Below are positions 1-64,000 of a stretch of 64,000 nucleotides of DNA, piece after piece; the first letter of the stretch is position 1; the number at the start of each line of letters is the position of its first letter. The position numbers and the translations under genes are program-made. Location: contig NZ_FTOQ01000007.1 of NCBI RefSeq assembly GCF_900156805.1, positions 62,001-126,000 of the forward strand, read 5' to 3'. The notes beneath the pieces are model-generated. The model was given only the letters and a program-made list of their open reading frames with translations, ran no database searches and was not told the origin of the DNA. The DNA comes from Roseivivax lentus. Lineage in GTDB: Bacteria > Pseudomonadota > Alphaproteobacteria > Rhodobacterales > Rhodobacteraceae.

Positions 1-690
<690 letters not shown>

Positions 691-971
691 CACGGGGCCT
701 TTCGGGAAATCGTTTGAATGGCGACACGCGGAGCGTTGCGTGCCGGGGCTGCGCCGGGCCGGTGCTCTGGCGCTGACCGGGGTGAGGGATGCGCTTTATC
801 CCGCCACGCCATTGCGTTTGAGGAGCGGTGCGCTGTCGGCATCATTGCGCCAGACCGTCCGGGACTGGTCCGGCGAAGGCCCGGCACCTTCGGTGCTGTT
901 CGGGCCAGGCACTTTACTCGGCCCGGTCCAGCGCCGGCGCGGCTCGTCCTCCGGTCGAACGAAGCGCCGTC

Positions 972-994
972 ATCCTCGGGCGTGACCCGAGGAT
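972..994. repeat. REP-like palindrome in the glpT-glpP gap
   Basis: The 346-bp gap 691-1036 inside the glp operon holds no gene that I can support. It contains a perfect inverted repeat, ATCCTCGGG-cgtga-CCCGAGGAT, with flanks of the type seen in dispersed intergenic palindromes of Rhodobacterales. As RNA it would form a 9-bp hairpin between the ATPase and permease genes. It could protect or terminate part of the message, but that is inference. Confidence 0.55.
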
Positions 995-1036
995 CTCCCG
1001 CCGCCCCGACGCGCGGATAATCAAGGAACGCCCACA

Positions 1037-2113
1037 TCACGCCGCTGCCCCCTGCACGCGCCAATCGTTGGCATAGACGTTCACATGGGCCGGATCGAAC
1101 ACCACGCGGTTCATATCCGCGCCGACCACATCATCCTCGCCGGCGATGATGTTGATATCGCTGCCGAAGAACTCCGCCCGGATGATCTTGTGCCGGCCCA
1201 CATCCTCGACCCGGCGCACCTTCACCGGCAGCCCCTCATCAGCTGAAAGCCGCACGAATTCGGGCCGCACACCCAGCTCGACCTTGCCCTCGAGCGGGCC
1301 GTAGCCTGCCCCCAGAGGCACTTCGGAGCCTTCCACATAGGCCGTGCGCCCCTCGACCTTCGCGGGGATCACGTTCATGCCCGGCGAGCCGATGAAATAG
1401 CCCACGAAGGTGTGCTCGGGCCGCTCGAACAGCTCGTCGGGCGTGCCGATCTGCACGACGCGCCCGTCATACATGACCACCACCTTGTCGGCGAAGGTCA
1501 GCGCCTCGGTCTGGTCGTGGGTGACGTAGATCATGGTGTGGCCGAACTCGTGATGCAGCTTCTTCAGCTGGGTTCGAAGCTCCCACTTCATATGCGGGTC
1601 GATCACCGTCAGCGGCTCGTCGAAGAGAAGCGCGTTCACGTCCTTGCGTACCATGCCGCGCCCGAGCGAGATCTTCTGCTTGGCATCGGCGGTCAGCCCG
1701 CGTGCCTTGCGGTCGAGCATGTCCTCCATGTCGATCATGCGCCCGATTTCCTGCACGCGCTCGGCGATATAGGCCTCGTCATTGCCGCGATTGCGCAGCG
1801 GGAAGGCGAGGTTGTCGCGCACCGTCATGGTGTCGTAGACCACCGGGAACTGGAAGACTTGGGCGATGTTGCGCTCGGCGGTCGCCTGATGCGTCACGTC
1901 GCGGTCGTTGAAGAGAATGCGCCCCTGGCTCGGCTGCAGAAGCCCCGAGATGATGTTGAGAAGCGTGGATTTGCCGCAGCCCGAGGAGCCCAGAAGCGCA
2001 TAGGCGGCGCCGTCCTCCCAATCGTGATTGAGCTCCTTCAGCGCGAAATCGTCCTCGCTGCCGGGATTGGGCAGATAGGAATGGGCGAGGTTGTCGAGGG
2101 TGATCTTGGCCAT
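1037..2113 (-). CDS. glpT: Glycerol ABC transporter ATP-binding protein GlpT (degenerate signature motif)
   Basis: Cytoplasmic ATPase subunit, 358 aa, MalK-like in length with a C-terminal regulatory/TOBE region. Walker A is GSSGCGKST at residues 42-50, Walker B ALLFDEP ends at Glu166, and the switch histidine is H199 in YVTHD. The ABC signature, normally LSGGQ, is replaced by LTADAKQKIS at about 140-149, and the D-loop reads LTVID. Its start lies 12 bp after the glpS stop. The gene is therefore one half of an asymmetric ATPase pair with GlpS, which keeps a normal signature but lacks the switch histidine. The name follows the rhizobial glycerol transporter and is unrelated to the G3P antiporter GlpT of E. 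coli. Confidence 0.88.
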   Translation of the reverse strand: MAKITLDNLAHSYLPNPGSEDDFALKELNHDWEDGAAYALLGSSGCGKSTLLNIISGLLQPSQGRILFNDRDVTHQATAERNIAQVFQFPVVYDTMTVRDNLAFPLRNRGNDEAYIAERVQEIGRMIDMEDMLDRKARGLTADAKQKISLGRGMVRKDVNALLFDEPLTVIDPHMKWELRTQLKKLHHEFGHTMIYVTHDQTEALTFADKVVVMYDGRVVQIGTPDELFERPEHTFVGYFIGSPGMNVIPAKVEGRTAYVEGSEVPLGAGYGPLEGKVELGVRPEFVRLSADEGLPVKVRRVEDVGRHKIIRAEFFGSDINIIAGEDDVVGADMNRVVFDPAHVNVYANDWRVQGAAA

Positions 2114-2125
2114 GTCTCTCTCTCC

Positions 2126-3214
2126 TCAAGCCGCAAGCGCGTAGGCGGCGGGCGCGATCAGCGCGCCGTCCTCGCCGAAGACATAGACATGCCGGGGATC
2201 GAGATAGACCGACAGATCCGCCCCCAGCTCGAGATGGTGAATGCCGTGGATCAAGCCGACCCATCGTTGTCCCTGATGGTCGAGATGCACGAAGGTCTCC
2301 GATCCGGTCAGCTCGGTCACAACGAGCCGCGTGGTGAATTTCATCGCGTCTTCGGCATGTTTGCCGAGCTCCAGATGATTGGGCCGGAACCCGGCGGTGA
2401 ACCGTCCGTCTGGCAACTCGGCGAGCTTGCCGCGGGCCGGGGCGCTTTGGCCGTCGCCGAACATCAGCTTCGATCCGGTCTTCGAGACCGGCAGGAAATT
2501 CATCGGCGGGTCCGAGAAGACCCGCGCGGTGGTGGCATCCACCGGCTGGCGATAGACATGGGGCGTTGGGCCGAACTGCGTCACCCGGCCCTCCCACAAG
2601 GTCGCGGTATTGCCCCCAAGAAGCAGCGCCTCCTCGGGCTCGGTCGTGGCATAGACGAAGATCGAGCCGGATTTCTCGAAGATCTTCGGGATCTCCACGC
2701 GCAATTCCTCGCGCAGCTTGTAATCGAGGTTCGCCAGCGGCTCATCGAGCAGAACGAGCCCTGCATTCTTCACCAGCGCCCGCGCAAGCGCGCAGCGCTG
2801 CTGCTGGCCGCCGGACAATTCCAGCGGCTTGCGGTCGAGCATCGGCGTCAGCTGCATCAATTCGGCGGTCTCGCGCACGCGGCGGTCGATCTCGGCGGCG
2901 TCCACGCCCATCAGCTTCATCGGCGAGGCGACGTTGTCGTAGACCGTCATCGAGGGGTAGTTGATGAATTGCTGGTAGACCATGGCGACCTTGCGGTCCT
3001 GCACGCGCTGGCCGGTCACGTCCTGCCCCTGCCAGAAGATCTGCCCCGTGGCCGGCACGTCGAGCCCCGCCATGAGCCGCATCAGCGAGGTCTTGCCCGA
3101 CGAGGTCGGCCCCAGCAGGACGTTCATCGTGCCTTTTTCCAGCGTCAGATCGGTGGGGTAGATATGCGTCTGGCCCTCGACCGTCTTCGATACGCCTTTG
3201 AGTTCGAGCGTCAT
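2126..3214 (-). CDS. glpS: Glycerol ABC transporter ATP-binding protein GlpS (lacks switch histidine)
   Basis: ATPase subunit, 362 aa. The ATG at 3214 is chosen because it gives a standard ABC N-terminus (MTLELKGVSK) and follows an AGAGGA ribosome site 13 bp after the glpD stop; an upstream in-frame start would overlap glpD. Walker A is GPTSSGKTS (residues 35-43), the signature LSGGQQQR (133-140) is canonical, and Walker B is VLLDEP. At the H-loop, where relatives have YVTHD, the sequence reads YATTEP, so the histidine is Thr191. Paired with GlpT, this gives one complete and one degenerate composite ATP site. It works with GlpP/GlpQ and a binding protein to import glycerol. Confidence 0.88.
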   Translation of the reverse strand: MTLELKGVSKTVEGQTHIYPTDLTLEKGTMNVLLGPTSSGKTSLMRLMAGLDVPATGQIFWQGQDVTGQRVQDRKVAMVYQQFINYPSMTVYDNVASPMKLMGVDAAEIDRRVRETAELMQLTPMLDRKPLELSGGQQQRCALARALVKNAGLVLLDEPLANLDYKLREELRVEIPKIFEKSGSIFVYATTEPEEALLLGGNTATLWEGRVTQFGPTPHVYRQPVDATTARVFSDPPMNFLPVSKTGSKLMFGDGQSAPARGKLAELPDGRFTAGFRPNHLELGKHAEDAMKFTTRLVVTELTGSETFVHLDHQGQRWVGLIHGIHHLELGADLSVYLDPRHVYVFGEDGALIAPAAYALAA

Positions 3215-3227
3215 CGCCTGTGTCCTC

Positions 3228-4826
3228 TCATTCCGCCGCGCGCGCGTGACCGTGATGCGCTTGGGCCATGAAGGCGTCGAGCGCGGCAATATCCTGTTCC
3301 GTCATGCGAAGGCCGAGTTTGCTGCGCCGCCAGACGACGTCCTCCGCAGTCTGAGCGTATTCGCGCGCCATGAGCCAGCGAATTTCGGCTTCCGTGAGGT
3401 CCGCGCCGAAGCTTTTCCCAAGTGCTCCGGCGTCCTTGGCGTCGCCCAGGACCTCCGCGGCCTCGGTGCCGTAGGCGCGCACGAGACGGCGGGCCCAGCG
3501 ATCGGTCAGGAACGGGTAGCGGGCCTTCAGCGCCTCGATCCGGGCGGTCACGCCATCCACCGGAAAGTCCCCGCCGGGCAGGGGCACGCCCGCGGTCCAC
3601 GGGCCCTTGGCCACGGAAAGATGGGCGCCGATCTTCTCGAGCGCGGCCTCGGCCAGCCGGCGATAGGTGGTGATCTTGCCGCCGAAGACGTTGAGCATCG
3701 GCGCGCCGCCATCGGCATCGACCTTGAGCGTGTAGTCGCGGGTGGCCGCCGTCGCGCTGGAGGCCCCGTCGTCATAGAGCGGCCGGACGCCCGAATAGGT
3801 CCAGACGATGTCGTTCGGGGTGATCTCGCGCTTGAAATACTGGTTGGAGAAGTCGATCAGGTAGCGTTGCTCGGCTTCCGTCGCGACCGGCTTTTCGGCG
3901 GGATCGGCATGTTCGGCATCGGTGGTGCCGATCAGGGTGAAATCGGTCTCGTAGGGAATGGCGAATATAATCCGCCCGTCGGTGCCCTGGAAGAAGTAGC
4001 ACTTGTCGTGATCGTAGAGCTTGCGGGTCACGATATGGCTGCCGCGCACCAGCCGCACGCCTTCGCGGGTGTTGAGCCGCACCTTGGTCTGGATGATGTC
4101 GCCGACCCAGGGCCCGCCCGCATTGACCAGCATCCGGGCGTGATGCACCCGCACGGGGCCGTTTTCGTTTTCTTGCGTTTTGATCTGCCACAGATCGTCC
4201 GCGCGCTCGGCGCTCAGAACCTTCGTGCGGGTCAGGATCTCGGCGCCGCGCGCTTCGGCGTCGCGGGCATTCAGCACGACGAGGCGCGAATCCTCTATCC
4301 AGCAATCGGAATATTCGAACGCCTGCTCGAAGCGATCCTCGAGCGGCGCGCCCTCGGGAACGCCCGTCAGATCGAGGGTCGACGTGCCCGGCAGGATCTT
4401 CCGCCCGCCGAGAGTGTCGTACATGAAAAGCCCCAGCCGAATGAGCCAGGCCGGGCGGCGCCCCTTCATCCAGGGCATCACCACCGACAGCAGTTTCGAG
4501 GTCGGCGTCTCACTCTCGAACCGCATATCCTTATGATAAGGAAGCACGAATCGCATCGGCCAGCTGATATGCGGCATCGCGCGCAACAGCGTCTCGCGCT
4601 CGATCAGCCCTTCGCGGACCAGCCGGAATTCGAAATATTCGAGGTAGCGCAGACCGCCATGGAACAGCTTCGTCGAGGCAGAGGAGGTGGCGGAGGCCAG
4701 ATCGTTCATCTCGGCCAGCGTGACGGACAGACCCCGGCCAGCCGCATCCCGAGCGATGCCGCATCCGTTGATGCCGCCGCCGATGATGAACAAATCGCTG
4801 ATATCCGTATCTGGCCGCTGGGCCAT
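3228..4826 (-). CDS. glpD: Aerobic glycerol-3-phosphate dehydrogenase GlpD
   Basis: FAD enzyme of 532 aa that oxidises glycerol 3-phosphate to dihydroxyacetone phosphate at the membrane and passes electrons to quinone. The N-terminus carries the dinucleotide-binding fold (DLFIIGGGINGCGIARDAAG, about residues 10-29), and the full length matches the DAO-type GlpD family (E. coli GlpD is about 500 aa). The ATG at 4826 follows a strong GGGAGGAG ribosome site; longer in-frame extensions lack one and would enter the promoter region. First gene of the glp operon, divergent from the repressor glpR. A glycerol kinase is not in the window, so it should be encoded further downstream or elsewhere. Confidence 0.93.
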   Translation of the reverse strand: MAQRPDTDISDLFIIGGGINGCGIARDAAGRGLSVTLAEMNDLASATSSASTKLFHGGLRYLEYFEFRLVREGLIERETLLRAMPHISWPMRFVLPYHKDMRFESETPTSKLLSVVMPWMKGRRPAWLIRLGLFMYDTLGGRKILPGTSTLDLTGVPEGAPLEDRFEQAFEYSDCWIEDSRLVVLNARDAEARGAEILTRTKVLSAERADDLWQIKTQENENGPVRVHHARMLVNAGGPWVGDIIQTKVRLNTREGVRLVRGSHIVTRKLYDHDKCYFFQGTDGRIIFAIPYETDFTLIGTTDAEHADPAEKPVATEAEQRYLIDFSNQYFKREITPNDIVWTYSGVRPLYDDGASSATAATRDYTLKVDADGGAPMLNVFGGKITTYRRLAEAALEKIGAHLSVAKGPWTAGVPLPGGDFPVDGVTARIEALKARYPFLTDRWARRLVRAYGTEAAEVLGDAKDAGALGKSFGADLTEAEIRWLMAREYAQTAEDVVWRRSKLGLRMTEQDIAALDAFMAQAHHGHARAAE

Positions 4827-5095
4827 GCCGCTCCTCCCAAAACAACAGGCAGGAAGATCGTCGCAAACCGGCATGCGGCAATCAAGCTCTTTTTCGTTTA
4901 TTTTCGCTTTTGCTGATTTTTCTTGATTTTGTCGGCAGCGTCCGAACAATCCTGACACGGGACGTAATGCCTCAATTCTGGTCAGGTGTCTCAAAAACAG
5001 GCGGAAAAGCGAATCGCTTCCGGGTCCGGGGCCCGGCGCGCCATCCACTCACCGCGCGGCAGATGCGTGCCAAGCGAACGAAAACGAAAGCCACG
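4827..5095. promoter_or_regulatory. Divergent glpD/glpR control region with tandem TTTCG repeats
   Basis: 269-bp gap between divergent genes. At 4891-4910 two back-to-back decamers read ttttcgttta and ttttcgcttt. Near the glpR start, at 5076-5089, the complementary pattern (cgaacgaaaacgaa) occurs. Direct repeats of TTTCGTTT type are common operators of DeoR-family repressors, so these are the likely GlpR sites controlling both directions. The position is seen; the binding is inferred. Confidence 0.5.
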
Positions 5096-5887
5096 ATGTC
5101 CCAGACATTCCGGCATAGCGAGATCATCGACATCGCCCGGCGCGACGGGCGCGTCACCGTCGAGGGGCTCGCCGCGCATTTCGGCGTGACGCTGCAGACC
5201 ATCCGGCGCGACCTTTCGGATCTGGCCGAGGCGGGGCGGCTCGACCGGGTGCATGGCGGCGCCGTGCTGCCGTCGGGCATCACCAATATCGGCTACGAGG
5301 AGCGCCGCGCGCTCAATACCGATGCCAAGACGGCCATCGCCGCGGCCTGCGCCGCCGAGATCCCCGACAACATCTCGATCTTTCTCAATATCGGCACCTC
5401 GACCGAGGCCGTCGCCCATGCGCTGGGCCAGCATGCGAACCTGCTCGTCGTGACCAACAACATGAACGTGGCCAATATCCTCGCCGCGAACGAAGGCTGC
5501 GAAGTCGTGGTGACGGGCGGCAGACTGAGACGCTCCGATGGCGGGCTGGTGGGCAACCTCGCGGCCGAGACGATCCGCAAGTTCAAGTTCGACCTTGCGG
5601 TGATCGGCTGCTCGGCGCTGAGCGAAGAGGGCGATCTTCTGGACTTCGACATCGAGGAGGTGGGCGTCAGCCAGACCATCCTCGCGCAGACCCGGCGCAC
5701 CTTCCTGGTGGCCGATCGGTCGAAATTCACCCGCTCCGCGCCCGCGCTGATCGCCACGCTGGCTGAGATCGACACCTTCTTCACCGACGCCGTTCTGCCC
5801 GATGCGCTGGCCCGAAGCTGCGCGGAGTGGGAGACCGGCGTCGTCGTGGCCCCGCCTGGCGGGGGCTTGCCCCAGCCCGGGTCCTGA
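5096..5887 (+). CDS. glpR: DeoR-family glycerol regulon repressor GlpR
   Basis: 263-aa DNA-binding repressor that in this family responds to glycerol 3-phosphate. The start ATG at 5096 gives the usual N-terminal DeoR helix-turn-helix (DGRVTVEGLAAHFGVTLQTI, about residues 17-36) with the RRDL motif after it. The C-terminal sugar-phosphate-sensing domain has the typical NIGTSTEAVA and TNNMNVA stretches. Upstream in-frame codons exist but would extend the protein through the putative operator, so they were not used. It is transcribed away from glpD and very probably represses the glp operon and itself. Confidence 0.88.
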   Translation: MSQTFRHSEIIDIARRDGRVTVEGLAAHFGVTLQTIRRDLSDLAEAGRLDRVHGGAVLPSGITNIGYEERRALNTDAKTAIAAACAAEIPDNISIFLNIGTSTEAVAHALGQHANLLVVTNNMNVANILAANEGCEVVVTGGRLRRSDGGLVGNLAAETIRKFKFDLAVIGCSALSEEGDLLDFDIEEVGVSQTILAQTRRTFLVADRSKFTRSAPALIATLAEIDTFFTDAVLPDALARSCAEWETGVVVAPPGGGLPQPGS

Positions 5888-5919
5888 CTAGGCTGGTCGG
5901 GCAGGAGAAGGGGAGCGCC

Positions 5920-6543
5920 ATGTCCGACACACATCTCGACCGGGTCTACGGGGCGCGCACGCGCGACGAGGCGCGCGCCGCCTATGACGATTGGGCGGAG
6001 CGTTACGAGCGCGATCTCTGCGCGATGGGCTACCGCTTGCCGGCGGCCTTCGCGGCGGTCTTCGCGGCTTATGTGCCGCGCGGTGCGGGGCCCATCCTAG
6101 ACGCGGGCTGCGGCGGCGGCATCCAGTCCGAGCCGCTGGCGCTTCTGGGGTATGGTCCGCTGATCGGCATCGACCTTTCCGAAGGCATGCTGGCCGTGGC
6201 CGAGGGCAAGGGTCTCTACGCGGAGCTGCGCGCGATGGCGCTGGGCGGACGGCTCGATTTCCCGGACGATCATTTCGCCGCGACCTTCGCCTGCGGATGC
6301 ATCTCGCCGGGCCACGCGCCGGCCTCGTCCTTCGACGATCTGATCCGGGTGACGCGTCCGGGAGGGCTCGTGCTATTCTCGCTGCGCGCCGATGCGGGGC
6401 AGGACCCGGACTTCCCCGGCGCGGTCGCGCGGCTGGAGTCGGCCGGGCTCTGGCGCGAGGTCTTCTCGACGGCCCCGTTCCAGTCGATGCCTTACGGCGA
6501 GCCCGAGATCACCCACCGCGTGCATGTCTACGAAGTGCTCTGA
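5920..6543 (+). CDS. Class I SAM-dependent methyltransferase
   Basis: 207-aa protein with a Rossmann methyltransferase fold. Motif I is ILDAGCGGG at about residues 48-56, motif II includes IGIDLS, and the post-motif region has TRPGGLVLFSLR. The substrate cannot be read from sequence. It resembles small WBSCR27-type methyltransferases. The ATG at 5920 follows GGAGAAGGGGAG, 32 bp after glpR on the same strand, so it may share the glpR transcript. It converges with the histidine kinase gene, leaving only 9 bp between stops. Confidence 0.8.
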   Translation: MSDTHLDRVYGARTRDEARAAYDDWAERYERDLCAMGYRLPAAFAAVFAAYVPRGAGPILDAGCGGGIQSEPLALLGYGPLIGIDLSEGMLAVAEGKGLYAELRAMALGGRLDFPDDHFAATFACGCISPGHAPASSFDDLIRVTRPGGLVLFSLRADAGQDPDFPGAVARLESAGLWREVFSTAPFQSMPYGEPEITHRVHVYEVL

Positions 6544-6552
6544 AGGGGCGTC

Positions 6553-9087
6553 TCAGGCGCCTGCGCGGCGTGGCGCCGCCTGACGGATATCGTCGGGGCA
6601 ATCCTGCGCGACGAGCCTCTGTAGGCGGATGACGAGGCGCCGGAACGCACCGGCATCGCCCTCCACAGCGGCTTCCTCGATGGCGATGAGCGCATCGCGC
6701 AGCGCGACGTGCTCCAGCGCGGCGGCGGTGCCTGCGATCTTGTGGCAACGCGCATCGACGCCCGGGGTTGTGGGATCGGCCTGCGACAACCAATCGGCGA
6801 GGTCGGCCACTTCGGCAGAGAGCGCGGCGTGCAGCTTTGCGACCGTCGCCTCGGAAGGGCCCGAGGGGCGCGCGTGCTGCGGGGCGGGTGCGGGATCCGA
6901 GACGGCGGGATCGAGGATCGCGCCGGTGATCGCCGCATGCAGCGCGTCCCGGGTGAAGGGTTTCTCGAGAAAGCCCTGCAGGCCCGCCGCGGCGAAGCGC
7001 GCCTGGTTGCGCGCCAGCACGTTGGCCGAGAGCGCCAAGATCGGCGAGCCCGCCGACGGACCTTCCGAGGCATGGATGCGGCGCGCGGCCTCCAGGCCGT
7101 CCATGACCGGCATCGCGATATCCATCAGGATCAGGTCGAAGCGCCGTGCCATGGCCATGGCGACCCCGGCCTGTCCGTCGGCGACCGTCACCGGGCGATG
7201 CCCCAGCGTCTCCAGCATCTCGCGCACGAGGTCGCGGTTGATGTCGTTATCCTCGACCACGAGGATGTCGAGCGGCCCCGGCGCTGCGTTGGGGGCCACA
7301 TCCCTGGCCTCCCGGGGCGCGCCGTCGGCGGGGGCCGCCGCGCGCGGCAGCGTCAGACGCAGCCAGAAGACGCTGCCCACGCCCGGCGTGCTTTCCGCGC
7401 CGATCTCGCCGCCGAGGCTTTCGGTCAGGCGCCGCGCGATGGCAAGGCCGAGCCCGGTGCCGCCGGTCTTGCGCCGGTAGCTCGTATCGACGGTGGTGAA
7501 ATCGTCGAACACCGTCTCTAGCGCCGCCTCCTCGATGCCGATCCCGGTGTCGATCACCCGCATTTCCACCGCGACCTGCCCCGGATCGGGTGCCTCGGGC
7601 AGCGCCTCGGCCTCGATGGTGACCTGGCCCGCCTCGGTGAACTTGATCGCGTTGCCCACGAGATTGAGCAGGATCTGCTCGAGCGGCACGGGATCGACCG
7701 AGACCCAGCCGACCGGCGCGCCGATCCAGTGCCAGGAAAGCTGCGTGCCGCGCGCCAAGGCCGCGCTGCTCTGCCCGTCCACCACGTCCTGCAGAAGCTG
7801 GCCCAGATGCACCGGCTCGGCGGGGCGGGGGGATGGCTGCGCCTCGAGTCTTGTGAGGTCCATCACCGCATCCACCTGCCGCATCAGGATATCGCCCGAG
7901 ATGGCCATGTTGCGGGAATAGCGCGTCTGATCCTCCGACATTTCTGTGGTCTGCATCAGGTTCAGATTGCCCAGAAGGCCGGTGAGCGGCGTGCGGATCT
8001 CGTGCGTCATCACGGCAAGGAAGTCGGACTTGGCCTTCTCGCCCGCAACCGCCTGGTCATGGGCCTCAACAAGCTCGCGCGCCGCCGCGACGCTTTCGGA
8101 GATATCGCTTACCGAGCAGATGAAGATGTCCTCGCCGCCCGCTTCGGCGCGGGCGAGTGCGATCTCGATGGGAAAGGCGGTGCCATCGGGGCGCAGGCCT
8201 TCCATGGTCAATTGCCCGCGTCCGGCGAGATCCTGCAGGCGCAGGGTGCCGCCAGCGTCGCCCTTTCCGGGCCCTTCGCGCAGGAAACGCGTAAAGCGCA
8301 GCGTTGTCACCTCGGCGGCGGAGCGGCCGAACATGGCCTCGGCAGCGGCGTTGAATTGCAGGATACGGCCATGACGGTCGGCGACGACGATGCCGTCATG
8401 GGTGGTGTCGAGAATGGTGTTGAGCCGGGTATTGGCCGCGCCCAGCAACCGGCTGCGCTCCTGCAGCCGGTCCGTGATCCGGCGCAGCAGCACCAGCATC
8501 AACGCCATCGCCAGGATGAGTGCGGTGGTCAGCAGCGCCACCCGGCTGAGCGTCAGCGCGATCCTGTCGCGCCGCGCCTCGGAATTGGCGGCGAACACGC
8601 TCAGGCCCGATATTGCAAGCGCGCGCACCGCCGTGCGCAATTCTTCGAGCTGCGGCGGCCAGTTCCGGATCTCCGCGCGCAACACCGTGTCGGGGCCGTC
8701 GATGAGCGGAACGGCGGTGTCCAGAAATCCGCGCAGCTCGGCCAGCGCCGCGGCGAAATCGGGCTGCGCGCGCAGCGACGCGAATTGCGCGCTGACCTCG
8801 AGCGTGGCCACGCGGCTGTAGAAAATGTCGAACTCGGTGCGCACCTGCTCCAGCTCGCGGGTGCGCCCAAGCGCCACCAGGTAGGATTCGCGGCGGAATT
8901 CCTGGAACTCGATTTCGGCCTGGGACAGCGTCCAGAGCATGTTGTCGGTCGAGGCCGAGCGCAGCAGGCGCAGATCGCGCACCACATCCTGCACCATCAC
9001 CGCGATCAGCGGCAGACAGACTGCAGCCAGCAGGACGAGGCCCGCAATGCCGCGTTTCGCGAGGAATCTTGAAATATCGAGTGCCAT
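6553..9087 (-). CDS. Hybrid sensor histidine kinase (PAS-HisKA-HATPase-REC-HPT)
   Basis: 844-aa membrane kinase. Two transmembrane segments (about residues 13-32 and 182-201) enclose a roughly 150-residue periplasmic sensor rich in helices. A PAS domain follows (about 222-335), then the HisKA H-box FLAVMTHEIRTP with phospho-acceptor H362, a HATPase with N-, G1- and G2-like motifs (NAIKFTEAG, DTGIGI, GGTGLGLAI), a receiver domain (VVEDND, LILMDIAMPVMDG) and a C-terminal HPT domain with CHKIAGTAA. This is a complete internal phosphorelay of the ArcB/BarA type. The ATG at 9087 was chosen because it precedes the first membrane helix directly. The divergent LuxR-type regulator is the obvious output partner. 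Confidence 0.88.
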   Translation of the reverse strand: MALDISRFLAKRGIAGLVLLAAVCLPLIAVMVQDVVRDLRLLRSASTDNMLWTLSQAEIEFQEFRRESYLVALGRTRELEQVRTEFDIFYSRVATLEVSAQFASLRAQPDFAAALAELRGFLDTAVPLIDGPDTVLRAEIRNWPPQLEELRTAVRALAISGLSVFAANSEARRDRIALTLSRVALLTTALILAMALMLVLLRRITDRLQERSRLLGAANTRLNTILDTTHDGIVVADRHGRILQFNAAAEAMFGRSAAEVTTLRFTRFLREGPGKGDAGGTLRLQDLAGRGQLTMEGLRPDGTAFPIEIALARAEAGGEDIFICSVSDISESVAAARELVEAHDQAVAGEKAKSDFLAVMTHEIRTPLTGLLGNLNLMQTTEMSEDQTRYSRNMAISGDILMRQVDAVMDLTRLEAQPSPRPAEPVHLGQLLQDVVDGQSSAALARGTQLSWHWIGAPVGWVSVDPVPLEQILLNLVGNAIKFTEAGQVTIEAEALPEAPDPGQVAVEMRVIDTGIGIEEAALETVFDDFTTVDTSYRRKTGGTGLGLAIARRLTESLGGEIGAESTPGVGSVFWLRLTLPRAAAPADGAPREARDVAPNAAPGPLDILVVEDNDINRDLVREMLETLGHRPVTVADGQAGVAMAMARRFDLILMDIAMPVMDGLEAARRIHASEGPSAGSPILALSANVLARNQARFAAAGLQGFLEKPFTRDALHAAITGAILDPAVSDPAPAPQHARPSGPSEATVAKLHAALSAEVADLADWLSQADPTTPGVDARCHKIAGTAAALEHVALRDALIAIEEAAVEGDAGAFRRLVIRLQRLVAQDCPDDIRQAAPRRAGA

Positions 9088-9344
9088 ACACGCCGCGTCG
9101 GAAAATCGCCCCGAGCATAGCCGAAAGGATCTGCGCGACCAGAAAATTCCATCCTGTTGGCAAGCGGTTGTGGGGCTGTGGTGCGCCGCGCCGGGCCGTT
9201 TGGCCGCCGTGCCCCGGGCGCCGCACCTGTCGTGACGTGACGCTATGACATCTACCAAGTCTTGCCTTGAAGGGGATAGTATTGCATCCCGAGCGCCTCA
9301 TCGGGCGGTCGGTGCCCGAATGTCTGGAACACCGGAGCCCTCAT

Positions 9345-9962
9345 GTGCGCGTGCTGATTGCCGATGACCACGACCTTTTGCGCGACACGCTCGTCGCCTA
9401 TCTCGCGGGTGAAGAGGGCGTCGAGGCCGAACAGGCCGCCTCCTACGACGAGGTCCGCACACGGGTCACAGAGGGTCCGCGCTTCGATCTGATCCTGCTC
9501 GATTTCCGGATGCCGGGCATGAAGGGCCTCGCGAGCCTCGCCGAGGCGATGACGCTGAGCGGCGGCGGTCAGCGTGTCGCGCTGATGTCGGGCGAGGCGT
9601 CGCGCGCGGTGGCGGAAGAGGCGCTGGGCATGGGGGCTGCGGGGTTCATCCCGAAGACGCTTGGCGCGCAATCGCTGGTGCGGGCGATCAAGTTCATGGC
9701 GATGGGCGAGCAATACGCGCCGATCGACTTCCTGACCGCCGACGCGCCGGCGCCCGGCCATCCGCTGGCCGAGACGCTGACTCCGCGCGAGCGGGACGTG
9801 CTGAGAGGTGTCGTCGCCGGCAAGTCCAACAAGGAAATCGCCCGCGACCTCGCGATCTCGGAGCCGACGGTCAAGCTTCACATGAAGACGTTATTCCGCA
9901 AGCTCGACGTGCGCAACCGCACCCAGGCGGCGCTGCTCGCCCGCGAGGCGCAGATCGACTGA
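9345..9962 (+). CDS. LuxR/NarL-type response regulator
   Basis: About 205 aa if translation starts at the GTG at 9345, just before the receiver sequence VRVLIADDHD and 9 bp after a GGAG; a TTG further upstream at 9267 would add 26 residues. The receiver domain has the acidic pocket (ADDHD), the phospho-acceptor in LILLDFRMPG and the conserved Lys in FIPKT. The C-terminal LuxR helix-turn-helix reads LTPRERDVLRGVVAGKSNKE, followed by the recognition helix region (EPTVKLHMKTLFRKL). Divergent from the hybrid kinase 257 bp away, so the two probably form a phosphorelay pair. The start codon is uncertain. Confidence 0.83.
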   Translation: MRVLIADDHDLLRDTLVAYLAGEEGVEAEQAASYDEVRTRVTEGPRFDLILLDFRMPGMKGLASLAEAMTLSGGGQRVALMSGEASRAVAEEALGMGAAGFIPKTLGAQSLVRAIKFMAMGEQYAPIDFLTADAPAPGHPLAETLTPRERDVLRGVVAGKSNKEIARDLAISEPTVKLHMKTLFRKLDVRNRTQAALLAREAQID

Positions 9963-10077
9963 GGGTGCTTGGCCCCAGCAGCTCGTATTTCTGACTCCAT
10001 GCTGATCGGGTGGCGTGCTTCAGCGGCGCCCGCCTGAGGAGGCTCGACGCCGCTTGCCCGGCCGCGCGGATCGCGTG

Positions 10078-10602
10078 TCAGGGCAGGACGTGGATGCGGT
10101 CCAATTGCCAGATGCTGCGGGCATAGATCACTTCCGACCGGAATTGCGTGCCCGAGTCGAAGGGATAGACCAGCCAGAGCGGCCCCTTCTGCCGTCGTGA
10201 AATCGGACTGCCGTCGATGGCGAAGGCCAGGATCGCCGCCTGCGAGGTCGGATCGTCGAGCGGGATCTCGATGGCGTAATCGTTGATCGCCGTGGCCCTT
10301 ATCGTGCCTTGGTCGACGCCGAGCCGTGCCATCAGCGCCTGCAGCGGCACGCCGGTGAAGCTTTGCGTACCTTCGGTCCAGATCGTGGAGGTTTCGAAGG
10401 TCTCGGTGCCGACTGCCTGCAGCATGTCCAGATCGAAATGTGCCGCGTCTTCGGCGTTCGTCGTGTCAATTGCGCCGGTCACCGTCAGAAGGACGGGACC
10501 CTCGGGCACGGGCAGGTCGTTGGCCGCGACAGGGGCGGGATGCCAGAACGCGGCGAGACCGAGCGCGGCAATGCAGAGGATGAGGCGGGCTAAAGAATTC
10601 AT
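10078..10602 (-). CDS. Small periplasmic molybdopterin-oxidoreductase-fold protein
   Basis: 174 aa with an N-terminal signal peptide (MNSLARLILCIAALGLAAFW, cleavage after about VAA at 31). The rest resembles the sulfite-oxidase/YedY molybdopterin-binding fold in short form: LLTVTGAI near the start, FTGVPLQALMARLG in the middle, and WLVYPFD near the end. It lacks a clear catalytic cysteine, so it may bind ligand rather than act as an enzyme. Relatives in Rhodobacterales often sit beside hybrid kinases, and here it lies between two response regulator genes, so a sensory accessory role is plausible. The fold assignment is from pattern memory, not alignment. Confidence 0.6.
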   Translation of the reverse strand: MNSLARLILCIAALGLAAFWHPAPVAANDLPVPEGPVLLTVTGAIDTTNAEDAAHFDLDMLQAVGTETFETSTIWTEGTQSFTGVPLQALMARLGVDQGTIRATAINDYAIEIPLDDPTSQAAILAFAIDGSPISRRQKGPLWLVYPFDSGTQFRSEVIYARSIWQLDRIHVLP

Positions 10603-10843
10603 GGTTAACCAATTTGAGTTTACTTCGGGAAGGGCAGTATGCGGCACCAGAAATGGCAGAAAACAAGCGCGTTAACATCGGCGCGAATGGATCGTGAACT
10701 ATACTTTGGGATAGTCGGCGTGAAATGCGCGAATATGCGCCTGTTTAAGCGGATTCTTCATGGAAGCGGCGGCAAAGTGTCCAACCTTCGCCGCATTCCC
10801 GGGGCCTTTTGACGCCTGATTTTTGCGCAAAAGGGGCAGCGAC

Positions 10844-11797
10844 ATGCGAATACTGGCCGTCGACGACGACCCCGTTGTCCGGGACCTTCTCAAGATTTCG
10901 CTGAGCCGCGCGGGCTATTTCGACGCGGTCTTCGCCGAAAGCGGCGCGGCGGCTTTGGCCATGATGGCGGCGACCGAGCGTCCCTTCGACTGCTTCCTTC
11001 TCGACGTGAGCATGCCGAAGATGGACGGGATCGAGCTGTGCCGCCGCATCCGCGCGCTGCCGCGCTATGCCGAGACCCCGGTCATCATGATCACCCGCCT
11101 CGACAAGAGCAAATACATCACCAAGGCCTTCGATGCGGGCGCCACCGATTACATCGTGAAACCCTTCGAGCAGGCCGAGATCGGCATCCGCGTTGATCTC
11201 GCACGGCGCCGGATGACCAGCCAGGCCGCCCCGGCCGCACCCGCGGGCACGGCACCGGCCAAGGATCTGCCCGCCGCGCTGTCCGACGCCTTCACCCTGC
11301 GCAAGGTGCCGGGGGCCGTCAGCTACGAGGACATGGAAAAGACGCTGCTGGGCCTGCCCAGCTTCTCGCGGTTCCGCATCTGCGTGCTCAAGATCGTCAA
11401 TATCGAGGAGCTGCACGCGGAATGTCCGCTGCCGGTCTTCCGCCAGAACGTCCAGACGGTCGCGCAGATCCTGGCCGAGCTGCTCTGGGACGAGGACATG
11501 CAGATGACCTATATGGGCGGCGGCGCCATCGCCTTCGTGCTGCGCGGACCGAGCGCCGTGGATTGCCAGGCGCTGGCGGTCACGCTCAATGACTGGCTGG
11601 CGGATGCCATGTCGCCCGACGGGATCGAGCCCGTGGTCGCCGTCGCCAGCGACGGCCCGGCCCGCTACATCCCGAAGCTCGACCGCATCGCCTGCCTGAC
11701 CTTCGCGCGCGAACTGGCCGACGACCTGGCCAGCGAGATCATCCTCAATGCCGGCATGCGCGCCCGGCACGTCCTGCCGCGCGTCGCCTCGAACTGA
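10844..11797 (+). CDS. Response regulator with GGDEF-like degenerate output domain
   Basis: 317 aa. The ATG at 10844 follows an AAGGGG site. The receiver domain covers residues 1-125 with DDDP, phospho-acceptor Asp in FLLDVSMPKMDG and Lys in YIVKPFE. A Pro/Ala linker is followed by about 180 residues whose centre reads YMGGGAIAFVLRG, which lines up in spacing with the GGDEF signature and following strand of diguanylate cyclases but lacks the Asp-Glu needed for catalysis. It is therefore probably a receptor or structural output domain, not an active cyclase. It is divergent from the molybdopterin-fold gene and upstream of the octapeptide-repeat gene, although a 306-bp gap separates them. Confidence 0.72.
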   Translation: MRILAVDDDPVVRDLLKISLSRAGYFDAVFAESGAAALAMMAATERPFDCFLLDVSMPKMDGIELCRRIRALPRYAETPVIMITRLDKSKYITKAFDAGATDYIVKPFEQAEIGIRVDLARRRMTSQAAPAAPAGTAPAKDLPAALSDAFTLRKVPGAVSYEDMEKTLLGLPSFSRFRICVLKIVNIEELHAECPLPVFRQNVQTVAQILAELLWDEDMQMTYMGGGAIAFVLRGPSAVDCQALAVTLNDWLADAMSPDGIEPVVAVASDGPARYIPKLDRIACLTFARELADDLASEIILNAGMRARHVLPRVASN

Positions 11798-12103
11798 GCG
11801 TCCCGGCCTTTGGGCCCGGGGCATCCGGCCGCGCGTGATGCCCGGCCCGCTCTGCCGCAATTGGCCTGGTCTGAAGACGATTCGCCGGAACCGACGCGCG
11901 GCTCTGTTGACGCTTTGCCATCGGTGCTCGGGCGGGGTCTCCATTGATCCCGGGGCAGCGACAATGACACCCGCGAAACGGCTGAATTAAGGCAAATTAT
12001 TGCAAAATTGTGGCGGTTTCCGACACTGGCTTCTCTCGGCTCCACCTGCGTTGGCGCGCAGGAACGGTGCCCGGGTCCACGGATCAATAAGGGGAATCAG
12101 GGG
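11798..12103 (+). promoter_or_regulatory. Leader region of the octapeptide-repeat gene
   Basis: 306 bp without a gene. A hairpin with arms GGGCATC (11819-11825) and GATGCCC (11837-11843) lies just after the response regulator and may end its message. An AT-rich patch at about 11990-12014 (gcaaattattgc and neighbours) lies roughly 100 bp before the next start and is the probable promoter. A GGGGAATCAGGGG stretch directly precedes the ATG at 12104. Confidence 0.4.
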
Positions 12104-13696
12104 ATGTCACTGAACAGCGGGACCGGTGCAACGGGCCATGACAGCGCCAGCACGACGCAATCCTATCACAACGGCGGGGTGGAGGGAGACTCCTTCGCCT
12201 CCTGGTACGACGAGAACCTGTCGCAGGACATGAGCGCGATGGGCGGCACGCCGTCCTCCACGCTCGATCTGTCGCAGGTGGGGACCGTCAAGATCATCAA
12301 CGTGACCACCAATGCCGATGGCAGCCAGAACGGCTCCGTCGAATTCGTGGGACCGGACGGCACGCCCGTCGCATGGGGGCATTTCTCGGATGTGGACCAG
12401 ATCATCCTGCCCGACCCGGCCGTGGCGCAGGGCGTCGAGATCGCCAGCCTGAACGTCATCGGAGAACACGGGCCGGGCCTGCCGGTGAAAGTGTCGCTCG
12501 ATCCCTACCTGGGCGAGACCACGGATCCCGAGCCGGTGCCTTCCGGCTCCGGCGAGATGATGGGCTCCGGCTCCGGCGGCACCAAGGGTAGCGGCTCGGG
12601 TGGCACGCAGGGCTCTGGCTCCGGTGGCACCAAGGGGTCCGGTTCGGGTGGCACGCAGGGCTCTGGCTCCGGTGGCACCAAGGGTAGCGGCTCGGGCGGT
12701 ACGCAGGGCTCCGGCTCCGGTGGCACGAAGGGCAGCGGTTCGGGTGGGACGCAGGGCTCCGGTTCGGGCGGCACGCAGGGCTCGGGCTCGGGCGGCACGC
12801 AGGGCTCCGGTTCCGGCGGCACCAAGGGTTCCGGCTCGGGCGGTACGCAGGGCTCCGGCTCGGGTGGCACGAAGGGCTCTGGCTCCGGCGGCACCAAGGG
12901 TTCCGGCTCGGGCGGTACGCAGGGCTCCGGCTCGGGTGGCACGCAGGGGTCCGGTTCCGGCGGCACCAAGGGTAGCGGCTCGGGTGGCACGCAGGGCTCT
13001 GGCTCCGGTGGCACCAAGGGGTCCGGCTCGGGTGGCACGCAGGGCTCTGGCTCCGGTGGCACCAAGGGCTCTGGCTCCGGTGGCACGAAGGGCTCTGGCT
13101 CCGGCGGCACCAAGGGTTCCGGCTCGGGCGGTACGCAGGGCTCCGGCTCGGGTGGCACGCAGGGGTCCGGTTCCGGCGGCACCAAGGGTAGCGGCTCGGG
13201 TGGCACGCAGGGCTCTGGCTCCGGTGGCACCAAGGGCTCCGGCTCGGGTGGCACGCAGGGCTCTGGCTCCGGCGGCACGAAGGGCTCGGGCTCGGGCGGC
13301 ACGCAGGGCTCCGGTTCCGGCGGCACCAAGGGCTCCGGCTCCGGCGGCACGAAGGGCTCCGGCTCGGGTGGCACCAAGGGTTCCGGCTCGGGCGGGACGC
13401 AGGGCTCCGGCTCGGGTGGCACGAAGGGCTCCGGCTCCGGCTCGGGCGGCACGCAGGGCTCCGGCTCCGGCGGCACCAAGGGCAGCGGTTCGGGTGGCAC
13501 GCAGGGTTCCGGCTCGGGCGGCACTTCCGGATCGACGAGCACGACGCTCGCGGGTGGCCTGCCGGCCTTCCACGCCTATGCCGAGGATGGCGACGATTAT
13601 ATCAGCCTCATGAACCAGGACATCTATGCCAGCGGTGGCGGGTCCGGCGGGGCGACACATTCGGGATCGACCGCGGAGGAGTGCGACATCTTCTGA
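12104..13696 (+). CDS. Gly/Ser-rich protein with 40 tandem octapeptides
   Basis: 530 aa. Residues 1-153 are acidic, non-repetitive and without a signal peptide. Residues 154-475 are 40 tandem copies of GSGSGGT followed by Lys or Gln (Ser in the last copy); one copy, number 37, is extended to ten residues by an extra Gly-Ser. Residues 476-530 form a short tail ending EECDIF. There are no RTX motifs and no membrane segment, so secretion cannot be read from sequence. The repeat would be extended and soluble, with about 19 regularly spaced lysines, suiting a flexible spacer, matrix polymer or substrate for modification. No family is recognised. It is followed by a kinase and an acyltransferase gene on the same strand. 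Confidence 0.8.
12563..13528 (+). repeat. 24-bp coding minisatellite, 40 units
   Basis: 966 bp of tandem 24-bp units encoding GSGSGGT(K/Q); one unit is 30 bp. Units vary at synonymous third positions (ggt/ggc, tcc/tcg/tct/agc) yet keep the protein almost constant. A block of nine units is duplicated: 12863-13056 recurs at an offset of 216 bp (13079-13272) with one mismatch that I can find. No spacers occur, so this is not a CRISPR array. Confidence 0.95.
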
Positions 13697-13808
13697 ACGT
13701 GAACCGAAAACGCCGGGTCACACCGGCTGGGGCTGGGCCTGTCAGGGGTCCGGCCCCGCATCATCGCTGGGGGGCGGGCCTTCGGGCCGAAATGACGGAG
13801 AGACGACC

Positions 13809-14828
13809 ATGTCCGACACATCGCGCAAAGCGCGCCGCGCCCGCATCCTGCGCTCGGCCGAACGGCAATTCGGCGAGCCGGTCCGCGACATCGAATATCC
13901 CGGCGGCGAAGGCCGCTCGAGCTGCCGGCTGATCTTCGCCGAGCGCAGCGTCATCGCCACTCTGCGCCCGAATTTCCGCCGCGCACATCTGGAGGCCTTC
14001 GTGCTGAAGGCGCTGTCGCGCCACAGCGCCGATGCGCCGGCCTGCCTCGGCGTCGACGGCGAGATCATCTACCAGTCCGACGTGGGCGGACGCCGCCTCA
14101 ACATGGAGATCGCCAAGGTAGGCGGGGCCCGCCGTCGCGCCCTTGCGGAGGAGGCTGTCGCTGCGATCTTCCGCATCCAGCGCGCCGGTGCGACCGCCGG
14201 GCTGAACACCGCGCTGCCGCATCTCGGTGTCAACGCGGCCTGGATCGACAACCTCGCGCGCGCCCGCGCCGCGCTCGAACCCTATTCGGCGGGCCGGTCC
14301 GCATCGGTCGATCACGCGCAGCTCTGCGCTGCGGTGCAGGTGCCCGCGCGGCAATTCGTGAAATGGGATTGCCGGTCGGGCAATGCGGCCATCGGCGCGG
14401 ATGACCGCCTGCGCTGGTTCGATTTCGAATATGCCGGGGTTCGCCACGGCGCCGAGGATTTCGCCTGGCTGATCGGCGACGAGGCCTGGCCGGTGCCGCC
14501 GCAGGTCATGGAGGAGATCGTGCGCGACGGGCTGATCGCCCTGCCGGAGGCGGAGCGCCGGGACTGGCTCGATTACCTCGCGGTCTACACGACGCTGCAT
14601 TGCATCCAGCGCTTCAAGCTGATCGTGAAGGAGGCCAAGAAGCGCGGCTGGCTGTCCAAGACCCGGGTGCGGCGCTTCGACGACGCGGGCGTGCATCCGG
14701 AATTCGCCGCGCATCTCTGCAGCGTGGGCGCCTATTTCGGCGATCGCGTGGCGCTGACTCGGCCCATCGCGCAGGATTTCGAGGAGGCACGCCGCGTCTT
14801 CGAACAGATGATCCGACAGGCGGCGTGA
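13809..14828 (+). CDS. APH-fold phosphotransferase-like protein
   Basis: 339 aa with an aminoglycoside/choline-kinase-like fold. The C-terminal half has the catalytic-loop region VKWDCRSGNAAIG and the metal-binding segment LRWFDFEYAG. In canonical kinases the loop reads HGDxxxxN; here the first histidine is missing, but the Asp and Asn remain at the right spacing, so activity is plausible but unproven. The ATG at 13809 follows GGAGAG and lies 112 bp after the repeat-protein gene. The next gene starts 8 bp after its stop, so the two are an operon. Possible substrates include a sugar, a choline-like compound or a protein side chain. Confidence 0.65.
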   Translation: MSDTSRKARRARILRSAERQFGEPVRDIEYPGGEGRSSCRLIFAERSVIATLRPNFRRAHLEAFVLKALSRHSADAPACLGVDGEIIYQSDVGGRRLNMEIAKVGGARRRALAEEAVAAIFRIQRAGATAGLNTALPHLGVNAAWIDNLARARAALEPYSAGRSASVDHAQLCAAVQVPARQFVKWDCRSGNAAIGADDRLRWFDFEYAGVRHGAEDFAWLIGDEAWPVPPQVMEEIVRDGLIALPEAERRDWLDYLAVYTTLHCIQRFKLIVKEAKKRGWLSKTRVRRFDDAGVHPEFAAHLCSVGAYFGDRVALTRPIAQDFEEARRVFEQMIRQAA

Positions 14829-14836
14829 GGCCGGCG

Positions 14837-16048
14837 ATGCACATGGACCCGACACCGATCACCGCGGCCGCACCCTCCGATCCGTTCGAGGTGGAAGTCG
14901 TCCATACCGAGGCGGGCCTCAAGGCGCTCAAGGCCGCGTGGGACGATCTTTGCCTGCGCGATCCCGACGCGCATATCTTTTTGTCTTGGGCCTGGACCCG
15001 CGCGTCCTTCCATGCGGCGGGGCAGGGCTGGAGCGTGCTCGTCGTGCGCCGGGCCGGGGACGGCGGTTGCGTCGCCATCCTGCCGCTGAGCCAGCGGACC
15101 CGCTGGAGCGAGAGCGCCGGCATGGTCCAGACCGAGCTGAAGGCGGGCGGGCGCGGGCTTCTGAGCCCCTTCACCGGATTTCTGTGCGACCCCGCCGAGG
15201 AAGCCCCGGCCATCGCCGCGCTGGCGCGGTCGCTGGCGGCCATGCCCTGGGCGCGGCTGTCGCTGCTCTATGCGGCACCCGCGGCGCGGATGGATGCGCT
15301 GGCGGCGGCGCTCGAGGCCGAGGGTCTGGAGACCGCGCAGAAGCGCTACGTCGATCGCGTCACCAAGGCCGACAAGCTGACCACGCCGGTCTTCTCGCTG
15401 CCCGCGAGTTTCGGCGCGGTCTTGGATACGCTGATCCCCGGCGACCTCGCGCGGGCCTACAGCGCCTGGCGCGACAAGCGCGGCGCGCCCGAGGCCCGGC
15501 TGACGCTGGTCAAACCGGCCTCCATCGAGGCGGCGCTCACCGTGCTCGAGGCGCTTGCCGCGCGTCTCGGACCGGAGGAGGCCGACCGCATCGCCCGCGC
15601 CGCGCCGCTCTTGCGGGCCGCGGCCGCGCAGGACCTGCTGTTTCTTCCGATCCTGTGGAAGGGCAAGATGCCGGTGGCCGCAGCGGCCCATGTCTTCGAC
15701 GCGGATTTCGGCGACATGATCCGGCTTTTCGCGCTCGCGCCCGAGGATGCGGCGGGGCAGGAGGCGCTGCATTTCCTGACGCTCTACGCGCTGGAATGGA
15801 CCTTCGCCAATGACGGGATCGATTTCCATTTCGGGCGGGATGCGGATTCGTCCGCTGCCCTGTTGCCGACGCGCGGGGTGGAGAGCCGCTATTTGAGCGT
15901 CCGCCGCCCGGGCGCCACGCCCGAGACGGGTTTCGATCCGCGCGCGCTGGGCGATGCGCTCGGGCTGATGCGGCGCTTCATCGAGGCGGGCGAGACCGCG
16001 AAGGCGCTGGCGCTTTGTACCCAGATCGAGGAAGTCGTGCAGGGCTGA
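14837..16048 (+). CDS. GNAT-type acyltransferase (BioF2/FemAB-like)
   Basis: 403 aa from the ATG at 14837; a second in-frame ATG at 14843 is equally possible. The N-terminal part (AWDDLCLRDPDAHIFLSWAW) and the C-terminal GNAT_6-like domain (KMPVAAAAHVFDADFGDMIR, then FHFGRDADSS) match the large 'CelD/BcsL' acetyltransferase group, whose members acylate polysaccharide precursors or peptides. It lies 8 bp after the kinase-like gene and ends before a strong bidirectional terminator, so it closes the operon. The substrate is unknown; a lysine in the neighbouring repeat protein or a surface polymer would fit the context but is only inferred. Confidence 0.68.
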   Translation: MHMDPTPITAAAPSDPFEVEVVHTEAGLKALKAAWDDLCLRDPDAHIFLSWAWTRASFHAAGQGWSVLVVRRAGDGGCVAILPLSQRTRWSESAGMVQTELKAGGRGLLSPFTGFLCDPAEEAPAIAALARSLAAMPWARLSLLYAAPAARMDALAAALEAEGLETAQKRYVDRVTKADKLTTPVFSLPASFGAVLDTLIPGDLARAYSAWRDKRGAPEARLTLVKPASIEAALTVLEALAARLGPEEADRIARAAPLLRAAAAQDLLFLPILWKGKMPVAAAAHVFDADFGDMIRLFALAPEDAAGQEALHFLTLYALEWTFANDGIDFHFGRDADSSAALLPTRGVESRYLSVRRPGATPETGFDPRALGDALGLMRRFIEAGETAKALALCTQIEEVVQG

Positions 16049-16099
16049 GGCTGCGAGGGCAGCTGAGCTTTGCAAAAACACCCGTATGACGGACAGAAG

Positions 16100-16133
16100 A
16101 AAGCCCCGGCATCGCGAAGCATGCCGGGGCTTT
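16100..16133. terminator. Bidirectional rho-independent terminator
   Basis: A perfect 13-bp inverted repeat, AAAGCCCCGGCAT with loop cgcgaagc and ATGCCGGGGCTTT, lies between the convergent acyltransferase and dabA genes. A-run and T-run flanks let it stop transcription in both directions. Confidence 0.88.
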
Positions 16134-16147
16134 GATGGTCGGGCAGG

Positions 16148-18523
16148 TCAAGCCGCCAGCTGTTCCGCCGCCGCCCGCTTGAAGGTGCCGCCCGGCTTGT
16201 AGCGCGCCGCGACCCGGCCTTCTTCCAGCGTGAAGAGGTGCAGCCAGCCATTGTCGAACAGCGCCCGCACCCCGTCATGCCGGTCGAGCACGTCGAGGAT
16301 CGCGGCCTCGGGGGCCTCGATCATCACCGACAGACGCAGCGGTTCATGCGCGAAGGCATCGCCGTCATGGATCGCCTGCCAGGGCAGGCCGGTGCGCAGC
16401 CGCCCGCCATTGCCCTGCACCACGCCGATGCCGCCGGTGACGTTGTGGATCAGCTTGTTGCCGCCGCCGAAGGCCTCGGGCGCGACCGCGGAGCCGTAAT
16501 ATTGCAGGCTGATCCAGCTGGCCACGACCACGGGCGCGGTCAGGATCAGCTCCAGCGTGCCGAAGCCCTCATCGGCCTGCCAGTCGTAATTGTGCAGGAA
16601 GGCCCGCCCGCCGAGGTCGATGCCCTCGGTCGCGGCGCGCGGCGCAGCGATGAAGGCGGCACAGCCCGCGAGACCCCATTCGGGCCGGATCTCGGCCCAG
16701 TTCACCGCGCGGCGGGCGATGTCGTGGGCCTTCGCGCCCGGCAGCCGCGCCGCGCGTTCGGCCCGGGTCTGCGCGCCCGCGGCCTCGAGCGCTGCGCGCG
16801 CCTTTGCGAGATCGTCCGCGTGATCCGGCGTCGCCTCTTCGGTGAAGAGGGTGACCGCATCGGTGGTGGTCTCGTGCAGGCCCGCGACAAAGAGCGTGTC
16901 TTCCGGCAGCTCGATGCCCTGGGCGGGCAGGCCCGCGCGGGTTTCGGGATCGTTCAGCAACTGCGCCAGAAGCCGCGCCGAGACCTCGCCGGTCTGCCCG
17001 CCGCAGGCGCCGCAATGATAGGCGCTGGCATGGGGGTTGTTGGTGACCTCAGCGCCGTGGCCCAGCAGCAGCACCAGCCGGGCATGGTTGTGCGTGAAGC
17101 TCATCGCCCGCAGCACTTTCGCGGCGGTCGCGGCCTTCTCCTCGGCGGAGAATTGCGTGGTGAAGCGCGGCGCGGGGTTCGCCGCGGCCTTGCCACCGCG
17201 TCCCAGCGCGTCCTTGACCAGCTTGGCGCCATAGAACGGTCCCGCCGCCTCCACGAAGGCGAAGGAGGACACGGCGGCCTGCCGGAATCGGCCCCAGGCC
17301 CGCGCGGCCCGCGCCGAGATGCGGGCGTCCTGTTCGGCCTCGGGGGGGCGGTGGCTCGTGGCCTCCACGCCGGCCTGCAGCAGCACCGGCAGATGCGCCT
17401 CGTCGAGGTCGGAGCCATGCGCGCGGTGCGACACCGGCAGGCCGAAGAAGCCCGCGAAGCCGATGGTCTCGATATCCGGGCCGGTGCCTTCGAGCGCGCG
17501 GCGGAACACCTCGGACCGCACGTCGATGCAGAAGGCCGCCTGCAGGGCGGGCCTGGTGCCGCGCGGCGTGCCGCCCATGAGCTTCATCTCGAGCTGGCGC
17601 TGATGCGCCCGCTCGGCGGCGTCCTGCAGGATCGCGTCGGCGACTTCGTCCGGCGTGGGCGTGATCGGGGCGGCATGGGCCGCCAGCGTCGCCTCCCAAC
17701 GGGGGGCGATCTCCGGCACATGGGCCGACAGCGCCTCTTCCCAGATCAGCCGGATCGCCAGGAGGTCGGTCAGCGCGGTGTCGCTGCCGCCCGCAAGCTC
17801 GGCCTGCCAGAGCTGCCAGCGCGCGTGATGCGCCCAGCCGCCCAGATCGACCAGCAGCCGGTGGAAGACCGTCTCAGCGGCGTCTTCGGTGATGCCGAGC
17901 GTCTCGCAGGCGCGCAGGATGGCGCGTTCGGGCGTGTCGGGGGCGTCGGCCACATGCGCGCAGAACCCCGTGAGACCCGCGATCTCGGGGGTGAGGTCGT
18001 TCGTCGCCCAGTCGCGCCAGGCGGCGAAGGCCGACCGGCCCGGCGCCGGGGTCCAGAGCGCCTGACCCTGGTCGAAATGCCCGCCCGCCCAGAGGCCCGT
18101 GGCGCGCAGGATGAGCGCGGGCCAGTCGGTGCCCTGCGCCTCGGCGGCCAGCTCGGCCACGGTCGGAAGCGCCTTCGGGGCCGGGTGCGGCCGCTTCATC
18201 CGGGCCTTGAGCGCGGCGAGGTCGACGGGCTTCAGCGGATCGTCGCTCTCGAACAGGGCGGCGGCGAGGTCGTCGTCGCTGATCGCGCCCTTGGCGATCT
18301 CGGCGGCGTAGTCGTCGCGGCTCCGGGTCAGGCGCACGCCGGCCACCCGGGCCAGCCGGGCCGCGGCCATGGCCAAGGGCTCGCCGGTCTGGCCGAGGAA
18401 GGGATTGACCGCGACATTGGCCGAGAGGGGAAAGGCCGGCGGGATGGCGCGGCCCGCCCGCTCGGCGGCCTTGAGAAGACCCGACACCCGGGCCGGGGCG
18501 ATGGTGCTGTGCTTGAGAAACAT
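16148..18523 (-). CDS. dabA: DabA, zinc-dependent subunit of inorganic carbon pump (DUF2309)
   Basis: 791 aa from the ATG at 18523, after ACGGAG; a TTG start nine codons upstream is less likely. DabA is the beta-carbonic-anhydrase-like soluble partner in the DAB dissolved-inorganic-carbon system, which traps CO2 as bicarbonate. All four zinc-site residues of the family can be placed: C332 and D334 in FCIDVRSE, H489 in LLLGHG and C504 in [11 protein letters not shown], and the 15-residue spacing between the last two matches characterised DabA. The gene follows dabB by 23 bp. Finding it in a roseobacter-like heterotroph suggests anaplerotic bicarbonate supply, not autotrophy, since no RuBisCO genes are seen here. 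Confidence 0.9.
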
Positions 18524-18546
18524 TGGGGTCGCTCCGTCTTGAGGGA

Positions 18547-20112
18547 TCAATTAGATTTCGCGGTCCGGAAGCCACCGATCAGGCGGTCCAGCACGGCATT
18601 GAGGTAAAGCCCGTTGGCGAGATGCACGCGCAACCCCGCCGTCGCCGGGTGATGGGCCCAGAGCGGGAAGAGCGACTGCGCCAGCGCGATGAGGCCGAAG
18701 GAGAAGAGCGCAAGCACGATGAGCGCCCATTCCAGCGGTCCCGGCGCTTGCGGGGCGGGCAGATGCGCGCCCCAGAGCATGTGGGCGCCCTGCTGGAAGG
18801 TGAAATAGGCCAGTGCCGCGCCGAGCGAGGCCAGCGCCGTGCGCTGCGTCAGCGCCTTCGGCGCCTTGTCGGCCAGGCCCTGCGCCACCAGGTAGGCGAC
18901 CCCGAAGATCAGCATCGCGCCGAGTGCCAGCGCCTGTGCCGATTTGGGGGCGACGAAGGCCATGAAGCCCGCGGCCACCACCCCGTAAAGCACGAGCGCC
19001 AGGACGAAGGCGCGCGCCACGGCGCCCAGATCGGGCGCGGCCACCGGGCCGGGGCGGCGCGCATCGGTCACGGCTTTGACCGCGTTGCCCGATCCGAGGA
19101 AGGCATGCGCCTTGTAGAGCGAATGGGCCACGATATGCAGCAGCGCCAGCGTCCAGAGCCCGAGGCCGCATTGCAGCAGCATGAAGCCCATCTGGCTGAT
19201 CGTCGACCAGGCAAGACCGGTCTTCACCGCGCTCTGGGTCAGCATCACCGCCGCGCCGAAAAGCGCGGTCAGCCCGCCGAGGATCACGAGAGCGGCCATC
19301 GCACCGGGGCTTTCGCGCATCGGCTCGGCCATCCGGATCAGCAGGAAGCCGCCCGAGTTGATGATGCCCGCATGCAGCAGCGCAGACACCGGGGTCGGCG
19401 CCTCCATCACCTCGGTCAGCCAGCCATGCAGCGGGAAGGCCGCGGTCTTCAGCGCCGCGGTCAGCACCAAGAGCGCCACCGCGACATGCGCCGTGGCGGG
19501 CAGGCCGGTCTGGGCCGCGGCGGCGCTGATCGCCGCGAGATCGGTGGTGCCGTATGCGATCCAGAAGAGCAGGCCCGCGACGATCAGGCTTGCATCGCCG
19601 AAGCCCCAGACGAGGCTGAATTTCGCCGCCGCGCGCCGGGCTTCGGGGCGGTCGGGATAAAAGAGCAGGAGCGCCCGGAGGCCCGCGCCGATGGCGAGGA
19701 AGGCCGCGATCAGCACGATGAAGGAGCCCGATTGCACGAGCACCAGAACCGCCGCCAGCGTCGCCAGCATCAGCCCGTGAAAGGCGCCCTCGCGCGGCTC
19801 GCCGTCGAGATAGCTGCGCGAATAGCGCAGGACGATCCAGCCGACGAAGCCCACGAGCACCGCCATGGTCGCGCTCAGCGCATCGAGCCGAAGCGCCAGC
19901 AGGCCGAGCCCGCCGCCGATGCTGGCCGTCGCGGGGCCCTGCATCAGAAGCTGGACCAGCCCGAGAAGGGTCAGGCCAAGCGCCGCCAGCGCCGCGGCCT
20001 CCGCCCAGCGGGTCAGCGCACCCGGACGTGCACCCGGGGTCAGGGACGCGCGGGCAGCCACGGCCAGAAGCACCAGCGGGGCGAGGAACGAGAGCGGTAG
20101 AAGCGATGACAT
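18547..20112 (-). CDS. dabB: DabB, proton-channel-like membrane subunit of inorganic carbon pump
   Basis: 521-aa polytopic membrane protein of the NuoL/MrpA antiporter-like family, about 13 hydrophobic segments. The conserved core reads [20 protein letters not shown] followed by PVSALLHAG, as in complex I proton-translocating subunits. Next to a DUF2309 gene this identifies DabB, which couples a cation gradient to CO2 hydration by DabA. The ATG at 20112 follows CGGAGA. It is the first gene of the dab operon, divergent from a LysR gene across 107 bp. Shorter than NuoL and without its long C-terminal lateral helix, as expected for DabB. Confidence 0.88.
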
Positions 20113-20219
20113 GGCATGTCTCCGATCAGATCTGCGGTTGAGCGAGCAGATAGCGCGGCCGCGTATTCAAGAAAAATACTTATATTGAGAGATATCGTTC
20201 TGTTTGATAGAAGGGTCGC
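20113..20219. promoter_or_regulatory. Divergent dabB/lysR promoter region
   Basis: 107 bp, strongly AT-rich in its centre (attcaagaaaaatacttata, then ttgagagatatcg). LysR proteins usually bind such gaps at T-N11-A boxes; several overlapping candidates exist, and I cannot choose between them. Confidence 0.45.
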
Positions 20220-23485
<3,266 letters not shown>

Positions 23486-23591
23486 TCACGCTGCAGTGCA
23501 GAAAATTTTAGATATTTCCGTCGGGTCAGGCTACGCTATCTCCCGAAGGAGCGCTGCACTTGCACGCGGTCCACGCGCGAAGGAGGGTCCG

Positions 23592-23906
23592 ATGGATACC
23601 TATTGCGAGAACACCATGGAATTCGCCGATTTCATGTTCGAGCGCCAGAAAGTGGTCTGCTACGGGCTCAAGAACAACATGGGCGGAACGACGACGATCC
23701 TGAACTTTCCATCCCGCGCGCTGGCCGATGAATTCGTCAGCGCCTTCCTGCGGGGTCGCGCCTTCGACATCGTGCGCAACGATGCCCAGGTGATCTGCCT
23801 TGCGGATTACGACCGGGTGATGCGCCGCTCCGATGACGACCCGCGGGTGCGGTTTCTGAATTACAACCGCGATTTCATGATGGGCACGCTCGCTCACGTG
23901 GTGTGA
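23592..23906 (+). CDS. Hypothetical small protein
   Basis: 104 aa, start supported by GGAGGG six bases before the ATG. Soluble, with no signal peptide or membrane segment. It has an aromatic and acidic N-terminus (MDTYCENTMEFADFMFERQ) and a C-terminus rich in Arg, Asp and Asn. I recognise no domain. It stands alone, 208 bp after pobR and 373 bp before the next gene. The strong ribosome site and balanced composition support a real gene. Confidence 0.65.
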   Translation: MDTYCENTMEFADFMFERQKVVCYGLKNNMGGTTTILNFPSRALADEFVSAFLRGRAFDIVRNDAQVICLADYDRVMRRSDDDPRVRFLNYNRDFMMGTLAHVV

Positions 23907-24279
23907 GCCTGCGCGCTCGGTCCTTGGCGCGCCGCGCCTTGCATGTCGGCCCGGCCGCTGGGCAAGCCTGCCATCTTGCGGACGCCCCTGATTTTGGTAC
24001 GCCAGATACCTGAGCGCGTGCCCGGGAAGCTCGCCGCGACCGGGTAGGGCATTTGCACTTCGTCATCAGGCCGCGTGCCGGTCGCGACTTCTGCGCGTGC
24101 CGGGCAAGCGGCACCGTGGCGCCGGTCCTTCGCGGGCGACTGCAAGAAATCCGACCGGATGCACAAAAAACGTTCACTCCCCGTGCAGGGATCGGATATC
24201 CCCTGTGGAAGCGGTGCATGGGGCTGGTTTTCGCCTGCGCGCCGCAGGACAAAAAACGCTCCAACAGGGGAAAACCGAT
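23907..24279 (+). promoter_or_regulatory. Leader of the ABC importer operon
   Basis: 373 bp with no supportable gene. I looked for a thiamine-pyrophosphate riboswitch, which would fit an NMT1-type transporter, and did not see its conserved CTGAGA and ACCTGA-type elements in order. A CAGGGG stretch at 24264-24269, 10 bases before the ATG, may serve as the ribosome site of the substrate-binding gene. Confidence 0.35.
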
Positions 24280-25284
24280 ATGCTGAAACACCTCGTTCTT
24301 GCCGGGAGCGTCGCCGTCACGGGCGCTGCCGCCTCGGCGCAAACCGAAATGCCCTTTGCGCTCGACTGGAAATTCGAGGGCCCCGCCGCGCCCTACACAC
24401 ATGCGGTCGATGCGGGCCTCTTCGAGGCGCAGGGCCTCACCGTCACGATCACCGAAGGGGCGGGCTCGCTCGACGCCATCCCGAAGGTCGCCACCGGCGC
24501 CTTCCCGGTGGGCTTTGCGGACATCAATTCGGTCATGCGCTTTCTCGACCAGAACCCGGGCGCGCCGGTGATGCCGGTGATGATGGTCTACGACAAGCCG
24601 CCCTTCGCGGTGGTGGGCCGGATCAGCCAGGGCGTGTCCGAGCCCTCCGATCTCGAGGGCCGGACCCTCGGCGCGCCGCCGCCCGATGGCGCCTGGGCGC
24701 AATTCCCGATCTTTGCTGCCGAGAACGATCTCGACATGGACGCGATCACCGTGGAGCCCGTGGGCTTCCCGACGCGCGAGCCGATGCTGGCGCAGGGCGA
24801 GGTGGATGCCGTGACCGGCTTCTCCTTCTCCTCGACGCTGAACCTGATCCGGCTGGGCGTGCCCGAAGACGACATCTCTGTCATCCTGATGGCCGATTAC
24901 GGCGTCGATCTCTACGGCAACGCGATCATCGTCAACACCGACTTCGCCGAGGCCAATCCCGAGGCGGTGACCGGCTTCCTGACGGCCATCGCGCAGGGCT
25001 GGCAGGCCGCCATCGACGATCCCGACGCCGCCATCGACGCGCTGCTGAAGCGCAACCCGGCCGCCGATGCGGATCTCGAAAAGCGCCGTCTGCAACTGGC
25101 CATCGATGCCAACGTGATGACCGAATACGTGGGCGAGAACGGCATGGGCAACATCGATCCCGAGCGCTTCGCCGCGGCCATCGAGCAGACCAAGACCGTC
25201 TACGAGTTCCAGAACGAACCCGACGCGGCCAAGTTTTTCGATGACAGCTACCTGCCCGAGGGCGACGTGCTGATGCTGAAGTGA
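24280..25284 (+). CDS. ABC importer substrate-binding protein (NMT1/SsuA-like)
   Basis: 334 aa. A short signal peptide (MLKHLVLAGSVAVTGAAASA) precedes mature residues with the NMT1/THI5/SsuA fold: FALDWKFEG near the start, then GAGSLDAIPKVATG and VGFADINSVMR, the typical ligand-cleft stretches. This family binds pyrimidine precursors, sulfonates, taurine, nitrate or related small molecules, and the sequence does not settle which. It is the first gene of a three-gene importer, and a hairpin after it may keep its message more abundant than the rest. Confidence 0.83.
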   Translation: MLKHLVLAGSVAVTGAAASAQTEMPFALDWKFEGPAAPYTHAVDAGLFEAQGLTVTITEGAGSLDAIPKVATGAFPVGFADINSVMRFLDQNPGAPVMPVMMVYDKPPFAVVGRISQGVSEPSDLEGRTLGAPPPDGAWAQFPIFAAENDLDMDAITVEPVGFPTREPMLAQGEVDAVTGFSFSSTLNLIRLGVPEDDISVILMADYGVDLYGNAIIVNTDFAEANPEAVTGFLTAIAQGWQAAIDDPDAAIDALLKRNPAADADLEKRRLQLAIDANVMTEYVGENGMGNIDPERFAAAIEQTKTVYEFQNEPDAAKFFDDSYLPEGDVLMLK

Positions 25285-25291
25285 CGGGCCG

Positions 25292-25319
25292 GGCGCCGGG
25301 CCTTTCATGGTCCGGCGCC
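25292..25319 (+). terminator. Hairpin between binding-protein and ATPase genes
   Basis: A perfect 8-bp stem GGCGCCGG / CCGGCGCC with a 12-nt loop lies in the 54-bp gap. There is no T-run, so it is more likely a message-stabilising or attenuating hairpin, which commonly raises binding-protein levels in ABC operons, than a full terminator. Confidence 0.55.
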
Positions 25320-25338
25320 TGCCGATACGGCGGGACAG

Positions 25339-26127
25339 ATGGATAACCTCATAGAAATCAGGGGCGTGCGGCACGCCTACAAGACCAAGTCCGGGCCGCT
25401 TCCGGTGCTGGACGGCCTCGACATCACCGTGCCCGAGGGCGAGTTCTGCGCCGTGGTGGGCCCGTCGGGCTGCGGCAAGTCCACGCTGACGCGGCTTGTC
25501 GCGGGGCTGATGAAGCCCGATGCGGGCGAGGTCTGGCTGCACGGGCAGAAGGTCACCAGCCCGCGCAAGACCGTGGGCATGGCGTTCCAGAATCCCGTCC
25601 TGCTGGAATGGCGCACGATCCTCGACAACGTGATCCTGCCGCTCGAGATCGTGGCGCCGTCGATGCCGCGCCGCGACCGGGTGGCCCGCGCCGAGGCGCT
25701 GCTGGAGATGGTGGGCCTTGCGGGCTTCGAGGCCAAACGCCCGTCCGAATTGTCCGGCGGGATGCGCCAGCGCGCTTCGCTGTGCCGGGCCATCGTGCAC
25801 AAGCCGGACGTGCTGATCATGGACGAGCCCTTCGGCGCGCTCGACAATTTCACCCGCGAGGACCTGTGGCAGACGATGCACGATCTGCGCGCCAAGGAAC
25901 CCTTCACCGCCGTGCTGATCACCCATGATCTGCGCGAGTCGGTCTTTCTCGGCGATCAGGTGGTGGTGCTGTCGGGGCGCCCGGCGCGGACGCAATTCAT
26001 CCTCAACGTCGACCTGACGCAGGACCGCGATATCGACGTGCTCTATACCCAGAAGGCCGCCGATATGCTGCATACGCTGCGCGACCAGATCAAGATCGCC
26101 CAGGGCCGCGATCCGGAGGCCGCCTGA
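25339..26127 (+). CDS. ABC importer ATP-binding protein
   Basis: 262 aa of the SsuB/TauB/NrtD type. Walker A is GPSGCGKST (about residues 42-50), the Q-loop FQNPVLLEWRT, the signature LSGGMRQR and Walker B VLIMDEPFGALD, with the switch histidine in LITHDLRE; all catalytic motifs are intact. Its TGA overlaps the permease ATG by one base (TGATG), indicating translational coupling. Confidence 0.9.
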   Translation: MDNLIEIRGVRHAYKTKSGPLPVLDGLDITVPEGEFCAVVGPSGCGKSTLTRLVAGLMKPDAGEVWLHGQKVTSPRKTVGMAFQNPVLLEWRTILDNVILPLEIVAPSMPRRDRVARAEALLEMVGLAGFEAKRPSELSGGMRQRASLCRAIVHKPDVLIMDEPFGALDNFTREDLWQTMHDLRAKEPFTAVLITHDLRESVFLGDQVVVLSGRPARTQFILNVDLTQDRDIDVLYTQKAADMLHTLRDQIKIAQGRDPEAA

Positions 26128-26891
26128 TGGACAGCCTGCGCAAGATCGCCGTCCCCGTGGGCGCCATCGTGGTCTTCCTGCTGTTCTGGGAAGCCCTGGT
26201 GCAGATCAACAACTGGCCGAACTACGTCATGGCCTCGCCCTCGGACCTGCCCGCCGCCTATGCGCAATTCTGGGAGCTGTTCCTCGTGGGGTCGTGGCAG
26301 ACGCTGTGGCGCACCGTCGCGGGGCTGGCGCTGGCCGTGCTCTTCGGCCTGCTGCTCGGCATGATCATGGGCTTTTCGCGCATCGCGCGGGACGCGCTTT
26401 ACCCGCTTCTGGTGGGCTTCAACGCCATCCCGAAGGCGACGCTGGTGCCGGTGCTGGCGCTCTTGTTCATCGGGCAGCACGATTTCAACACGGTGATGAT
26501 GGCCTTCCTGATCTCGTTCTTTCCGATCGCCGTGTCGGTGGGGATCGGCCTGTCGACGCTGGAGCCGGAATACCGCGATATCCTGCGCTCGCTCGGCGCG
26601 TCGCGTTTCACCATCTTCCGCAAGATCGCGCTTCCGAAGACGCTGCCCGAGTTCTTCGGCGCGCTGAAAGTGTCGGTGACGCTGGCCTTCATCGGCACGA
26701 ACCTCGTCGAGATCGTCTCGCCGCATGGGCGCGGGCTGGGCGCCTTGTTCCTGTCGGGGCAGACCAATTCCAACTACCCGCTGATGTTCGCCGTGCTGAT
26801 CGCGCTCGCGATCCTCGGCATCGCGCTTTACTACGGGGTGGTGGCGCTGGAGCGGATCTTCGCGGGCTGGGCGGAGCGGCAGGCGACCTGA
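26127..26891 (+). CDS. ABC importer permease
   Basis: 254-aa membrane protein with about six hydrophobic segments and the EAA loop (YRDILRSLGASRFTIFRKIA, about 150-170) ending in LPKTLP. It is of the SsuC/TauC class and coupled to the upstream ATPase gene by a one-base overlap. It completes the importer with the binding protein at 24280. Substrate unresolved, as for the binding protein. Confidence 0.9.
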   Translation: MDSLRKIAVPVGAIVVFLLFWEALVQINNWPNYVMASPSDLPAAYAQFWELFLVGSWQTLWRTVAGLALAVLFGLLLGMIMGFSRIARDALYPLLVGFNAIPKATLVPVLALLFIGQHDFNTVMMAFLISFFPIAVSVGIGLSTLEPEYRDILRSLGASRFTIFRKIALPKTLPEFFGALKVSVTLAFIGTNLVEIVSPHGRGLGALFLSGQTNSNYPLMFAVLIALAILGIALYYGVVALERIFAGWAERQAT

Positions 26892-26977
26892 GCCGGGACG
26901 CTGCGAGAATGGCGCTTCGGTATCGGCGGGCCGCGCGCTTTCCTTGGCCGCGATCCGACCTCGAGAGGCGCGCCGCC

Positions 26978-27379
26978 ATGCCCGACCGCAAGCCCCGGAT
27001 CCTTCTTGCCGCGACTGTCGCGGCCTTGGCGTCGGTCGCGGCCGGCGCCACCGCCGCGGGCGAGAGCGCCGCGCACGCCAAGGCGGGCGATTTCGACGCC
27101 AAGGGCCGCATCGCCTGTGTCCAGCGCGACGGATTGCCCATCGGGACCTGCACGGCGCGCGTGGCGCGCGGACCGGCAGGCGAGGCCACCCTGGAGGCCA
27201 CTTTCGAAAACGGTTTTGCGCGCATGCTGTTCTTCGAGGAGGGCGCCTTTCTGCGGGCCAATACCACCATGTCGGGCGTCGGCACCGATACCGACTGGCG
27301 CCTCGAAGAGGGCATGCTGTTTCTCAGGGTCGACGATCAGCGCTTCGAGGTTCCGGAGGCGCTGGTTTTCGGCGACTGA
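26978..27379 (+). CDS. Hypothetical secreted protein
   Basis: 133 aa from the ATG at 26978, preceded by GAGAGG. An N-terminal signal peptide (Ala-rich, about residues 6-27, ending ATAAG) leads to a mature domain of about 100 residues with two cysteines (IACVQRDGLPIGTC) that could form a disulfide, and a strand-rich C-terminus. No enzyme motif is visible. It lies 86 bp after the importer permease and could be cotranscribed, then ends at a hairpin terminator. Confidence 0.65.
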   Translation: MPDRKPRILLAATVAALASVAAGATAAGESAAHAKAGDFDAKGRIACVQRDGLPIGTCTARVARGPAGEATLEATFENGFARMLFFEEGAFLRANTTMSGVGTDTDWRLEEGMLFLRVDDQRFEVPEALVFGD

Positions 27380-27409
27380 ACCCTGCATCCCGGCGCCCGG
27401 ACACGAAAA

Positions 27410-27427
27410 CGCCGCCCGGAGGCGGCG
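27410..27427. terminator. Hairpin terminator between convergent genes
   Basis: Stem CGCCGCC / GGCGGCG with loop cgga. On the minus strand it is followed directly by TTTTCG, fitting a terminator for the sugar dehydrogenase gene; on the plus strand a T-run follows at 27436-27440. Confidence 0.68.
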
Positions 27428-27462
27428 CATCGCAGTTTTTCAGGCGAGCTCTCAGGCCAGCA

Positions 27463-28752
27463 TCACATGCCGGGTGTGAGCTTGTGGATCATGCCTTCGT
27501 CCACGGCGGTGTAGAGGCTGCCATCCGGGCCCAGCACGACCGAGCGGAAGCGCGCCGGTTCCATGGGCAGCGTCATCTCGGTCACGTCCTCGACCTGCAG
27601 GTCGTCGGTCAGCTCGATCACGTCGATGCGCTGGCCGATGGGCGTGCCGCCGAAGCCGATGCCCATGATGCCGACGACCATCGCGCCGTCCCAGCTGCCC
27701 CATTGCTCGCCCTCGAGGAAGGCCGCCGAGGAGGTGCCTTGCGACCAGCCATTGTTGGTCCAGATGGGCGGCATGGCGTCGGGATAGGTCTCGAAGTCGG
27801 TCATCGGCATGAAGGCCGCCCGCTCGTAGCGGTTCATGCCCTCGCCCTGGTTGGGCATGTAGCCGCAATAGCCGTCCGGGCAGTCGCCGCGTCCGGCCAT
27901 GTTGTCGCGCGGATCCCAGCCGGCATTGCCACCATTCTGCAGAACGGTGATCTCGTCCGAGTGCCACGGGCCGTGCTCGGCGGTGATCGGCGTGTCGGTT
28001 GCCGGGTGGAAGGCGATGCCCTGCACGTTGCGGTGCCCGTAGGTATAGGTCCGCGGATCGAAACCCTCGGGCGGGGTGTTGTCGGGATGGGCGTTGCCAT
28101 CCGTGTCGATGCGCAGGACCTTGGAACCCATGAGCGTCGGGCTTTGGGGGATTTCCTCGTTGTGGTTGTCGCCAGTGGTCAGCCACAGCGCACCGCTGGA
28201 GTCGAAGCGGACGCGCCCGCCGTTATGAGCGCCCGGGCCGCCGAAGGGGTGATCCGAGGCTTCCATCTTGTAGGGCACGTCATCGACGATGTCGGTGCGG
28301 TTCGACACCGAGGTGAAATCCTCCGACACCTCGAAACGCATCAGCCGGTTGGTGTGCGGATCGGACATGTTGGAGGTCGAATAGACGTAGATCCGCCGGT
28401 TGTTGGCGAAGTCCGGATCGAAGGCGACGCCCATCATGCCCGCCTGTCCCTCGCAGAACAGATCCGCGCCGTTCGACGCATAGCCCTCGGTCTCGCCCAT
28501 GCCGTAAAGCGCGTTCACGGTGCCGTCGGGCATGCGCACGGACAGGCCCTTGCACTTCTCGGTGAACAGCATCGTGCCATCGTCCAGGAAGGCCATGTCC
28601 CAGGGGCTCTCGAGATTGTCGAGCACCACTTCGTGCTGCAGGGCCGTCGTGTTCATGCCCGTCTGTGCCAATGCCGGTGCCGTGCTGAGCGCCGTGCCCA
28701 TGAGCAGCGGCAGCAGCCAAGCGGATGTGCGAGCCTTTGATTTGTTAACCAT
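27463..28752 (-). CDS. PQQ-type sugar dehydrogenase (glucose/sorbosone dehydrogenase family)
   Basis: 429 aa, periplasmic. The signal peptide (SAWLLPLLMGTALSTAPALA) precedes a six-bladed beta-propeller of the Gdh-B/Asd family: ESPWDMAFLDDGTMLFTEK at the start, GMMGVAFDPDF, then LWLTTGDNH, GHRNVQGIAF and LYTAVDEGMIHKL at the end. Such enzymes oxidise aldose sugars or sorbosone with PQQ and donate electrons to cytochromes. The ATG at 28752 follows AGGGAGGAT. The cytochrome c gene 282 bp upstream on the same strand is the plausible electron acceptor. The exact sugar is not deducible. Confidence 0.82.
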   Translation of the reverse strand: MVNKSKARTSAWLLPLLMGTALSTAPALAQTGMNTTALQHEVVLDNLESPWDMAFLDDGTMLFTEKCKGLSVRMPDGTVNALYGMGETEGYASNGADLFCEGQAGMMGVAFDPDFANNRRIYVYSTSNMSDPHTNRLMRFEVSEDFTSVSNRTDIVDDVPYKMEASDHPFGGPGAHNGGRVRFDSSGALWLTTGDNHNEEIPQSPTLMGSKVLRIDTDGNAHPDNTPPEGFDPRTYTYGHRNVQGIAFHPATDTPITAEHGPWHSDEITVLQNGGNAGWDPRDNMAGRGDCPDGYCGYMPNQGEGMNRYERAAFMPMTDFETYPDAMPPIWTNNGWSQGTSSAAFLEGEQWGSWDGAMVVGIMGIGFGGTPIGQRIDVIELTDDLQVEDVTEMTLPMEPARFRSVVLGPDGSLYTAVDEGMIHKLTPGM

Positions 28753-29034
28753 TTTATCCTCCCTGATACGATGGTGGCCCGGGAGACGTGCGGCGCACCG
28801 AATATGGTGACGCTGCGTCAGCCCGGAGTTCAACCCTAGGCCGCCGTTCTTTTGTGCAGCAAGAAATTTTTCATAGGCCTGAAGTCGGATAAGCGAGAGC
28901 CCGCTCTTGCAAAATCCGAACGTTTTCGGGTGTTCCGGGCGTGTCCGAACACCCCACGGCACACGGCACACGGCCCACGGTCTCGGCCAAGCGGCCGGGC
29001 AGGCGTCGGTCGTGACCGGCGCCCGGCCAGTGGC

Positions 29035-29364
29035 TCAGTCGAAGGCGGTGGTCACGTAAAGGGCGAGGCCCGCGATCTCTTCGTCGGACAGGCGCATCGC
29101 ATGCGGGATCATCAGCGCGGAATTGGGGCCGATCTTTTCGCCGTCGCGGTAGCGGATCAGCAGACCGGCGATGTAATCGGCATCCTTGTCGTTGAGCTTG
29201 GGATAGCTCGCCATGCCCTGCGCCTTGGGACCGTGGCAATTCTTGCAGACGCTCTGATACACGTCCTCGCCGATGGCCGCGTCCTGGGCGAATGCGCGCT
29301 CCGCCGTCGCGGCGGACAGCGAAACGGCAAGGGCGGTCAGCGTGAAAAGGCGGGTGAGGGGCAT
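29035..29364 (-). CDS. Periplasmic class I cytochrome c
   Basis: 109 aa with a signal peptide (MPLTRLFTLTALAVSLSA, cleavage near AFA). One heme site is visible, CKNCH, preceded by VYQSV and followed by GPKAQG, and MIPHAM supplies candidate axial methionines. The length is typical of small soluble cytochromes. The ATG at 29364 follows AAAGGACA. It is upstream of, and codirectional with, the PQQ-type dehydrogenase and probably carries its electrons to the oxidase. Confidence 0.83.
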   Translation of the reverse strand: MPLTRLFTLTALAVSLSAATAERAFAQDAAIGEDVYQSVCKNCHGPKAQGMASYPKLNDKDADYIAGLLIRYRDGEKIGPNSALMIPHAMRLSDEEIAGLALYVTTAFD

Positions 29365-29580
29365 GGCATCTGTCCTTTCGCGAAAGCGCGCACACTGTTC
29401 ATGGGGAGCGTCGTCCCGGGCCGCCATTGCTACGCATTCGCGGGCGGCATTCAAGGGGCGTCGTCACCGGGTACGACGCGCCGGGTGCGGGGACTTGGCA
29501 AGCGCCCGGGGCTTTGACAAGCAGAGCGGGGGCGTCGCGGGCGCCACAGAGCGCGCCAGCCCGGTCGAGAAAGGCACAGG

Positions 29581-30255
29581 ATGACGGATCATTCCCGCCA
29601 CGCGGTCTATTACATCCCGCCCGAGGGCCCGCTGGCGGAGTTCGGGGCGCGCTGGCTCGGATGGGACCCGGTGGCGGCGCGCGCGGTTCCGTCCTTCGAC
29701 GTGGACCGGCTGGACGAGATGGTCGCCACGCCCCGGAAATACGGCTTTCACGCGACGCTGAAACCGCCGTTCCGGCTGGCGCCCGGCCGCACCGCGGCGG
29801 AGCTTGGCGCCGCAGTGGCCGCACTGGCGGCCCGAACGCCACCGGCGCGCGCGTCTGGGCTGCGGCTGGCGCGGCTCGGACGGTTCCTCGCGCTGGTGGT
29901 CGAGGGCGCGGAGGACGAGATCGCGCGCGTCGCGGCGGCCTGCGTGCGGGATCTCGATGCGTTCCGCGCGGCGCCGGGCCCGGAAGAGCTGGCGCGCCGG
30001 GACGGCCCGCATCTCGACGCCCGGCGGCGCGCGCTTCTGCACGAATGGGGCTATCCCCATGTGCTCGACGCCTTCCGCTCTCACATGACGCTGACCGGGA
30101 AGTTGCCCAAGGCCGATCTGCCTGCGGCGGAGGCGGCGCTGCGCGCCTACCTCCCGCCCTTGCCTGCGCCCTTCGTGATGGGGGAGATCGCGCTTCTGGG
30201 CGAACGGCCGGACGGGCGGTTCGAACTGATCTCGCGCCACGCGCTGACCGGGTGA
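29581..30255 (+). CDS. DUF1045 2H-phosphoesterase-like protein
   Basis: 224 aa. Two HxT motifs, YGFHATLKPPF (about 54-64) and SHMTLTGKL (about 162-170), mark the 2H phosphoesterase superfamily, and the N-terminus (RHAVYYIPPEGPLAEFGARW) is typical of DUF1045, often annotated as a phosphonate-metabolism protein. Members hydrolyse cyclic phosphodiesters or 2',3'-ended substrates, and the in vivo substrate here is unknown. There are no phn genes nearby, so a phosphonate role is not supported by context. It stands alone. Confidence 0.82.
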   Translation: MTDHSRHAVYYIPPEGPLAEFGARWLGWDPVAARAVPSFDVDRLDEMVATPRKYGFHATLKPPFRLAPGRTAAELGAAVAALAARTPPARASGLRLARLGRFLALVVEGAEDEIARVAAACVRDLDAFRAAPGPEELARRDGPHLDARRRALLHEWGYPHVLDAFRSHMTLTGKLPKADLPAAEAALRAYLPPLPAPFVMGEIALLGERPDGRFELISRHALTG

Positions 30256-30453
30256 CGCGGCGCGCGTCGATTTCGTTGGGCGATGTGATGCCGGGGGGCG
30301 GGACCTGAGAGGGTGCACAGTATTGGGCAAAGCCTGTCGCTGAATTACCGGTGGGATAGGGGCGGACAGGAAGGCCGATGGGACGCCATCACCCGAACGC
30401 AACGTCGGGGCTGGCGGCGGCAACGGATCACGCCGGGGCCGCCCCGCGCAGTC

Positions 30454-30777
30454 TCACTTGTCGCGGAAATGATCTTCCGCATCGGTGACGTCGATGCCGA
30501 GCGCCTCGAGCCCTGCCTCGAGGTAATCGGCAAGCTCCGGCATGCCCGAGAGGTAATCCTCGGTCGGCGCGGTCGCCTCGGCGCGCGCGGTGGCCAGCGC
30601 CTCGTCCCATTCCTCCGCGTCGAAACTGTCGCGCCCGACCCAGAGGATCGCGACGAGGTTGTTGGCCTCGTCCTCGTTCAGACCCGAGATGTAGTCGCGC
30701 AGCGCGCGGCTTTCCGGCCCGTATTCCCGGGCGAGAAAGACGATTCGGACCACCTTGTTGACGCTGATATCTGGCAT
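30454..30777 (-). CDS. DUF3775-type small protein
   Basis: 107 aa, strongly acidic, soluble. It begins MPDISVNKVVRIVFLAREYG and includes WVGRDSF and YLSGMPELADYLEAGLEALG, matching the DUF3775 family as I remember it; no biochemical role is known. The ATG at 30777 follows AGGAAAGG. Monocistronic, between the 2H-esterase and the gamma-glutamyltransferase operon. Confidence 0.65.
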   Translation of the reverse strand: MPDISVNKVVRIVFLAREYGPESRALRDYISGLNEDEANNLVAILWVGRDSFDAEEWDEALATARAEATAPTEDYLSGMPELADYLEAGLEALGIDVTDAEDHFRDK

Positions 30778-30985
30778 GGAGGCGGCCTTTCCTGCGAACC
30801 TGCGCCCGTATCCGCGAAGTGAAGCGCGCCGGGGCCGGATTTGCAAGGCCGCATGCCGAGGCGGAGGAGGGGGGCGTCCGGTTTCATGGGGGGGCCGGGC
30901 GGGCACGACGCAATTGGCCGTGTGTCGGGCAGGCAGCCGCCCGACGCGTCACGGGTTGCGATGCCGACCCCCCAGACGGCCGAAT

Positions 30986-32581
30986 TCAGAACCCCGCCGC
31001 CTGTCCGTCCTTGCGCGGATCGGAGCCCGCCATGTAGCCGCCGCCTGGCAGTTTGCGGATCAGCTGCGCGCCGCCGAAACCGAAGGCGCTGTCAGGCGTC
31101 TCGACCTTGATCTCGTGGCCCATCCCGGCAAGTTGCGCCTGAGCTTCCACGGGCAGCGCTTCTTCGACGGCCACTTCGGCGCCCGCCACGAAGCGCCAGC
31201 GCGGCGCGTCGATGGCGGTCTGCACGTCCTGCCCCCAAAGCTGGGTGCGCAGCATCATCTGCACATGCCCCTGCGCCTGCATCGGCCCGCCCATCACGCC
31301 GAAGCTCATCTCGGGGGCGCCGTTCCTGGTCACGAAGCCCGGAATGATCGTGTGGAAGGGGCGTTTGCGCGGTCCGACATCGTTCTGATGACCTTTCTCG
31401 AGGGTGAAGCCCGCGCCGCGGTTCTGCAGGCTGATCCCCGTGCCCGGCACCACCACGCCCGAACCGAAGCCCGAATAGTTCGACTGGATGAAGGACACCA
31501 TCATGCCGCTGGCATCCGCCGTGGTCAGGTAGACCGTGCCGCCATGTTTCGGAGCACCAGGGCCGGGATGCTGCGCGCGTGCGGGGTCGATCAGCGCCGC
31601 GCGGGCCTTGAGGTAGTCGGGCGCGATCAGGTCCTCGACCGTCGGGGCCGTCATCGCGCCGCGATCGGCCACGTAAGCGTAGAGGTCGGCGAAGGCCACC
31701 TTGATCGCCTCGATCTGCAGGTGAAGCGCCTGCGGATCGTCCGGGCCATGGTCGCGGATCCCGGTATGCTCCAGCATCCCCAGCGCCATGAGCGCGGCGA
31801 TGCCCTGCCCGTTGGGCGGGATCTCGTGCAGGGTCCCGTCATCGAAACCGGTCTCGATCGTCCCGCACCATTCGGGCCGATGCGCGGCCATGTCCTCGAC
31901 CGTCAGCGCCGCGCCATGCTCGGCGGCGAAGGCCGCGATCTTCTCGGCCAGTTCGCCCTCGTAGAAAACGCGGCCCCCGGTCGCGGCGATCTTGCGCAGG
32001 CTGTCGGCCTGGGCGGGGTTGGCGAAGCGCTCGCCCGCCCGCGGTGCGCGTCCGCCGGGCATGAAGGCCTCGGCGAAGCCCGGCTGCTCGCCCAGCATCT
32101 CGGCTCCCTTGGCCCAGAGCGTGCCGATCACCGGCGAGACGCTGAAGCCGGCCTCGGCATAGCCGATGGCGGGCGCCAGCACCGTCTCGAGATCGAGTTT
32201 GCCGAACTTGTCGATCAGCTCCACCCAGGCGGCGATGGCCCCCGGCACCGTCACGCTCTCCCAGCCCCTAAACGGGATCTCGGACATGCCCGCGAAGCGC
32301 TCGGGCGTCCAGGCGGCGGGCGAGGAGCCCGACGAGTTGAGCCCGTGCAGCTTCTCGCCATCCCACAGGATGCAGAACCCGTCCGAGCCCAGCCCGCAGC
32401 CCGTGGGCTCCACCACGGTCAGCACTGCCGCCGTGGCGATGGCCGCGTCAACCGCGTTGCCGCCTTTCGCCAACATCGCGACCCCGGCCTGCGTCGCCAG
32501 CGGATGCGAGGTGGCCACCACGTTCTCGGCGAGAACCGGAGAGCGGCGCGAGGCGTAAAGGGCATCGTGACGGAAATTCAT
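30986..32581 (-). CDS. ggt: Gamma-glutamyltransferase
   Basis: 531-aa N-terminal-nucleophile enzyme that hydrolyses or transfers gamma-glutamyl groups (glutathione, gamma-glutamyl amides). The catalytic threonine is the one in KHGGTVYLTTAD, where autoprocessing would split the chain into large and small subunits. N-terminal motifs include ATSHPLATQAGVAML and EPTGCGLGSDGF. There is no evident signal peptide, so it is probably cytoplasmic, unlike E. coli Ggt. Its ATG overlaps the tctA stop by 4 bp, so it is the last gene of the tctCBA operon. That coupling suggests the carrier brings in a gamma-glutamyl compound, or an acid released from one. Confidence 0.88.
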   Translation of the reverse strand: MNFRHDALYASRRSPVLAENVVATSHPLATQAGVAMLAKGGNAVDAAIATAAVLTVVEPTGCGLGSDGFCILWDGEKLHGLNSSGSSPAAWTPERFAGMSEIPFRGWESVTVPGAIAAWVELIDKFGKLDLETVLAPAIGYAEAGFSVSPVIGTLWAKGAEMLGEQPGFAEAFMPGGRAPRAGERFANPAQADSLRKIAATGGRVFYEGELAEKIAAFAAEHGAALTVEDMAAHRPEWCGTIETGFDDGTLHEIPPNGQGIAALMALGMLEHTGIRDHGPDDPQALHLQIEAIKVAFADLYAYVADRGAMTAPTVEDLIAPDYLKARAALIDPARAQHPGPGAPKHGGTVYLTTADASGMMVSFIQSNYSGFGSGVVVPGTGISLQNRGAGFTLEKGHQNDVGPRKRPFHTIIPGFVTRNGAPEMSFGVMGGPMQAQGHVQMMLRTQLWGQDVQTAIDAPRWRFVAGAEVAVEEALPVEAQAQLAGMGHEIKVETPDSAFGFGGAQLIRKLPGGGYMAGSDPRKDGQAAGF

Positions 32582-34092
32582 GGTGCAGTTCCTTCTGCAT
32601 TTTCTTGTGTCTTCTTGGATTTGAAATGCGCCCGCACCGCCCAGGCGACCGAGGCCACAGCCGCGATCAGGAAGATCAGGCTTACCGGGCGCGTCAGGAA
32701 CAGCGACCAGTCGTCATCGGTCATCAGCGCCCGGCGCAGGTTGGTCTCGGCGATGGGGCCGAGGATCACGCCGAGAACGAGCGGCGCGAGCGGGTAGTCG
32801 AGCGCGCGCAGCGCGTAGCCGAAGAGCCCGATGAAGCCCAAGAGGTAGAGATCGTTCACCCGGTTGTTGAGCGCGAAGGACCCCACCACGCAGCAGACGA
32901 GCACCACGGGCACCACGACCCATTTCGGCACTTCCGCCACCCGCAGGAAGGCGCGCATCGACAGCACGCAGACCACGAGCATCATGAAGCTCGCCACCAC
33001 CATCGCGATGAACATGCCGTAGACCAGATCGGCATTGTCCATGATGAGCCGCGGGCCGACCGAGATGCCGTGCACCATCAGAGAGGCCATCAGGATCGCA
33101 TCGACCGCCGAGCCCGGAATGCCGAGCGCGATCAGCGGGATGAGCCCGCCGCCCGCGGTCGCCGAATTGCCCGCTTCCGAGGCCACGACCCCGTCGGTGA
33201 TGCCGGTGCCGAATTTCTCGGGCGTTTTCGAGGCCCGCTTGGCCTGGTCATAGGCCACGAGGTTGGCGATGGAGCCGCCGGCCCCCGGCAGCGCCCCGAT
33301 CAGCACGCCCACGATGGACGAGCGCACGAGGTTCACCGGGCGCATCAGCACCTCTTTCATCACCGCCCAGGTCTTGAAGTCGATCTCGCCGGTCACGAGC
33401 TTCTGGCCGGACTTGATCTTGCCCGCATCCTCGACCTCGGAGGCCAGCTGCGAGATCGCGAAGATGCCGATCAGCACGACGAGGAACGGAAGACCGGCGG
33501 CCAGCATCTCGATGCCGAAATCGAAGCGCGGGCGGCCGAGGATCGGGTCCGTGCCCACGGTCGAGATCGCGAGCCCGATGAGCGCCGCGATGAGGCCGCG
33601 CTGCAGCGAATGGCCCACAAGGCTCGCCACGATGGTCAGCGCGAAGACGATGAGCGAGAAATATTCCCAAGGGCCCAGCTTTACCGCGAAGATCGCCAGC
33701 GGCGGGGCTGCCACGATCAGCACCGCGGTCGAAATGACCGTGCCGAAGAACGACGCCCAGACGCCGATCGAGAGGGCCCGCCCCGGCTCGCCATTGCGCG
33801 ACATCGGGAAGGCGTCGAAGGTCGTGGCGACCGAGGAGGGCGTGCCGGGAATGCCCAGAAGGGCCGCCGAGATCAGACCGCCCGTATACCCGCCTACATA
33901 GACCGACAGCATCACCGCGATGCCCTGCAACGGGTCCATGGTGAAGGTCAGCGGCAGCGTCAGCACGATGGCCATGGTGACCGTGAAGCCCGGGATCGCC
34001 GCGGCGATGATGCCCGCGATGGAACCCAGAAGCATGTAGATCAGCGTCTCGACGGACAGGACCTGTCCGGCGCCGAGAAGAAAGGCGTCCAT
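32578..34092 (-). CDS. tctA: Tripartite tricarboxylate-type transporter, large membrane subunit
   Basis: 504-aa TctA-family protein with about 12 hydrophobic segments. The conserved glycine/proline motifs are present (AAAIPGFTVTMAIVLTLPLT near residue 33, and GIPGTPSSVATTFDAFPM near 80). It starts 3 bp after tctB and overlaps ggt by 4 bp. Works with TctB and the periplasmic TctC using an ion gradient. The substrate is not fixed by sequence; family members carry citrate, terephthalate and other acids. Confidence 0.9.
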   Translation of the reverse strand: MDAFLLGAGQVLSVETLIYMLLGSIAGIIAAAIPGFTVTMAIVLTLPLTFTMDPLQGIAVMLSVYVGGYTGGLISAALLGIPGTPSSVATTFDAFPMSRNGEPGRALSIGVWASFFGTVISTAVLIVAAPPLAIFAVKLGPWEYFSLIVFALTIVASLVGHSLQRGLIAALIGLAISTVGTDPILGRPRFDFGIEMLAAGLPFLVVLIGIFAISQLASEVEDAGKIKSGQKLVTGEIDFKTWAVMKEVLMRPVNLVRSSIVGVLIGALPGAGGSIANLVAYDQAKRASKTPEKFGTGITDGVVASEAGNSATAGGGLIPLIALGIPGSAVDAILMASLMVHGISVGPRLIMDNADLVYGMFIAMVVASFMMLVVCVLSMRAFLRVAEVPKWVVVPVVLVCCVVGSFALNNRVNDLYLLGFIGLFGYALRALDYPLAPLVLGVILGPIAETNLRRALMTDDDWSLFLTRPVSLIFLIAAVASVAWAVRAHFKSKKTQENAEGTAP

Positions 34093-34095
34093 GAT

Positions 34096-34602
34096 TTACC
34101 CTCTGGGCAGGAAGACGTTGAACACTTCGGCGAAGAGCCAGTTCAGGCCGAAGGAGAACAGGATCGACAGCACGATCAGCACGGCCATCGCCCCCTTCGT
34201 CTTCGGCGCGAGCGCGAATTGCAGCACGGCGAGGAAGACGAGCGTCGCGATGGGATAGCCGATGACGGGCATCGCCGCGAGGTAGAGGCCGAGGCAGACG
34301 AAGACCACGAAGACCAGCCGCCGCTCGGAGACCCAGATCGAGAAGGCCGTCGCGAAGGCGGCATAGGACCCGGCGGGCAGGCCGCGGAGGGTCTGGACGA
34401 TGGTGATGACCAGCAGCAGCATCAGGCAGCCATGCACGATCATCGGGAAGGCCCCGGCGCCGAGCGTCTCGAACCGCGAGGCGGGAATGTTCGTCGCCTC
34501 CCAGAACAGCCCCGCCGAGACCGCCAGAAGCGCGATGTAGGAGAGAAGCCGGGCAACCTCGCCCGGCTCCTTTCCACTCAGATCGGGCGCGGGCGCGCTC
34601 AC
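34096..34602 (-). CDS. tctB: Tripartite tricarboxylate-type transporter, small membrane subunit
   Basis: 168 aa with four predicted membrane spans (about 20-40, 53-73, 95-120 and 130-160), as in TctB. It starts with GTG, whose bases overlap the tctC stop (GTGA), so translation is coupled. Sequence conservation in this subunit is low, and the assignment rests on topology and position between tctC and tctA. Confidence 0.85.
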   Translation of the reverse strand: MSAPAPDLSGKEPGEVARLLSYIALLAVSAGLFWEATNIPASRFETLGAGAFPMIVHGCLMLLLVITIVQTLRGLPAGSYAAFATAFSIWVSERRLVFVVFVCLGLYLAAMPVIGYPIATLVFLAVLQFALAPKTKGAMAVLIVLSILFSFGLNWLFAEVFNVFLPRG

Positions 34603-35549
34603 GGGGCGAGGACCTCTGCGAGACGGTTCACCGTCTCGTCAAGCCGCGTGAGGTAGGCACCGTAGCCCTCCTGGCCGCGGAACTGCACCTCGGCCCCGGC
34701 ATTGTTCACCTGCTCGATAAAGGTGGCGTCCTGCGACAGCTCCGAAAGGGCCGCCTCGAGCCCCGCGCGCGCCTCCTCCGGGGCACCCTTCGGCATCACG
34801 ATGCCGCGGGTCACCGCAAGCTCCATATCCGCGCCAAGCTCCATGAAGGTCGGCACGTCGGGGGTCTGCGGCATGCGCTCGGGCGCGCCGGTCGCGAGGA
34901 AGATCAGGTCGCCGTTCTCGACGAACTGGCCGGCCGAGGACACGTCGCCGATGGCCACGTCGAGATTGCCGCCCACCAGCGCGCGGATGCGCTCGCCGGT
35001 GCCTTCGTACCCCACGTAGTTGAGCTCGAGATCGAAGGCTTCCTCGATCATCGCCGCATGCAGGTGCGGCACGCCGCCCAGGGTCACGCCGATGGACACT
35101 TCGCCGGGGTTTTCCTGGGCGTAGGTCACGAATTCCTCGAAGGTTTTGTAGGGCTGGTCGGCATTCGCCACGAGGAATTGCGGCGAGGCGGTCATCAGCG
35201 CGATGGGATCGAAATCCTGCCAGGTCAGATCGGTCAGCCCGGTGGCCGTGGCCGTCAGCAGACCCTCGTGCACCTGGCTGATCGTGTAGCCGTCCGCGTC
35301 GCGCTTCGACGCTTCGGTCAGGCCCACGGTGCCGCCCACGCCGGGCATGTTGATGACCGGCATCTCCGCGCCGAGATAGGGGGTCACGTTGTTGGCCACG
35401 ATGCGCATCAGCGTGTCGCTGCCGCCGCCCGGCGACCAGGGCACGATGAATTCGACGGGGCGTTCGGGGTAGGATTGCGCCTGCGCGGTGCCGGCCACCG
35501 AGGCGATGGCAATGGCGGCGCCGGCGGCGATGCGGGACAAGTGTGTCAT
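34599..35549 (-). CDS. tctC: Tripartite tricarboxylate-type transporter, periplasmic binding protein
   Basis: 316-aa Bug/TctC receptor. The signal peptide (AAGAAIAIASVAGTAQAQ) is followed by SYPERPVEFIVPWSPGGGSD, the hallmark N-terminus of this family, which contacts the ligand carboxylate. First gene of the tctC-tctB-tctA-ggt operon. The divergent LysR gene 130 bp away is the likely regulator. Confidence 0.9.
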   Translation of the reverse strand: MTHLSRIAAGAAIAIASVAGTAQAQSYPERPVEFIVPWSPGGGSDTLMRIVANNVTPYLGAEMPVINMPGVGGTVGLTEASKRDADGYTISQVHEGLLTATATGLTDLTWQDFDPIALMTASPQFLVANADQPYKTFEEFVTYAQENPGEVSIGVTLGGVPHLHAAMIEEAFDLELNYVGYEGTGERIRALVGGNLDVAIGDVSSAGQFVENGDLIFLATGAPERMPQTPDVPTFMELGADMELAVTRGIVMPKGAPEEARAGLEAALSELSQDATFIEQVNNAGAEVQFRGQEGYGAYLTRLDETVNRLAEVLAP

Positions 35550-35679
35550 GTCGGACGGTCTCCCTGATATGTCGGTATGTGAGTCGTGGCTCGGTTGTGC
35601 CGCCTCGCTAGAAGATTAGCCATGCTATCGGTAGCGAATTGTTTTTGCGTTTTGATGAAGCGTTGCTTAACAAAGCCAC
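35550..35679. promoter_or_regulatory. Divergent tctC/lysR promoter region
   Basis: 130-bp gap. AT-rich sequence at about 35625-35675 (gcgaattgtttttgcgtttt and following) carries the probable LysR promoter and operator. No single inverted repeat stands out. Confidence 0.4.
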
Positions 35680-36561
35680 ATGGACCTGCGCCAATTGGAA
35701 ACCCTCGTCGCCGTCGCCGAGACCCGGAGCTTTGCCGGCGCGGCGCGGATCGTGAACCTGACGGCTTCTGCCGTTAGTCAACAAATTCAAGCACTTGAGG
35801 CAGAGGTCGGGGTGTCGCTCTTCGACAGGCGCACGCGTCCGCCCCGGCTGAACGCGCAAGGCGAAGAGATGGTCCGGGCGGCGCGCCAGATGGTGCAGAC
35901 CATGACCGAAACCCGGCGCACCATCACCGGGGGCCGCACGTCGGGTGTGCTCAATTTCGGGGCGATCCGCACCGTCTCGCTCTGGCTCGCGCCCCTGGCC
36001 TTCGCGGCGATGCGGGCGCAGTTTCCGGCCTTGTCCTTCGATCTGCGGGTCGGCGTGTCCGAGGCGCTGATGGCCGATGTCTCGGCGGGCCGCCTCGATG
36101 CGGCGGTGGTGGCCGAGCATGTGGGCGTGCCCGCGGGGCTGATCTGGACCCCGGTGGTGACCGAACCGCTGCTGCTGGTGGCGCCCCCCGGGGCGGAGGG
36201 GCAGGATGCGCGCGCGCTTCTCGCCGAATATCCCTTCATCCGCTACGAGACCGACGTGCCGCTCTCGCGCCAGATCGAAACCGAGCTGTCCCGGATCGGG
36301 GTGCGTCGCCGCGAGATCGCGGTGTCGAACACCATGCCCTCTATCGTCGGCTGCGTGCAGGCGGGCCTCGGCGTCGCGGTGGTGCCGAAACTCGCCACGC
36401 TGAACCTGCCCACGGGCAGCCTGCAGATCCTTCCCTTCGGCCAGGAGCCGATCACCCGCCGGATCGGGCTTGTCCAACGCGAAGTGTCCGCGCGTTCCAA
36501 GGTGCTGGGCGCCATGCGCGACACGCTCGCGGCCACGGCCGGGGAATACGGGCTCGTCTGA
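35680..36561 (+). CDS. LysR-family regulator, likely of the tct-ggt operon
   Basis: 293 aa. N-terminal helix-turn-helix FAGAARIVNLTASAVSQQIQ (about residues 19-38), followed by LEAEVGVSLFDRR; the rest is the effector-binding fold with IGVRRREIAVSNT. No strong ribosome site precedes the ATG at 35680, so translation may be weak, as is common for autoregulated LysR genes. Divergent from tctC, which it most likely controls. Confidence 0.85.
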   Translation: MDLRQLETLVAVAETRSFAGAARIVNLTASAVSQQIQALEAEVGVSLFDRRTRPPRLNAQGEEMVRAARQMVQTMTETRRTITGGRTSGVLNFGAIRTVSLWLAPLAFAAMRAQFPALSFDLRVGVSEALMADVSAGRLDAAVVAEHVGVPAGLIWTPVVTEPLLLVAPPGAEGQDARALLAEYPFIRYETDVPLSRQIETELSRIGVRRREIAVSNTMPSIVGCVQAGLGVAVVPKLATLNLPTGSLQILPFGQEPITRRIGLVQREVSARSKVLGAMRDTLAATAGEYGLV

Positions 36562-36577
36562 GAGTTGTTGGGGTCGG

Positions 36578-36598
36578 GCCGGGGTCTTCGGACCCGGC
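36578..36598 (+). terminator. Hairpin with TTCG loop after the LysR gene
   Basis: GCCGGGGTC-ttcg-GACCCGGC forms an eight-pair stem with one bulge and a stable TTCG tetraloop, 17 bp after the stop. There is no long T-run. The rest of the 313-bp gap 36562-36874 shows only a weak stem (AGCCC at 36754, GGGCT at 36772) and a very strong GAAGGAGG site before the next gene. Confidence 0.45.
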
Positions 36599-36874
36599 AA
36601 TTCCGTTCGCGGGCGGCGCGCGGATCGGGCCCAACCTGCGAAGGCACGCACGTTCCGGCGCAACCGGACTTGCCGCAAGCCATTGAATAAAATTCGAAAA
36701 CACCTTCGGGTTGTCATGCAGACCACCGCTTGATAGGCATGGGGCAGATAAAAAGCCCAACCGTCGAGAACGGGCTGTTCTTCCCTGCACATGACACGCT
36801 GCGGAAGTGACCGGTCGGTTACGGAGAGCGCGCATTTTGCGCGCCGCGACGCATTGGCACATGAAGGAGGCACT

Positions 36875-38101
36875 ATGAACGACTTCAATCCGGAAAAGGG
36901 CTACGTCGCCCTCTTGGGCTGGTCCCTCAACGCCATCGACGCGGTCGACCGCTTCGACCGACGCTATGTCGTCGTGGCGCCGCCCTGGGCCGAGGATTAC
37001 TGCAAACAGAACGACATCCCCTTCATTCCGTGGGATTTCGACCGCCTCAACGAACGCTCGCACGAGCTGGCGCACCGGCTGGCCGATGAAGGCGTCGACG
37101 TGGCGATCCCGCTCTACGAGGAGACGGTGGAATGGGCCGGCGCGATCAATGCCGTGCTGCTGAAGAACCCGCGCCTTCTGGGGCAGTCGATGCTGTTCCG
37201 CGACAAGTCGCTGATGAAGCGGCGCGCGCAGCTCGGTGGCATCCGCGTGGGCGTCTTCGAGGAAGCGCATGACCGCGGCGACGTGATCCGCTTTCTCAAG
37301 CGGGTGAACCAGACGCTGCTGAAGCTCGATGGCGATCCGAACGATCCCATCCATTTCAAGGCCTTCGACAAGTCGGGCACGGCCGGTCACCGAGTTATCC
37401 GGACGCCCGAGGACGTCGACAACATCCCCGATGACGAGTTCCCGGCGCTTCTGGAAAGCCATCTCGACGGCTGGGAATTCGCGGTCGAGGCATGGATCAA
37501 GGATGGCAAGATCCAGTTCCTCAATATCTCGGAATACGTCACGCTGGGCTATTCGGTCTTCGTGCCGGCCACGCCCGAGCTCGAGGCGCATCGCGCCCGG
37601 GTGACCGAGGAGATCGAGAAGCTGATCGAGGCCTTCGACATCGATTTCGGCTTCATCCACCCTGAATACTTCCTGACCAGCGACAACAAGCTCTATTTCG
37701 GCGAGGTCGCCTACCGCCCACCGGGCTTCAAGGCGCTGGAGCTGATCGAGCGCGCCTACGGCTTCAACGGCTATCAGGGCCTCGTGCTGATGTTCGATCC
37801 GAACACCACGCAGGATGAAATCGACGCCTTCTTCCCCGAGGAAGTCACCGGCGCGAAGGGTCACGCGGGCTGTTTCGGCGTCTATCCGCGCCGTCGCGTC
37901 GTCAGCCGTCTCGAAGTGCCCGAAGAGACCGCGAACCATCCCTATTTCGAGTTCCACGAGCTGGCCGAGCCCATGGAAAGCAAGGTCACGAAGCGCACCG
38001 CCTTCGGCACCCATTGGGGGCTTGCCTATTTCTTCGGCGAGGACCCGCATCAGCTGCGGGATCTCTTGAAGGCGCAGGAAGAGCTTGATTTCTATGTCTG
38101 A
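36875..38101 (+). CDS. ATP-grasp ligase-like protein
   Basis: 408 aa behind an excellent ribosome site (AAGGAGG). The fold is the ATP-grasp/carboxylate-amine ligase type: an N-terminal substrate half (YVALLGWSLNAIDAVDRFDR), a central ATP-binding half with FKAFDKSGTAGHRVI and LLESHLDGWEFAVEAWI, and the metal-binding end DFGFIHPEYFLTSDNKLYFG followed by EVAYRPPG, equivalent to the E..N/EVNPRPPG of ligases such as PurK or biotin carboxylase. Such enzymes form amide or peptide bonds through acyl-phosphates. The next gene, 27 bp downstream, carries a papain-like residue pattern, so the pair may make and break the same bond. Confidence 0.8.
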   Translation: MNDFNPEKGYVALLGWSLNAIDAVDRFDRRYVVVAPPWAEDYCKQNDIPFIPWDFDRLNERSHELAHRLADEGVDVAIPLYEETVEWAGAINAVLLKNPRLLGQSMLFRDKSLMKRRAQLGGIRVGVFEEAHDRGDVIRFLKRVNQTLLKLDGDPNDPIHFKAFDKSGTAGHRVIRTPEDVDNIPDDEFPALLESHLDGWEFAVEAWIKDGKIQFLNISEYVTLGYSVFVPATPELEAHRARVTEEIEKLIEAFDIDFGFIHPEYFLTSDNKLYFGEVAYRPPGFKALELIERAYGFNGYQGLVLMFDPNTTQDEIDAFFPEEVTGAKGHAGCFGVYPRRRVVSRLEVPEETANHPYFEFHELAEPMESKVTKRTAFGTHWGLAYFFGEDPHQLRDLLKAQEELDFYV

Positions 38102-38128
38102 GGGAACAAACGAGGCGCCCAAGCGGTG

Positions 38129-40105
38129 ATGAACCTGATGGACAAGGGTGTTGGCGATGTCGCGCGTCTGACTGCGACGCTCGATGTCGCGCTCGACCGG
38201 CTCGACCGGTCGCGCCCGTTTTCCAAGATGTCGAACCAGCGTCCCGTTCTCGACGTGCTGTCACGCATGATGGCCGCCGAGGGCGGGCTCGACGCGATCC
38301 TCGCGCGTGCGCCCGATCTCGACCGGGCGGGGCTGTTCGCCGGGTCCGACTGGGATGCGCCCAATGCGCTTCTGCCGCAACTCTCGGGCCAGACGCTCGA
38401 GGGCGAGGACCGGCTCTTGGCCGCGCTCGAAGTGGCGAGCGTCATGCGCTTTCTCGCTGTCGCCATGGGCGAAGCGCAGCATCCCGCGCTGCAGCAGGAT
38501 CACGCGCGCCATTTTCTAACCCAGCTTCTGGCGCTCAACCTGCGGCGGTTCTTCGATTTCTCCGACGAGGCGAGCCGCGCCGCGGGTCCGCGCGCCGAGA
38601 TCACCGCGCGCGTGCTGCGCATGATCGCCGACCGGATCGGCCTGCAGGACGTGCTGGGCCAGATGGTGCACGAGATCTGGCGCATCCTCGAACAGCGTCC
38701 GGTGCAGATGGGCCCGGTGAAGGACATGATCACCCAGATCGCCATCGTCCTTGCGCGCGAACACAGCCCCTCGGGGCCGGAGCGGCTGGGCGCCGAGCGG
38801 CTCGTCAGCGCGCTTTTCGGTCCGACCGGCGAAAGCCGCGACGATCCCGGCATCGACGCCTATGTGGCCCGGCTCGATCACCTCGACGAGGTGGCGCTGT
38901 CGCGGGAGGCGATGGGCTTTGCGCGCTCGATGCACGATACCGGGCTCGTCTCGGATTACCATGCGGGCTTTCTGGTCTGGGCGCTGGATTACCCCGACCG
39001 TCCCTTCGTGCCCGAGGCGCTGGGACTCGGGTCGACCGGTTCCAATTGCTGGCAGCAATTCCAGGGTCTGATTGCCGATCTGATCCGCATGAGCGTCACG
39101 CCCGCGACCGCGCAGGCGGTCTACGGCCTCGCGCAGCTTCTCGAACGCGGGGTGCTGCATGCCCCGCCCATCGCACCTGCGCTGCGCCGGGCGATGACCA
39201 TCGACTTCGCGCCCGCGGTGTCGGACCGGCTGGCGCTGGGCTTCGGACCCAAGATCGACCCGCACAGCCTGATGATCGCCGGTATCCTCGACGTGCTCGG
39301 CAAGCCGCTGGGCGTGGGGCAGGGGGCCAACCCGACCTGCCAATCGGCGCGCGCGCTATCGATGTGGGCGCTGAACGATCCCGATTTCCTGCTGCACCTC
39401 GTGGTTCAGGCCGCCGAGGCCGAGACGGTCGTCATGCATTTCGAGGGCCACCGGATCAGCTCTGCCGATCTGCCCATGGGCCTTGCGGGCGCGGGGCCCA
39501 TCGACGCCGATCCGGTCTCGGTGCTGCTGGTCCCGCATCTCGACCGCATCTATGCCGAGATGGGCCGTCTTTGCGCAGGGCGCGGCGGCGATCCGCATCG
39601 CTGGATCAATCCCGAATTTCACGGCTGGTGGGTGGCGCGGGACTGCGCGGTGGCGGTGGATGTCGCCACGGGCAAGCTCGACGATTACGAGCGCTTCGTC
39701 GCGCGCTTCCATGAAAGCTATCACCCGGAATACAACGGCGACCGCCCGCTCATTCACCCCCAGCCCGCGGGGATCGCCTTCACCGACCCCACCGGCGCCT
39801 TCATCGGCTGGCACGCCATCACGATCCTGCGCGTGGCACCGGGCCGGACCGGGGAAATGCGGGTCTATTTCTACAACCCGAACAACGACAGCGGGCAGGA
39901 TTGGGGCCACGGGCTGACCGTGACCACGAGCGGCAACGGCGAGCGGCACGGCGAAGGGTCGCTGCCTTTCGAGGAATTCGCCTCGCGGCTCTATCTTTTT
40001 CACGACCAGCCGCACCGGACGGAGCGCCTCAAGGCGGTGCCGCCGGAGGTGATCGCCCGCATCCGCGACATGGCGGTCGAAAGCTGGGCCAAGACGCGGG
40101 TCTGA
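38129..40105 (+). CDS. Large uncharacterised protein with papain-like catalytic pattern
   Basis: 658 aa from ATG 38129 (GTG 38126 also possible), with no signal peptide or membrane span. Residues 1-380 are helical and unlike anything I recognise. From about 385 the pattern of a papain-type enzyme appears: Q398 six residues before C404 in GVGQGANPTCQSARALSMWA, exactly the oxyanion-Gln-to-Cys spacing of papain; then H562 in FIGWHAITILRV and an Asn/Asp cluster, first N583, in VYFYNPNNDSGQDWG. This supports a Cys-His-Asn hydrolase, amidase or transglutaminase fold, but no alignment was run. It probably acts with the upstream ATP-grasp protein. The operon ends at a terminator right after it. Confidence 0.72.
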   Translation: MNLMDKGVGDVARLTATLDVALDRLDRSRPFSKMSNQRPVLDVLSRMMAAEGGLDAILARAPDLDRAGLFAGSDWDAPNALLPQLSGQTLEGEDRLLAALEVASVMRFLAVAMGEAQHPALQQDHARHFLTQLLALNLRRFFDFSDEASRAAGPRAEITARVLRMIADRIGLQDVLGQMVHEIWRILEQRPVQMGPVKDMITQIAIVLAREHSPSGPERLGAERLVSALFGPTGESRDDPGIDAYVARLDHLDEVALSREAMGFARSMHDTGLVSDYHAGFLVWALDYPDRPFVPEALGLGSTGSNCWQQFQGLIADLIRMSVTPATAQAVYGLAQLLERGVLHAPPIAPALRRAMTIDFAPAVSDRLALGFGPKIDPHSLMIAGILDVLGKPLGVGQGANPTCQSARALSMWALNDPDFLLHLVVQAAEAETVVMHFEGHRISSADLPMGLAGAGPIDADPVSVLLVPHLDRIYAEMGRLCAGRGGDPHRWINPEFHGWWVARDCAVAVDVATGKLDDYERFVARFHESYHPEYNGDRPLIHPQPAGIAFTDPTGAFIGWHAITILRVAPGRTGEMRVYFYNPNNDSGQDWGHGLTVTTSGNGERHGEGSLPFEEFASRLYLFHDQPHRTERLKAVPPEVIARIRDMAVESWAKTRV

Positions 40106-40108
40106 TCG

Positions 40109-40138
40109 GGGCGGGGCATCTACGCCCAGACATTTTTT
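40109..40138 (+). terminator. Rho-independent terminator of the ATP-grasp/papain-like operon
   Basis: Stem GGGCG / CGCCC (40109-40113 and 40123-40127) with a 9-nt loop, then a run of six T at 40133-40138. It lies four bases after the stop codon, so the two-gene unit is bounded. Confidence 0.55.
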
Positions 40139-40281
40139 CCCTCGGTCAGGCTGGTTCTTCTGTATTGGAGCGACCCGAGCCCGCGACCGCGCGTAGATTT
40201 CCGCGCCCCGGGCCTTGATCCCGGCGCGCGGGCAGGCACGTTGAGGCGCGAAGAGACGCAGCGCGGCGGGATGCGGACGGC

Positions 40282-42063
40282 ATGACACAGATCCAGACCA
40301 TACTCGCGCAATACGACGCCTGGATCGCCCTCACGATGGTCGTGACCCTTTTCGCGATCCTGATTACCGAGATTTATCCGCCGGAGGTCCCCGCCGCCGG
40401 CTTCGCCGCGCTTTTCGTGGTGCTGGGCTTTGTCCAGCCGGACGAGCTGATGTCGGTCTTCTCGAACCCCGCGCCGCTGACCATCGCGGCGATGTTCGTG
40501 CTGTCGGGCGCGCTGGTGCGCACGGGCGTGCTGGAGGCGATTTCCAACCTCGCGATCTCGCGGGCGCAGACCCAACCGCGCCTCGCGCTCGGCGTGATCC
40601 TCGGCATCGCGCTCCTGGCCTCTGGCTTCATCAATAACACCGCGGTCGTGCTGGTGCTCATCCCCGTGATGATCCGGCTCGCCGCAGCCTTGGGCAAGTC
40701 GGCCACGCAGCTGCTGATGCCCTTGTCCTACATCGCGATCCTTGGCGGGACCTGCACGCTGATCGGCACCTCGACCAACCTGCTGGTGGACGGCGTCGCG
40801 CGGGATACGGGGCTCGCGCCCTTCCGCATATTCGAGATCACGCCGGTCGGCCTTTTCGTGGCGTTCTGCGGGGCGGCGACGCTTGCCCTCTTGGGACGGC
40901 GCCTTCTGCCCAACCGCGAGGCCACCGATCCCGACCAGATGCTGGGCGAGACCAACTTTCTCTCCGAGGCCCAGATACTCGAGGGCGGCTATGACGGTCT
41001 GCCGCTCGGCGAACTCGGCCCCTTCGATCGTTCCAGCGTCGAGGTGATCGCGCTGCGGCAGGGAGGCAAGCTTCACCGGTCGCCGTCACCGGAGATGACC
41101 GTGTCGAAGGGCGATACGGTGATCTTCCGCGCGCCGACTTCGGAGTTGCTGACCATGCGGGAGGATGCGGGCCTTGCCATCGGCCTCAACAATCGCCGTC
41201 AGGCCGATACGGATGATCTGCTCACGGTCGAGGTCATCGTCTCGCCGCGCAAGTCGAGCATCGGCAACGCGCTGGGGCGCATGTCGCTCGGTCGGCGCTA
41301 CGGCGTGCGCGTGCTGGGCGCGCATCGCCACCGGCGCACCATCGGGCCGGAACTGAAGGATGTAAAGCTGCGCCCGGCGGACAAATTGCTGATCGAGGGG
41401 CCGTCCGAAGCCTACCAGATGCTGGCGGACGAGGCCGAGCTCGTCTCGGTCAGCCGACCGACGGGCCGGGCCTTCCGCCGCCGGCGCGCGCCCCTGGCGC
41501 TTGCCGCACTCGCCCTCGTGGTGGTGCTGTCGGCCTTCGGTCTCTTCGATATCGCGACGCTGTCGATCATCGCGGTCTGCGCCATCCTCGTCTTGCGCTG
41601 CATCGATGCCGATGAAGCCTGGGGGGCGGTGGACGGCTCCATTCTCGTGCTCATCTTCGCCATGCTGGTGATCGGGATCGGGTTGCAGAATGCCGGGGCG
41701 GTGGCGCTTCTGACCGGCTGGCTCTCGGGATTGATCAGCGATTTCCCGCCCTTCTTCGCGCTGTTGTCGGTCTATCTTCTGGCTTCCATTCTGACGGAAA
41801 CGGTGACCAACAACGCCGTCGCCATCGTCTTCACGCCCATCGCCATCGGTCTTGCAGGCAGCACCGGGCTCGATCCGCGGGCGCTGACCATGGCGGTGAT
41901 GTTCGGCGGCTCGGCGAGTTTCGCGACTCCGATCGGGTATCAGACGAACACGATGATCTACGGCGCCGCGAATTTCCGCTTCACGGATTTCCTGAAGATC
42001 GGCCTTGTGATGAATCTGACCACGGGTGTGGCGGCCTGCGCCGGGATCATCTGGATGTATTAG
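40282..42063 (+). CDS. SLC13-family anion transporter with TrkA-C domains
   Basis: 593-aa membrane protein of the DASS/SLC13 group (dicarboxylates, sulfate). Paired transport motifs are present: FINNTAVVLVLIPVM and GTSTNLLVDG in the first half, ETVTNNAVAIVFTPIAIG and TPIGYQTNTM in the second. Between the halves, about residues 205-400, lie two soluble RCK/TrkA-C domains (SSVEVIALRQGG and DDLLTVEVIVSPRK), which bind regulatory ligands in this class. The substrate, probably sulfate or a dicarboxylate, is not determined by sequence. Confidence 0.87.
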   Translation: MTQIQTILAQYDAWIALTMVVTLFAILITEIYPPEVPAAGFAALFVVLGFVQPDELMSVFSNPAPLTIAAMFVLSGALVRTGVLEAISNLAISRAQTQPRLALGVILGIALLASGFINNTAVVLVLIPVMIRLAAALGKSATQLLMPLSYIAILGGTCTLIGTSTNLLVDGVARDTGLAPFRIFEITPVGLFVAFCGAATLALLGRRLLPNREATDPDQMLGETNFLSEAQILEGGYDGLPLGELGPFDRSSVEVIALRQGGKLHRSPSPEMTVSKGDTVIFRAPTSELLTMREDAGLAIGLNNRRQADTDDLLTVEVIVSPRKSSIGNALGRMSLGRRYGVRVLGAHRHRRTIGPELKDVKLRPADKLLIEGPSEAYQMLADEAELVSVSRPTGRAFRRRRAPLALAALALVVVLSAFGLFDIATLSIIAVCAILVLRCIDADEAWGAVDGSILVLIFAMLVIGIGLQNAGAVALLTGWLSGLISDFPPFFALLSVYLLASILTETVTNNAVAIVFTPIAIGLAGSTGLDPRALTMAVMFGGSASFATPIGYQTNTMIYGAANFRFTDFLKIGLVMNLTTGVAACAGIIWMY

Positions 42064-42207
42064 GACCGGGTTCGAGGGGGCGAGCATAGGCTCGGCAAAG
42101 CGCTCGGCACGCGCCGCCCCTGCGCCGGATGCAGACAGAGCGCGGCACGCCGGATCACGGGGCGGACACATCCGGTCCGCCCGTCCCGTCGGCGTCGCGG
42201 GGGTGGA

Positions 42208-42393
42208 TCAGGCCTGGTGAGCCCCGCGCATTTCGCTGATCGACCGCTGGATCGCGCGCCAGATATCGGCCTCGGCCTTCGCGCCCGTCTCTTCGAGCTG
42301 GCGGGCTTTCTGGGCGGCTTCGGCCTGCGCCTTGGCCCCGCGGGCATGGTAGAGCGCGCGGGCATGTTCGTGGATCTTCATCATGTCGATCAT
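42208..42393 (-). CDS. Small conserved-looking helical protein
   Basis: 61 aa. The ATG at 42393 follows a very strong GGGAGGAGGAAA site. The sequence is one long amphipathic helix, rich in Ala, Lys, Glu and Gln (KIHEHARALYHARGAKAQAE and on to the end), likely a coiled coil. No domain is known to me. Later ATGs two and four codons on are possible starts. It stands alone between the SLC13 gene and the sulfation operon. Confidence 0.65.
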   Translation of the reverse strand: MIDMMKIHEHARALYHARGAKAQAEAAQKARQLEETGAKAEADIWRAIQRSISEMRGAHQA

Positions 42394-42693
42394 GTATTTC
42401 CTCCTCCCGGGTGGGTCTGGAATCGGGACGACACAGCCTTGCATGGGCGTTGTGACGTCCTCATGACTTGCGTCAATCGCGAGGTCCCGGCGCGGCGGCG
42501 CCGGGATTCGCGCGGGGACACCCTAGCATATTTTGCGGCCCGGCGCGCGGTGTCCCGCCGGGGCGCCGCGTCCGGGCGAGGGCGCTGGCTGATCCGCAGG
42601 GCGCCGGATTGGGACTGACGCAGCGCATCCGAGACGCCAGGCCTTCGGCCCATTCGGTGGCACACGACCCGGACCTTGCCCGGCCATCCGGCA
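42394..42693. other. Non-coding gap
   Basis: 300 bp upstream of the small helical gene and downstream of the arylsulfotransferase-like gene. Its own promoter must lie here, but I see no distinctive element, repeat or supportable frame. Confidence 0.4.
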
Positions 42694-44049
42694 TCACCGA
42701 CTGCTGCAGTCGAGAGCCGGAAGTGCGCGTTGTCCGAGCTCTTCCGGCACGTATCGGCTCCAGCCCATGCGATGGGCCGCGCGCGCGGCGTCGTTGTTCA
42801 CGAAGGCCGCGACGAAAGCGCCTTCGGGCGAGAACAGCAGCAGGCGGCCAGCGTTCTCTTCCTCGAGCAGCAGATGCCCGCTCGGCAGGATGTCGAAGAG
42901 CCCCTCGGTCGGCGTGCGCACCGCATAGGTCTCGAGCGTCTCGCGGAAGGGGCTCGTGGTCTGGCCGGTCTCGAAATCGTGGAACAGCACCTCCGAGATC
43001 CCCTCCACCCGCGCGCCGCGCCCGGTATTCGCGGTGTTGTTGTTGAAGACCGCGATGGTGTGGTCGTCGATCACGTCGACATCGTGCTGATCCATCCACG
43101 GACCTTCCTGCATCCAGACAATTTCATCCGTCCCGGGCCGGTAGAGCACGATCATCGAATAGCGCCGTAGGCTCAGAAACAGATCGCCCTTCCGCCAGAA
43201 GGGACCATCCGCGAGAACCGGCTCGATATCGTTGAGGTGCAGGGGATCATTGGCGTGCAGGCCGGCGGCGAAGATGCGGTGCCGCAGGCCGTTCTCGATG
43301 AAGATCTCCGGCAGGGAGCGTGCGAAGGTGACCGTGCCGTCATGGGACATGCGGGTCAGCGTGTCGTCGATGAACCACTCTTCCACGCCGGGCAGATCGG
43401 AGGGCGCCGCGGCGGTGGGGATCCAGAACCCGCCGGCGCCGTCCGGTTCGGTCGAATGGTGGTAATAGACGTCATCCTTCAGCCAGACCCGGTCCCCGCA
43501 GGCCGACACCCGCAGCAGCGGCGAATAATGGTCCTTCACGATCAGGTCGCCGTTTTCCAGCAGCAGCGGATGGATGGCGCGCCAGGCCGAACGGCGCCAG
43601 CCGGTATAGTCCATCCACGCCCAGTCCCGGCGGGCATCGGCCAGCAGCGTTTCGGCATCCGGCCACCAGCGATGGACGAGGGAGAAATCGCTGAGGTCGT
43701 ACATCTCGATCACGTGCCGGCCGGCATCGCCGTCATGGCGACTGACCAGCACGTATCCCGGGATATCCGCGCCGACTTCCCCATCCTCGATCCACCAGCC
43801 GCCGGGCCCGTCGAAGCGCCCGGGCTCAAGTGCCAGGGTCCGCGTGTCTTCGTTGCGCATCTCCTCGAATGTCCAGGGCGCCCGGGCAAGGTGGACCGAG
43901 GCCGTGCCCAACGCCCCGAACCGCGCCTTGCCCTTCGTCGTGTCGTAGACCACGGCGGCAAGCCCGATGACGAGAAGGGCCGCGAGGACCAGGAGGAGCG
44001 CGACCGCCCAGAGCTCCACCTTGCGAAACAAAAGCCTTTCGATCCACAT
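42694..44049 (-). CDS. Membrane-anchored arylsulfotransferase-like beta-propeller protein
   Basis: 451 aa. One N-terminal transmembrane anchor (about residues 14-36) precedes a propeller with repeated Trp/Asp strands. The pattern (HPLLLENGDLIVKDHYSPLL, then MDQHDVDVIDDHTIAVFNNN, ILPSGHLLLEEENAGRLLLF) matches the ASST/Arylsulfotran_2 family, in which a conserved histidine such as that in DQHD accepts the sulfo group. It starts 4 bp after the sulfotransferase gene, so it is in the same operon. The pairing suggests sulfation of an exported compound. Some members of this family lack proven activity, so the product is 'like'. Confidence 0.75.
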   Translation of the reverse strand: MWIERLLFRKVELWAVALLLVLAALLVIGLAAVVYDTTKGKARFGALGTASVHLARAPWTFEEMRNEDTRTLALEPGRFDGPGGWWIEDGEVGADIPGYVLVSRHDGDAGRHVIEMYDLSDFSLVHRWWPDAETLLADARRDWAWMDYTGWRRSAWRAIHPLLLENGDLIVKDHYSPLLRVSACGDRVWLKDDVYYHHSTEPDGAGGFWIPTAAAPSDLPGVEEWFIDDTLTRMSHDGTVTFARSLPEIFIENGLRHRIFAAGLHANDPLHLNDIEPVLADGPFWRKGDLFLSLRRYSMIVLYRPGTDEIVWMQEGPWMDQHDVDVIDDHTIAVFNNNTANTGRGARVEGISEVLFHDFETGQTTSPFRETLETYAVRTPTEGLFDILPSGHLLLEEENAGRLLLFSPEGAFVAAFVNNDAARAAHRMGWSRYVPEELGQRALPALDCSSR

Positions 44050-44053
44050 GCGC

Positions 44054-45574
44054 TCAGCCCCCGGAGGTCTGAGAGGTGGCGCCCTGCGGTGCGTTGGCGC
44101 GCGATTCCGGACCCAGAGCCCAGGCGGCGATCTCGTCGTAAAGTGTAGTGGCCTCGGACATGAGGGCCGGATCGAAGGGATCGGTCGGCGCCTGATCGGG
44201 CGTGGGGCGGAAATAGCGATCGAAGCGCATCTCTCCGGGTTCCGCGCCGATCGCGGCGCAAAGCCGGGTCATCGTCTCCTGCGGGGCCGCGCGAAGATCG
44301 TCCTGAAGCACGAAGAGGCACCGGTCGCGATAGGCGCCGAGATGCCGGAACGCCGATATCCAGTAGCACATCCAGTAATCGGGCTCTGCCAGGTCGAACG
44401 CCGCCAGCCGGGCCGGGTCGTACAGGATCGGCCTGTGCACCGCGCCGAACTCGAAATGACCGATATCGCGCATGTAGCGCCGGGTGAAATCATCCGCTTC
44501 GTGGCGCGCGGTGAAGTTCCGGTGCTGCCGGATCAGCGAGGCGACATGGCATTCCGGCCGCCTGAACGGTACGACGATGCGCGCATCCGGAAAGGTCTCG
44601 GCCAGAAAACCGATCCGGGCGATATTGGCATTGTTCTTCGACAGATAGCGCCCGGGCGCCGTCGCAGGCAGCCGCCCCTGATCGCGCCGGGCCAGCAGGA
44701 CTTTCGCCATCTGACGGCTGAGAAACATTTCGCTTTCGGGCTCGTGCTGCGCGGATTGCCAGAGCCTGATCCCGTCGCCGGTATACATCTGCGGCCAGAG
44801 CAATTTCCAGATCACCTCCTCGAAGGCTTCGGGCGTGTCGAGATCGATGCTGAGGCCATCGCCATGCGCGCGGGGATGGCGCGCCACGGCCCGCCGCCTA
44901 CCGCCCGAGAGCCGGTTCCACAGTATCGGCGCCGTCACGAAGGGCATGTCGCGATAGGTATGCGACGCCGTCCCCGGCAGGTCGTAAAGCGCATTCAGCA
45001 GCGCGGTCGTGCCCCCCCGGGCGAGCGATGTGATGAAGACCGGGCCCTGATCCGGCGCGGCCGGGCTGCGCGCAAAGGTCCTGTCCTCGATCCAGGAGGC
45101 GGCTTTGAGAACGGCGGGCGCGGCAAAGGCCAGTTCGTGAAAGAACCGGTCGGTGGCCGAATAATCGTTCAGCCGCTCGGGCGCCGCGTTGGGGCGCGCG
45201 CGCATCCAGAGCAGCGCCGCCGCCATCAGAACGAGCGAGGTGACGAGGATGACATCGACCCGAAGCAGGAACGCGAGCACATCGGCGCGCGCCCCGAGGC
45301 GCAATGCCTCGGCGGCGTAGATCACCAGCGCGGCGGCGCCGAAAGCCAGCGCGAAACGCCAGCTCAGGCCAAGGACGGCCATCAGAAGGGCAAGGCCCGC
45401 GCGGCGGGTGGCGACCTCCTTCGCGTCGTCCTGCAGCTCGGGGTCCAGCATGGCGGAGACGCCGCCAGATGCGGTCTGCACCGCGTGCCGCGCCAATGCG
45501 GCGATGCCGCTCATGCCGAGGGCAAGGCTGAAGGCAAGGATGGCGCCGACTGCGATGACCGGCACCGCGGTCAT
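44054..45574 (-). CDS. Membrane-bound PAPS-dependent sulfotransferase
   Basis: 506 aa. N-terminal hydrophobic segments (about 5-28, 65-87 and 101-123) anchor a cytoplasmic sulfotransferase domain. The 5'-phosphosulfate loop is FITSLARGGTTALLNAL and the 3'-phosphate motif is FRRPECHVASL, so both PAPS-binding elements are intact. The acceptor is unknown; polysaccharide, lipid or a small molecule are all possible. Its ATG overlaps the stop of the upstream small membrane protein (ATGA), and it is followed by the arylsulfotransferase-like gene. The operon has an FNR-type promoter. Confidence 0.83.
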   Translation of the reverse strand: MTAVPVIAVGAILAFSLALGMSGIAALARHAVQTASGGVSAMLDPELQDDAKEVATRRAGLALLMAVLGLSWRFALAFGAAALVIYAAEALRLGARADVLAFLLRVDVILVTSLVLMAAALLWMRARPNAAPERLNDYSATDRFFHELAFAAPAVLKAASWIEDRTFARSPAAPDQGPVFITSLARGGTTALLNALYDLPGTASHTYRDMPFVTAPILWNRLSGGRRRAVARHPRAHGDGLSIDLDTPEAFEEVIWKLLWPQMYTGDGIRLWQSAQHEPESEMFLSRQMAKVLLARRDQGRLPATAPGRYLSKNNANIARIGFLAETFPDARIVVPFRRPECHVASLIRQHRNFTARHEADDFTRRYMRDIGHFEFGAVHRPILYDPARLAAFDLAEPDYWMCYWISAFRHLGAYRDRCLFVLQDDLRAAPQETMTRLCAAIGAEPGEMRFDRYFRPTPDQAPTDPFDPALMSEATTLYDEIAAWALGPESRANAPQGATSQTSGG

Positions 45575-45825
45575 TCGGACCGGCCGTCCTGTCCCGCCAC
45601 ATCGGCGGTCGTGGTCCTGCGTCGCTTCAGGGCGCGTTTGAGGGGAAACCAGACAAGCCCGGCGATGAGCAGGGCAAACCCCACGACCAGCGACAGCGCC
45701 ACGGCAATCGCGCCGAGCCCGACGCCCGGCCCGATATAGGCGAGGGCCGATTGCGGTATCGCGATTGCGGCCAGGGCCAACAGCCATGGACCAAACCGCG
45801 CGCGCCGCCCGTGACGATCCGACAT
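45571..45825 (-). CDS. Small membrane protein with YIGPG motif
   Basis: 84 aa. A first hydrophobic segment (about 12-28) resembles a signal anchor; after it YIGPGVGLGAIAVALSLVVG forms a second membrane span, and the C-terminus is strongly basic (KRALKRRR). Small proteins with this Y-I-x-P-G motif commonly precede surface-modification or alkaline-phosphatase-like membrane enzymes, but the function is not known. First gene of the sulfotransferase operon, coupled by a 4-bp overlap. Confidence 0.7.
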   Translation of the reverse strand: MSDRHGRRARFGPWLLALAAIAIPQSALAYIGPGVGLGAIAVALSLVVGFALLIAGLVWFPLKRALKRRRTTTADVAGQDGRSE

Positions 45826-45931
45826 GACGATACCCTTTCCCAAACGGCGCCATCATCGGTGATCTGCCGATCCGCGCGGTGCCTTGCGACGGGGCGTGCC
45901 GGGATCGCCGATCCACCCTCGCGCCGGACCC

Positions 45932-45973
45932 ATTACAAGCGACCTCACCATGGCGCACCTTGATTAGGATCAA
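45932..45973 (-). promoter_or_regulatory. FNR/FnrL-type promoter of the sulfation operon
   Basis: TTGAT-TAGG-ATCAA at 45960-45973 is a perfect FNR consensus within the longer palindrome CCTTGATTAGGATCAAGG. On the minus strand TGTAAT (45937-45932) fits a -10 hexamer that puts the start near 45925, and the box centre then falls exactly at -41.5, the standard activating position. This would give a 100-nt leader to the gene at 45825. The box also lies upstream of the divergent Sel1 gene. Confidence 0.78.
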
Positions 45974-46062
45974 GGGAATAGGGCAAGATACGCGCCAGGA
46001 TCCGCTGGTATGCGGCGCTGCGTATTGGCGTCTTGCCGCATGCACGGCAGAAGGGTGGGACA

Positions 46063-47505
46063 ATGCACAGCGTCACGATTTTTTCGCCACGGGGACCGCG
46101 CGCCACCGGCATGCGCGCCGCGCTTCGGGCAGGCGGCCTGTCGCTCTGCCTTGTTTTCGCGGCCGGTGCCGCAGCCGCGCAGACGGCGGACGCGGTCGCA
46201 CCCGATTTGCGGCAGGTGGAGGCCACGCTCTGGAACGATCCGGACGCGGACGCCATCCGATCCGTGCGCGGCGTGCTTGAGGAGGCCGCCGATGCAGGCG
46301 ACGCCACCGCGCAATTCCTTCTGGGGCGGCATCTGCTGAACGGCTGGGTGCTGCCGCAGGACCGTGGCGCGGGCTTGCGGCTTCTCGAAGCCGCGGCGGC
46401 GGCTTCGCATGTCGAGGCGCAAGTGGATCTCGGCGAGGGCTATCTCTGGGGGTTGAACCTGCCGGTCGATCCGGCCCTCGCAGCGGAGTATCTCGGCGCG
46501 GCGGCGGAGGCGGGCAGCAACAAGGCAAAGCGCGTCCTCGGCGCGCAGCTCATCACCGGAGAGCGCCTTGCGCAGGACAAGGAGCGGGGCCTTTCGCTGA
46601 TGCAACAGGCCATCGCGGCCGGCGATGCCGAGGCGCAGATCGCGCTCGGAAAGCTCTACATGTCGGGCCACGGCGTCCCGCGCGAGCCGCAGACGGCCTT
46701 GGCCCTGTTCGAGGGCGCGGCAGAGGCCGGGAACGGCCACGGGCTTGCGGCTTACGGCGATGCGCTGATGTGGTCGCAGGAGGATCCGGCCCGGGCCGAG
46801 GCAATCCTGAACCGCGCCGGGGAGCTTGGCGCTGGGGAAGCTTGGCTCAGTCTCGCCAACGGCGCAATGTACGGATATCTCGGCGGCGGGCGCGTGTCGC
46901 GGGCGAAATTCGACGGCTACGCGGAGAAGGCCCGCGCGGCGGGGCAGGAGCGGATCGCCGTGCTCGAGGCCGAGCGCAACATGTGGGGGATCAACATGCG
47001 CGCGAGCGGCCCCGAGACGCTGGCGCGTTTGCGCCAAGCGGCGGAAGAGGGCAATGCGGCGGCGGCGGGCACCCTGATCGAGCTTCTGCGCGACGGCAAC
47101 AAGTTGAATATCCGGCGGGACAGGGCAGGCGCCCGCGACGCGCTGGAGGAATTCGGCGCGCTCTTTTCGGATCAGATGCGGGTGCAATATGCCCTGTCGA
47201 TCGACGCCTCCGAGGCCCGCGCGGCGCGCGCATACGCGCCCATGGCCGAGATCATCAGCGCGCGGCCCGATTTGCACAATGCCTGGTTCGGCGCGCAGCT
47301 TGCGAAGGCCAATCCCAACCTCGCCTTCTACATGTTGCAGCAGCGGATGGCCGCGGACGGCGTCTATCGTGGCGCGATCAACGGCTACGCGACCCCGGCG
47401 ACCCTGCGCGCGGTGCGGGATCTGTGCCGACAGGAAAGGCTCAGCGAAAACTGCGGCGACAACGTCCTGCAGCCGAGCGTGGTCGGTGCGCTGCTGCTGA
47501 ACTAA
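46063..47505 (+). CDS. Secreted Sel1-repeat protein
   Basis: 480 aa. A signal peptide (ALRAGGLSLCLVFAAGAAAA, cleavage near AQT) precedes a chain of Sel1/TPR-like helical repeats: DATAQFLLGRHLLNG, VEAQVDLGEGYLWG, AEAQIALGKLYMSGHGVP and further degenerate copies up to about residue 330. The C-terminal region ends in a short Cys-containing helical segment. Sel1 proteins scaffold envelope assemblies. It is divergent from the sulfation operon and converges with a GH128-like hydrolase. Partners not known. Confidence 0.83.
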   Translation: MHSVTIFSPRGPRATGMRAALRAGGLSLCLVFAAGAAAAQTADAVAPDLRQVEATLWNDPDADAIRSVRGVLEEAADAGDATAQFLLGRHLLNGWVLPQDRGAGLRLLEAAAAASHVEAQVDLGEGYLWGLNLPVDPALAAEYLGAAAEAGSNKAKRVLGAQLITGERLAQDKERGLSLMQQAIAAGDAEAQIALGKLYMSGHGVPREPQTALALFEGAAEAGNGHGLAAYGDALMWSQEDPARAEAILNRAGELGAGEAWLSLANGAMYGYLGGGRVSRAKFDGYAEKARAAGQERIAVLEAERNMWGINMRASGPETLARLRQAAEEGNAAAAGTLIELLRDGNKLNIRRDRAGARDALEEFGALFSDQMRVQYALSIDASEARAARAYAPMAEIISARPDLHNAWFGAQLAKANPNLAFYMLQQRMAADGVYRGAINGYATPATLRAVRDLCRQERLSENCGDNVLQPSVVGALLLN

Positions 47506-47529
47506 GTTTCGGCGTACCGCGTCGGGATA

Positions 47530-48372
47530 TCACTCGGCGCTGGCGATCTGTTCGGGTGCACGGCTGGCGACGAGGTCGGTGAAGACCTTGCCCAGCGAGG
47601 TCGGGCGCATGTTGTGATCGACGAGATTGATCTGCGGTGCCTTGCCCTTCCACGGATAGGGGTTTGCCGCGAACCAGGCGTGCCGTTCGACGAAGGGCAG
47701 ATCCTCCATCATGCGGATCGCCTTCTGGGCGAAGACGGCATTGGCCTCGTAGGTCGCGCGGCCGGGCCGGTTCCAGTCGATCAGCGCGAATTCGGTGACC
47801 CAGATCGGGCGCTTATACGCCTTGTGCACCGCGATCAGCCAGTTCCGGAAGGCACGCACATCGCCATCGGGCGAGTAGTAATGCACCGCCATGAAATCGA
47901 CCCGCAGGCCGCGTCGCTCCACCTCACGCATGAAGCGCCCCTGCCAGGAATCGGGGCCAAGGGTTCCGAATTGCGTGGTTGCCGGGCTGCCGAGGCGCAG
48001 GCCGCGCGCCTCGAGCTTGGGCCAGAGCGCGACCGCCTCGGCGACGGTCATGCCCGCCTGATGCTTGCCGCCGCGGCCATCGGGTTCGTTGAAGCCGAGC
48101 AGGGTCCGGACCTTCCGGCCCGACCGGATCCGATCGTTCACATTGCTCGCATTGTGGATCATCGGCACGAATTCGACGCTGCGGCGCTGTCCGCCGCGGG
48201 TCTGCATCTGGTCGGTGCGCCAGTTGTAATACCAGCTGAGCCCCTTCTGGCTTTCGATCCAGTTGAGCGTGGAGAGCGCCTTGTTCTCCCATGCGCCGAT
48301 GCCGGCCTGCTGGGCCGGGGCTGCCTGTGCCATCAGCACCAGGCCAAACAGGAATACCAGCCGTTTCAGCAT
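47530..48372 (-). CDS. GH128-like secreted glycoside hydrolase
   Basis: 280 aa with a short signal peptide (MLKRLVFLFGLVLMAQAAPA). The barrel motifs of the Asl1/GH128 group are visible: LSWYYNWRTDQ near the start, LLGFNEPDG with the presumed acid/base Glu, MAVHYY and WVTEFAL with the presumed nucleophile Glu. GH128 enzymes cleave beta-1,3-glucans. The ATG at 48372 follows AGGAGG. Located between the Sel1 protein and a small secreted protein and near a polysaccharide operon, so matrix remodelling is plausible. Confidence 0.78.
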   Translation of the reverse strand: MLKRLVFLFGLVLMAQAAPAQQAGIGAWENKALSTLNWIESQKGLSWYYNWRTDQMQTRGGQRRSVEFVPMIHNASNVNDRIRSGRKVRTLLGFNEPDGRGGKHQAGMTVAEAVALWPKLEARGLRLGSPATTQFGTLGPDSWQGRFMREVERRGLRVDFMAVHYYSPDGDVRAFRNWLIAVHKAYKRPIWVTEFALIDWNRPGRATYEANAVFAQKAIRMMEDLPFVERHAWFAANPYPWKGKAPQINLVDHNMRPTSLGKVFTDLVASRAPEQIASAE

Positions 48373-48516
48373 GTCGCACGCGCCTCCTTTTCGAGGAACG
48401 TGCCAGCCGATGAAGGCGTGGACGGGGCGCAAAGATGGCGGTGCTGTGCAACCGCGACCGGCGGCATGACGGGCTTCAGCCGATATGTCGGCGACAGGCG
48501 CGGCAAGGTCCTGCCG

Positions 48517-48798
48517 TCAGTTGCGGCTGCAGCGGGATTTCCGGCCGAGACCGGCGGGCGAGCAGACATAGCTGCCATTGCCCATCGAGTGGACGCGCAC
48601 GGTTCGCGTTCCCTCGCGCGGCGCCCCCAGCAGGTTGAGCGAGGCAACCGCATCGACGCTCTTGGACGACAGATGGGCGGTGCGGGGGGTCTTGGTTTTC
48701 TCATGCGCCGATGCCGGGTTCGCCCCGGTGATCGTCAGCGCCAAGATGGATGCAAAAATGCTCGCGCAGATGCGCGCGGGTTTACGCGTCGTCTTCAT
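48517..48798 (-). CDS. Small secreted basic protein
   Basis: 93 aa. Signal peptide (ICASIFASILALTITGANPA, cleavage near SAH) then a basic tail: VRVHSMGNGSYVCSPAGLGRKSRC, whose two cysteines flank SPAGLGRKSR. Short secreted proteins with this Cys-SPAG-Gly-Arg-Lys-Ser-Cys pattern recur in Rhodobacterales, in my recollection, without known function. The ATG at 48798 is preceded by GAGGAACAGGC. Confidence 0.6.
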   Translation of the reverse strand: MKTTRKPARICASIFASILALTITGANPASAHEKTKTPRTAHLSSKSVDAVASLNLLGAPREGTRTVRVHSMGNGSYVCSPAGLGRKSRCSRN

Positions 48799-49100
48799 GC
48801 CTGTTCCTCGCCTCGTGCCCATGGCCCTTGCGGTGGTCTTCGCCCCGCAGGATCCGGTTATTAGGTTAAGAATTTACCAAAATTAAGGCAGCGCGCCGAG
48901 AGACAAACATCTCGGCGGTGAATGTGTGGATGTTCTTGGGGAAAGTTGCGCGTCCGGGCCGCGTCATCGCGCTGCGGCGTGGATCCGACCGCGGCGATAA
49001 ACGCTTGAACCCGGACCGTTTTCACACGGCCCGGGTCCAAGCTTTCATGACGAAAACCGGGTCGGCAGAATTTCGCCTGTCTGCCGGCCCGGGCGTGGCC
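48799..49100. other. Non-coding gap
   Basis: 302 bp between the small secreted protein and the GH26-like gene. An AT-rich patch at 48856-48888 (gttattaggttaagaattta and following) is the probable promoter for the gene on its left. Nothing else recognised. Confidence 0.4.
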
Positions 49101-49991
49101 TCACTCGAGGATGTTCTCTCCGAACCGCCAATCCGGAAGGCCGAATCCATCGGGCCAGGGATAGACCTCTTTCTGATTGAAATAGAGCACGGCCACGAGC
49201 TCGGTCAGCCCCTCGATGTCCTGGCGCACGTCCTGGAACCAGCGGTCGTAATAGGCCTGATCGCCGACGAAACCGAGTTCGGCCACCACGATGGGCAGAT
49301 CGAAGACGAGCGCGCGGTTGTAGCGCGGCTCGAGGATTTCGCGGAACGTGCGCTCTCCGCCGAGGATCTCCTGCTCCCAGGGTTGCAGGCCGAAGACCGA
49401 CAGGCCGACCACATCGGCATATTCCGGACCGGGGAAGTATTCCTCGAAATTCTCGATGCCGAGGGGCGACCACATGAAGTCGACATCCGGCGCCTCGGCG
49501 CGGCAGACATCGATCATCCGGCGATAGGCGGCGATGTACGTCTCGGGTTCCCATCCGGCCCAGATGAACTGGCCCGACAGGTCCTCCATCTCATGCGCCC
49601 AACGCACCGTCACCCGGCTCTGGAAATCGTCGAAGATGGCGCAGATCGTGGCCATGTTCTCATCGTATTCGCCGCTTTGGATGCCCGCGATCAGAACGTC
49701 AGGGGAATTGCGCTCGTCCCGGGTCCAGGTCCAGGGCTCGATCGTGGCCAGCACCGACCGGTTGCGTTCGGTCGCATAGGCGTCGGCATCGTAGAGCGAT
49801 TGCAGAAGCACGTCCTCCCACGGCAGGAACAGATGCTCGATCGAGACGTCGGGATCGTCGGCGAAGGCGCCGCCCGGATCGTAGACGCCGAAGGGTAGGG
49901 AGCCCGGCGGTGCCGCGAGCGCGATGCTTGCCGAGAGCATCGGGCCCGCCAGACCGGCCAAGACTGCCTTGGTTGCTGTGAAATGGGCCAT
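49101..49991 (-). CDS. GH26-like secreted endoglycanase
   Basis: 296 aa with a signal peptide (about 1-27, ending IALAAPPG). Barrel motifs: VRWAHEMEDLSGQFIWAG carries the acid/base Glu of the GH26 type (H-E), and IVVAELGFVGD the nucleophile Glu. GH26 members act on mannans, xylans or mixed beta-glucans. It is the last gene of the uxs-galE-GT2 operon, starting 4 bp after the GT2 stop, where a hydrolase often trims or releases the growing polymer, as BcsZ does for cellulose. Confidence 0.8.
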   Translation of the reverse strand: MAHFTATKAVLAGLAGPMLSASIALAAPPGSLPFGVYDPGGAFADDPDVSIEHLFLPWEDVLLQSLYDADAYATERNRSVLATIEPWTWTRDERNSPDVLIAGIQSGEYDENMATICAIFDDFQSRVTVRWAHEMEDLSGQFIWAGWEPETYIAAYRRMIDVCRAEAPDVDFMWSPLGIENFEEYFPGPEYADVVGLSVFGLQPWEQEILGGERTFREILEPRYNRALVFDLPIVVAELGFVGDQAYYDRWFQDVRQDIEGLTELVAVLYFNQKEVYPWPDGFGLPDWRFGENILE

Positions 49992-49995
49992 GGTT

Positions 49996-51861
49996 CTACT
50001 CCTTTTCAGAGGTGAAGAGCGACTTCAGGAAATCGGGATCCCAGCGGTAGCGGACGGTTCCCGCTTCGCCCAATCCCGCGCCCGAAACGACGTATTCGTA
50101 GCGGACCATCTGGTCCTGACCGATGCCCACCGACAGCGCGAGCAGGCTTTCGGGCCCCCGCAGGACAAGCGCGTGAACGACCAGCGCCAGAAGGATCGGG
50201 ATCGACAGGACCTGAACGGGAATTGCCTTGAGCGCGCTCAAGGTTTTCATGCGGTTGTCACGCACGTGCCGCACGACGATGACCGCGGCGATGGCGGCAT
50301 AGATCGACCCGTTGAGAAGGGTCAGGAAATAGAAGCCCTTGGCCTCGATCACATGGTCGACGAGAAGGACCGGCACGATGCAGCCCAGGGCCAGCACCAG
50401 GTAGGGCGCGAGCACGCGCAGCGGCAGCTTGGCCTCCGCTGCGGCGCCCTTGGGCGTGATGCGGAAATCCACGAAATGCCCGGTGAACCGGTCGCGGGCC
50501 GCCATCACGCAGCCCCACAGCACCCAGGGCCATTGCAGCGCGAGGAAGACCGCCTTCTCCCAGCCGAGGACCTTGGCGTCGGTGGGGCGGAAATGGCCGT
50601 CGTGCCGGATCAGGAAGGCGATGGCCGTCAGCACCGCGGGCGGCCAGATCGCATGCAGCAGAAAGTCCGGATAGGTCACCGCCGCGTAGCGCATGTCGAA
50701 GATCACCGCGAGGATCGGGATCAGGTAGAGCACCAGCATGAAGACCGCGAAGAGCGGGTACCAGGACTGGCAGAACACGAACTGGAACTTAAGCCGCGGC
50801 GGCAGGGCGGCGAAGTAATCCTTCGTGTAGCGCAGCAGGATCGTGAGCAGGCTGCGCGACCACTGGAACTCCTGCGTGCAGAGATCGCCGATATTGGCCG
50901 GGCCGTCGCCCACGGCGATGGCGTGCATCGCATGCACGCCGCGCCAACCGCCCGCATTCATCAGCACGGTGGTGGAATGGTCCTCGGCCAGCTCGGGGCC
51001 GAGCCCGCCCACCTGCCGCAGCGCGCTGGTGCGCACGGCATAATGCGACCCGATGCACATCGGGGCGAGGAGCCCGGCATATCCGGCCTGGAAGATGCCG
51101 TGAAACCCAGCCTCCGTATGCAGCCTCGTGCGCGCCGCCCAGCTTTCCTCGGCGTTGTTGGCGCAGATCGACGGGGCGCTGACATAGCCTACCCGGGGGT
51201 CGGCGAAGCCCCGCACGATCTCGTCGAGATAGCCGGGTTGCGGGACGTGATCGGCATCGAGTTGCGAGACGATGTCGTAACGCGCGTAGCCGACCTTGTC
51301 GTAGAAATAGGCGAGGTTGCCCTCCTTGCAGCGGGTGCGGCGGGGCCATTCGCTGCGATGGTACGCGTCCTGCCCCTTGCGCGAGGAGATCTGCACGCCG
51401 TGGGCTGCGCACCAGGCCACGGTCTCGGGCTGCGGATCCTCGTCGGCGAGCCAGGTGTCGTGCGGATAGCTCTGCCGCAGCATGGCCTCCAGCGTGCGGC
51501 GGACCACGTCGAAGGGCTCGGACGGGGTCTTGGTCACGATCATCGCGACCCGGGTTTCCGCGGGATCGGGCAGCGGGCCCGCCGGCACGACCGCGGCGCG
51601 GAAGACGAAGATGAAATAGGCCTGCATGAAGAACAGCCAGCCGAAGGCCACCGTCACCACCCAGTAGCGCATACCCGGCAGGATGCTTTGCGGGTCGAGC
51701 CACCATGTCCAGAAATAGGCCGTGGCCAGCACCCAGAGCAGGATCAGACCGTCATAGCGGGCGCGCTGCCATCCGGTCAGCAGGCGGCGGGAATGGCCCC
51801 CGCGCCTCCGCCCGGGCCGGTCGAGCCCTGCCGGGCCCTGGGCGTCAAGCGTCGACACCAT
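49996..51861 (-). CDS. Cellulose-synthase-like membrane glycosyltransferase (GT2)
   Basis: 621 aa. Two N-terminal membrane spans precede a cytoplasmic GT2 domain, and further spans follow it. Catalytic motifs: DIVSQLDADHVPQ (DxD metal-binding), LAEDHSTTVLMN (the general-base Asp, TED-like) and TQEFQWSRSLL, equivalent to the QxxRW of processive synthases, with Ser-Arg in place of Arg-Trp. It may be processive, but the altered motif leaves room for doubt. The sugar donor is probably one of the nucleotide sugars made by the upstream galE and uxs genes. Its start overlaps galE by 17 bp. Confidence 0.82.
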   Translation of the reverse strand: MVSTLDAQGPAGLDRPGRRRGGHSRRLLTGWQRARYDGLILLWVLATAYFWTWWLDPQSILPGMRYWVVTVAFGWLFFMQAYFIFVFRAAVVPAGPLPDPAETRVAMIVTKTPSEPFDVVRRTLEAMLRQSYPHDTWLADEDPQPETVAWCAAHGVQISSRKGQDAYHRSEWPRRTRCKEGNLAYFYDKVGYARYDIVSQLDADHVPQPGYLDEIVRGFADPRVGYVSAPSICANNAEESWAARTRLHTEAGFHGIFQAGYAGLLAPMCIGSHYAVRTSALRQVGGLGPELAEDHSTTVLMNAGGWRGVHAMHAIAVGDGPANIGDLCTQEFQWSRSLLTILLRYTKDYFAALPPRLKFQFVFCQSWYPLFAVFMLVLYLIPILAVIFDMRYAAVTYPDFLLHAIWPPAVLTAIAFLIRHDGHFRPTDAKVLGWEKAVFLALQWPWVLWGCVMAARDRFTGHFVDFRITPKGAAAEAKLPLRVLAPYLVLALGCIVPVLLVDHVIEAKGFYFLTLLNGSIYAAIAAVIVVRHVRDNRMKTLSALKAIPVQVLSIPILLALVVHALVLRGPESLLALSVGIGQDQMVRYEYVVSGAGLGEAGTVRYRWDPDFLKSLFTSEKE

Positions 51862-52843
51862 GGCGGGCCTCCAGGCCGAAATGCGGGGCCGCGTCGCGGA
51901 TGATCCGGTCGATCTCCGAATACCGCGCGGCAAAGCCGAGTTCCGCCTCGGCGCGTCCCGTGGCCGCGACCAGCTCCGCCGGATCGCCGGGACGGCGCGG
52001 GGCGGTCTCATGTGGCACGGGACGGCCGCTGACACGCTCCACCGCATCGAGGATCTCGCGGATCGACAGGCCGCGCCCGGTGCCGAGATTGGCCACCAGC
52101 CCCGGACCCCCAGCCGCGAGATGACGCACCGCGAGAAGATGCGCCTCGGCCAGGTCGGTGACGTGGATGTAGTCGCGGATGCAGGTGCCGTCGGGCGTCG
52201 GGTAATCGGTGCCGAACACCTTCAGCGGCGGACCCTTGCCCGAGGCCGCCAGCAGGGCCAGCGGAATGAGATGTGTCTCGGGGTCGTGGCGTTCGCCCAG
52301 ACCGCCCGCGGCATCGGCCCCGGCGGCGTTGAAATACCGCAGCATGACGGCGCGCAGCTCGAACGCCGCGGCGTGATCGCGGACCATCATCTCGCCGATG
52401 AGCTTGGTCCGGCCGTATGGATTGATGGGAACCTGCGGCGTGGTCTCGGAAATCGGCAGGGTTTCCGGCACGCCGTAAGTCGCGCAGCTCGACGAGAAGA
52501 CGAGCTGGCGGACACCCGCGCGGCGCATCGCGCCCAGAAGCGAGATCATGCCGCCCACGTTGTTGTCGTAATAGAGATCGGGCGCGGTGACGGATTCCCC
52601 GACATAGGCGCAGGCTGCGAAATGCATCACGACCTCTGCGCCGTGGCGCTGCAGCACCTTGGTCACCCCGTCGGTGTCGCGAATGTCCAACCGCTCCAGC
52701 GGCCCCCATCGCACCGCATCCGCATGACCGGTGCGCAGGTTGTCGATGGTGACCGGCAGGAAGCCGGCCTCGGACAGCCGCTTGCAGGCATGGCTGCCGA
52801 TGAACCCCGCGCCTCCGGTGACGATGACGGGGGGCTGGGTCAT
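51845..52843 (-). CDS. galE: UDP-glucose 4-epimerase
   Basis: 332-aa short-chain dehydrogenase-type epimerase that interconverts UDP-glucose and UDP-galactose. NAD-binding motif VTGGAGFIGSHACKRL at the N-terminus, active-site serine cluster FSSSCATYG and catalytic YGRTK, and the substrate motif RYFNAAGAD. Overlaps uxs by 4 bp (ATGA) and the GT2 gene by 17 bp, so all are translationally coupled. Context gives it a role in nucleotide-sugar supply for the polymer, not central galactose use. Confidence 0.9.
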   Translation of the reverse strand: MTQPPVIVTGGAGFIGSHACKRLSEAGFLPVTIDNLRTGHADAVRWGPLERLDIRDTDGVTKVLQRHGAEVVMHFAACAYVGESVTAPDLYYDNNVGGMISLLGAMRRAGVRQLVFSSSCATYGVPETLPISETTPQVPINPYGRTKLIGEMMVRDHAAAFELRAVMLRYFNAAGADAAGGLGERHDPETHLIPLALLAASGKGPPLKVFGTDYPTPDGTCIRDYIHVTDLAEAHLLAVRHLAAGGPGLVANLGTGRGLSIREILDAVERVSGRPVPHETAPRRPGDPAELVAATGRAEAELGFAARYSEIDRIIRDAAPHFGLEARHGVDA

Positions 52844-53895
52844 CGTCCCAGCGCCTCCAGCCGCGTTGAATTGAGCGCCCGTTCGCTGACGAAATAGGGG
52901 ATCGTCAGGCGCAGCCCGTCGCGCAGCGCGATCTTCGGCTCCCAGTCCAGCATCGCCTTGGCCCGGCCGATATCGGGGCGGCGGATCCTCGGATCGTCCT
53001 GGGGCAGGGGCAGCATGATCAGCTCGGAATTGGCCCCGGTCTCCTCGAGCACCAGCTGCGCGAGTTCCAGCATGGTGAACTCGCCGGGATTGCCCAGATT
53101 GACCGGGCTTGCGAGGTCGCCCTCGGTATGCATGAGCGCGACCAGTCCGGCGATCAGGTCGTCGCGATAGCAGAAGGACCGCGTCTGGGTGCCGTCGCCA
53201 TAAACCGTCAGCGGCGCGCCCTCGAGCGCCTGCATCACGAAGTTCGACACCACGCGGCCATCCTCGGGGTCCATGCCGGGGCCGTAGGTGTTGAAGATCC
53301 GCGCCACCCGGATGTCGACGCCGCGCCGCTCGTGGTAGTCGTGAAACAGCGTCTCGGCGGCGCGCTTGCCCTCGTCGTAACAGGCGCGCGGCCCCATCGT
53401 GTTGACGCGGCCGCGATAGCTTTCGGATTGCGGCGAGACATCGGGATCGCCGTAGACCTCGGATGTCGAGGCCTCGAGGATCCGCGCGCCGGTTCGCTCG
53501 GCCAGAAGCAGCATGTTTTCCGAGCCGATGACGATCGTGTGGAAGGTTTCGATCGGATCGATCTGGTATTTCGGCGGCGAGGCCGGGCAGGCCATGTTGT
53601 AGATGAAATCGATCGGCTCGTGCAGATCGAGCGGCACCGCCACGTCGTGCTTGATGAAGGTGAACCCGGGCATGTCGCAGAGATGCGCGATGTTCCTCAT
53701 CCGTCCGGTCGAGAGGTTGTCGACGCAGATGACGCGCAGCTTCCGCTCCGCGTAATAGTTGCAGAGCGTCGAGCCGAGAAACCCGGCCCCTCCCGTGATC
53801 AGTACGGTTTGCCCGGCTTGCGGCAGGCTTTGCAGCCGGCGCGACCCATAGGTTCTCGGTCCGGACGTTCCCGTCTGTTTACCATAAAGCACCAT
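52840..53895 (-). CDS. uxs: UDP-glucuronate decarboxylase
   Basis: 351 aa, soluble. NAD site VLITGGAGFLGSTLC (about 31-45), serine in EASTSEVYGDP and catalytic YDEGK; the DNLSTG and PASPPKYQIDP stretches are typical of UXS. It converts UDP-glucuronate to UDP-xylose. The ATG at 53895 follows GGAGGGGGAA, an excellent site. First gene of the polysaccharide operon, downstream of an FNR-type box. A UDP-glucose dehydrogenase to make the substrate is not in the window. Confidence 0.9.
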   Translation of the reverse strand: MVLYGKQTGTSGPRTYGSRRLQSLPQAGQTVLITGGAGFLGSTLCNYYAERKLRVICVDNLSTGRMRNIAHLCDMPGFTFIKHDVAVPLDLHEPIDFIYNMACPASPPKYQIDPIETFHTIVIGSENMLLLAERTGARILEASTSEVYGDPDVSPQSESYRGRVNTMGPRACYDEGKRAAETLFHDYHERRGVDIRVARIFNTYGPGMDPEDGRVVSNFVMQALEGAPLTVYGDGTQTRSFCYRDDLIAGLVALMHTEGDLASPVNLGNPGEFTMLELAQLVLEETGANSELIMLPLPQDDPRIRRPDIGRAKAMLDWEPKIALRDGLRLTIPYFVSERALNSTRLEALGR

Positions 53896-54009
53896 TTCCC
53901 CCTCCGCCCGTATCCGTTTGGCCGTCGAGGTCGTGGGACCGGTAAGGCATCGGTTTAAAGGCGATTTTTCTCAAACGCGTGCCCCTGCTGTGGCCGCCGT
54001 TAAAAGCAA

Positions 54010-54051
54010 ACTATCTTTGAAGCGGGTTCTGCGGATTTGACACAAGTCAAT
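54010..54051 (-). promoter_or_regulatory. FNR/FnrL-type promoter of the polysaccharide operon
   Basis: TTGAC-ACAA-GTCAA at 54038-54051 is a perfect palindrome of the FnrL form TTGAC...GTCAA. On the minus strand GATAGT (54016-54011) lies within 1 bp of the -10 position expected for a box at -41.5, putting the start near 54003 and a leader of about 108 nt before uxs. The rest of the gap 53896-54341 is AT-rich and without a gene. Confidence 0.7.
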
Positions 54052-54341
54052 AGCGTAACACGAATTTTTCGTTTGATCCCAGACATTTCGTGACTCGGTT
54101 GTGAAACAGTCCCGGGGAATTGTTTTTCGGCCCATTTCGGGTTTTTGGAATCGCGATAAGAAAATATCGGAAAAGTAGAGTGATATACGGCGATCATTAC
54201 TTAAGCGGGATTTTTCCCTCGAATTGATGCCTCCCAATTCCGCCTTTTGGTTAATGCGTCCGGGCGCTTGCCTTCATGCGTGACATCCGCCGCGCACACC
54301 GGTCACCGGACTTCTGAAACCGCCGCCGCCGATGCGCGTCC

Positions 54342-55355
54342 CTAATGGGCCAGCAGCTCCTCAACCGCCTGCCGGATCACCGCCGCGTCGTCGGGGCTAT
54401 GTTGCGGATTGCCCGCCCGATGCCCCCAGTCGGAATGTATCGGGCGCAACTCCGCGTTCGGCATCAGCGCGGTCTCGCGCCGGCTGTCCTCTTGCGTGAA
54501 ATAGAGGTCCGTCGTCGAGGGCATGATGATCGTCGGTGCGGTGATGGCCCCGAGCGCCGCTTCGAGGTCGCCGCGGAAGACGGCGTTGTCCGAGATGTCG
54601 GAGGCGATCCAGGTGGCGATCATCGACAGCAGGTCCAGCGGATCGCGGCGCATGAAATTGCCCTCCCACGCGCGCAGGATGTAATCTTCGCGGGAGGTGA
54701 AGCCGGCCCCGGCCCAAAGCTCATCCCGGTAGAATGCCTGGCTCATCGCCCAGCCCGCATAGATCCGCGCGAAGGCCTGCAGGCCGCGCACCGGGCGGTC
54801 GGTGAACCAGGCGCCGTTCCAGCCCGCATCCGTCTTCAACGCGGCCGCCAGGCCTTCGAGAAAGAGCGCGTTATGCGGGCTCGTCCGGGCAGAGGTGCAG
54901 GTCACGCAGATGCGCGCAACCCGGTCCGGATGCAGCGCGCCCCAGTAAAGCGCCTGCTGGCCGCCCATCGACCAGCCGTAGATCAGCGCGATCCGCGTGA
55001 CGCCGAAGACCTCGTCGAGCAGCCGTTTCTGCGCGGCGATGTTGTCGAGATGCGAGAAGGCGGGCGCGCGTCCGTGCCGGAAGGGCTCGGGCAGCGTGCT
55101 GGGGCTGCTCGACAGCCCGTTGCCGAGCTGGTTCGGGATGACGATGCAGTAGCGCTTGGGGTCGAGGATACGCCCGGGGCCGATCAGCCAGTCGATATCG
55201 CTGTGCTGCGCGCCGTAGGAGGTGGGATAGAGGATGAGGTTCGACTTGTCGGCGTTCAACTGCCCGTATGTCTTGTAGGCCAAGGTCAGGGACGGAAGCG
55301 TGACGCCGCAGGCGAGCCGCGTGGCGTCAAGCTCGAAGGTCTCGTGATCGCTCAT
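54342..55355 (-). CDS. MetX-like alpha/beta-hydrolase acyltransferase
   Basis: 337 aa. The homoserine O-acetyltransferase fold is clear: TLAYKTYGQLNADKSNLILY near the start, nucleophile elbow YGWSMGGQQA with the active Ser, Asp in STTDLYFT and His in SDWGHRAG. Length is short of bona fide MetX (about 380), and the typical substrate arginine cannot be assigned here, so it may act on another alcohol or be a hydrolase. The ATG at 55355 follows CGAGGGG. It stands alone, 199 bp from the LysR gene. Confidence 0.75.
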   Translation of the reverse strand: MSDHETFELDATRLACGVTLPSLTLAYKTYGQLNADKSNLILYPTSYGAQHSDIDWLIGPGRILDPKRYCIVIPNQLGNGLSSSPSTLPEPFRHGRAPAFSHLDNIAAQKRLLDEVFGVTRIALIYGWSMGGQQALYWGALHPDRVARICVTCTSARTSPHNALFLEGLAAALKTDAGWNGAWFTDRPVRGLQAFARIYAGWAMSQAFYRDELWAGAGFTSREDYILRAWEGNFMRRDPLDLLSMIATWIASDISDNAVFRGDLEAALGAITAPTIIMPSTTDLYFTQEDSRRETALMPNAELRPIHSDWGHRAGNPQHSPDDAAVIRQAVEELLAH

Positions 55356-55554
55356 GACGCTGCCCCTCGGTGCCGAAGCGGCAAGGGTAGGGAGCGTGCG
55401 TTGACCTGTCCAGTGCGCCGCGCTCAAGCGACGGATGCGTGGCGTCGGGAGGGGCTGGCGGAGAGGTGAAGGGCCCCGCACCCGGCTTGCCGACGCTTGA
55501 GAGGCCGGTGACCCCGTGGCGTTCACCCCGGCACGGCACCCGCAGGCCGCTCCC

Positions 55555-56487
55555 CTATTCCTCCCGGTACATGTCCGGCGAAAGGTATTCCTTCGCCACT
55601 TCCAGAACCAGATCGCCCAGCCGCCTCAGGATTTCGCTCGACTGCGTGCTGGTTTGCCAATGCAGCGAGACGCGGACCGCGTTTTCCGGGCTCAGTTCGA
55701 CCAGTTCGCCCCGCTCGATATAGGCGCGCGCCGCAACGCTGGGCACGAGGCCCCAGGCGGTTCCGTTGACGCAACATGCGACGTAGCCCTCGTATGACGG
55801 GACCATATGCGTCAGCACGCGGACCGTCTCGCCGAAGCAGTTCATCATCCATTGGTCCTGAATGGTGTCCTTGCGGTCGAATGCGAGGCAGGCGGTGTTT
55901 TCCAGCGACTTCAGCGAGACGCCGTCGGGGAAGTTCTCCTCGAAGAATTCGGGTGAGGCCACGGCGATGTAATCCATCGCACCCAGCGACACGCGACGGC
56001 ACCCCTGCACCGGCGTCTCGATCGCCGTGACGACGGCCAGCGCCTCGCCGGTCTTGAGGCGCGTCTCGGTATGCTCCTGATCGTCGGGAAAGATGTCGAA
56101 GCGAATGCCGAGCTCGTTCTTCGCGCGCTTGATGACGTGCGGAAACCAGGTGGCGAGGCTGTCGTTGTTCACCGAGATCCTGATCTGCGCCGCGACGGTG
56201 CCCGCGGTCCCGGCGAGCGCATTCATCCGGTCGTTCAGCTCGTGTTGCAGCAGTTCGACCTGTTCGGCGTAGCGGCACAGATGAAGCCCGGCCTCCGTCG
56301 GCACGCAGGGACGGCCGCGCACGATCAACACCGATCCCACCTTGTCTTCGAGTTGCTTGATTCGCTGAGAGATCGCCGATTGGGTCACGTTCAGCGAATT
56401 CGCAGCCAAATCGAATCGCCCTTCGCGCACCACGGCGGCCAAGGCAACGATCGCGTCATAGTCCAACTTTAACAATTTTCCATCCAC
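55555..56487 (-). CDS. ArgP/LysG-type LysR regulator
   Basis: 310 aa beginning with GTG at 56487. The helix-turn-helix FDLAANSLNVTQSAISQRIK (about residues 24-43) is followed by LEDKVGSVLIVRGRPCVPTE, the pattern of the ArgP/LysG subfamily, whose members control arginine/lysine export or DNA-related genes. The neighbour is a desaturase, not a lysE-type exporter, so its target is probably this divergent gene. A palindrome in the intergenic region is the likely operator. Ribosome site weak; the exact start is not certain. Confidence 0.82.
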   Translation of the reverse strand: MDGKLLKLDYDAIVALAAVVREGRFDLAANSLNVTQSAISQRIKQLEDKVGSVLIVRGRPCVPTEAGLHLCRYAEQVELLQHELNDRMNALAGTAGTVAAQIRISVNNDSLATWFPHVIKRAKNELGIRFDIFPDDQEHTETRLKTGEALAVVTAIETPVQGCRRVSLGAMDYIAVASPEFFEENFPDGVSLKSLENTACLAFDRKDTIQDQWMMNCFGETVRVLTHMVPSYEGYVACCVNGTAWGLVPSVAARAYIERGELVELSPENAVRVSLHWQTSTQSSEILRRLGDLVLEVAKEYLSPDMYREE

Positions 56488-56562
56488 CGCATTAGCCGGA
56501 CTGATGGCAGACCAGTACTAAGACAACATCTATCATCACTATGTTCATACTGGCCATAATCC

Positions 56563-56579
56563 GCTAATTTCGGATTAGC
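56563..56579. promoter_or_regulatory. Palindrome between ArgP-like and desaturase genes
   Basis: GCTAAT-ttcgg-ATTAGC, a perfect 6-bp inverted repeat in the 99-bp divergent gap, 7 bp before the desaturase ATG used here. It suits a LysR recognition half-site pair; its closeness to the start would instead favour a downstream start for the desaturase. Confidence 0.5.
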
Positions 56580-56586
56580 AACGCTT

Positions 56587-57600
56587 ATGAACGTAAGTCG
56601 GAAGCCCGGTATCCGATTTGGAAACACGATGTTTCCGGCTTATTTTACGCGCTACCCATCATACCGGAGAGAACAAGCCGTGTTAGGTCAACAACTAAGA
56701 AAAAGATACATGCGCCGCTTTGCGCGGATGACACGCCACTCGCAGACAAAGGCACGGTTCATCGTCTTTGCCTTCGTGTTTCAGGTGCTGATCGGTGTCC
56801 TTGTGGGGCACTACCTGATGCAGCAGGACGTCACCGTGCTCAGTGTCACCTTGATGGTGCTGACGGCGATCTTCATTGGCACGCGCCTGCGCGGGATCAA
56901 CAATATCGTGCATGAATGCAGCCACTCGACCTTTGCCGAGGACCGGGCGGACAATGTCTTTCTGGGCAAATTCTGCGTCTCCCTGCTCTTGGGATGTTTC
57001 CGCAAGTACCGGGACGATCACCTGTCTCACCACGCCCATCTCGGCGATTACGAGAACGACAAGGAGCTGGCCGCGATCGAGAAGCTGCGGCTGCACGATC
57101 CCCTGACCGCCAAGACCATTCTGAGGCATTTCATAACGCCTCTGACCGGGCGCCACCTGAGCATGTATACCGGGATCAATCTGTCGCGCGAAGACGGGCT
57201 CGGCTTCTATCTCATGAAGATCGGGCTGATTGCGGGGATGTTTCTGTTCCTGCTGGTGGAGCCCGCCACCGCGTTCTTCTTCGTGTTCATGCCCTGGTTC
57301 TACGTGTTCCCGACGATCAATTTCTGGACCGATTGCATCGACCATGCCGGTCTGGTGGGAGAGCAGGACGCCCTCGCGGCCTCCCGCAACGTCCTTGCCT
57401 CGACACCCGTCCAGGTTCTGTTTTTCCCGCGGCACGATTGCTATCATCTCGTGCATCATCTCTTCCCCCAAGTGCCGGCACAGCACCTGAAGGACGCGCA
57501 TGAACAGCTCTGCGAAGACCCGGATTACGCGAATCAGCCGCTCGCGGTTCGCCCGGTGCGCCTGACCCCGACAAGTCTGAAGCCGCGGGCGACGACGTGA
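56587..57600 (+). CDS. Membrane fatty-acid desaturase-like protein
   Basis: 337 aa. Three histidine boxes in order: HECSH (about 108-112), HLSHHAH (about 140-146) and, near the C-terminus, CYHLVHHLFPQ; these bind the di-iron centre of acyl-lipid desaturases and related hydroxylases. Hydrophobic pairs lie at about 57-95 and 205-245. No good ribosome site precedes the ATG at 56587, and an ATG at 56629 after a GGAA is an alternative. Substrate (fatty acid, carotenoid or sterol-like lipid) not defined. Regulated, by context, through the divergent LysR gene. Confidence 0.83.
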   Translation: MNVSRKPGIRFGNTMFPAYFTRYPSYRREQAVLGQQLRKRYMRRFARMTRHSQTKARFIVFAFVFQVLIGVLVGHYLMQQDVTVLSVTLMVLTAIFIGTRLRGINNIVHECSHSTFAEDRADNVFLGKFCVSLLLGCFRKYRDDHLSHHAHLGDYENDKELAAIEKLRLHDPLTAKTILRHFITPLTGRHLSMYTGINLSREDGLGFYLMKIGLIAGMFLFLLVEPATAFFFVFMPWFYVFPTINFWTDCIDHAGLVGEQDALAASRNVLASTPVQVLFFPRHDCYHLVHHLFPQVPAQHLKDAHEQLCEDPDYANQPLAVRPVRLTPTSLKPRATT

Positions 57601-58926
57601 GAGCTTTTGTCGGGACCGACGGATGGTGCCGTCTGGACCGGGTTGCGGGAGCAGATCGCGGGCGTCGCAGCCATCGCGTTGAAATCGCCCGGCTTTGAGA
57701 GGTGCTGACGCCAGTTCGAGAAGCGCCCGACGAGGTCGGGCGCTTCGGCGCGAGGACGGGCCCGGGGGGGCAAGGCAGGGCGCATGGTCGCAAGAGATTC
57801 GCCCTGTGGTCCGGGACCTGCGCTTTCACGCGCGCCGAAATCGCCATCGAGCCGTTGCAGAGCCCGAATCCGGGCGGAAAGCGTCAAATTTTTTCGTTTT
57901 CGGTTTCAAACGAGGGCTCTTGAAAATACTTGTCCGTGCTCGAAAGCCCACACGTTTGCCGACTTTTAATTGATCTAAATCAATATCTTAAAGTTTTTTC
58001 TTAAAAAGGGCGGACCTGCCCACAGGTTTGAGCTTGATGGGGTTTATTAGTCATGGTAATTCAATATAAGCTTGACTAATCCAGCGCTTTTTAGTGTACT
58101 GCCTGAGCTTCACGAGTGTTCTGGTTTTCGGTTTCGAAGGTAGCGTGTGTAAGAGTTTAGCGTGTGGATTGACGCTGGGCCGGAGCCATCTCGCAAGAGT
58201 GGCTTCGGTTCAGCTGAAGCCATCATCCGGCTGTCGATTTGGTCGCGCGTAGGTGTTACGCGGCGCATCGACCCTGCACCTTCTTCCAATTCTTTCCCCT
58301 TTGTTCATCTGCTCTGGTAGCGGGATGATCCCGTGTAGGCCATTGGCGATAGTCCGCCCGGGTGCGGCCATCGAGAATCGTCGGAGTGCGGTGCCGGTCT
58401 GATCGGAGTGCTGGACCGTGATCGGGGCGCCGGCATGATGTGTGTGATGAATTGAAGCTCGGGGTCCATTGCAGATCTCGATCAAGCCGTGATGCCGTGC
58501 CGGGCACCGGACTACTGCTCAAGAGGCTGAAATCCACCTCGGTAATGACGACCGAGACCGGGCGGGCAGGCGGTCCGTTCCAACCTCATCAGGTCCAAGA
58601 TTTCGAAAGGCTGATCCTGCGCTTGCGGCGCAGGTCGGGCGCACTCATGCCCGCCCGGTGCGCTTCTTAAACGCCAACGCTTTGCACTTTGCCGAAGCTG
58701 CGTCCCAAAAGCTTCCGCCCCTTCAATCGGCCCACAGCAGGCTGGCGCATACGCAAAGCCCAAGGCCCGCCCGGTGCCAATCCGAACGGCCCGCAAACAT
58801 CGCACATTCTGCAAAGTTCCGCCTCTTTAACGGCTTTTTCAGCCTCCAGTGTTCGACTGTCACCGTTTCGAAAAGGCACCGAAAGCGTGCCGGGGTGTCG
58901 TCAAATGCCGTCAAGAGGACAACGTC
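57601..58926. other. 1.3-kb region without a supportable gene
   Basis: Short open frames exist on both strands but lack ribosome sites, domains or codon bias, and none is called. The middle part, about 57900-58100, is clearly more AT-rich than the surroundings and contains an FNR box. A promoter and ribosome site (GAGGACAACGTC) for the curlin gene must lie at the right end. A small RNA or decayed gene is possible. Confidence 0.55.
57970..57983. promoter_or_regulatory. Perfect FNR/FnrL box in the non-coding region
   Basis: TTGAT-CTAA-ATCAA matches the FNR consensus at every fixed position. A TATAAG at 58055-58060 would place a start about 91 bp downstream of the box centre, a known class I spacing; no -10 fits -41.5 well on either strand. 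The target is unclear: a plus-strand RNA toward the curlin gene or an unknown transcript. Confidence 0.6.
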
Positions 58927-59394
58927 ATGATCATTCGAGCAGCAAGCATTTTCATCGGGCTCACGAGCCTTCCCACCGTGGCGGCCGCACAAGAGGCTTT
59001 CATGACCCAGATATCCGTGCCGCAGGCGGGCTTCACGGCGACGCTGCCCGCCGGCGCCGCGACCCCCGACATTCAAGGCATCGTCGCCTCGCTGGAGGTT
59101 CCCGCGGGACCTTCTCCCGCGCCGACGATCGACCTCAGCGACTATCCGCTTGTGGCGGCGCCGACCAATGGCGCCATCGCCGATATCCAGAGCACCGGGG
59201 ACAACAACACCGTCACTCTCGTGCAAAACGGCATTAACGCAGCATCGGCGGTGCAAAGCGGGAATTGGGGCACCATCCAGATGGTTCAGACCGGGCAGAA
59301 CAATCGCGCCTCGGTCTACCAGGCCAGCAGCTATGCCAGCGCATCCGTCCTGCAAACCGGCAATAACAATTCGGCTCTCATCATTCAGCGCTAG
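58927..59394 (+). CDS. Curlin-repeat protein (CsgA/CsgB-like)
   Basis: 155 aa. A signal peptide (IIRAASIFIGLTSLPTVAAA) is followed by QEAFMTQIS and a low-complexity linker rich in Pro and Ala. From about residue 82 the curlin repeat appears: DIQSTGDNNTVTLVQNG, then SAVQSGNWGTIQMVQTGQNN, then SVYQASSYASASVLQTGNNN, with the Q-x-G-x-x-N spacing of amyloid-forming units. Only the C-terminal half has repeats, so it may be a nucleator or minor subunit. The ATG at 58927 follows AAGAGGA. Same strand as the IalB-like gene. Confidence 0.83.
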   Translation: MIIRAASIFIGLTSLPTVAAAQEAFMTQISVPQAGFTATLPAGAATPDIQGIVASLEVPAGPSPAPTIDLSDYPLVAAPTNGAIADIQSTGDNNTVTLVQNGINAASAVQSGNWGTIQMVQTGQNNRASVYQASSYASASVLQTGNNNSALIIQR

Positions 59395-59573
59395 GGCGTT
59401 TCTTCGCGATATTCCCGGAAGGGCCGGGGCGTGAATGTGTTTCGCCTTGGCCGCCAGTCCCTTTAACGGCTTGCATGAATTGCCCTTATGCCGGGCATCT
59501 GGATGGCGCTTGGCAAAGAAGCGGTTTTCGCGGACACTCCCGTAAAGTGATTTTACGAGTAAGAGGATTTGCG

Positions 59574-60143
59574 ATGTCCGGTTTCTCCAAAGCGACCCTT
59601 TTTTCAGTTGCGCTGTCGGCGATGGTGGGTGCCACCGATCTGAGCGCGCGGGATCTGCCATCCACATCCGAACCCATCGGGGATTGGCGTTTCGAGTGTT
59701 TCGCCCTCGATGAACGCCCTGATGCGTGCCAGCTTCACCAGAGAATTGTCGCCGAGAACAGCAATTTTGTCGCCTTGGCCGCCGCGCTGACGGTGAATGC
59801 CGTCGGAGATATCGAGGCGCAGATCGCGCTTCCGCTCGGCATTACGCTTCTGGAGCCACCTCGATTGCGGCTCGATGGCGAAGTCGTGGCCTCTCTGCCG
59901 ATCACGCGCTGCACCAATGACGGCTGCATCATCGAGGGGGTTCTGCCGACGGGGCTCGTCGCCCAGCTGCTTGACGCGGAAACGGCGGATATCATCGTTT
60001 TCAGCCCTGAAAACAACACGCTCACGCTGCCCTTCCCGTTGCGCGGGCTCGCCGATGGTTTGGCACGGCTCGAGACCGTCAAACCCGTTCCGGAGCCGGA
60101 TCGCGATGCGACCGGAGACCCCGAGGCACTGGACCAATCGTGA
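59574..60143 (+). CDS. IalB-family secreted protein
   Basis: 189 aa with a signal peptide (KATLFSVALSAMVGATDLSA). The invasion-associated-locus-B fold is indicated by GDWRFECFALDERPDACQL, GITLLEPPRLRLDGE, TRCTNDGCIIEGVL and FPLRGLADGLARL; the two Cys pairs probably form disulfides. Function beyond envelope association is not known. It follows the curlin gene by 179 bp and faces the csg genes, so a role in fibre assembly or anchoring is plausible. Confidence 0.83.
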   Translation: MSGFSKATLFSVALSAMVGATDLSARDLPSTSEPIGDWRFECFALDERPDACQLHQRIVAENSNFVALAAALTVNAVGDIEAQIALPLGITLLEPPRLRLDGEVVASLPITRCTNDGCIIEGVLPTGLVAQLLDAETADIIVFSPENNTLTLPFPLRGLADGLARLETVKPVPEPDRDATGDPEALDQS

Positions 60144-60188
60144 CCTTCAGGAGCTCGCGATAATAGCGCGCCCGATCCGGCCGGTTCC

Positions 60189-60509
60189 TCAATCGTCCAG
60201 GCGGGCCCGTGGGACGACGACGGTTCGGCCCCCGACATTGAGGATGACATTTTCCTCGACCGCGGGTTCGGCCGCTGCCGGTGCCGGGCTTTGCGGCTGG
60301 CTCGGTGCGGCCGGTGCGGATTGGCGCGGAGCAGATTGCCGCACCGGGCGGAACGCCGGGTATTTCTCGACCTGAGCGATATAGGCCTGTTCGGGCACGC
60401 CGGATATCGGCCGGGTATAGGTCAGAAATGCTTCACCCGATGCGGTTTGTGCAAAGACCGGCGTGGATAAAACACAGGCGAGACAGAGTGGAATTGCCGT
60501 TTTCTGCAT
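60189..60509 (-). CDS. Small secreted protein of the curli locus
   Basis: 106 aa. Signal peptide MQKTAIPLCLACVLSTPVFA, then ASGEAFLTYTRP and EQAYIAQVEKYP, which recall the EAYISQV start of the mature curlin proteins nearby. The middle is rich in Pro, Gln and Ala and the end reads ENVILNVGGRTVVVPRARLD. No known domain. The ATG at 60509 follows AGAGGCTGGGGG. Last of the minus-strand csg genes, probably a fibre-associated or chaperone factor. Confidence 0.65.
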   Translation of the reverse strand: MQKTAIPLCLACVLSTPVFAQTASGEAFLTYTRPISGVPEQAYIAQVEKYPAFRPVRQSAPRQSAPAAPSQPQSPAPAAAEPAVEENVILNVGGRTVVVPRARLDD

Positions 60510-60610
60510 TGAAACCCCCAGCCTCTTTTCTTGATGGATGCCCTGTCCGGTATGGGTGGTCGAAGACCTGAAAACAAGGCGCGAAAGACGAAATGCCAAT
60601 TCGGACACCG

Positions 60611-60973
60611 CTATCGCTGAAATGATCCTTCGCAGGTGACTTGCTGCCCCGCATTCTCCACGACTAGATTGGCGGTCATTTCGCTGCCGGGCGATAAAGA
60701 CATCGCGCTTCGCGCGAGTGCGGGCGCGGCCCCGTCAGCCGTAACATCCGGAACCGTTCCGCTCTGGACCGAGGTGGATCGATTCGAGCCGTTGATAAGC
60801 TCCACTTTCAGGAAGTAACGCCCGCCGATCCATTGCGGGTCGGTGGCATGTGCCTCGAGTGTCACGACATTGCTCGTCACGTCGAAGGACAGATCGCAAG
60901 GCGCGTCCTTGGCGAAAAGGGGAGGGGCCATCAGCACGCCCGAAAGGAGGCACATCGCGAAAATCCGGCGCAT
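60611..60973 (-). CDS. csgH: CsgH-like curli chaperone
   Basis: 120 aa with a signal peptide (AMCLLSGVLMAPPLFA). The mature part has CDLSFDVTSNVVTLEAHAT, YFLKVELINGSNRSTSVQSG, ALARSAMSLSPGSEMTANLV and a final Cys, matching the immunoglobulin-like CsgH fold of alphaproteobacteria, the counterpart of E. coli CsgC that stops amyloid forming in the periplasm. The ATG at 60973 follows AAGGGAG. The presence of a CsgH here strongly supports real amyloid secretion from this locus. Confidence 0.75.
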   Translation of the reverse strand: MRRIFAMCLLSGVLMAPPLFAKDAPCDLSFDVTSNVVTLEAHATDPQWIGGRYFLKVELINGSNRSTSVQSGTVPDVTADGAAPALARSAMSLSPGSEMTANLVVENAGQQVTCEGSFQR

Positions 60974-61218
60974 GGCGTTTCTCCCTTTTTGGCCCTGTCC
61001 ATTTGCCGAATGTCGGCGCAACAGATGGCGGCGCAATGTCGATCCGGGCTCGCCCGACTATACCGGCGATCCCGACGCTTTCAAAACCTCGGGGAACGCG
61101 GGGCGCTATCACTCCAGAACGGTCCACCGAGAAGAGCGGATCGACACCGGCAACCCGTGAGGGAAAGGGTCGGCGTTCTCTCGCGGATAGACCGGGTTGC
61201 GGCCTGCGCAGTCGGGGA

Positions 61219-61548
61219 TCAGGTGCCGCTCGTTCCAGACGTGCCGTTGGAGCCGCCATCGTCGTCGCCGCCGAGTGCGGAGATGATCGCGATGAAGGTG
61301 ATGCCTGCCGTCGTCGTCGTCAACGGACCGAGGCCACCGCCCAGCGGGTTGTTCGCGCCAGCGGGGCGCACGCAGGTGACCCGGATCGTCGCGCCGTCGA
61401 TATACTCGGCGGCCTCGATTGCGGCGGCCGTACCGCAGGCGCCTTGCTCTGCGGCGATGCGCAACGCGTCAAGCGTCGTGCCCTGGGCGGAAACGGACCC
61501 GGCGACCGTCAAGAGCGATGCCGACAAAACCAAAGTGCGACCAAACAT
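61219..61548 (-). CDS. Small secreted protein with hydrophobic core and DDDGGS tail
   Basis: 109 aa. Signal peptide (RTLVLSASLLTVAGSVSAQ), a short globular part with two cysteines (GACGTAA, RVTCVRP), then a hydrophobic glycine/threonine segment (PLTTTTAGITFIAIISALGG) and a tail of Asp, Gly, Ser and Thr. This layout recalls YjbE/GfcA-type envelope proteins linked to polysaccharide export. The ATG at 61548 follows AGGGG. Inside the csg cluster, 156 bp after csgG. Confidence 0.6.
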   Translation of the reverse strand: MFGRTLVLSASLLTVAGSVSAQGTTLDALRIAAEQGACGTAAAIEAAEYIDGATIRVTCVRPAGANNPLGGGLGPLTTTTAGITFIAIISALGGDDDGGSNGTSGTSGT

Positions 61549-61704
61549 GGAGAACCCCTTCAACAGTTCTGATAATTGATAAGTGCTTCGTATCGCTCTT
61601 GCCAGCGTGAACCTGCCTGCGCCTGAAGCTGCATCATTTTTGCCCGATGCCGATCTGCAAAGGCCGCGCGGCAGCGTTGGCTCCGGCGCTCCATGCGTAC
61701 GCCA

Positions 61705-62631
61705 TCAATTCCGCGCAATCACTCCCGTGTCGGACTTTTCGGCCTTCATGAATTGGCTGATCTGCGCCGGAGAATAGCCAAGGCGCGCCAGCTCGTAGCG
61801 GGTGCGGTAATCCGAGATGACCTCACGCCCGGCGGTCTCCGTCTTGAAGGCCCATTGGCCGCTTTCGGCGCCCTCTACGATCATCGCCATGACGGCCAGT
61901 TCCATGGCCTCTCTCACCGCGAAGATCTCGGGTTCGTTGCGCGTGAAGCCGGTCTCGTATTCCAGGATCTCGTCGACCGACACGTATTGGAAGACGTCGC
62001 CCTGAACCTGCACCGAATAGACGGTCTTGGTGGTGGTGACGGAGGTCAGAACCCGCCCGGTCGACACGCTGACGGCGCGCAGCGCGACGGTCACGATGTC
62101 CTTGCGGTACTGGCTGAAGCTGCCGACACCGAGAAACCGGGCGCCGACGCCACCGGTGACCGTATTGGTGTCGTATCCCACGATGGAGCCTTCCACGAGG
62201 GTGCCCGCGAACCGCAAGGGCGGAAGCGACACGCCACCGGTGAAGGCGGCCTGGGTCTGCTCGATGATGGCCCGCTCGCGAAGCAGGTTGTCGACCCGTG
62301 CCCGCTCGATCACGTTGAACCACTGGCCGCCACCGGCGGATTTCAGGACATCCGTGAGGATATCCGCGCCGCCTTGCGTGACCGCGCGCGACAGCTCGGC
62401 ATATTCATCGACCGGCTCGTTCTGTCCCGTCAGATCGGGGAAGGCGTATACCCCGACGTCGAGCTGGCGCGCCGGAGGGGGGAGGCGTTCGAGCTTCAGC
62501 CCGGTTTGCGTCGCGGTCATGACCTGAGCCGATTCAATCAGCAGATCGTCGCTCAGCGGGACCGTGTACTCGCAGCCTGCCATTGCGGCCAAGGCGATGG
62601 CGCCGAGGCAAAGTCTCTTGAGTTTCGTCAT
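61705..62631 (-). CDS. csgG: CsgG-family outer-membrane curli secretion lipoprotein
   Basis: 308 aa. Lipobox LAAMAGC with the lipidated cysteine at position 20. CsgG motifs follow: LDVGVYAFPDLTGQNEP, then QWFNVIERARVDNLLRERAI, IVGYDTNTVTGGVGARFLGV and YRKDIVTVALRAVSVSTGRVL, which form the beta-barrel pore region. It is a nonameric channel through which curlin subunits leave the cell. Start chosen at 62631 so that the lipobox lies at the usual distance. Next to csgF upstream, 78 bp away. Confidence 0.88.
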   Translation of the reverse strand: MTKLKRLCLGAIALAAMAGCEYTVPLSDDLLIESAQVMTATQTGLKLERLPPPARQLDVGVYAFPDLTGQNEPVDEYAELSRAVTQGGADILTDVLKSAGGGQWFNVIERARVDNLLRERAIIEQTQAAFTGGVSLPPLRFAGTLVEGSIVGYDTNTVTGGVGARFLGVGSFSQYRKDIVTVALRAVSVSTGRVLTSVTTTKTVYSVQVQGDVFQYVSVDEILEYETGFTRNEPEIFAVREAMELAVMAMIVEGAESGQWAFKTETAGREVISDYRTRYELARLGYSPAQISQFMKAEKSDTGVIARN

Positions 62632-62709
62632 GTCACACCATTCAGAGTACAGTCGCACCGTCAGTCCGGAGCTGACTGCGCCGCCGGTTCCGCGTTGTCG
62701 TTGGAAGGA

Positions 62710-63036
62710 TCAATTACCGCCGCCGGCATCCACCGTGGGATCCGTCGGCGCGCCCGTATTGATCGGGATCACGATCGTCGGGCCGGTGACGCCACCGCCG
62801 CCGCCAATTCCCGGGATCGGTGCCTGTGCGGAGCCACCACCGGAATCAAGCTTGTCCGGATCGATGGTCGCGGTTTTCTGGACATCCGCGAGCCCGAACA
62901 GAAATGCCCCATTGTTGGGATTTCCGCCGAAATTTGGATTGTTGAATTGAAATTCGAGATTATTCGCGCTCACAAAAGGCGCCGAAAAGACAATCGACAC
63001 GGCTGCAATCGCTGAACTCTTTAATAGGGTGCGCAT
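62710..63036 (-). CDS. csgF: CsgF-like curli assembly factor
   Basis: 108 aa. Signal peptide (SSAIAAVSIVFSAPFVSA) then the CsgF signature NLEFQFNNPNFGGNPNNGAF, followed by LFGLADVQKT. In E. coli the N-terminal part of CsgF plugs the CsgG pore and links nucleation to secretion. The C-terminus here is glycine/proline rich and departs from enterobacterial CsgF. The ATG at 63036 follows GAGGAA. Directly upstream of csgG. Confidence 0.86.
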   Translation of the reverse strand: MRTLLKSSAIAAVSIVFSAPFVSANNLEFQFNNPNFGGNPNNGAFLFGLADVQKTATIDPDKLDSGGGSAQAPIPGIGGGGGVTGPTIVIPINTGAPTDPTVDAGGGN

Positions 63037-63195
63037 GATTCCTCGCAGGTCATTCTATCACTGTGTGTCATCAACGGCGGGCACAATACAAGCCAATGTG
63101 CGCAAATTTTGCCTACATACAAGGCGTTGTTGCGACGGAGGCACATGACACAGGGCAACCAGAGGCGCGCGCCTGCGGGAACTTCGGTGTCTGTA

Positions 63196-63801
63196 TTACG
63201 GTTGAATGATCAACGACCCGTTAGCAGTCCGCGTAATCGACGCGACGACCGGGGTCGACGTTGAAGCCTGGTAGACACCAACCTGAAAGCGATCGTTGTT
63301 CGCGGAACTGCGCGTGGCGCCAGGATTGGAAGAGCTGACCATCTGATCGGTGATGTTCAGATCGACTTCGCGCCCCATTCCGTATTGTTCGATCGTGACA
63401 TCGGTATCATTTCCGTAAAGATTGACCGATGCCGTGTGAAACGACCCGACCTGCAGCGCCGTCACGGCATTGTTCATGCCGGAGATGCTGAAGACAGCCT
63501 GATTCGATGTTCCGAGCTGCACGATATTCGAGACGTTTCTCTGACCGAGTACCACGGACACGCCAATATTCTGCAGCCCGTCTTGAACGAGGTTGGATGT
63601 ATTGTCAGACCCGTCAGTGATCTGGGCACCCGCATTCAATTCGCCGGTTTGCACGATATTCTGCGTATTTCCGGTCCCGAATGCGACATTTGCAGCACTG
63701 TGGGACATTCCGACTTGGGAGATGTAGGCTTCTTGCGCCGATGCTGAATTGCCAAGAAAGGCAAGCGCAATTGGCAGCAGCCATGCAATGGGCTGACGCA
63801 T
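63196..63801 (-). CDS. Curlin-repeat fibre subunit (CsgA-like)
   Basis: 201 aa. Signal peptide (AWLLPIALAFLGNSASA) then QEAYISQVGMSHS. From about residue 40 five repeats of about 22 residues follow, with I/V-x-Q-x-G-x-x-N spacing: NIVQTGELNAGAQI, NLVQDGLQNIGVSV, NIVQLGTSNQAVFS, ALQVGSFHTASVNL and TIEQYGMGREVDL; the last is degenerate, and an irregular tail follows. Likely the main amyloid subunit. Between csgF and a truncated gene; weak ribosome site. Confidence 0.85.
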   Translation of the reverse strand: MRQPIAWLLPIALAFLGNSASAQEAYISQVGMSHSAANVAFGTGNTQNIVQTGELNAGAQITDGSDNTSNLVQDGLQNIGVSVVLGQRNVSNIVQLGTSNQAVFSISGMNNAVTALQVGSFHTASVNLYGNDTDVTIEQYGMGREVDLNITDQMVSSSNPGATRSSANNDRFQVGVYQASTSTPVVASITRTANGSLIIQP

Positions 63802-63838
63802 TTTGGGAACTCACAATGGATGGCACTGGTTAGGCAAA

Positions 63839-63865
63839 GTGCCCGGCGAATAAATCGCCGAGCAC
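63839..63865 (-). terminator. Hairpin terminator-like stem
   Basis: GTGCTCGGCGA-tttat-TCGCCGGGCAC on the minus strand: an 11-bp stem with one G-U pair, then TTTG. It lies just downstream of the truncated gene at the window edge and upstream of the curlin gene, so the curlin may have its own promoter or be expressed by read-through. Confidence 0.65.
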
Positions 63866-63879
63866 GCTATGATATCCGA

Positions 63880-64000
63880 TTAGTTCGTGATGGACGAACC
63901 GTAGGGGAAGTTCACGTTGACGACAGGCGTCGGCAGCGGCGTGGTGCCGGGCGTGACATTCGCCGAGAGCGTGGTGGGCAAAAGCAGGCTGACGCCGGCC
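63880..64000 (-). CDS. C-terminal fragment of an unidentified gene (5' part beyond window)
   Basis: 40 codons ending in TAA: about AGVSLLLPTTLSANVTPGTT, then a proline/valine stretch (PLPTPVVNVNFPYGSSITN). The tail is hydrophobic-polar and unlike the curlin repeat, so identity cannot be assigned. Position and direction suggest it belongs to the curli locus, perhaps upstream of a terminator-separated unit. Confidence 0.5.
   Translation of the reverse strand, partial: AGVSLLLPTTLSANVTPGTTPLPTPVVNVNFPYGSSITN

Follow-up and report, generated by a model that had tools for sequence, protein, structure and literature searches.

Closest described systems

L-Amino-acid ligases (BacD/YwfE, RizA, and BL00235) are the described enzymes most similar to the first protein of the gene pair reported here, with which they share a whole-length fold (Z 25.9-28.3) and an HxE...ExxxR metal-site motif. 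The pair's ligase differs from them in sequence (13-16% identity, and a score under the Pfam ATP-grasp_4 cut-off) and in usually having a papain-like partner. That partner, in turn, shares with the papain superfamily (calpain core, staphopain, and cathepsin B) the Gln-Cys-His-Asn order, a helix at the Cys, and its best structural matches. In contrast to that superfamily, it matches no papain family model, carries a 384-residue helical domain in front, is apparently cytoplasmic, and reaches a middling structural score (Z 8.3).

Glutathionylspermidine synthetase/amidase (GspSA) keeps amide synthesis and papain-type amide hydrolysis together in a single fused protein. The original prediction for this locus drew the comparison with GspSA, and its logic fits the pair, which also has weak polyamine-type neighbors; the family, however, differs. 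A CHAP-type domain (C51.A) is assigned to GspSA in a passage of PMC10318531. The pair consists of two separate genes, and neither protein had a Pfam match to CHAP or GSP_synth at E up to 10. The N-acetylglutaminylglutamine amide (NAGGN) pathway, which relies on one protein similar to asparagine synthetase and another of GNAT/ATP-grasp type, is comparable in that an ATP-grasp-type enzyme takes part in making an osmolyte dipeptide; none of the NAGGN-type models in NCBIfam matched either protein. NAGGN is presented as an osmolyte dipeptide in a passage of PMC1224877. We found no description of this gene pair in the literature searched.

Organization of the locus

The window, the whole stretch of DNA analyzed, comprises 64,000 nucleotides of Roseivivax lentus (contig NZ_FTOQ01000007.1, positions 62,001 to 126,000, forward strand). 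As originally predicted, it contains two adjacent genes, both on the + strand. Pfam and structure-model matches identify the first (36875-38101) as an ATP-grasp ligase gene of 408 amino acids, similar to L-amino-acid ligases, and sequence and predicted structure identify the second (38129-40105) as encoding a papain-like protein of an unnamed family. The second product has 658 amino acids when read from the ATG at 38129 and 659 from the GTG at 38126. We set the ligase start at 36875, not at 36791 as in the open reading frame list, where the call is mechanical, because homologues begin near the position of 36875. The strong ribosome-binding site claimed for the pair can be read from the sequence as AAGGAGG (36864-36870, + strand), 4 bases 5' of the ATG at 36875. 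A terminator had also been said to bound the pair; this was not recovered, with none found in 36500-40500 against an average of 2.7 in shuffled sequences. A promoter scan likewise found none at the locus, and no motif common to the upstream stretches of the loci was seen when these were compared by eye. Both proteins appear cytoplasmic, as judged by eye from the lack of a visible signal sequence.

The ATP-grasp ligase

The model of the first protein (pLDDT 74.7, moderate confidence) predicts an ATP-grasp fold over the whole length, closest to the L-amino-acid (dipeptide) ligases. All of its top five structural matches are L-amino-acid ligases (Z 25.9-28.3, 347-359 residues aligned), among them 3vot (Z 28.3), 4wd3 (Z 27.0), and 3vmm (Z 26.1); 4dim (Z 25.6) ties with ranks 3-5. 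The Pfam match is to ATP-grasp_4 (E 2e-4), scoring 21.4 bits where the cut-off is 27. In a profile alignment, H262-x-E264...E277-V-A-Y-R281 corresponds to the HxE...ExxxR motif of 3vot and 4wd3. Its metal-site residues E264 and E277, together with R281 (37664-37717, + strand), are invariant in 83/83 homologues. We take E264 and E277 to be the metal-binding Glu pair and R281 the active-site Arg.

The papain-like protein

The model of the second protein (pLDDT 89.7, pTM 0.84) has two parts. Residues 1-384 (38129-39280, + strand) form an all-helical domain in the predicted structure, and residues ~385-630 (39281-40018, + strand) form the papain-like domain. In a VIA structure search, 20 of the best 21 matches were to calpain or staphopain (Z 7.0-8.3, 135-215 residues). 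Median pairwise identity among homologues is 46% for the N-terminal and 66% for the C-terminal domain.

The four residues originally proposed to make up a papain pattern are at the predicted places, in the same order as in papain, and all are invariant in 88/88 homologues; the pattern thus far exceeds chance. On the + strand these are Gln398 (39320-39322), the counterpart of the oxyanion-hole Gln of papain-like enzymes, which precedes Cys404 by 6 residues; Cys404 (39338-39340), the putative nucleophile; His562 (39812-39814), the putative general base; and Asn583 (39875-39877), which would orient the His. In the model, C404 begins helix 404-416, H562 lies within strand 558-571, and N583 follows strand 577-582, presumably the papain arrangement.

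Family searches with this protein were negative. No papain family in Pfam was listed for the window protein (E up to 10) or for 42 family members (E up to 1), the best Pfam match of these members being tRNA-synt_His (E 0.0036, under its cut-off). NCBIfam gave no papain or other family above cut-off for the window protein. Among PDB sequences, the single protein matched none and the family profile found at best a designed helical protein (E 0.62, not usable). Foldseek searches with the model gave 0/247 matches at E ≤ 0.001 in the PDB and nothing at that threshold in a viral structure library. Karyopherins and beta-catenin were among the first, non-significant, Foldseek matches.

Linkage of the two genes

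We find that the two genes are adjacent in 79/84 loci. Both starts were called for 67 pairs, of which 17 have overlapping genes and 57 have genes < 100 bp apart. Across a survey of 398 Pseudomonadota genomes, both families occur in the same 11. Co-occurrence in the same 11/398 genomes and adjacency in 79/84 loci reject the possibility that the genes are chance neighbors. The original prediction would have been refuted by genomes in which the two genes never adjoin; none was seen, as all 11 survey genomes carry at least one adjacent pair. In one genome (G044), both genes reach contig edges, so adjacency there cannot be judged. Invariant residues, predicted folds, and the frequency of adjacency support the assignment first proposed, an amide-forming ATP-grasp enzyme beside a previously undescribed papain-like protein whose N-terminal half is novel.

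Adjacency is kept despite differing gene order (ligase first, papain-like gene first, or divergent), and at three alphaproteobacterial loci an ordinary papain-like partner sits beside a distant ATP-grasp subtype. The pairing outlasts changes in gene order and the replacement of one partner. Extra copies also occur alone: the papain-like gene at L132, L135, and L141, and the ligase gene at L137 and L140. The Pseudomonadota survey gave one further weak ATP-grasp match outside the 11 genomes.

Association with ectoine synthesis

All genomes checked that carry the pair (28/28) encode ectoine synthase (EctC), which is a new observation and the strongest clue to emerge, one that the original prediction had no means of seeing. 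In the phylum survey, EctC was present in 11/11 genomes with the pair and 49/387 without it (P = 4e-10; by genus, P = 2e-6; these tests ignore shared descent), and it was also present in 17/17 further genomes with the pair. At two unrelated loci, and only there, ectC lies beside the pair: 0.56 kb away at L023, and as a 3' remnant ~75 bp upstream at L040. One lone ligase copy has an UmpAB-like antiporter gene at 0.9 kb and a BCCT transporter gene at 2.6 kb.

The association does not run in both directions. The pair is missing from 49/60 EctC genomes of the phylum set and from 5 same-genus genomes that also produce ectoine, and therefore is not required for ectoine. It lies outside the ectABC operon in 4/4 genomes compared: on another contig in G000, 69 kb away in G443, and > 0.6 Mb away in G631 and G056. 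In the window's own genome, ectABC is on a different contig from the pair. Ectoine hydrolase shows no link, occurring at E < 1e-150 in 16/22 genomes with the pair (one more has it as two fragments) versus 19/23 without, and above the curated cut-off in 7/22 versus 8/23. Hydroxyectoine synthesis shows a weak link (14/22 with versus 7/24 without at E < 1e-90; 5/24 of those without are above cut-off). On these counts, a specific partnership of the pair with hydroxyectoine or with ectoine degradation is not supported.

Genomic surroundings

Up to two genes on either side were collected from 63/84 loci, giving 221 proteins of at least 130 amino acids, of which 210 were scanned. The 21 remaining loci were mostly near-duplicates or short contigs, and the 11 remaining proteins came from L039 (two), L060 (one), L081 (four), and L086 (four). 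Gene prediction here was crude, taking the longest or most conserved open reading frames. The scanned neighbors were mostly unrelated genes, among which no fixed third gene, including one for a target protein, was found; in the first 25 of 90 and 25 of 103 families listed, the most frequent numbered 3 and 4 proteins.

Three groups recur across lineages. A deacetylase-like gene lies ≤ 2.3 kb away in 5/84 loci and also occurs at L142; genome-wide, such genes are present in 28/28 genomes that have the pair and in 16/17 that lack it. A Peptidase_Mx gene lies 1-6 genes off at L023, L032, L051, and L070, although Pfam named only the L023 protein. A cluster with a ureohydrolase-type member is one gene off at L018, L022, and L038 and further away at L027 and L034; only L038 passed the motif test, and Pfam counts two Arginase-family members. 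Neither of the latter two groups shows clear closeness to the pair. PotF...PotI immediately precede a lone papain-like copy. The deacetylase-like gene and PotF...PotI favor an amine as substrate. Polyamine-type neighbors recur more weakly than the ectC link.

Proposed function and alternatives

The ATP-grasp fold, the complete Gln-Cys-His-Asn set, and the gene linkage lead us to read the two proteins as a linked enzyme pair. We give close to an even chance to a two-gene operon that makes and breaks a bond in a small amide or dipeptide and serves salt adaptation. The ligase, which probably joins two small molecules, would couple a carboxylate (from an amino acid) with an amine at the expense of ATP. 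Its product is probably split or rearranged by the papain-like enzyme, which would hydrolyze or transfer the amide through a Cys thioester, while the helical domain may hold the substrate or regulate access. We infer that one and the same conjugate is made by the first enzyme and broken by the second. The phyletic pattern suggests that the product could serve salt adaptation in ectoine producers, be it as an additional compatible solute open to synthesis and removal or as an amine conjugate, the amine being tied to ectoine metabolism. For this amine, our best guess, albeit a doubtful one, is a diamine, either diaminobutyrate or a polyamine. It is conceivable, if somewhat unlikely, that this constitutes a new osmoadaptation pathway, with the ligase of ectoine producers forming an unseen amide or dipeptide compatible solute, or a conjugate of a diamine tied to ectoine metabolism, and a papain-like amidase of a new, intracellular class clearing it when salinity drops.

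The same one-operon layout fits two steps in sequence no less than two that oppose each other. The papain-like enzyme might be an acyl- or aminoacyl-transferase acting in series, passing the ligase's amide to a second amine to give one end product. A passage of PMC2922099 offers precedent, proposing a transacylase role for papain-like folds of biosynthetic clusters, in BtrH and a further family. We nevertheless regard a series as unlikely: the three papain-like copies without an adjoining ligase would be unexpected in a strict series, and a second substrate is not visible. Habitat alone could also account for the ectC pattern, with no direct connection needed, since ectC marks saline habitats generally. 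The pair would then be a peptide or amide turnover system of marine and saline bacteria with only habitat in common with ectoine synthesis, consistent with its distance from ectABC in the four genomes and with its mostly unrelated neighbors. The tight nesting (28/28) and the ectC gene or remnant beside the pair at two unrelated loci make this fairly improbable.

RimK-like ATP-grasp enzymes add amino acids or peptides to proteins, and the ligase could likewise tag a cellular protein, with the papain-like enzyme trimming or removing the tag and the helical domain recognizing the protein. In a passage of PMC4431377, a reviewer remarks that CDC123 should be termed a predicted ATP-dependent protein-peptide ligase, and the 1-384 domain could be a protein-binding solenoid, given the non-significant karyopherin and beta-catenin matches. 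Tagging is, however, quite improbable in our judgment, as the structures nearest to the ligase are small-molecule dipeptide ligases, the scanned neighbors include no recurrent gene for a target protein, and conservation is lowest in the helical domain (46%).

Distribution and significance

In a set of species genomes, at least 591 loci encode relatives of the papain-like protein, although the Pfam and NCBIfam versions used contain no model for the family. If the ectoine link is real, it would point to a gap in the picture of how Halomonas, Marinobacter, and the Roseobacter group, which are well studied and used in biotechnology, adapt to salt. It would also provide bacteria with a papain-like enzyme that acts inside the cell and is coupled to a ligase of peptide type. 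A defense role gets no support from PADLOC, which returned no match for the papain-like protein. A phage or mobile origin is likewise unsupported, since phage records gave no usable relatives, 85 pattern matches in viral contigs included none, and the plasmid collection yielded a single record. In this record, Halomonas PA16-9 (1.8 Mb), the two genes are adjacent.

Gene architecture and linkage

The two genes lie on the + strand: an ATP-grasp ligase gene at 36875-38101 (408 amino acids) and, 27 bases downstream, a papain-like gene at 38129-40105 (658 amino acids). They are thus adjacent, as originally described. Of the elements proposed to bound them, the strong ribosome site 5' of the ligase gene stands, but the terminator is not confirmed: a consensus scan of the region finds neither a terminator nor a sigma-70 promoter for the pair. 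The 5' neighbors are a LysR gene and, on the opposite strand, TctABC and gamma-glutamyltranspeptidase genes. On the 3' side lie a CitMHS/TrkA_C transporter gene and an arylsulfotransferase-like gene, the latter on the opposite strand. At 30986-35549 (- strand), the gamma-glutamyltranspeptidase gene adjoins the TctABC tripartite tricarboxylate transporter set. The host, judged from its closest named relatives, is probably a member of the Rhodobacteraceae.

At least 591 loci encode a papain-like relative in a scan of species genomes. We analyzed 84 loci: the best 80 of these, a sample that leans to close relatives, and 4 from a search of 41 relatives, the window's own among them. In 79 of the 84, the gene immediately upstream on the same strand is the ligase gene. 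It is nearly full length in 74, cut by a contig edge in 3 (L051, L056, and L077), and interrupted by runs of N or by a frame break in 2 (L060 and L075). The automatic count of 80 included L074 (Marinobacter vulgaris), left out here since its ligase is reduced to a 31-codon tail at 7813-7905, upstream of the papain-like gene; another pair exists elsewhere in that genome. Among the other loci, L039 and L078 have no upstream ligase and L054 lies at a contig edge. All four genomes (L039, L054, L074, and L078) carry a full ligase elsewhere, 72-73% identical. In three, it adjoins a second papain-like gene, in the other order or divergent; in the fourth, contig edges hide its neighborhood. Where both starts are called (67 pairs), 17 pairs overlap and 57 lie <100 bp apart. 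In L048 (7669-9548; Roseovarius lutimaris), ligase residues 1-124 are joined directly to the papain-like protein, which begins there at residue 144; this reflects either a deletion spanning both genes or an assembly error.

In a survey of 398 genomes from across the phylum, 11 have the papain-like family, and those 11 also have the ligase (Fisher test, P = 1e-21), with a twelfth, weak ligase match (E = 2e-5, 64 residues). In each of the 11, the two genes adjoin at least once; the case first named as a refutation, genomes where they are never neighbors, was not seen there. The papain-like family occurs in 9 of 198 genomes of the family and 4 of 385 of the class, the window's own counted in both. 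All papain-like matches in these three profile surveys are strong (E < 1e-280); the papain-like family is thus tight and patchy. A single-protein search of the 41 relatives gave 4 strong matches and 1 weak match (E = 7e-4, internal stop, genome G039), which the papain-like profile search did not repeat.

Unpaired copies also exist. Each of three genomes from one genus (g552) has three or more papain-like genes (three candidates were scored per genome), one of which lacks an adjoining ligase (L132, L135, and L141). Lone ligases occur at L137 and L140 (genomes G631 and G708), and a further copy (L138, genome G872) lies near a contig end. In trees, the 13 tips of a distant ligase subtype group in a single supported clade. 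The alphaproteobacterial loci L023-L025 carry this subtype beside ordinary alphaproteobacterial papain-like partners. It thus seems that the pairing there outlasted a replacement of the ligase.

Predicted folds and conserved residues

The papain-like protein has no match above cut-off in Pfam or NCBIfam, and nothing relevant was found in PADLOC or among PDB sequences. Its predicted structure (pLDDT 89.7, pTM 0.84) is helical to about residue 390, followed by an alpha/beta domain. This predicted fold supports the suggestion that its N-terminal part is novel. Foldseek returned no row at E ≤ 0.001. Re-examination of Foldseek's own rows (VIA-align) aligned residues ~365-628 with calpain cores (1mdw: Z 8.3, 207 aligned, 4.5 A), staphopain (1cv8: Z 7.3, 135 aligned, 3.9 A), and, at Z 5.6-5.9, cathepsin B. 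Although the scores are middling, the papain-like superfamily accounts for 20 of the 21 best rows.

The predicted papain pattern, Q398, C404, H562, and N583, is invariant in all 88 homologues compared (76 of the 84 loci and 12 from further stretches). The eight loci dropped comprise five without a called start, L047 (cut short by a stop), and L004 and L005 (opposite orientation). Median pairwise identity is higher in the C-terminal domain (66%) than in the helical domain (46%). Together, the conserved residues and the middling structure scores point to a papain-like fold class for the second protein, which nevertheless matches no named family.

The window ligase scores 21.4 bits against Pfam ATP-grasp_4, under the cut-off of 27. 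A 32-homologue profile matches 4dim (E = 2e-4), 3vot (0.0014), and 4wd3 (0.0026). The predicted model (pLDDT 74.7) best resembles the L-amino acid ligase 3vot (Z 28.3, 359 aligned, 4.5 A), followed by 4wd3 (27.0), 3vmm (26.1), 3wo1 (26.0), and 3wnz (25.9). Level with the last three is 4dim, deposited as phosphoribosylglycinamide synthetase (25.6); PurK-type enzymes come next (24.3). Two metal-site Glu and one Arg align with those of L-amino acid ligases and do not vary among the 83 homologues compared; median pairwise identity of the ligase is 77%. We read the protein as a putative carboxylate-amine ligase of the dipeptide-ligase type, in keeping with the amide former first proposed.

Association with ectoine synthesis

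Most named hosts of the pair are bacteria from marine, saline, or soda-lake settings. We find that the pair is nested within genomes carrying ectoine synthase (ectC; PF06339). Of the 398 phylum genomes, 60 have PF06339 (59 above cut-off): all 11 with the pair versus 49 of 387 without (Fisher test, P = 4e-10, shared descent ignored). A further 17 genomes with the pair all have it too, giving 28 of 28 overall. By genus, ectC is present in 7 of 7 with the pair, where 35 of 213 genera have it (P = 2e-6, shared descent ignored). Among 24 chosen genomes without the pair, 10 have ectoine synthase: all 5 that share the window's genus, and 5 of the 19 from other genera of the family, the latter against 8 of 8 with the pair (P = 6e-4, shared descent ignored). 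Since same-genus genomes have the synthase without the pair, the pair is unnecessary for ectoine. A PF06339 match is not proof of a full ectoine pathway (PMC5924519), but in all four ect loci inspected, ectA, ectB, and ectC are present.

ectC lies beside the pair in 2 of 148 loci searched, from unrelated bacteria, an observation made post hoc. In L023 (Oceanibium sediminis), whose pair carries ligase subtype II, a whole ectC (1922-2317) is divergent from the pair and 0.56 kb off, solitary among genes that by eye are transposase-like. In L040 (Desulfobacteraceae), a 3' remnant of the last 24-27 codons (6597-6680) lies on the pair's strand, ~75 bp upstream of the ligase.

Neither EctD (hydroxyectoine synthesis) nor ectoine hydrolase explains the pair's pattern. 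EctD occurs in 14 of 22 genomes with the pair versus 7 of 24 EctC genomes without (5 above cut-off; P = 0.02). Ectoine hydrolase (E < 1e-150) occurs in 16 of 22 (plus 1 in two fragments) versus 19 of 23; above cut-off, the counts are 7 and 8. Near the lone ligase L137 are an UmpAB-like antiporter gene (0.9 kb) and a BCCT transporter gene (2.6 kb).

Neighboring genes and proposed function

In L041, L044, L047, L055, and L061, three of them from one family, a deacetylase-like gene (PF00850; 365-377 amino acids when complete) is found no more than 2.3 kb from the pair. In L142 one overlaps the papain-like gene at its end; in L140 the lone ligase has one at 3.1 kb, and in L016 the distance is 4.6 kb. 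All 28 genomes with the pair contain such genes (1-8 matches each), as do 16 of 17 without, so only closeness to the pair counts; this signal is modest (P about 0.01-0.04, rough within-flank control). In L141 (2941-8870), a putrescine-uptake operon, whose best models PotF and PotI both score under their cut-offs, is followed 3 bases past the PotI-like gene by the lone papain-like copy. The lone copies in L132 (6025-11841) and L135 (6279-10868) lie 5' of a GCS2-like gene (resembling glutamate-cysteine ligase) and an AstE/AspA-like gene; in L132 an MBL-fold gene intervenes. Taken together, the deacetylase-like, PotF/PotI, and GCS2/AstE neighbors are a hint that the product may be a conjugate of an amine or polyamine.

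The predicted fold classes, the conserved catalytic residues, the linkage, and the nesting within ectC genomes are observed, whereas chemistry, direction, substrate, and purpose are inferred. Most likely, the ligase would join an amino acid to an amine using ATP, and the papain-like enzyme would catalyze thiol-dependent hydrolysis or transfer, both in the cytoplasm and in the service of salt adaptation. The comparison first drawn with glutathionylspermidine synthetase/amidase holds for this make-and-break logic but not for family: the genes are separate and have no CHAP or GSP_synth match, so the pair is not that enzyme. Searches of open-access literature gave no account of such a pair, consistent with the original view that no two-gene system of this architecture had been described.

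In four loci from separate lineages (L023, L032, L051, and L070), a Peptidase_Mx-type gene, of one cluster, lies 1-6 genes from the pair; the L023 member matches PF15887.
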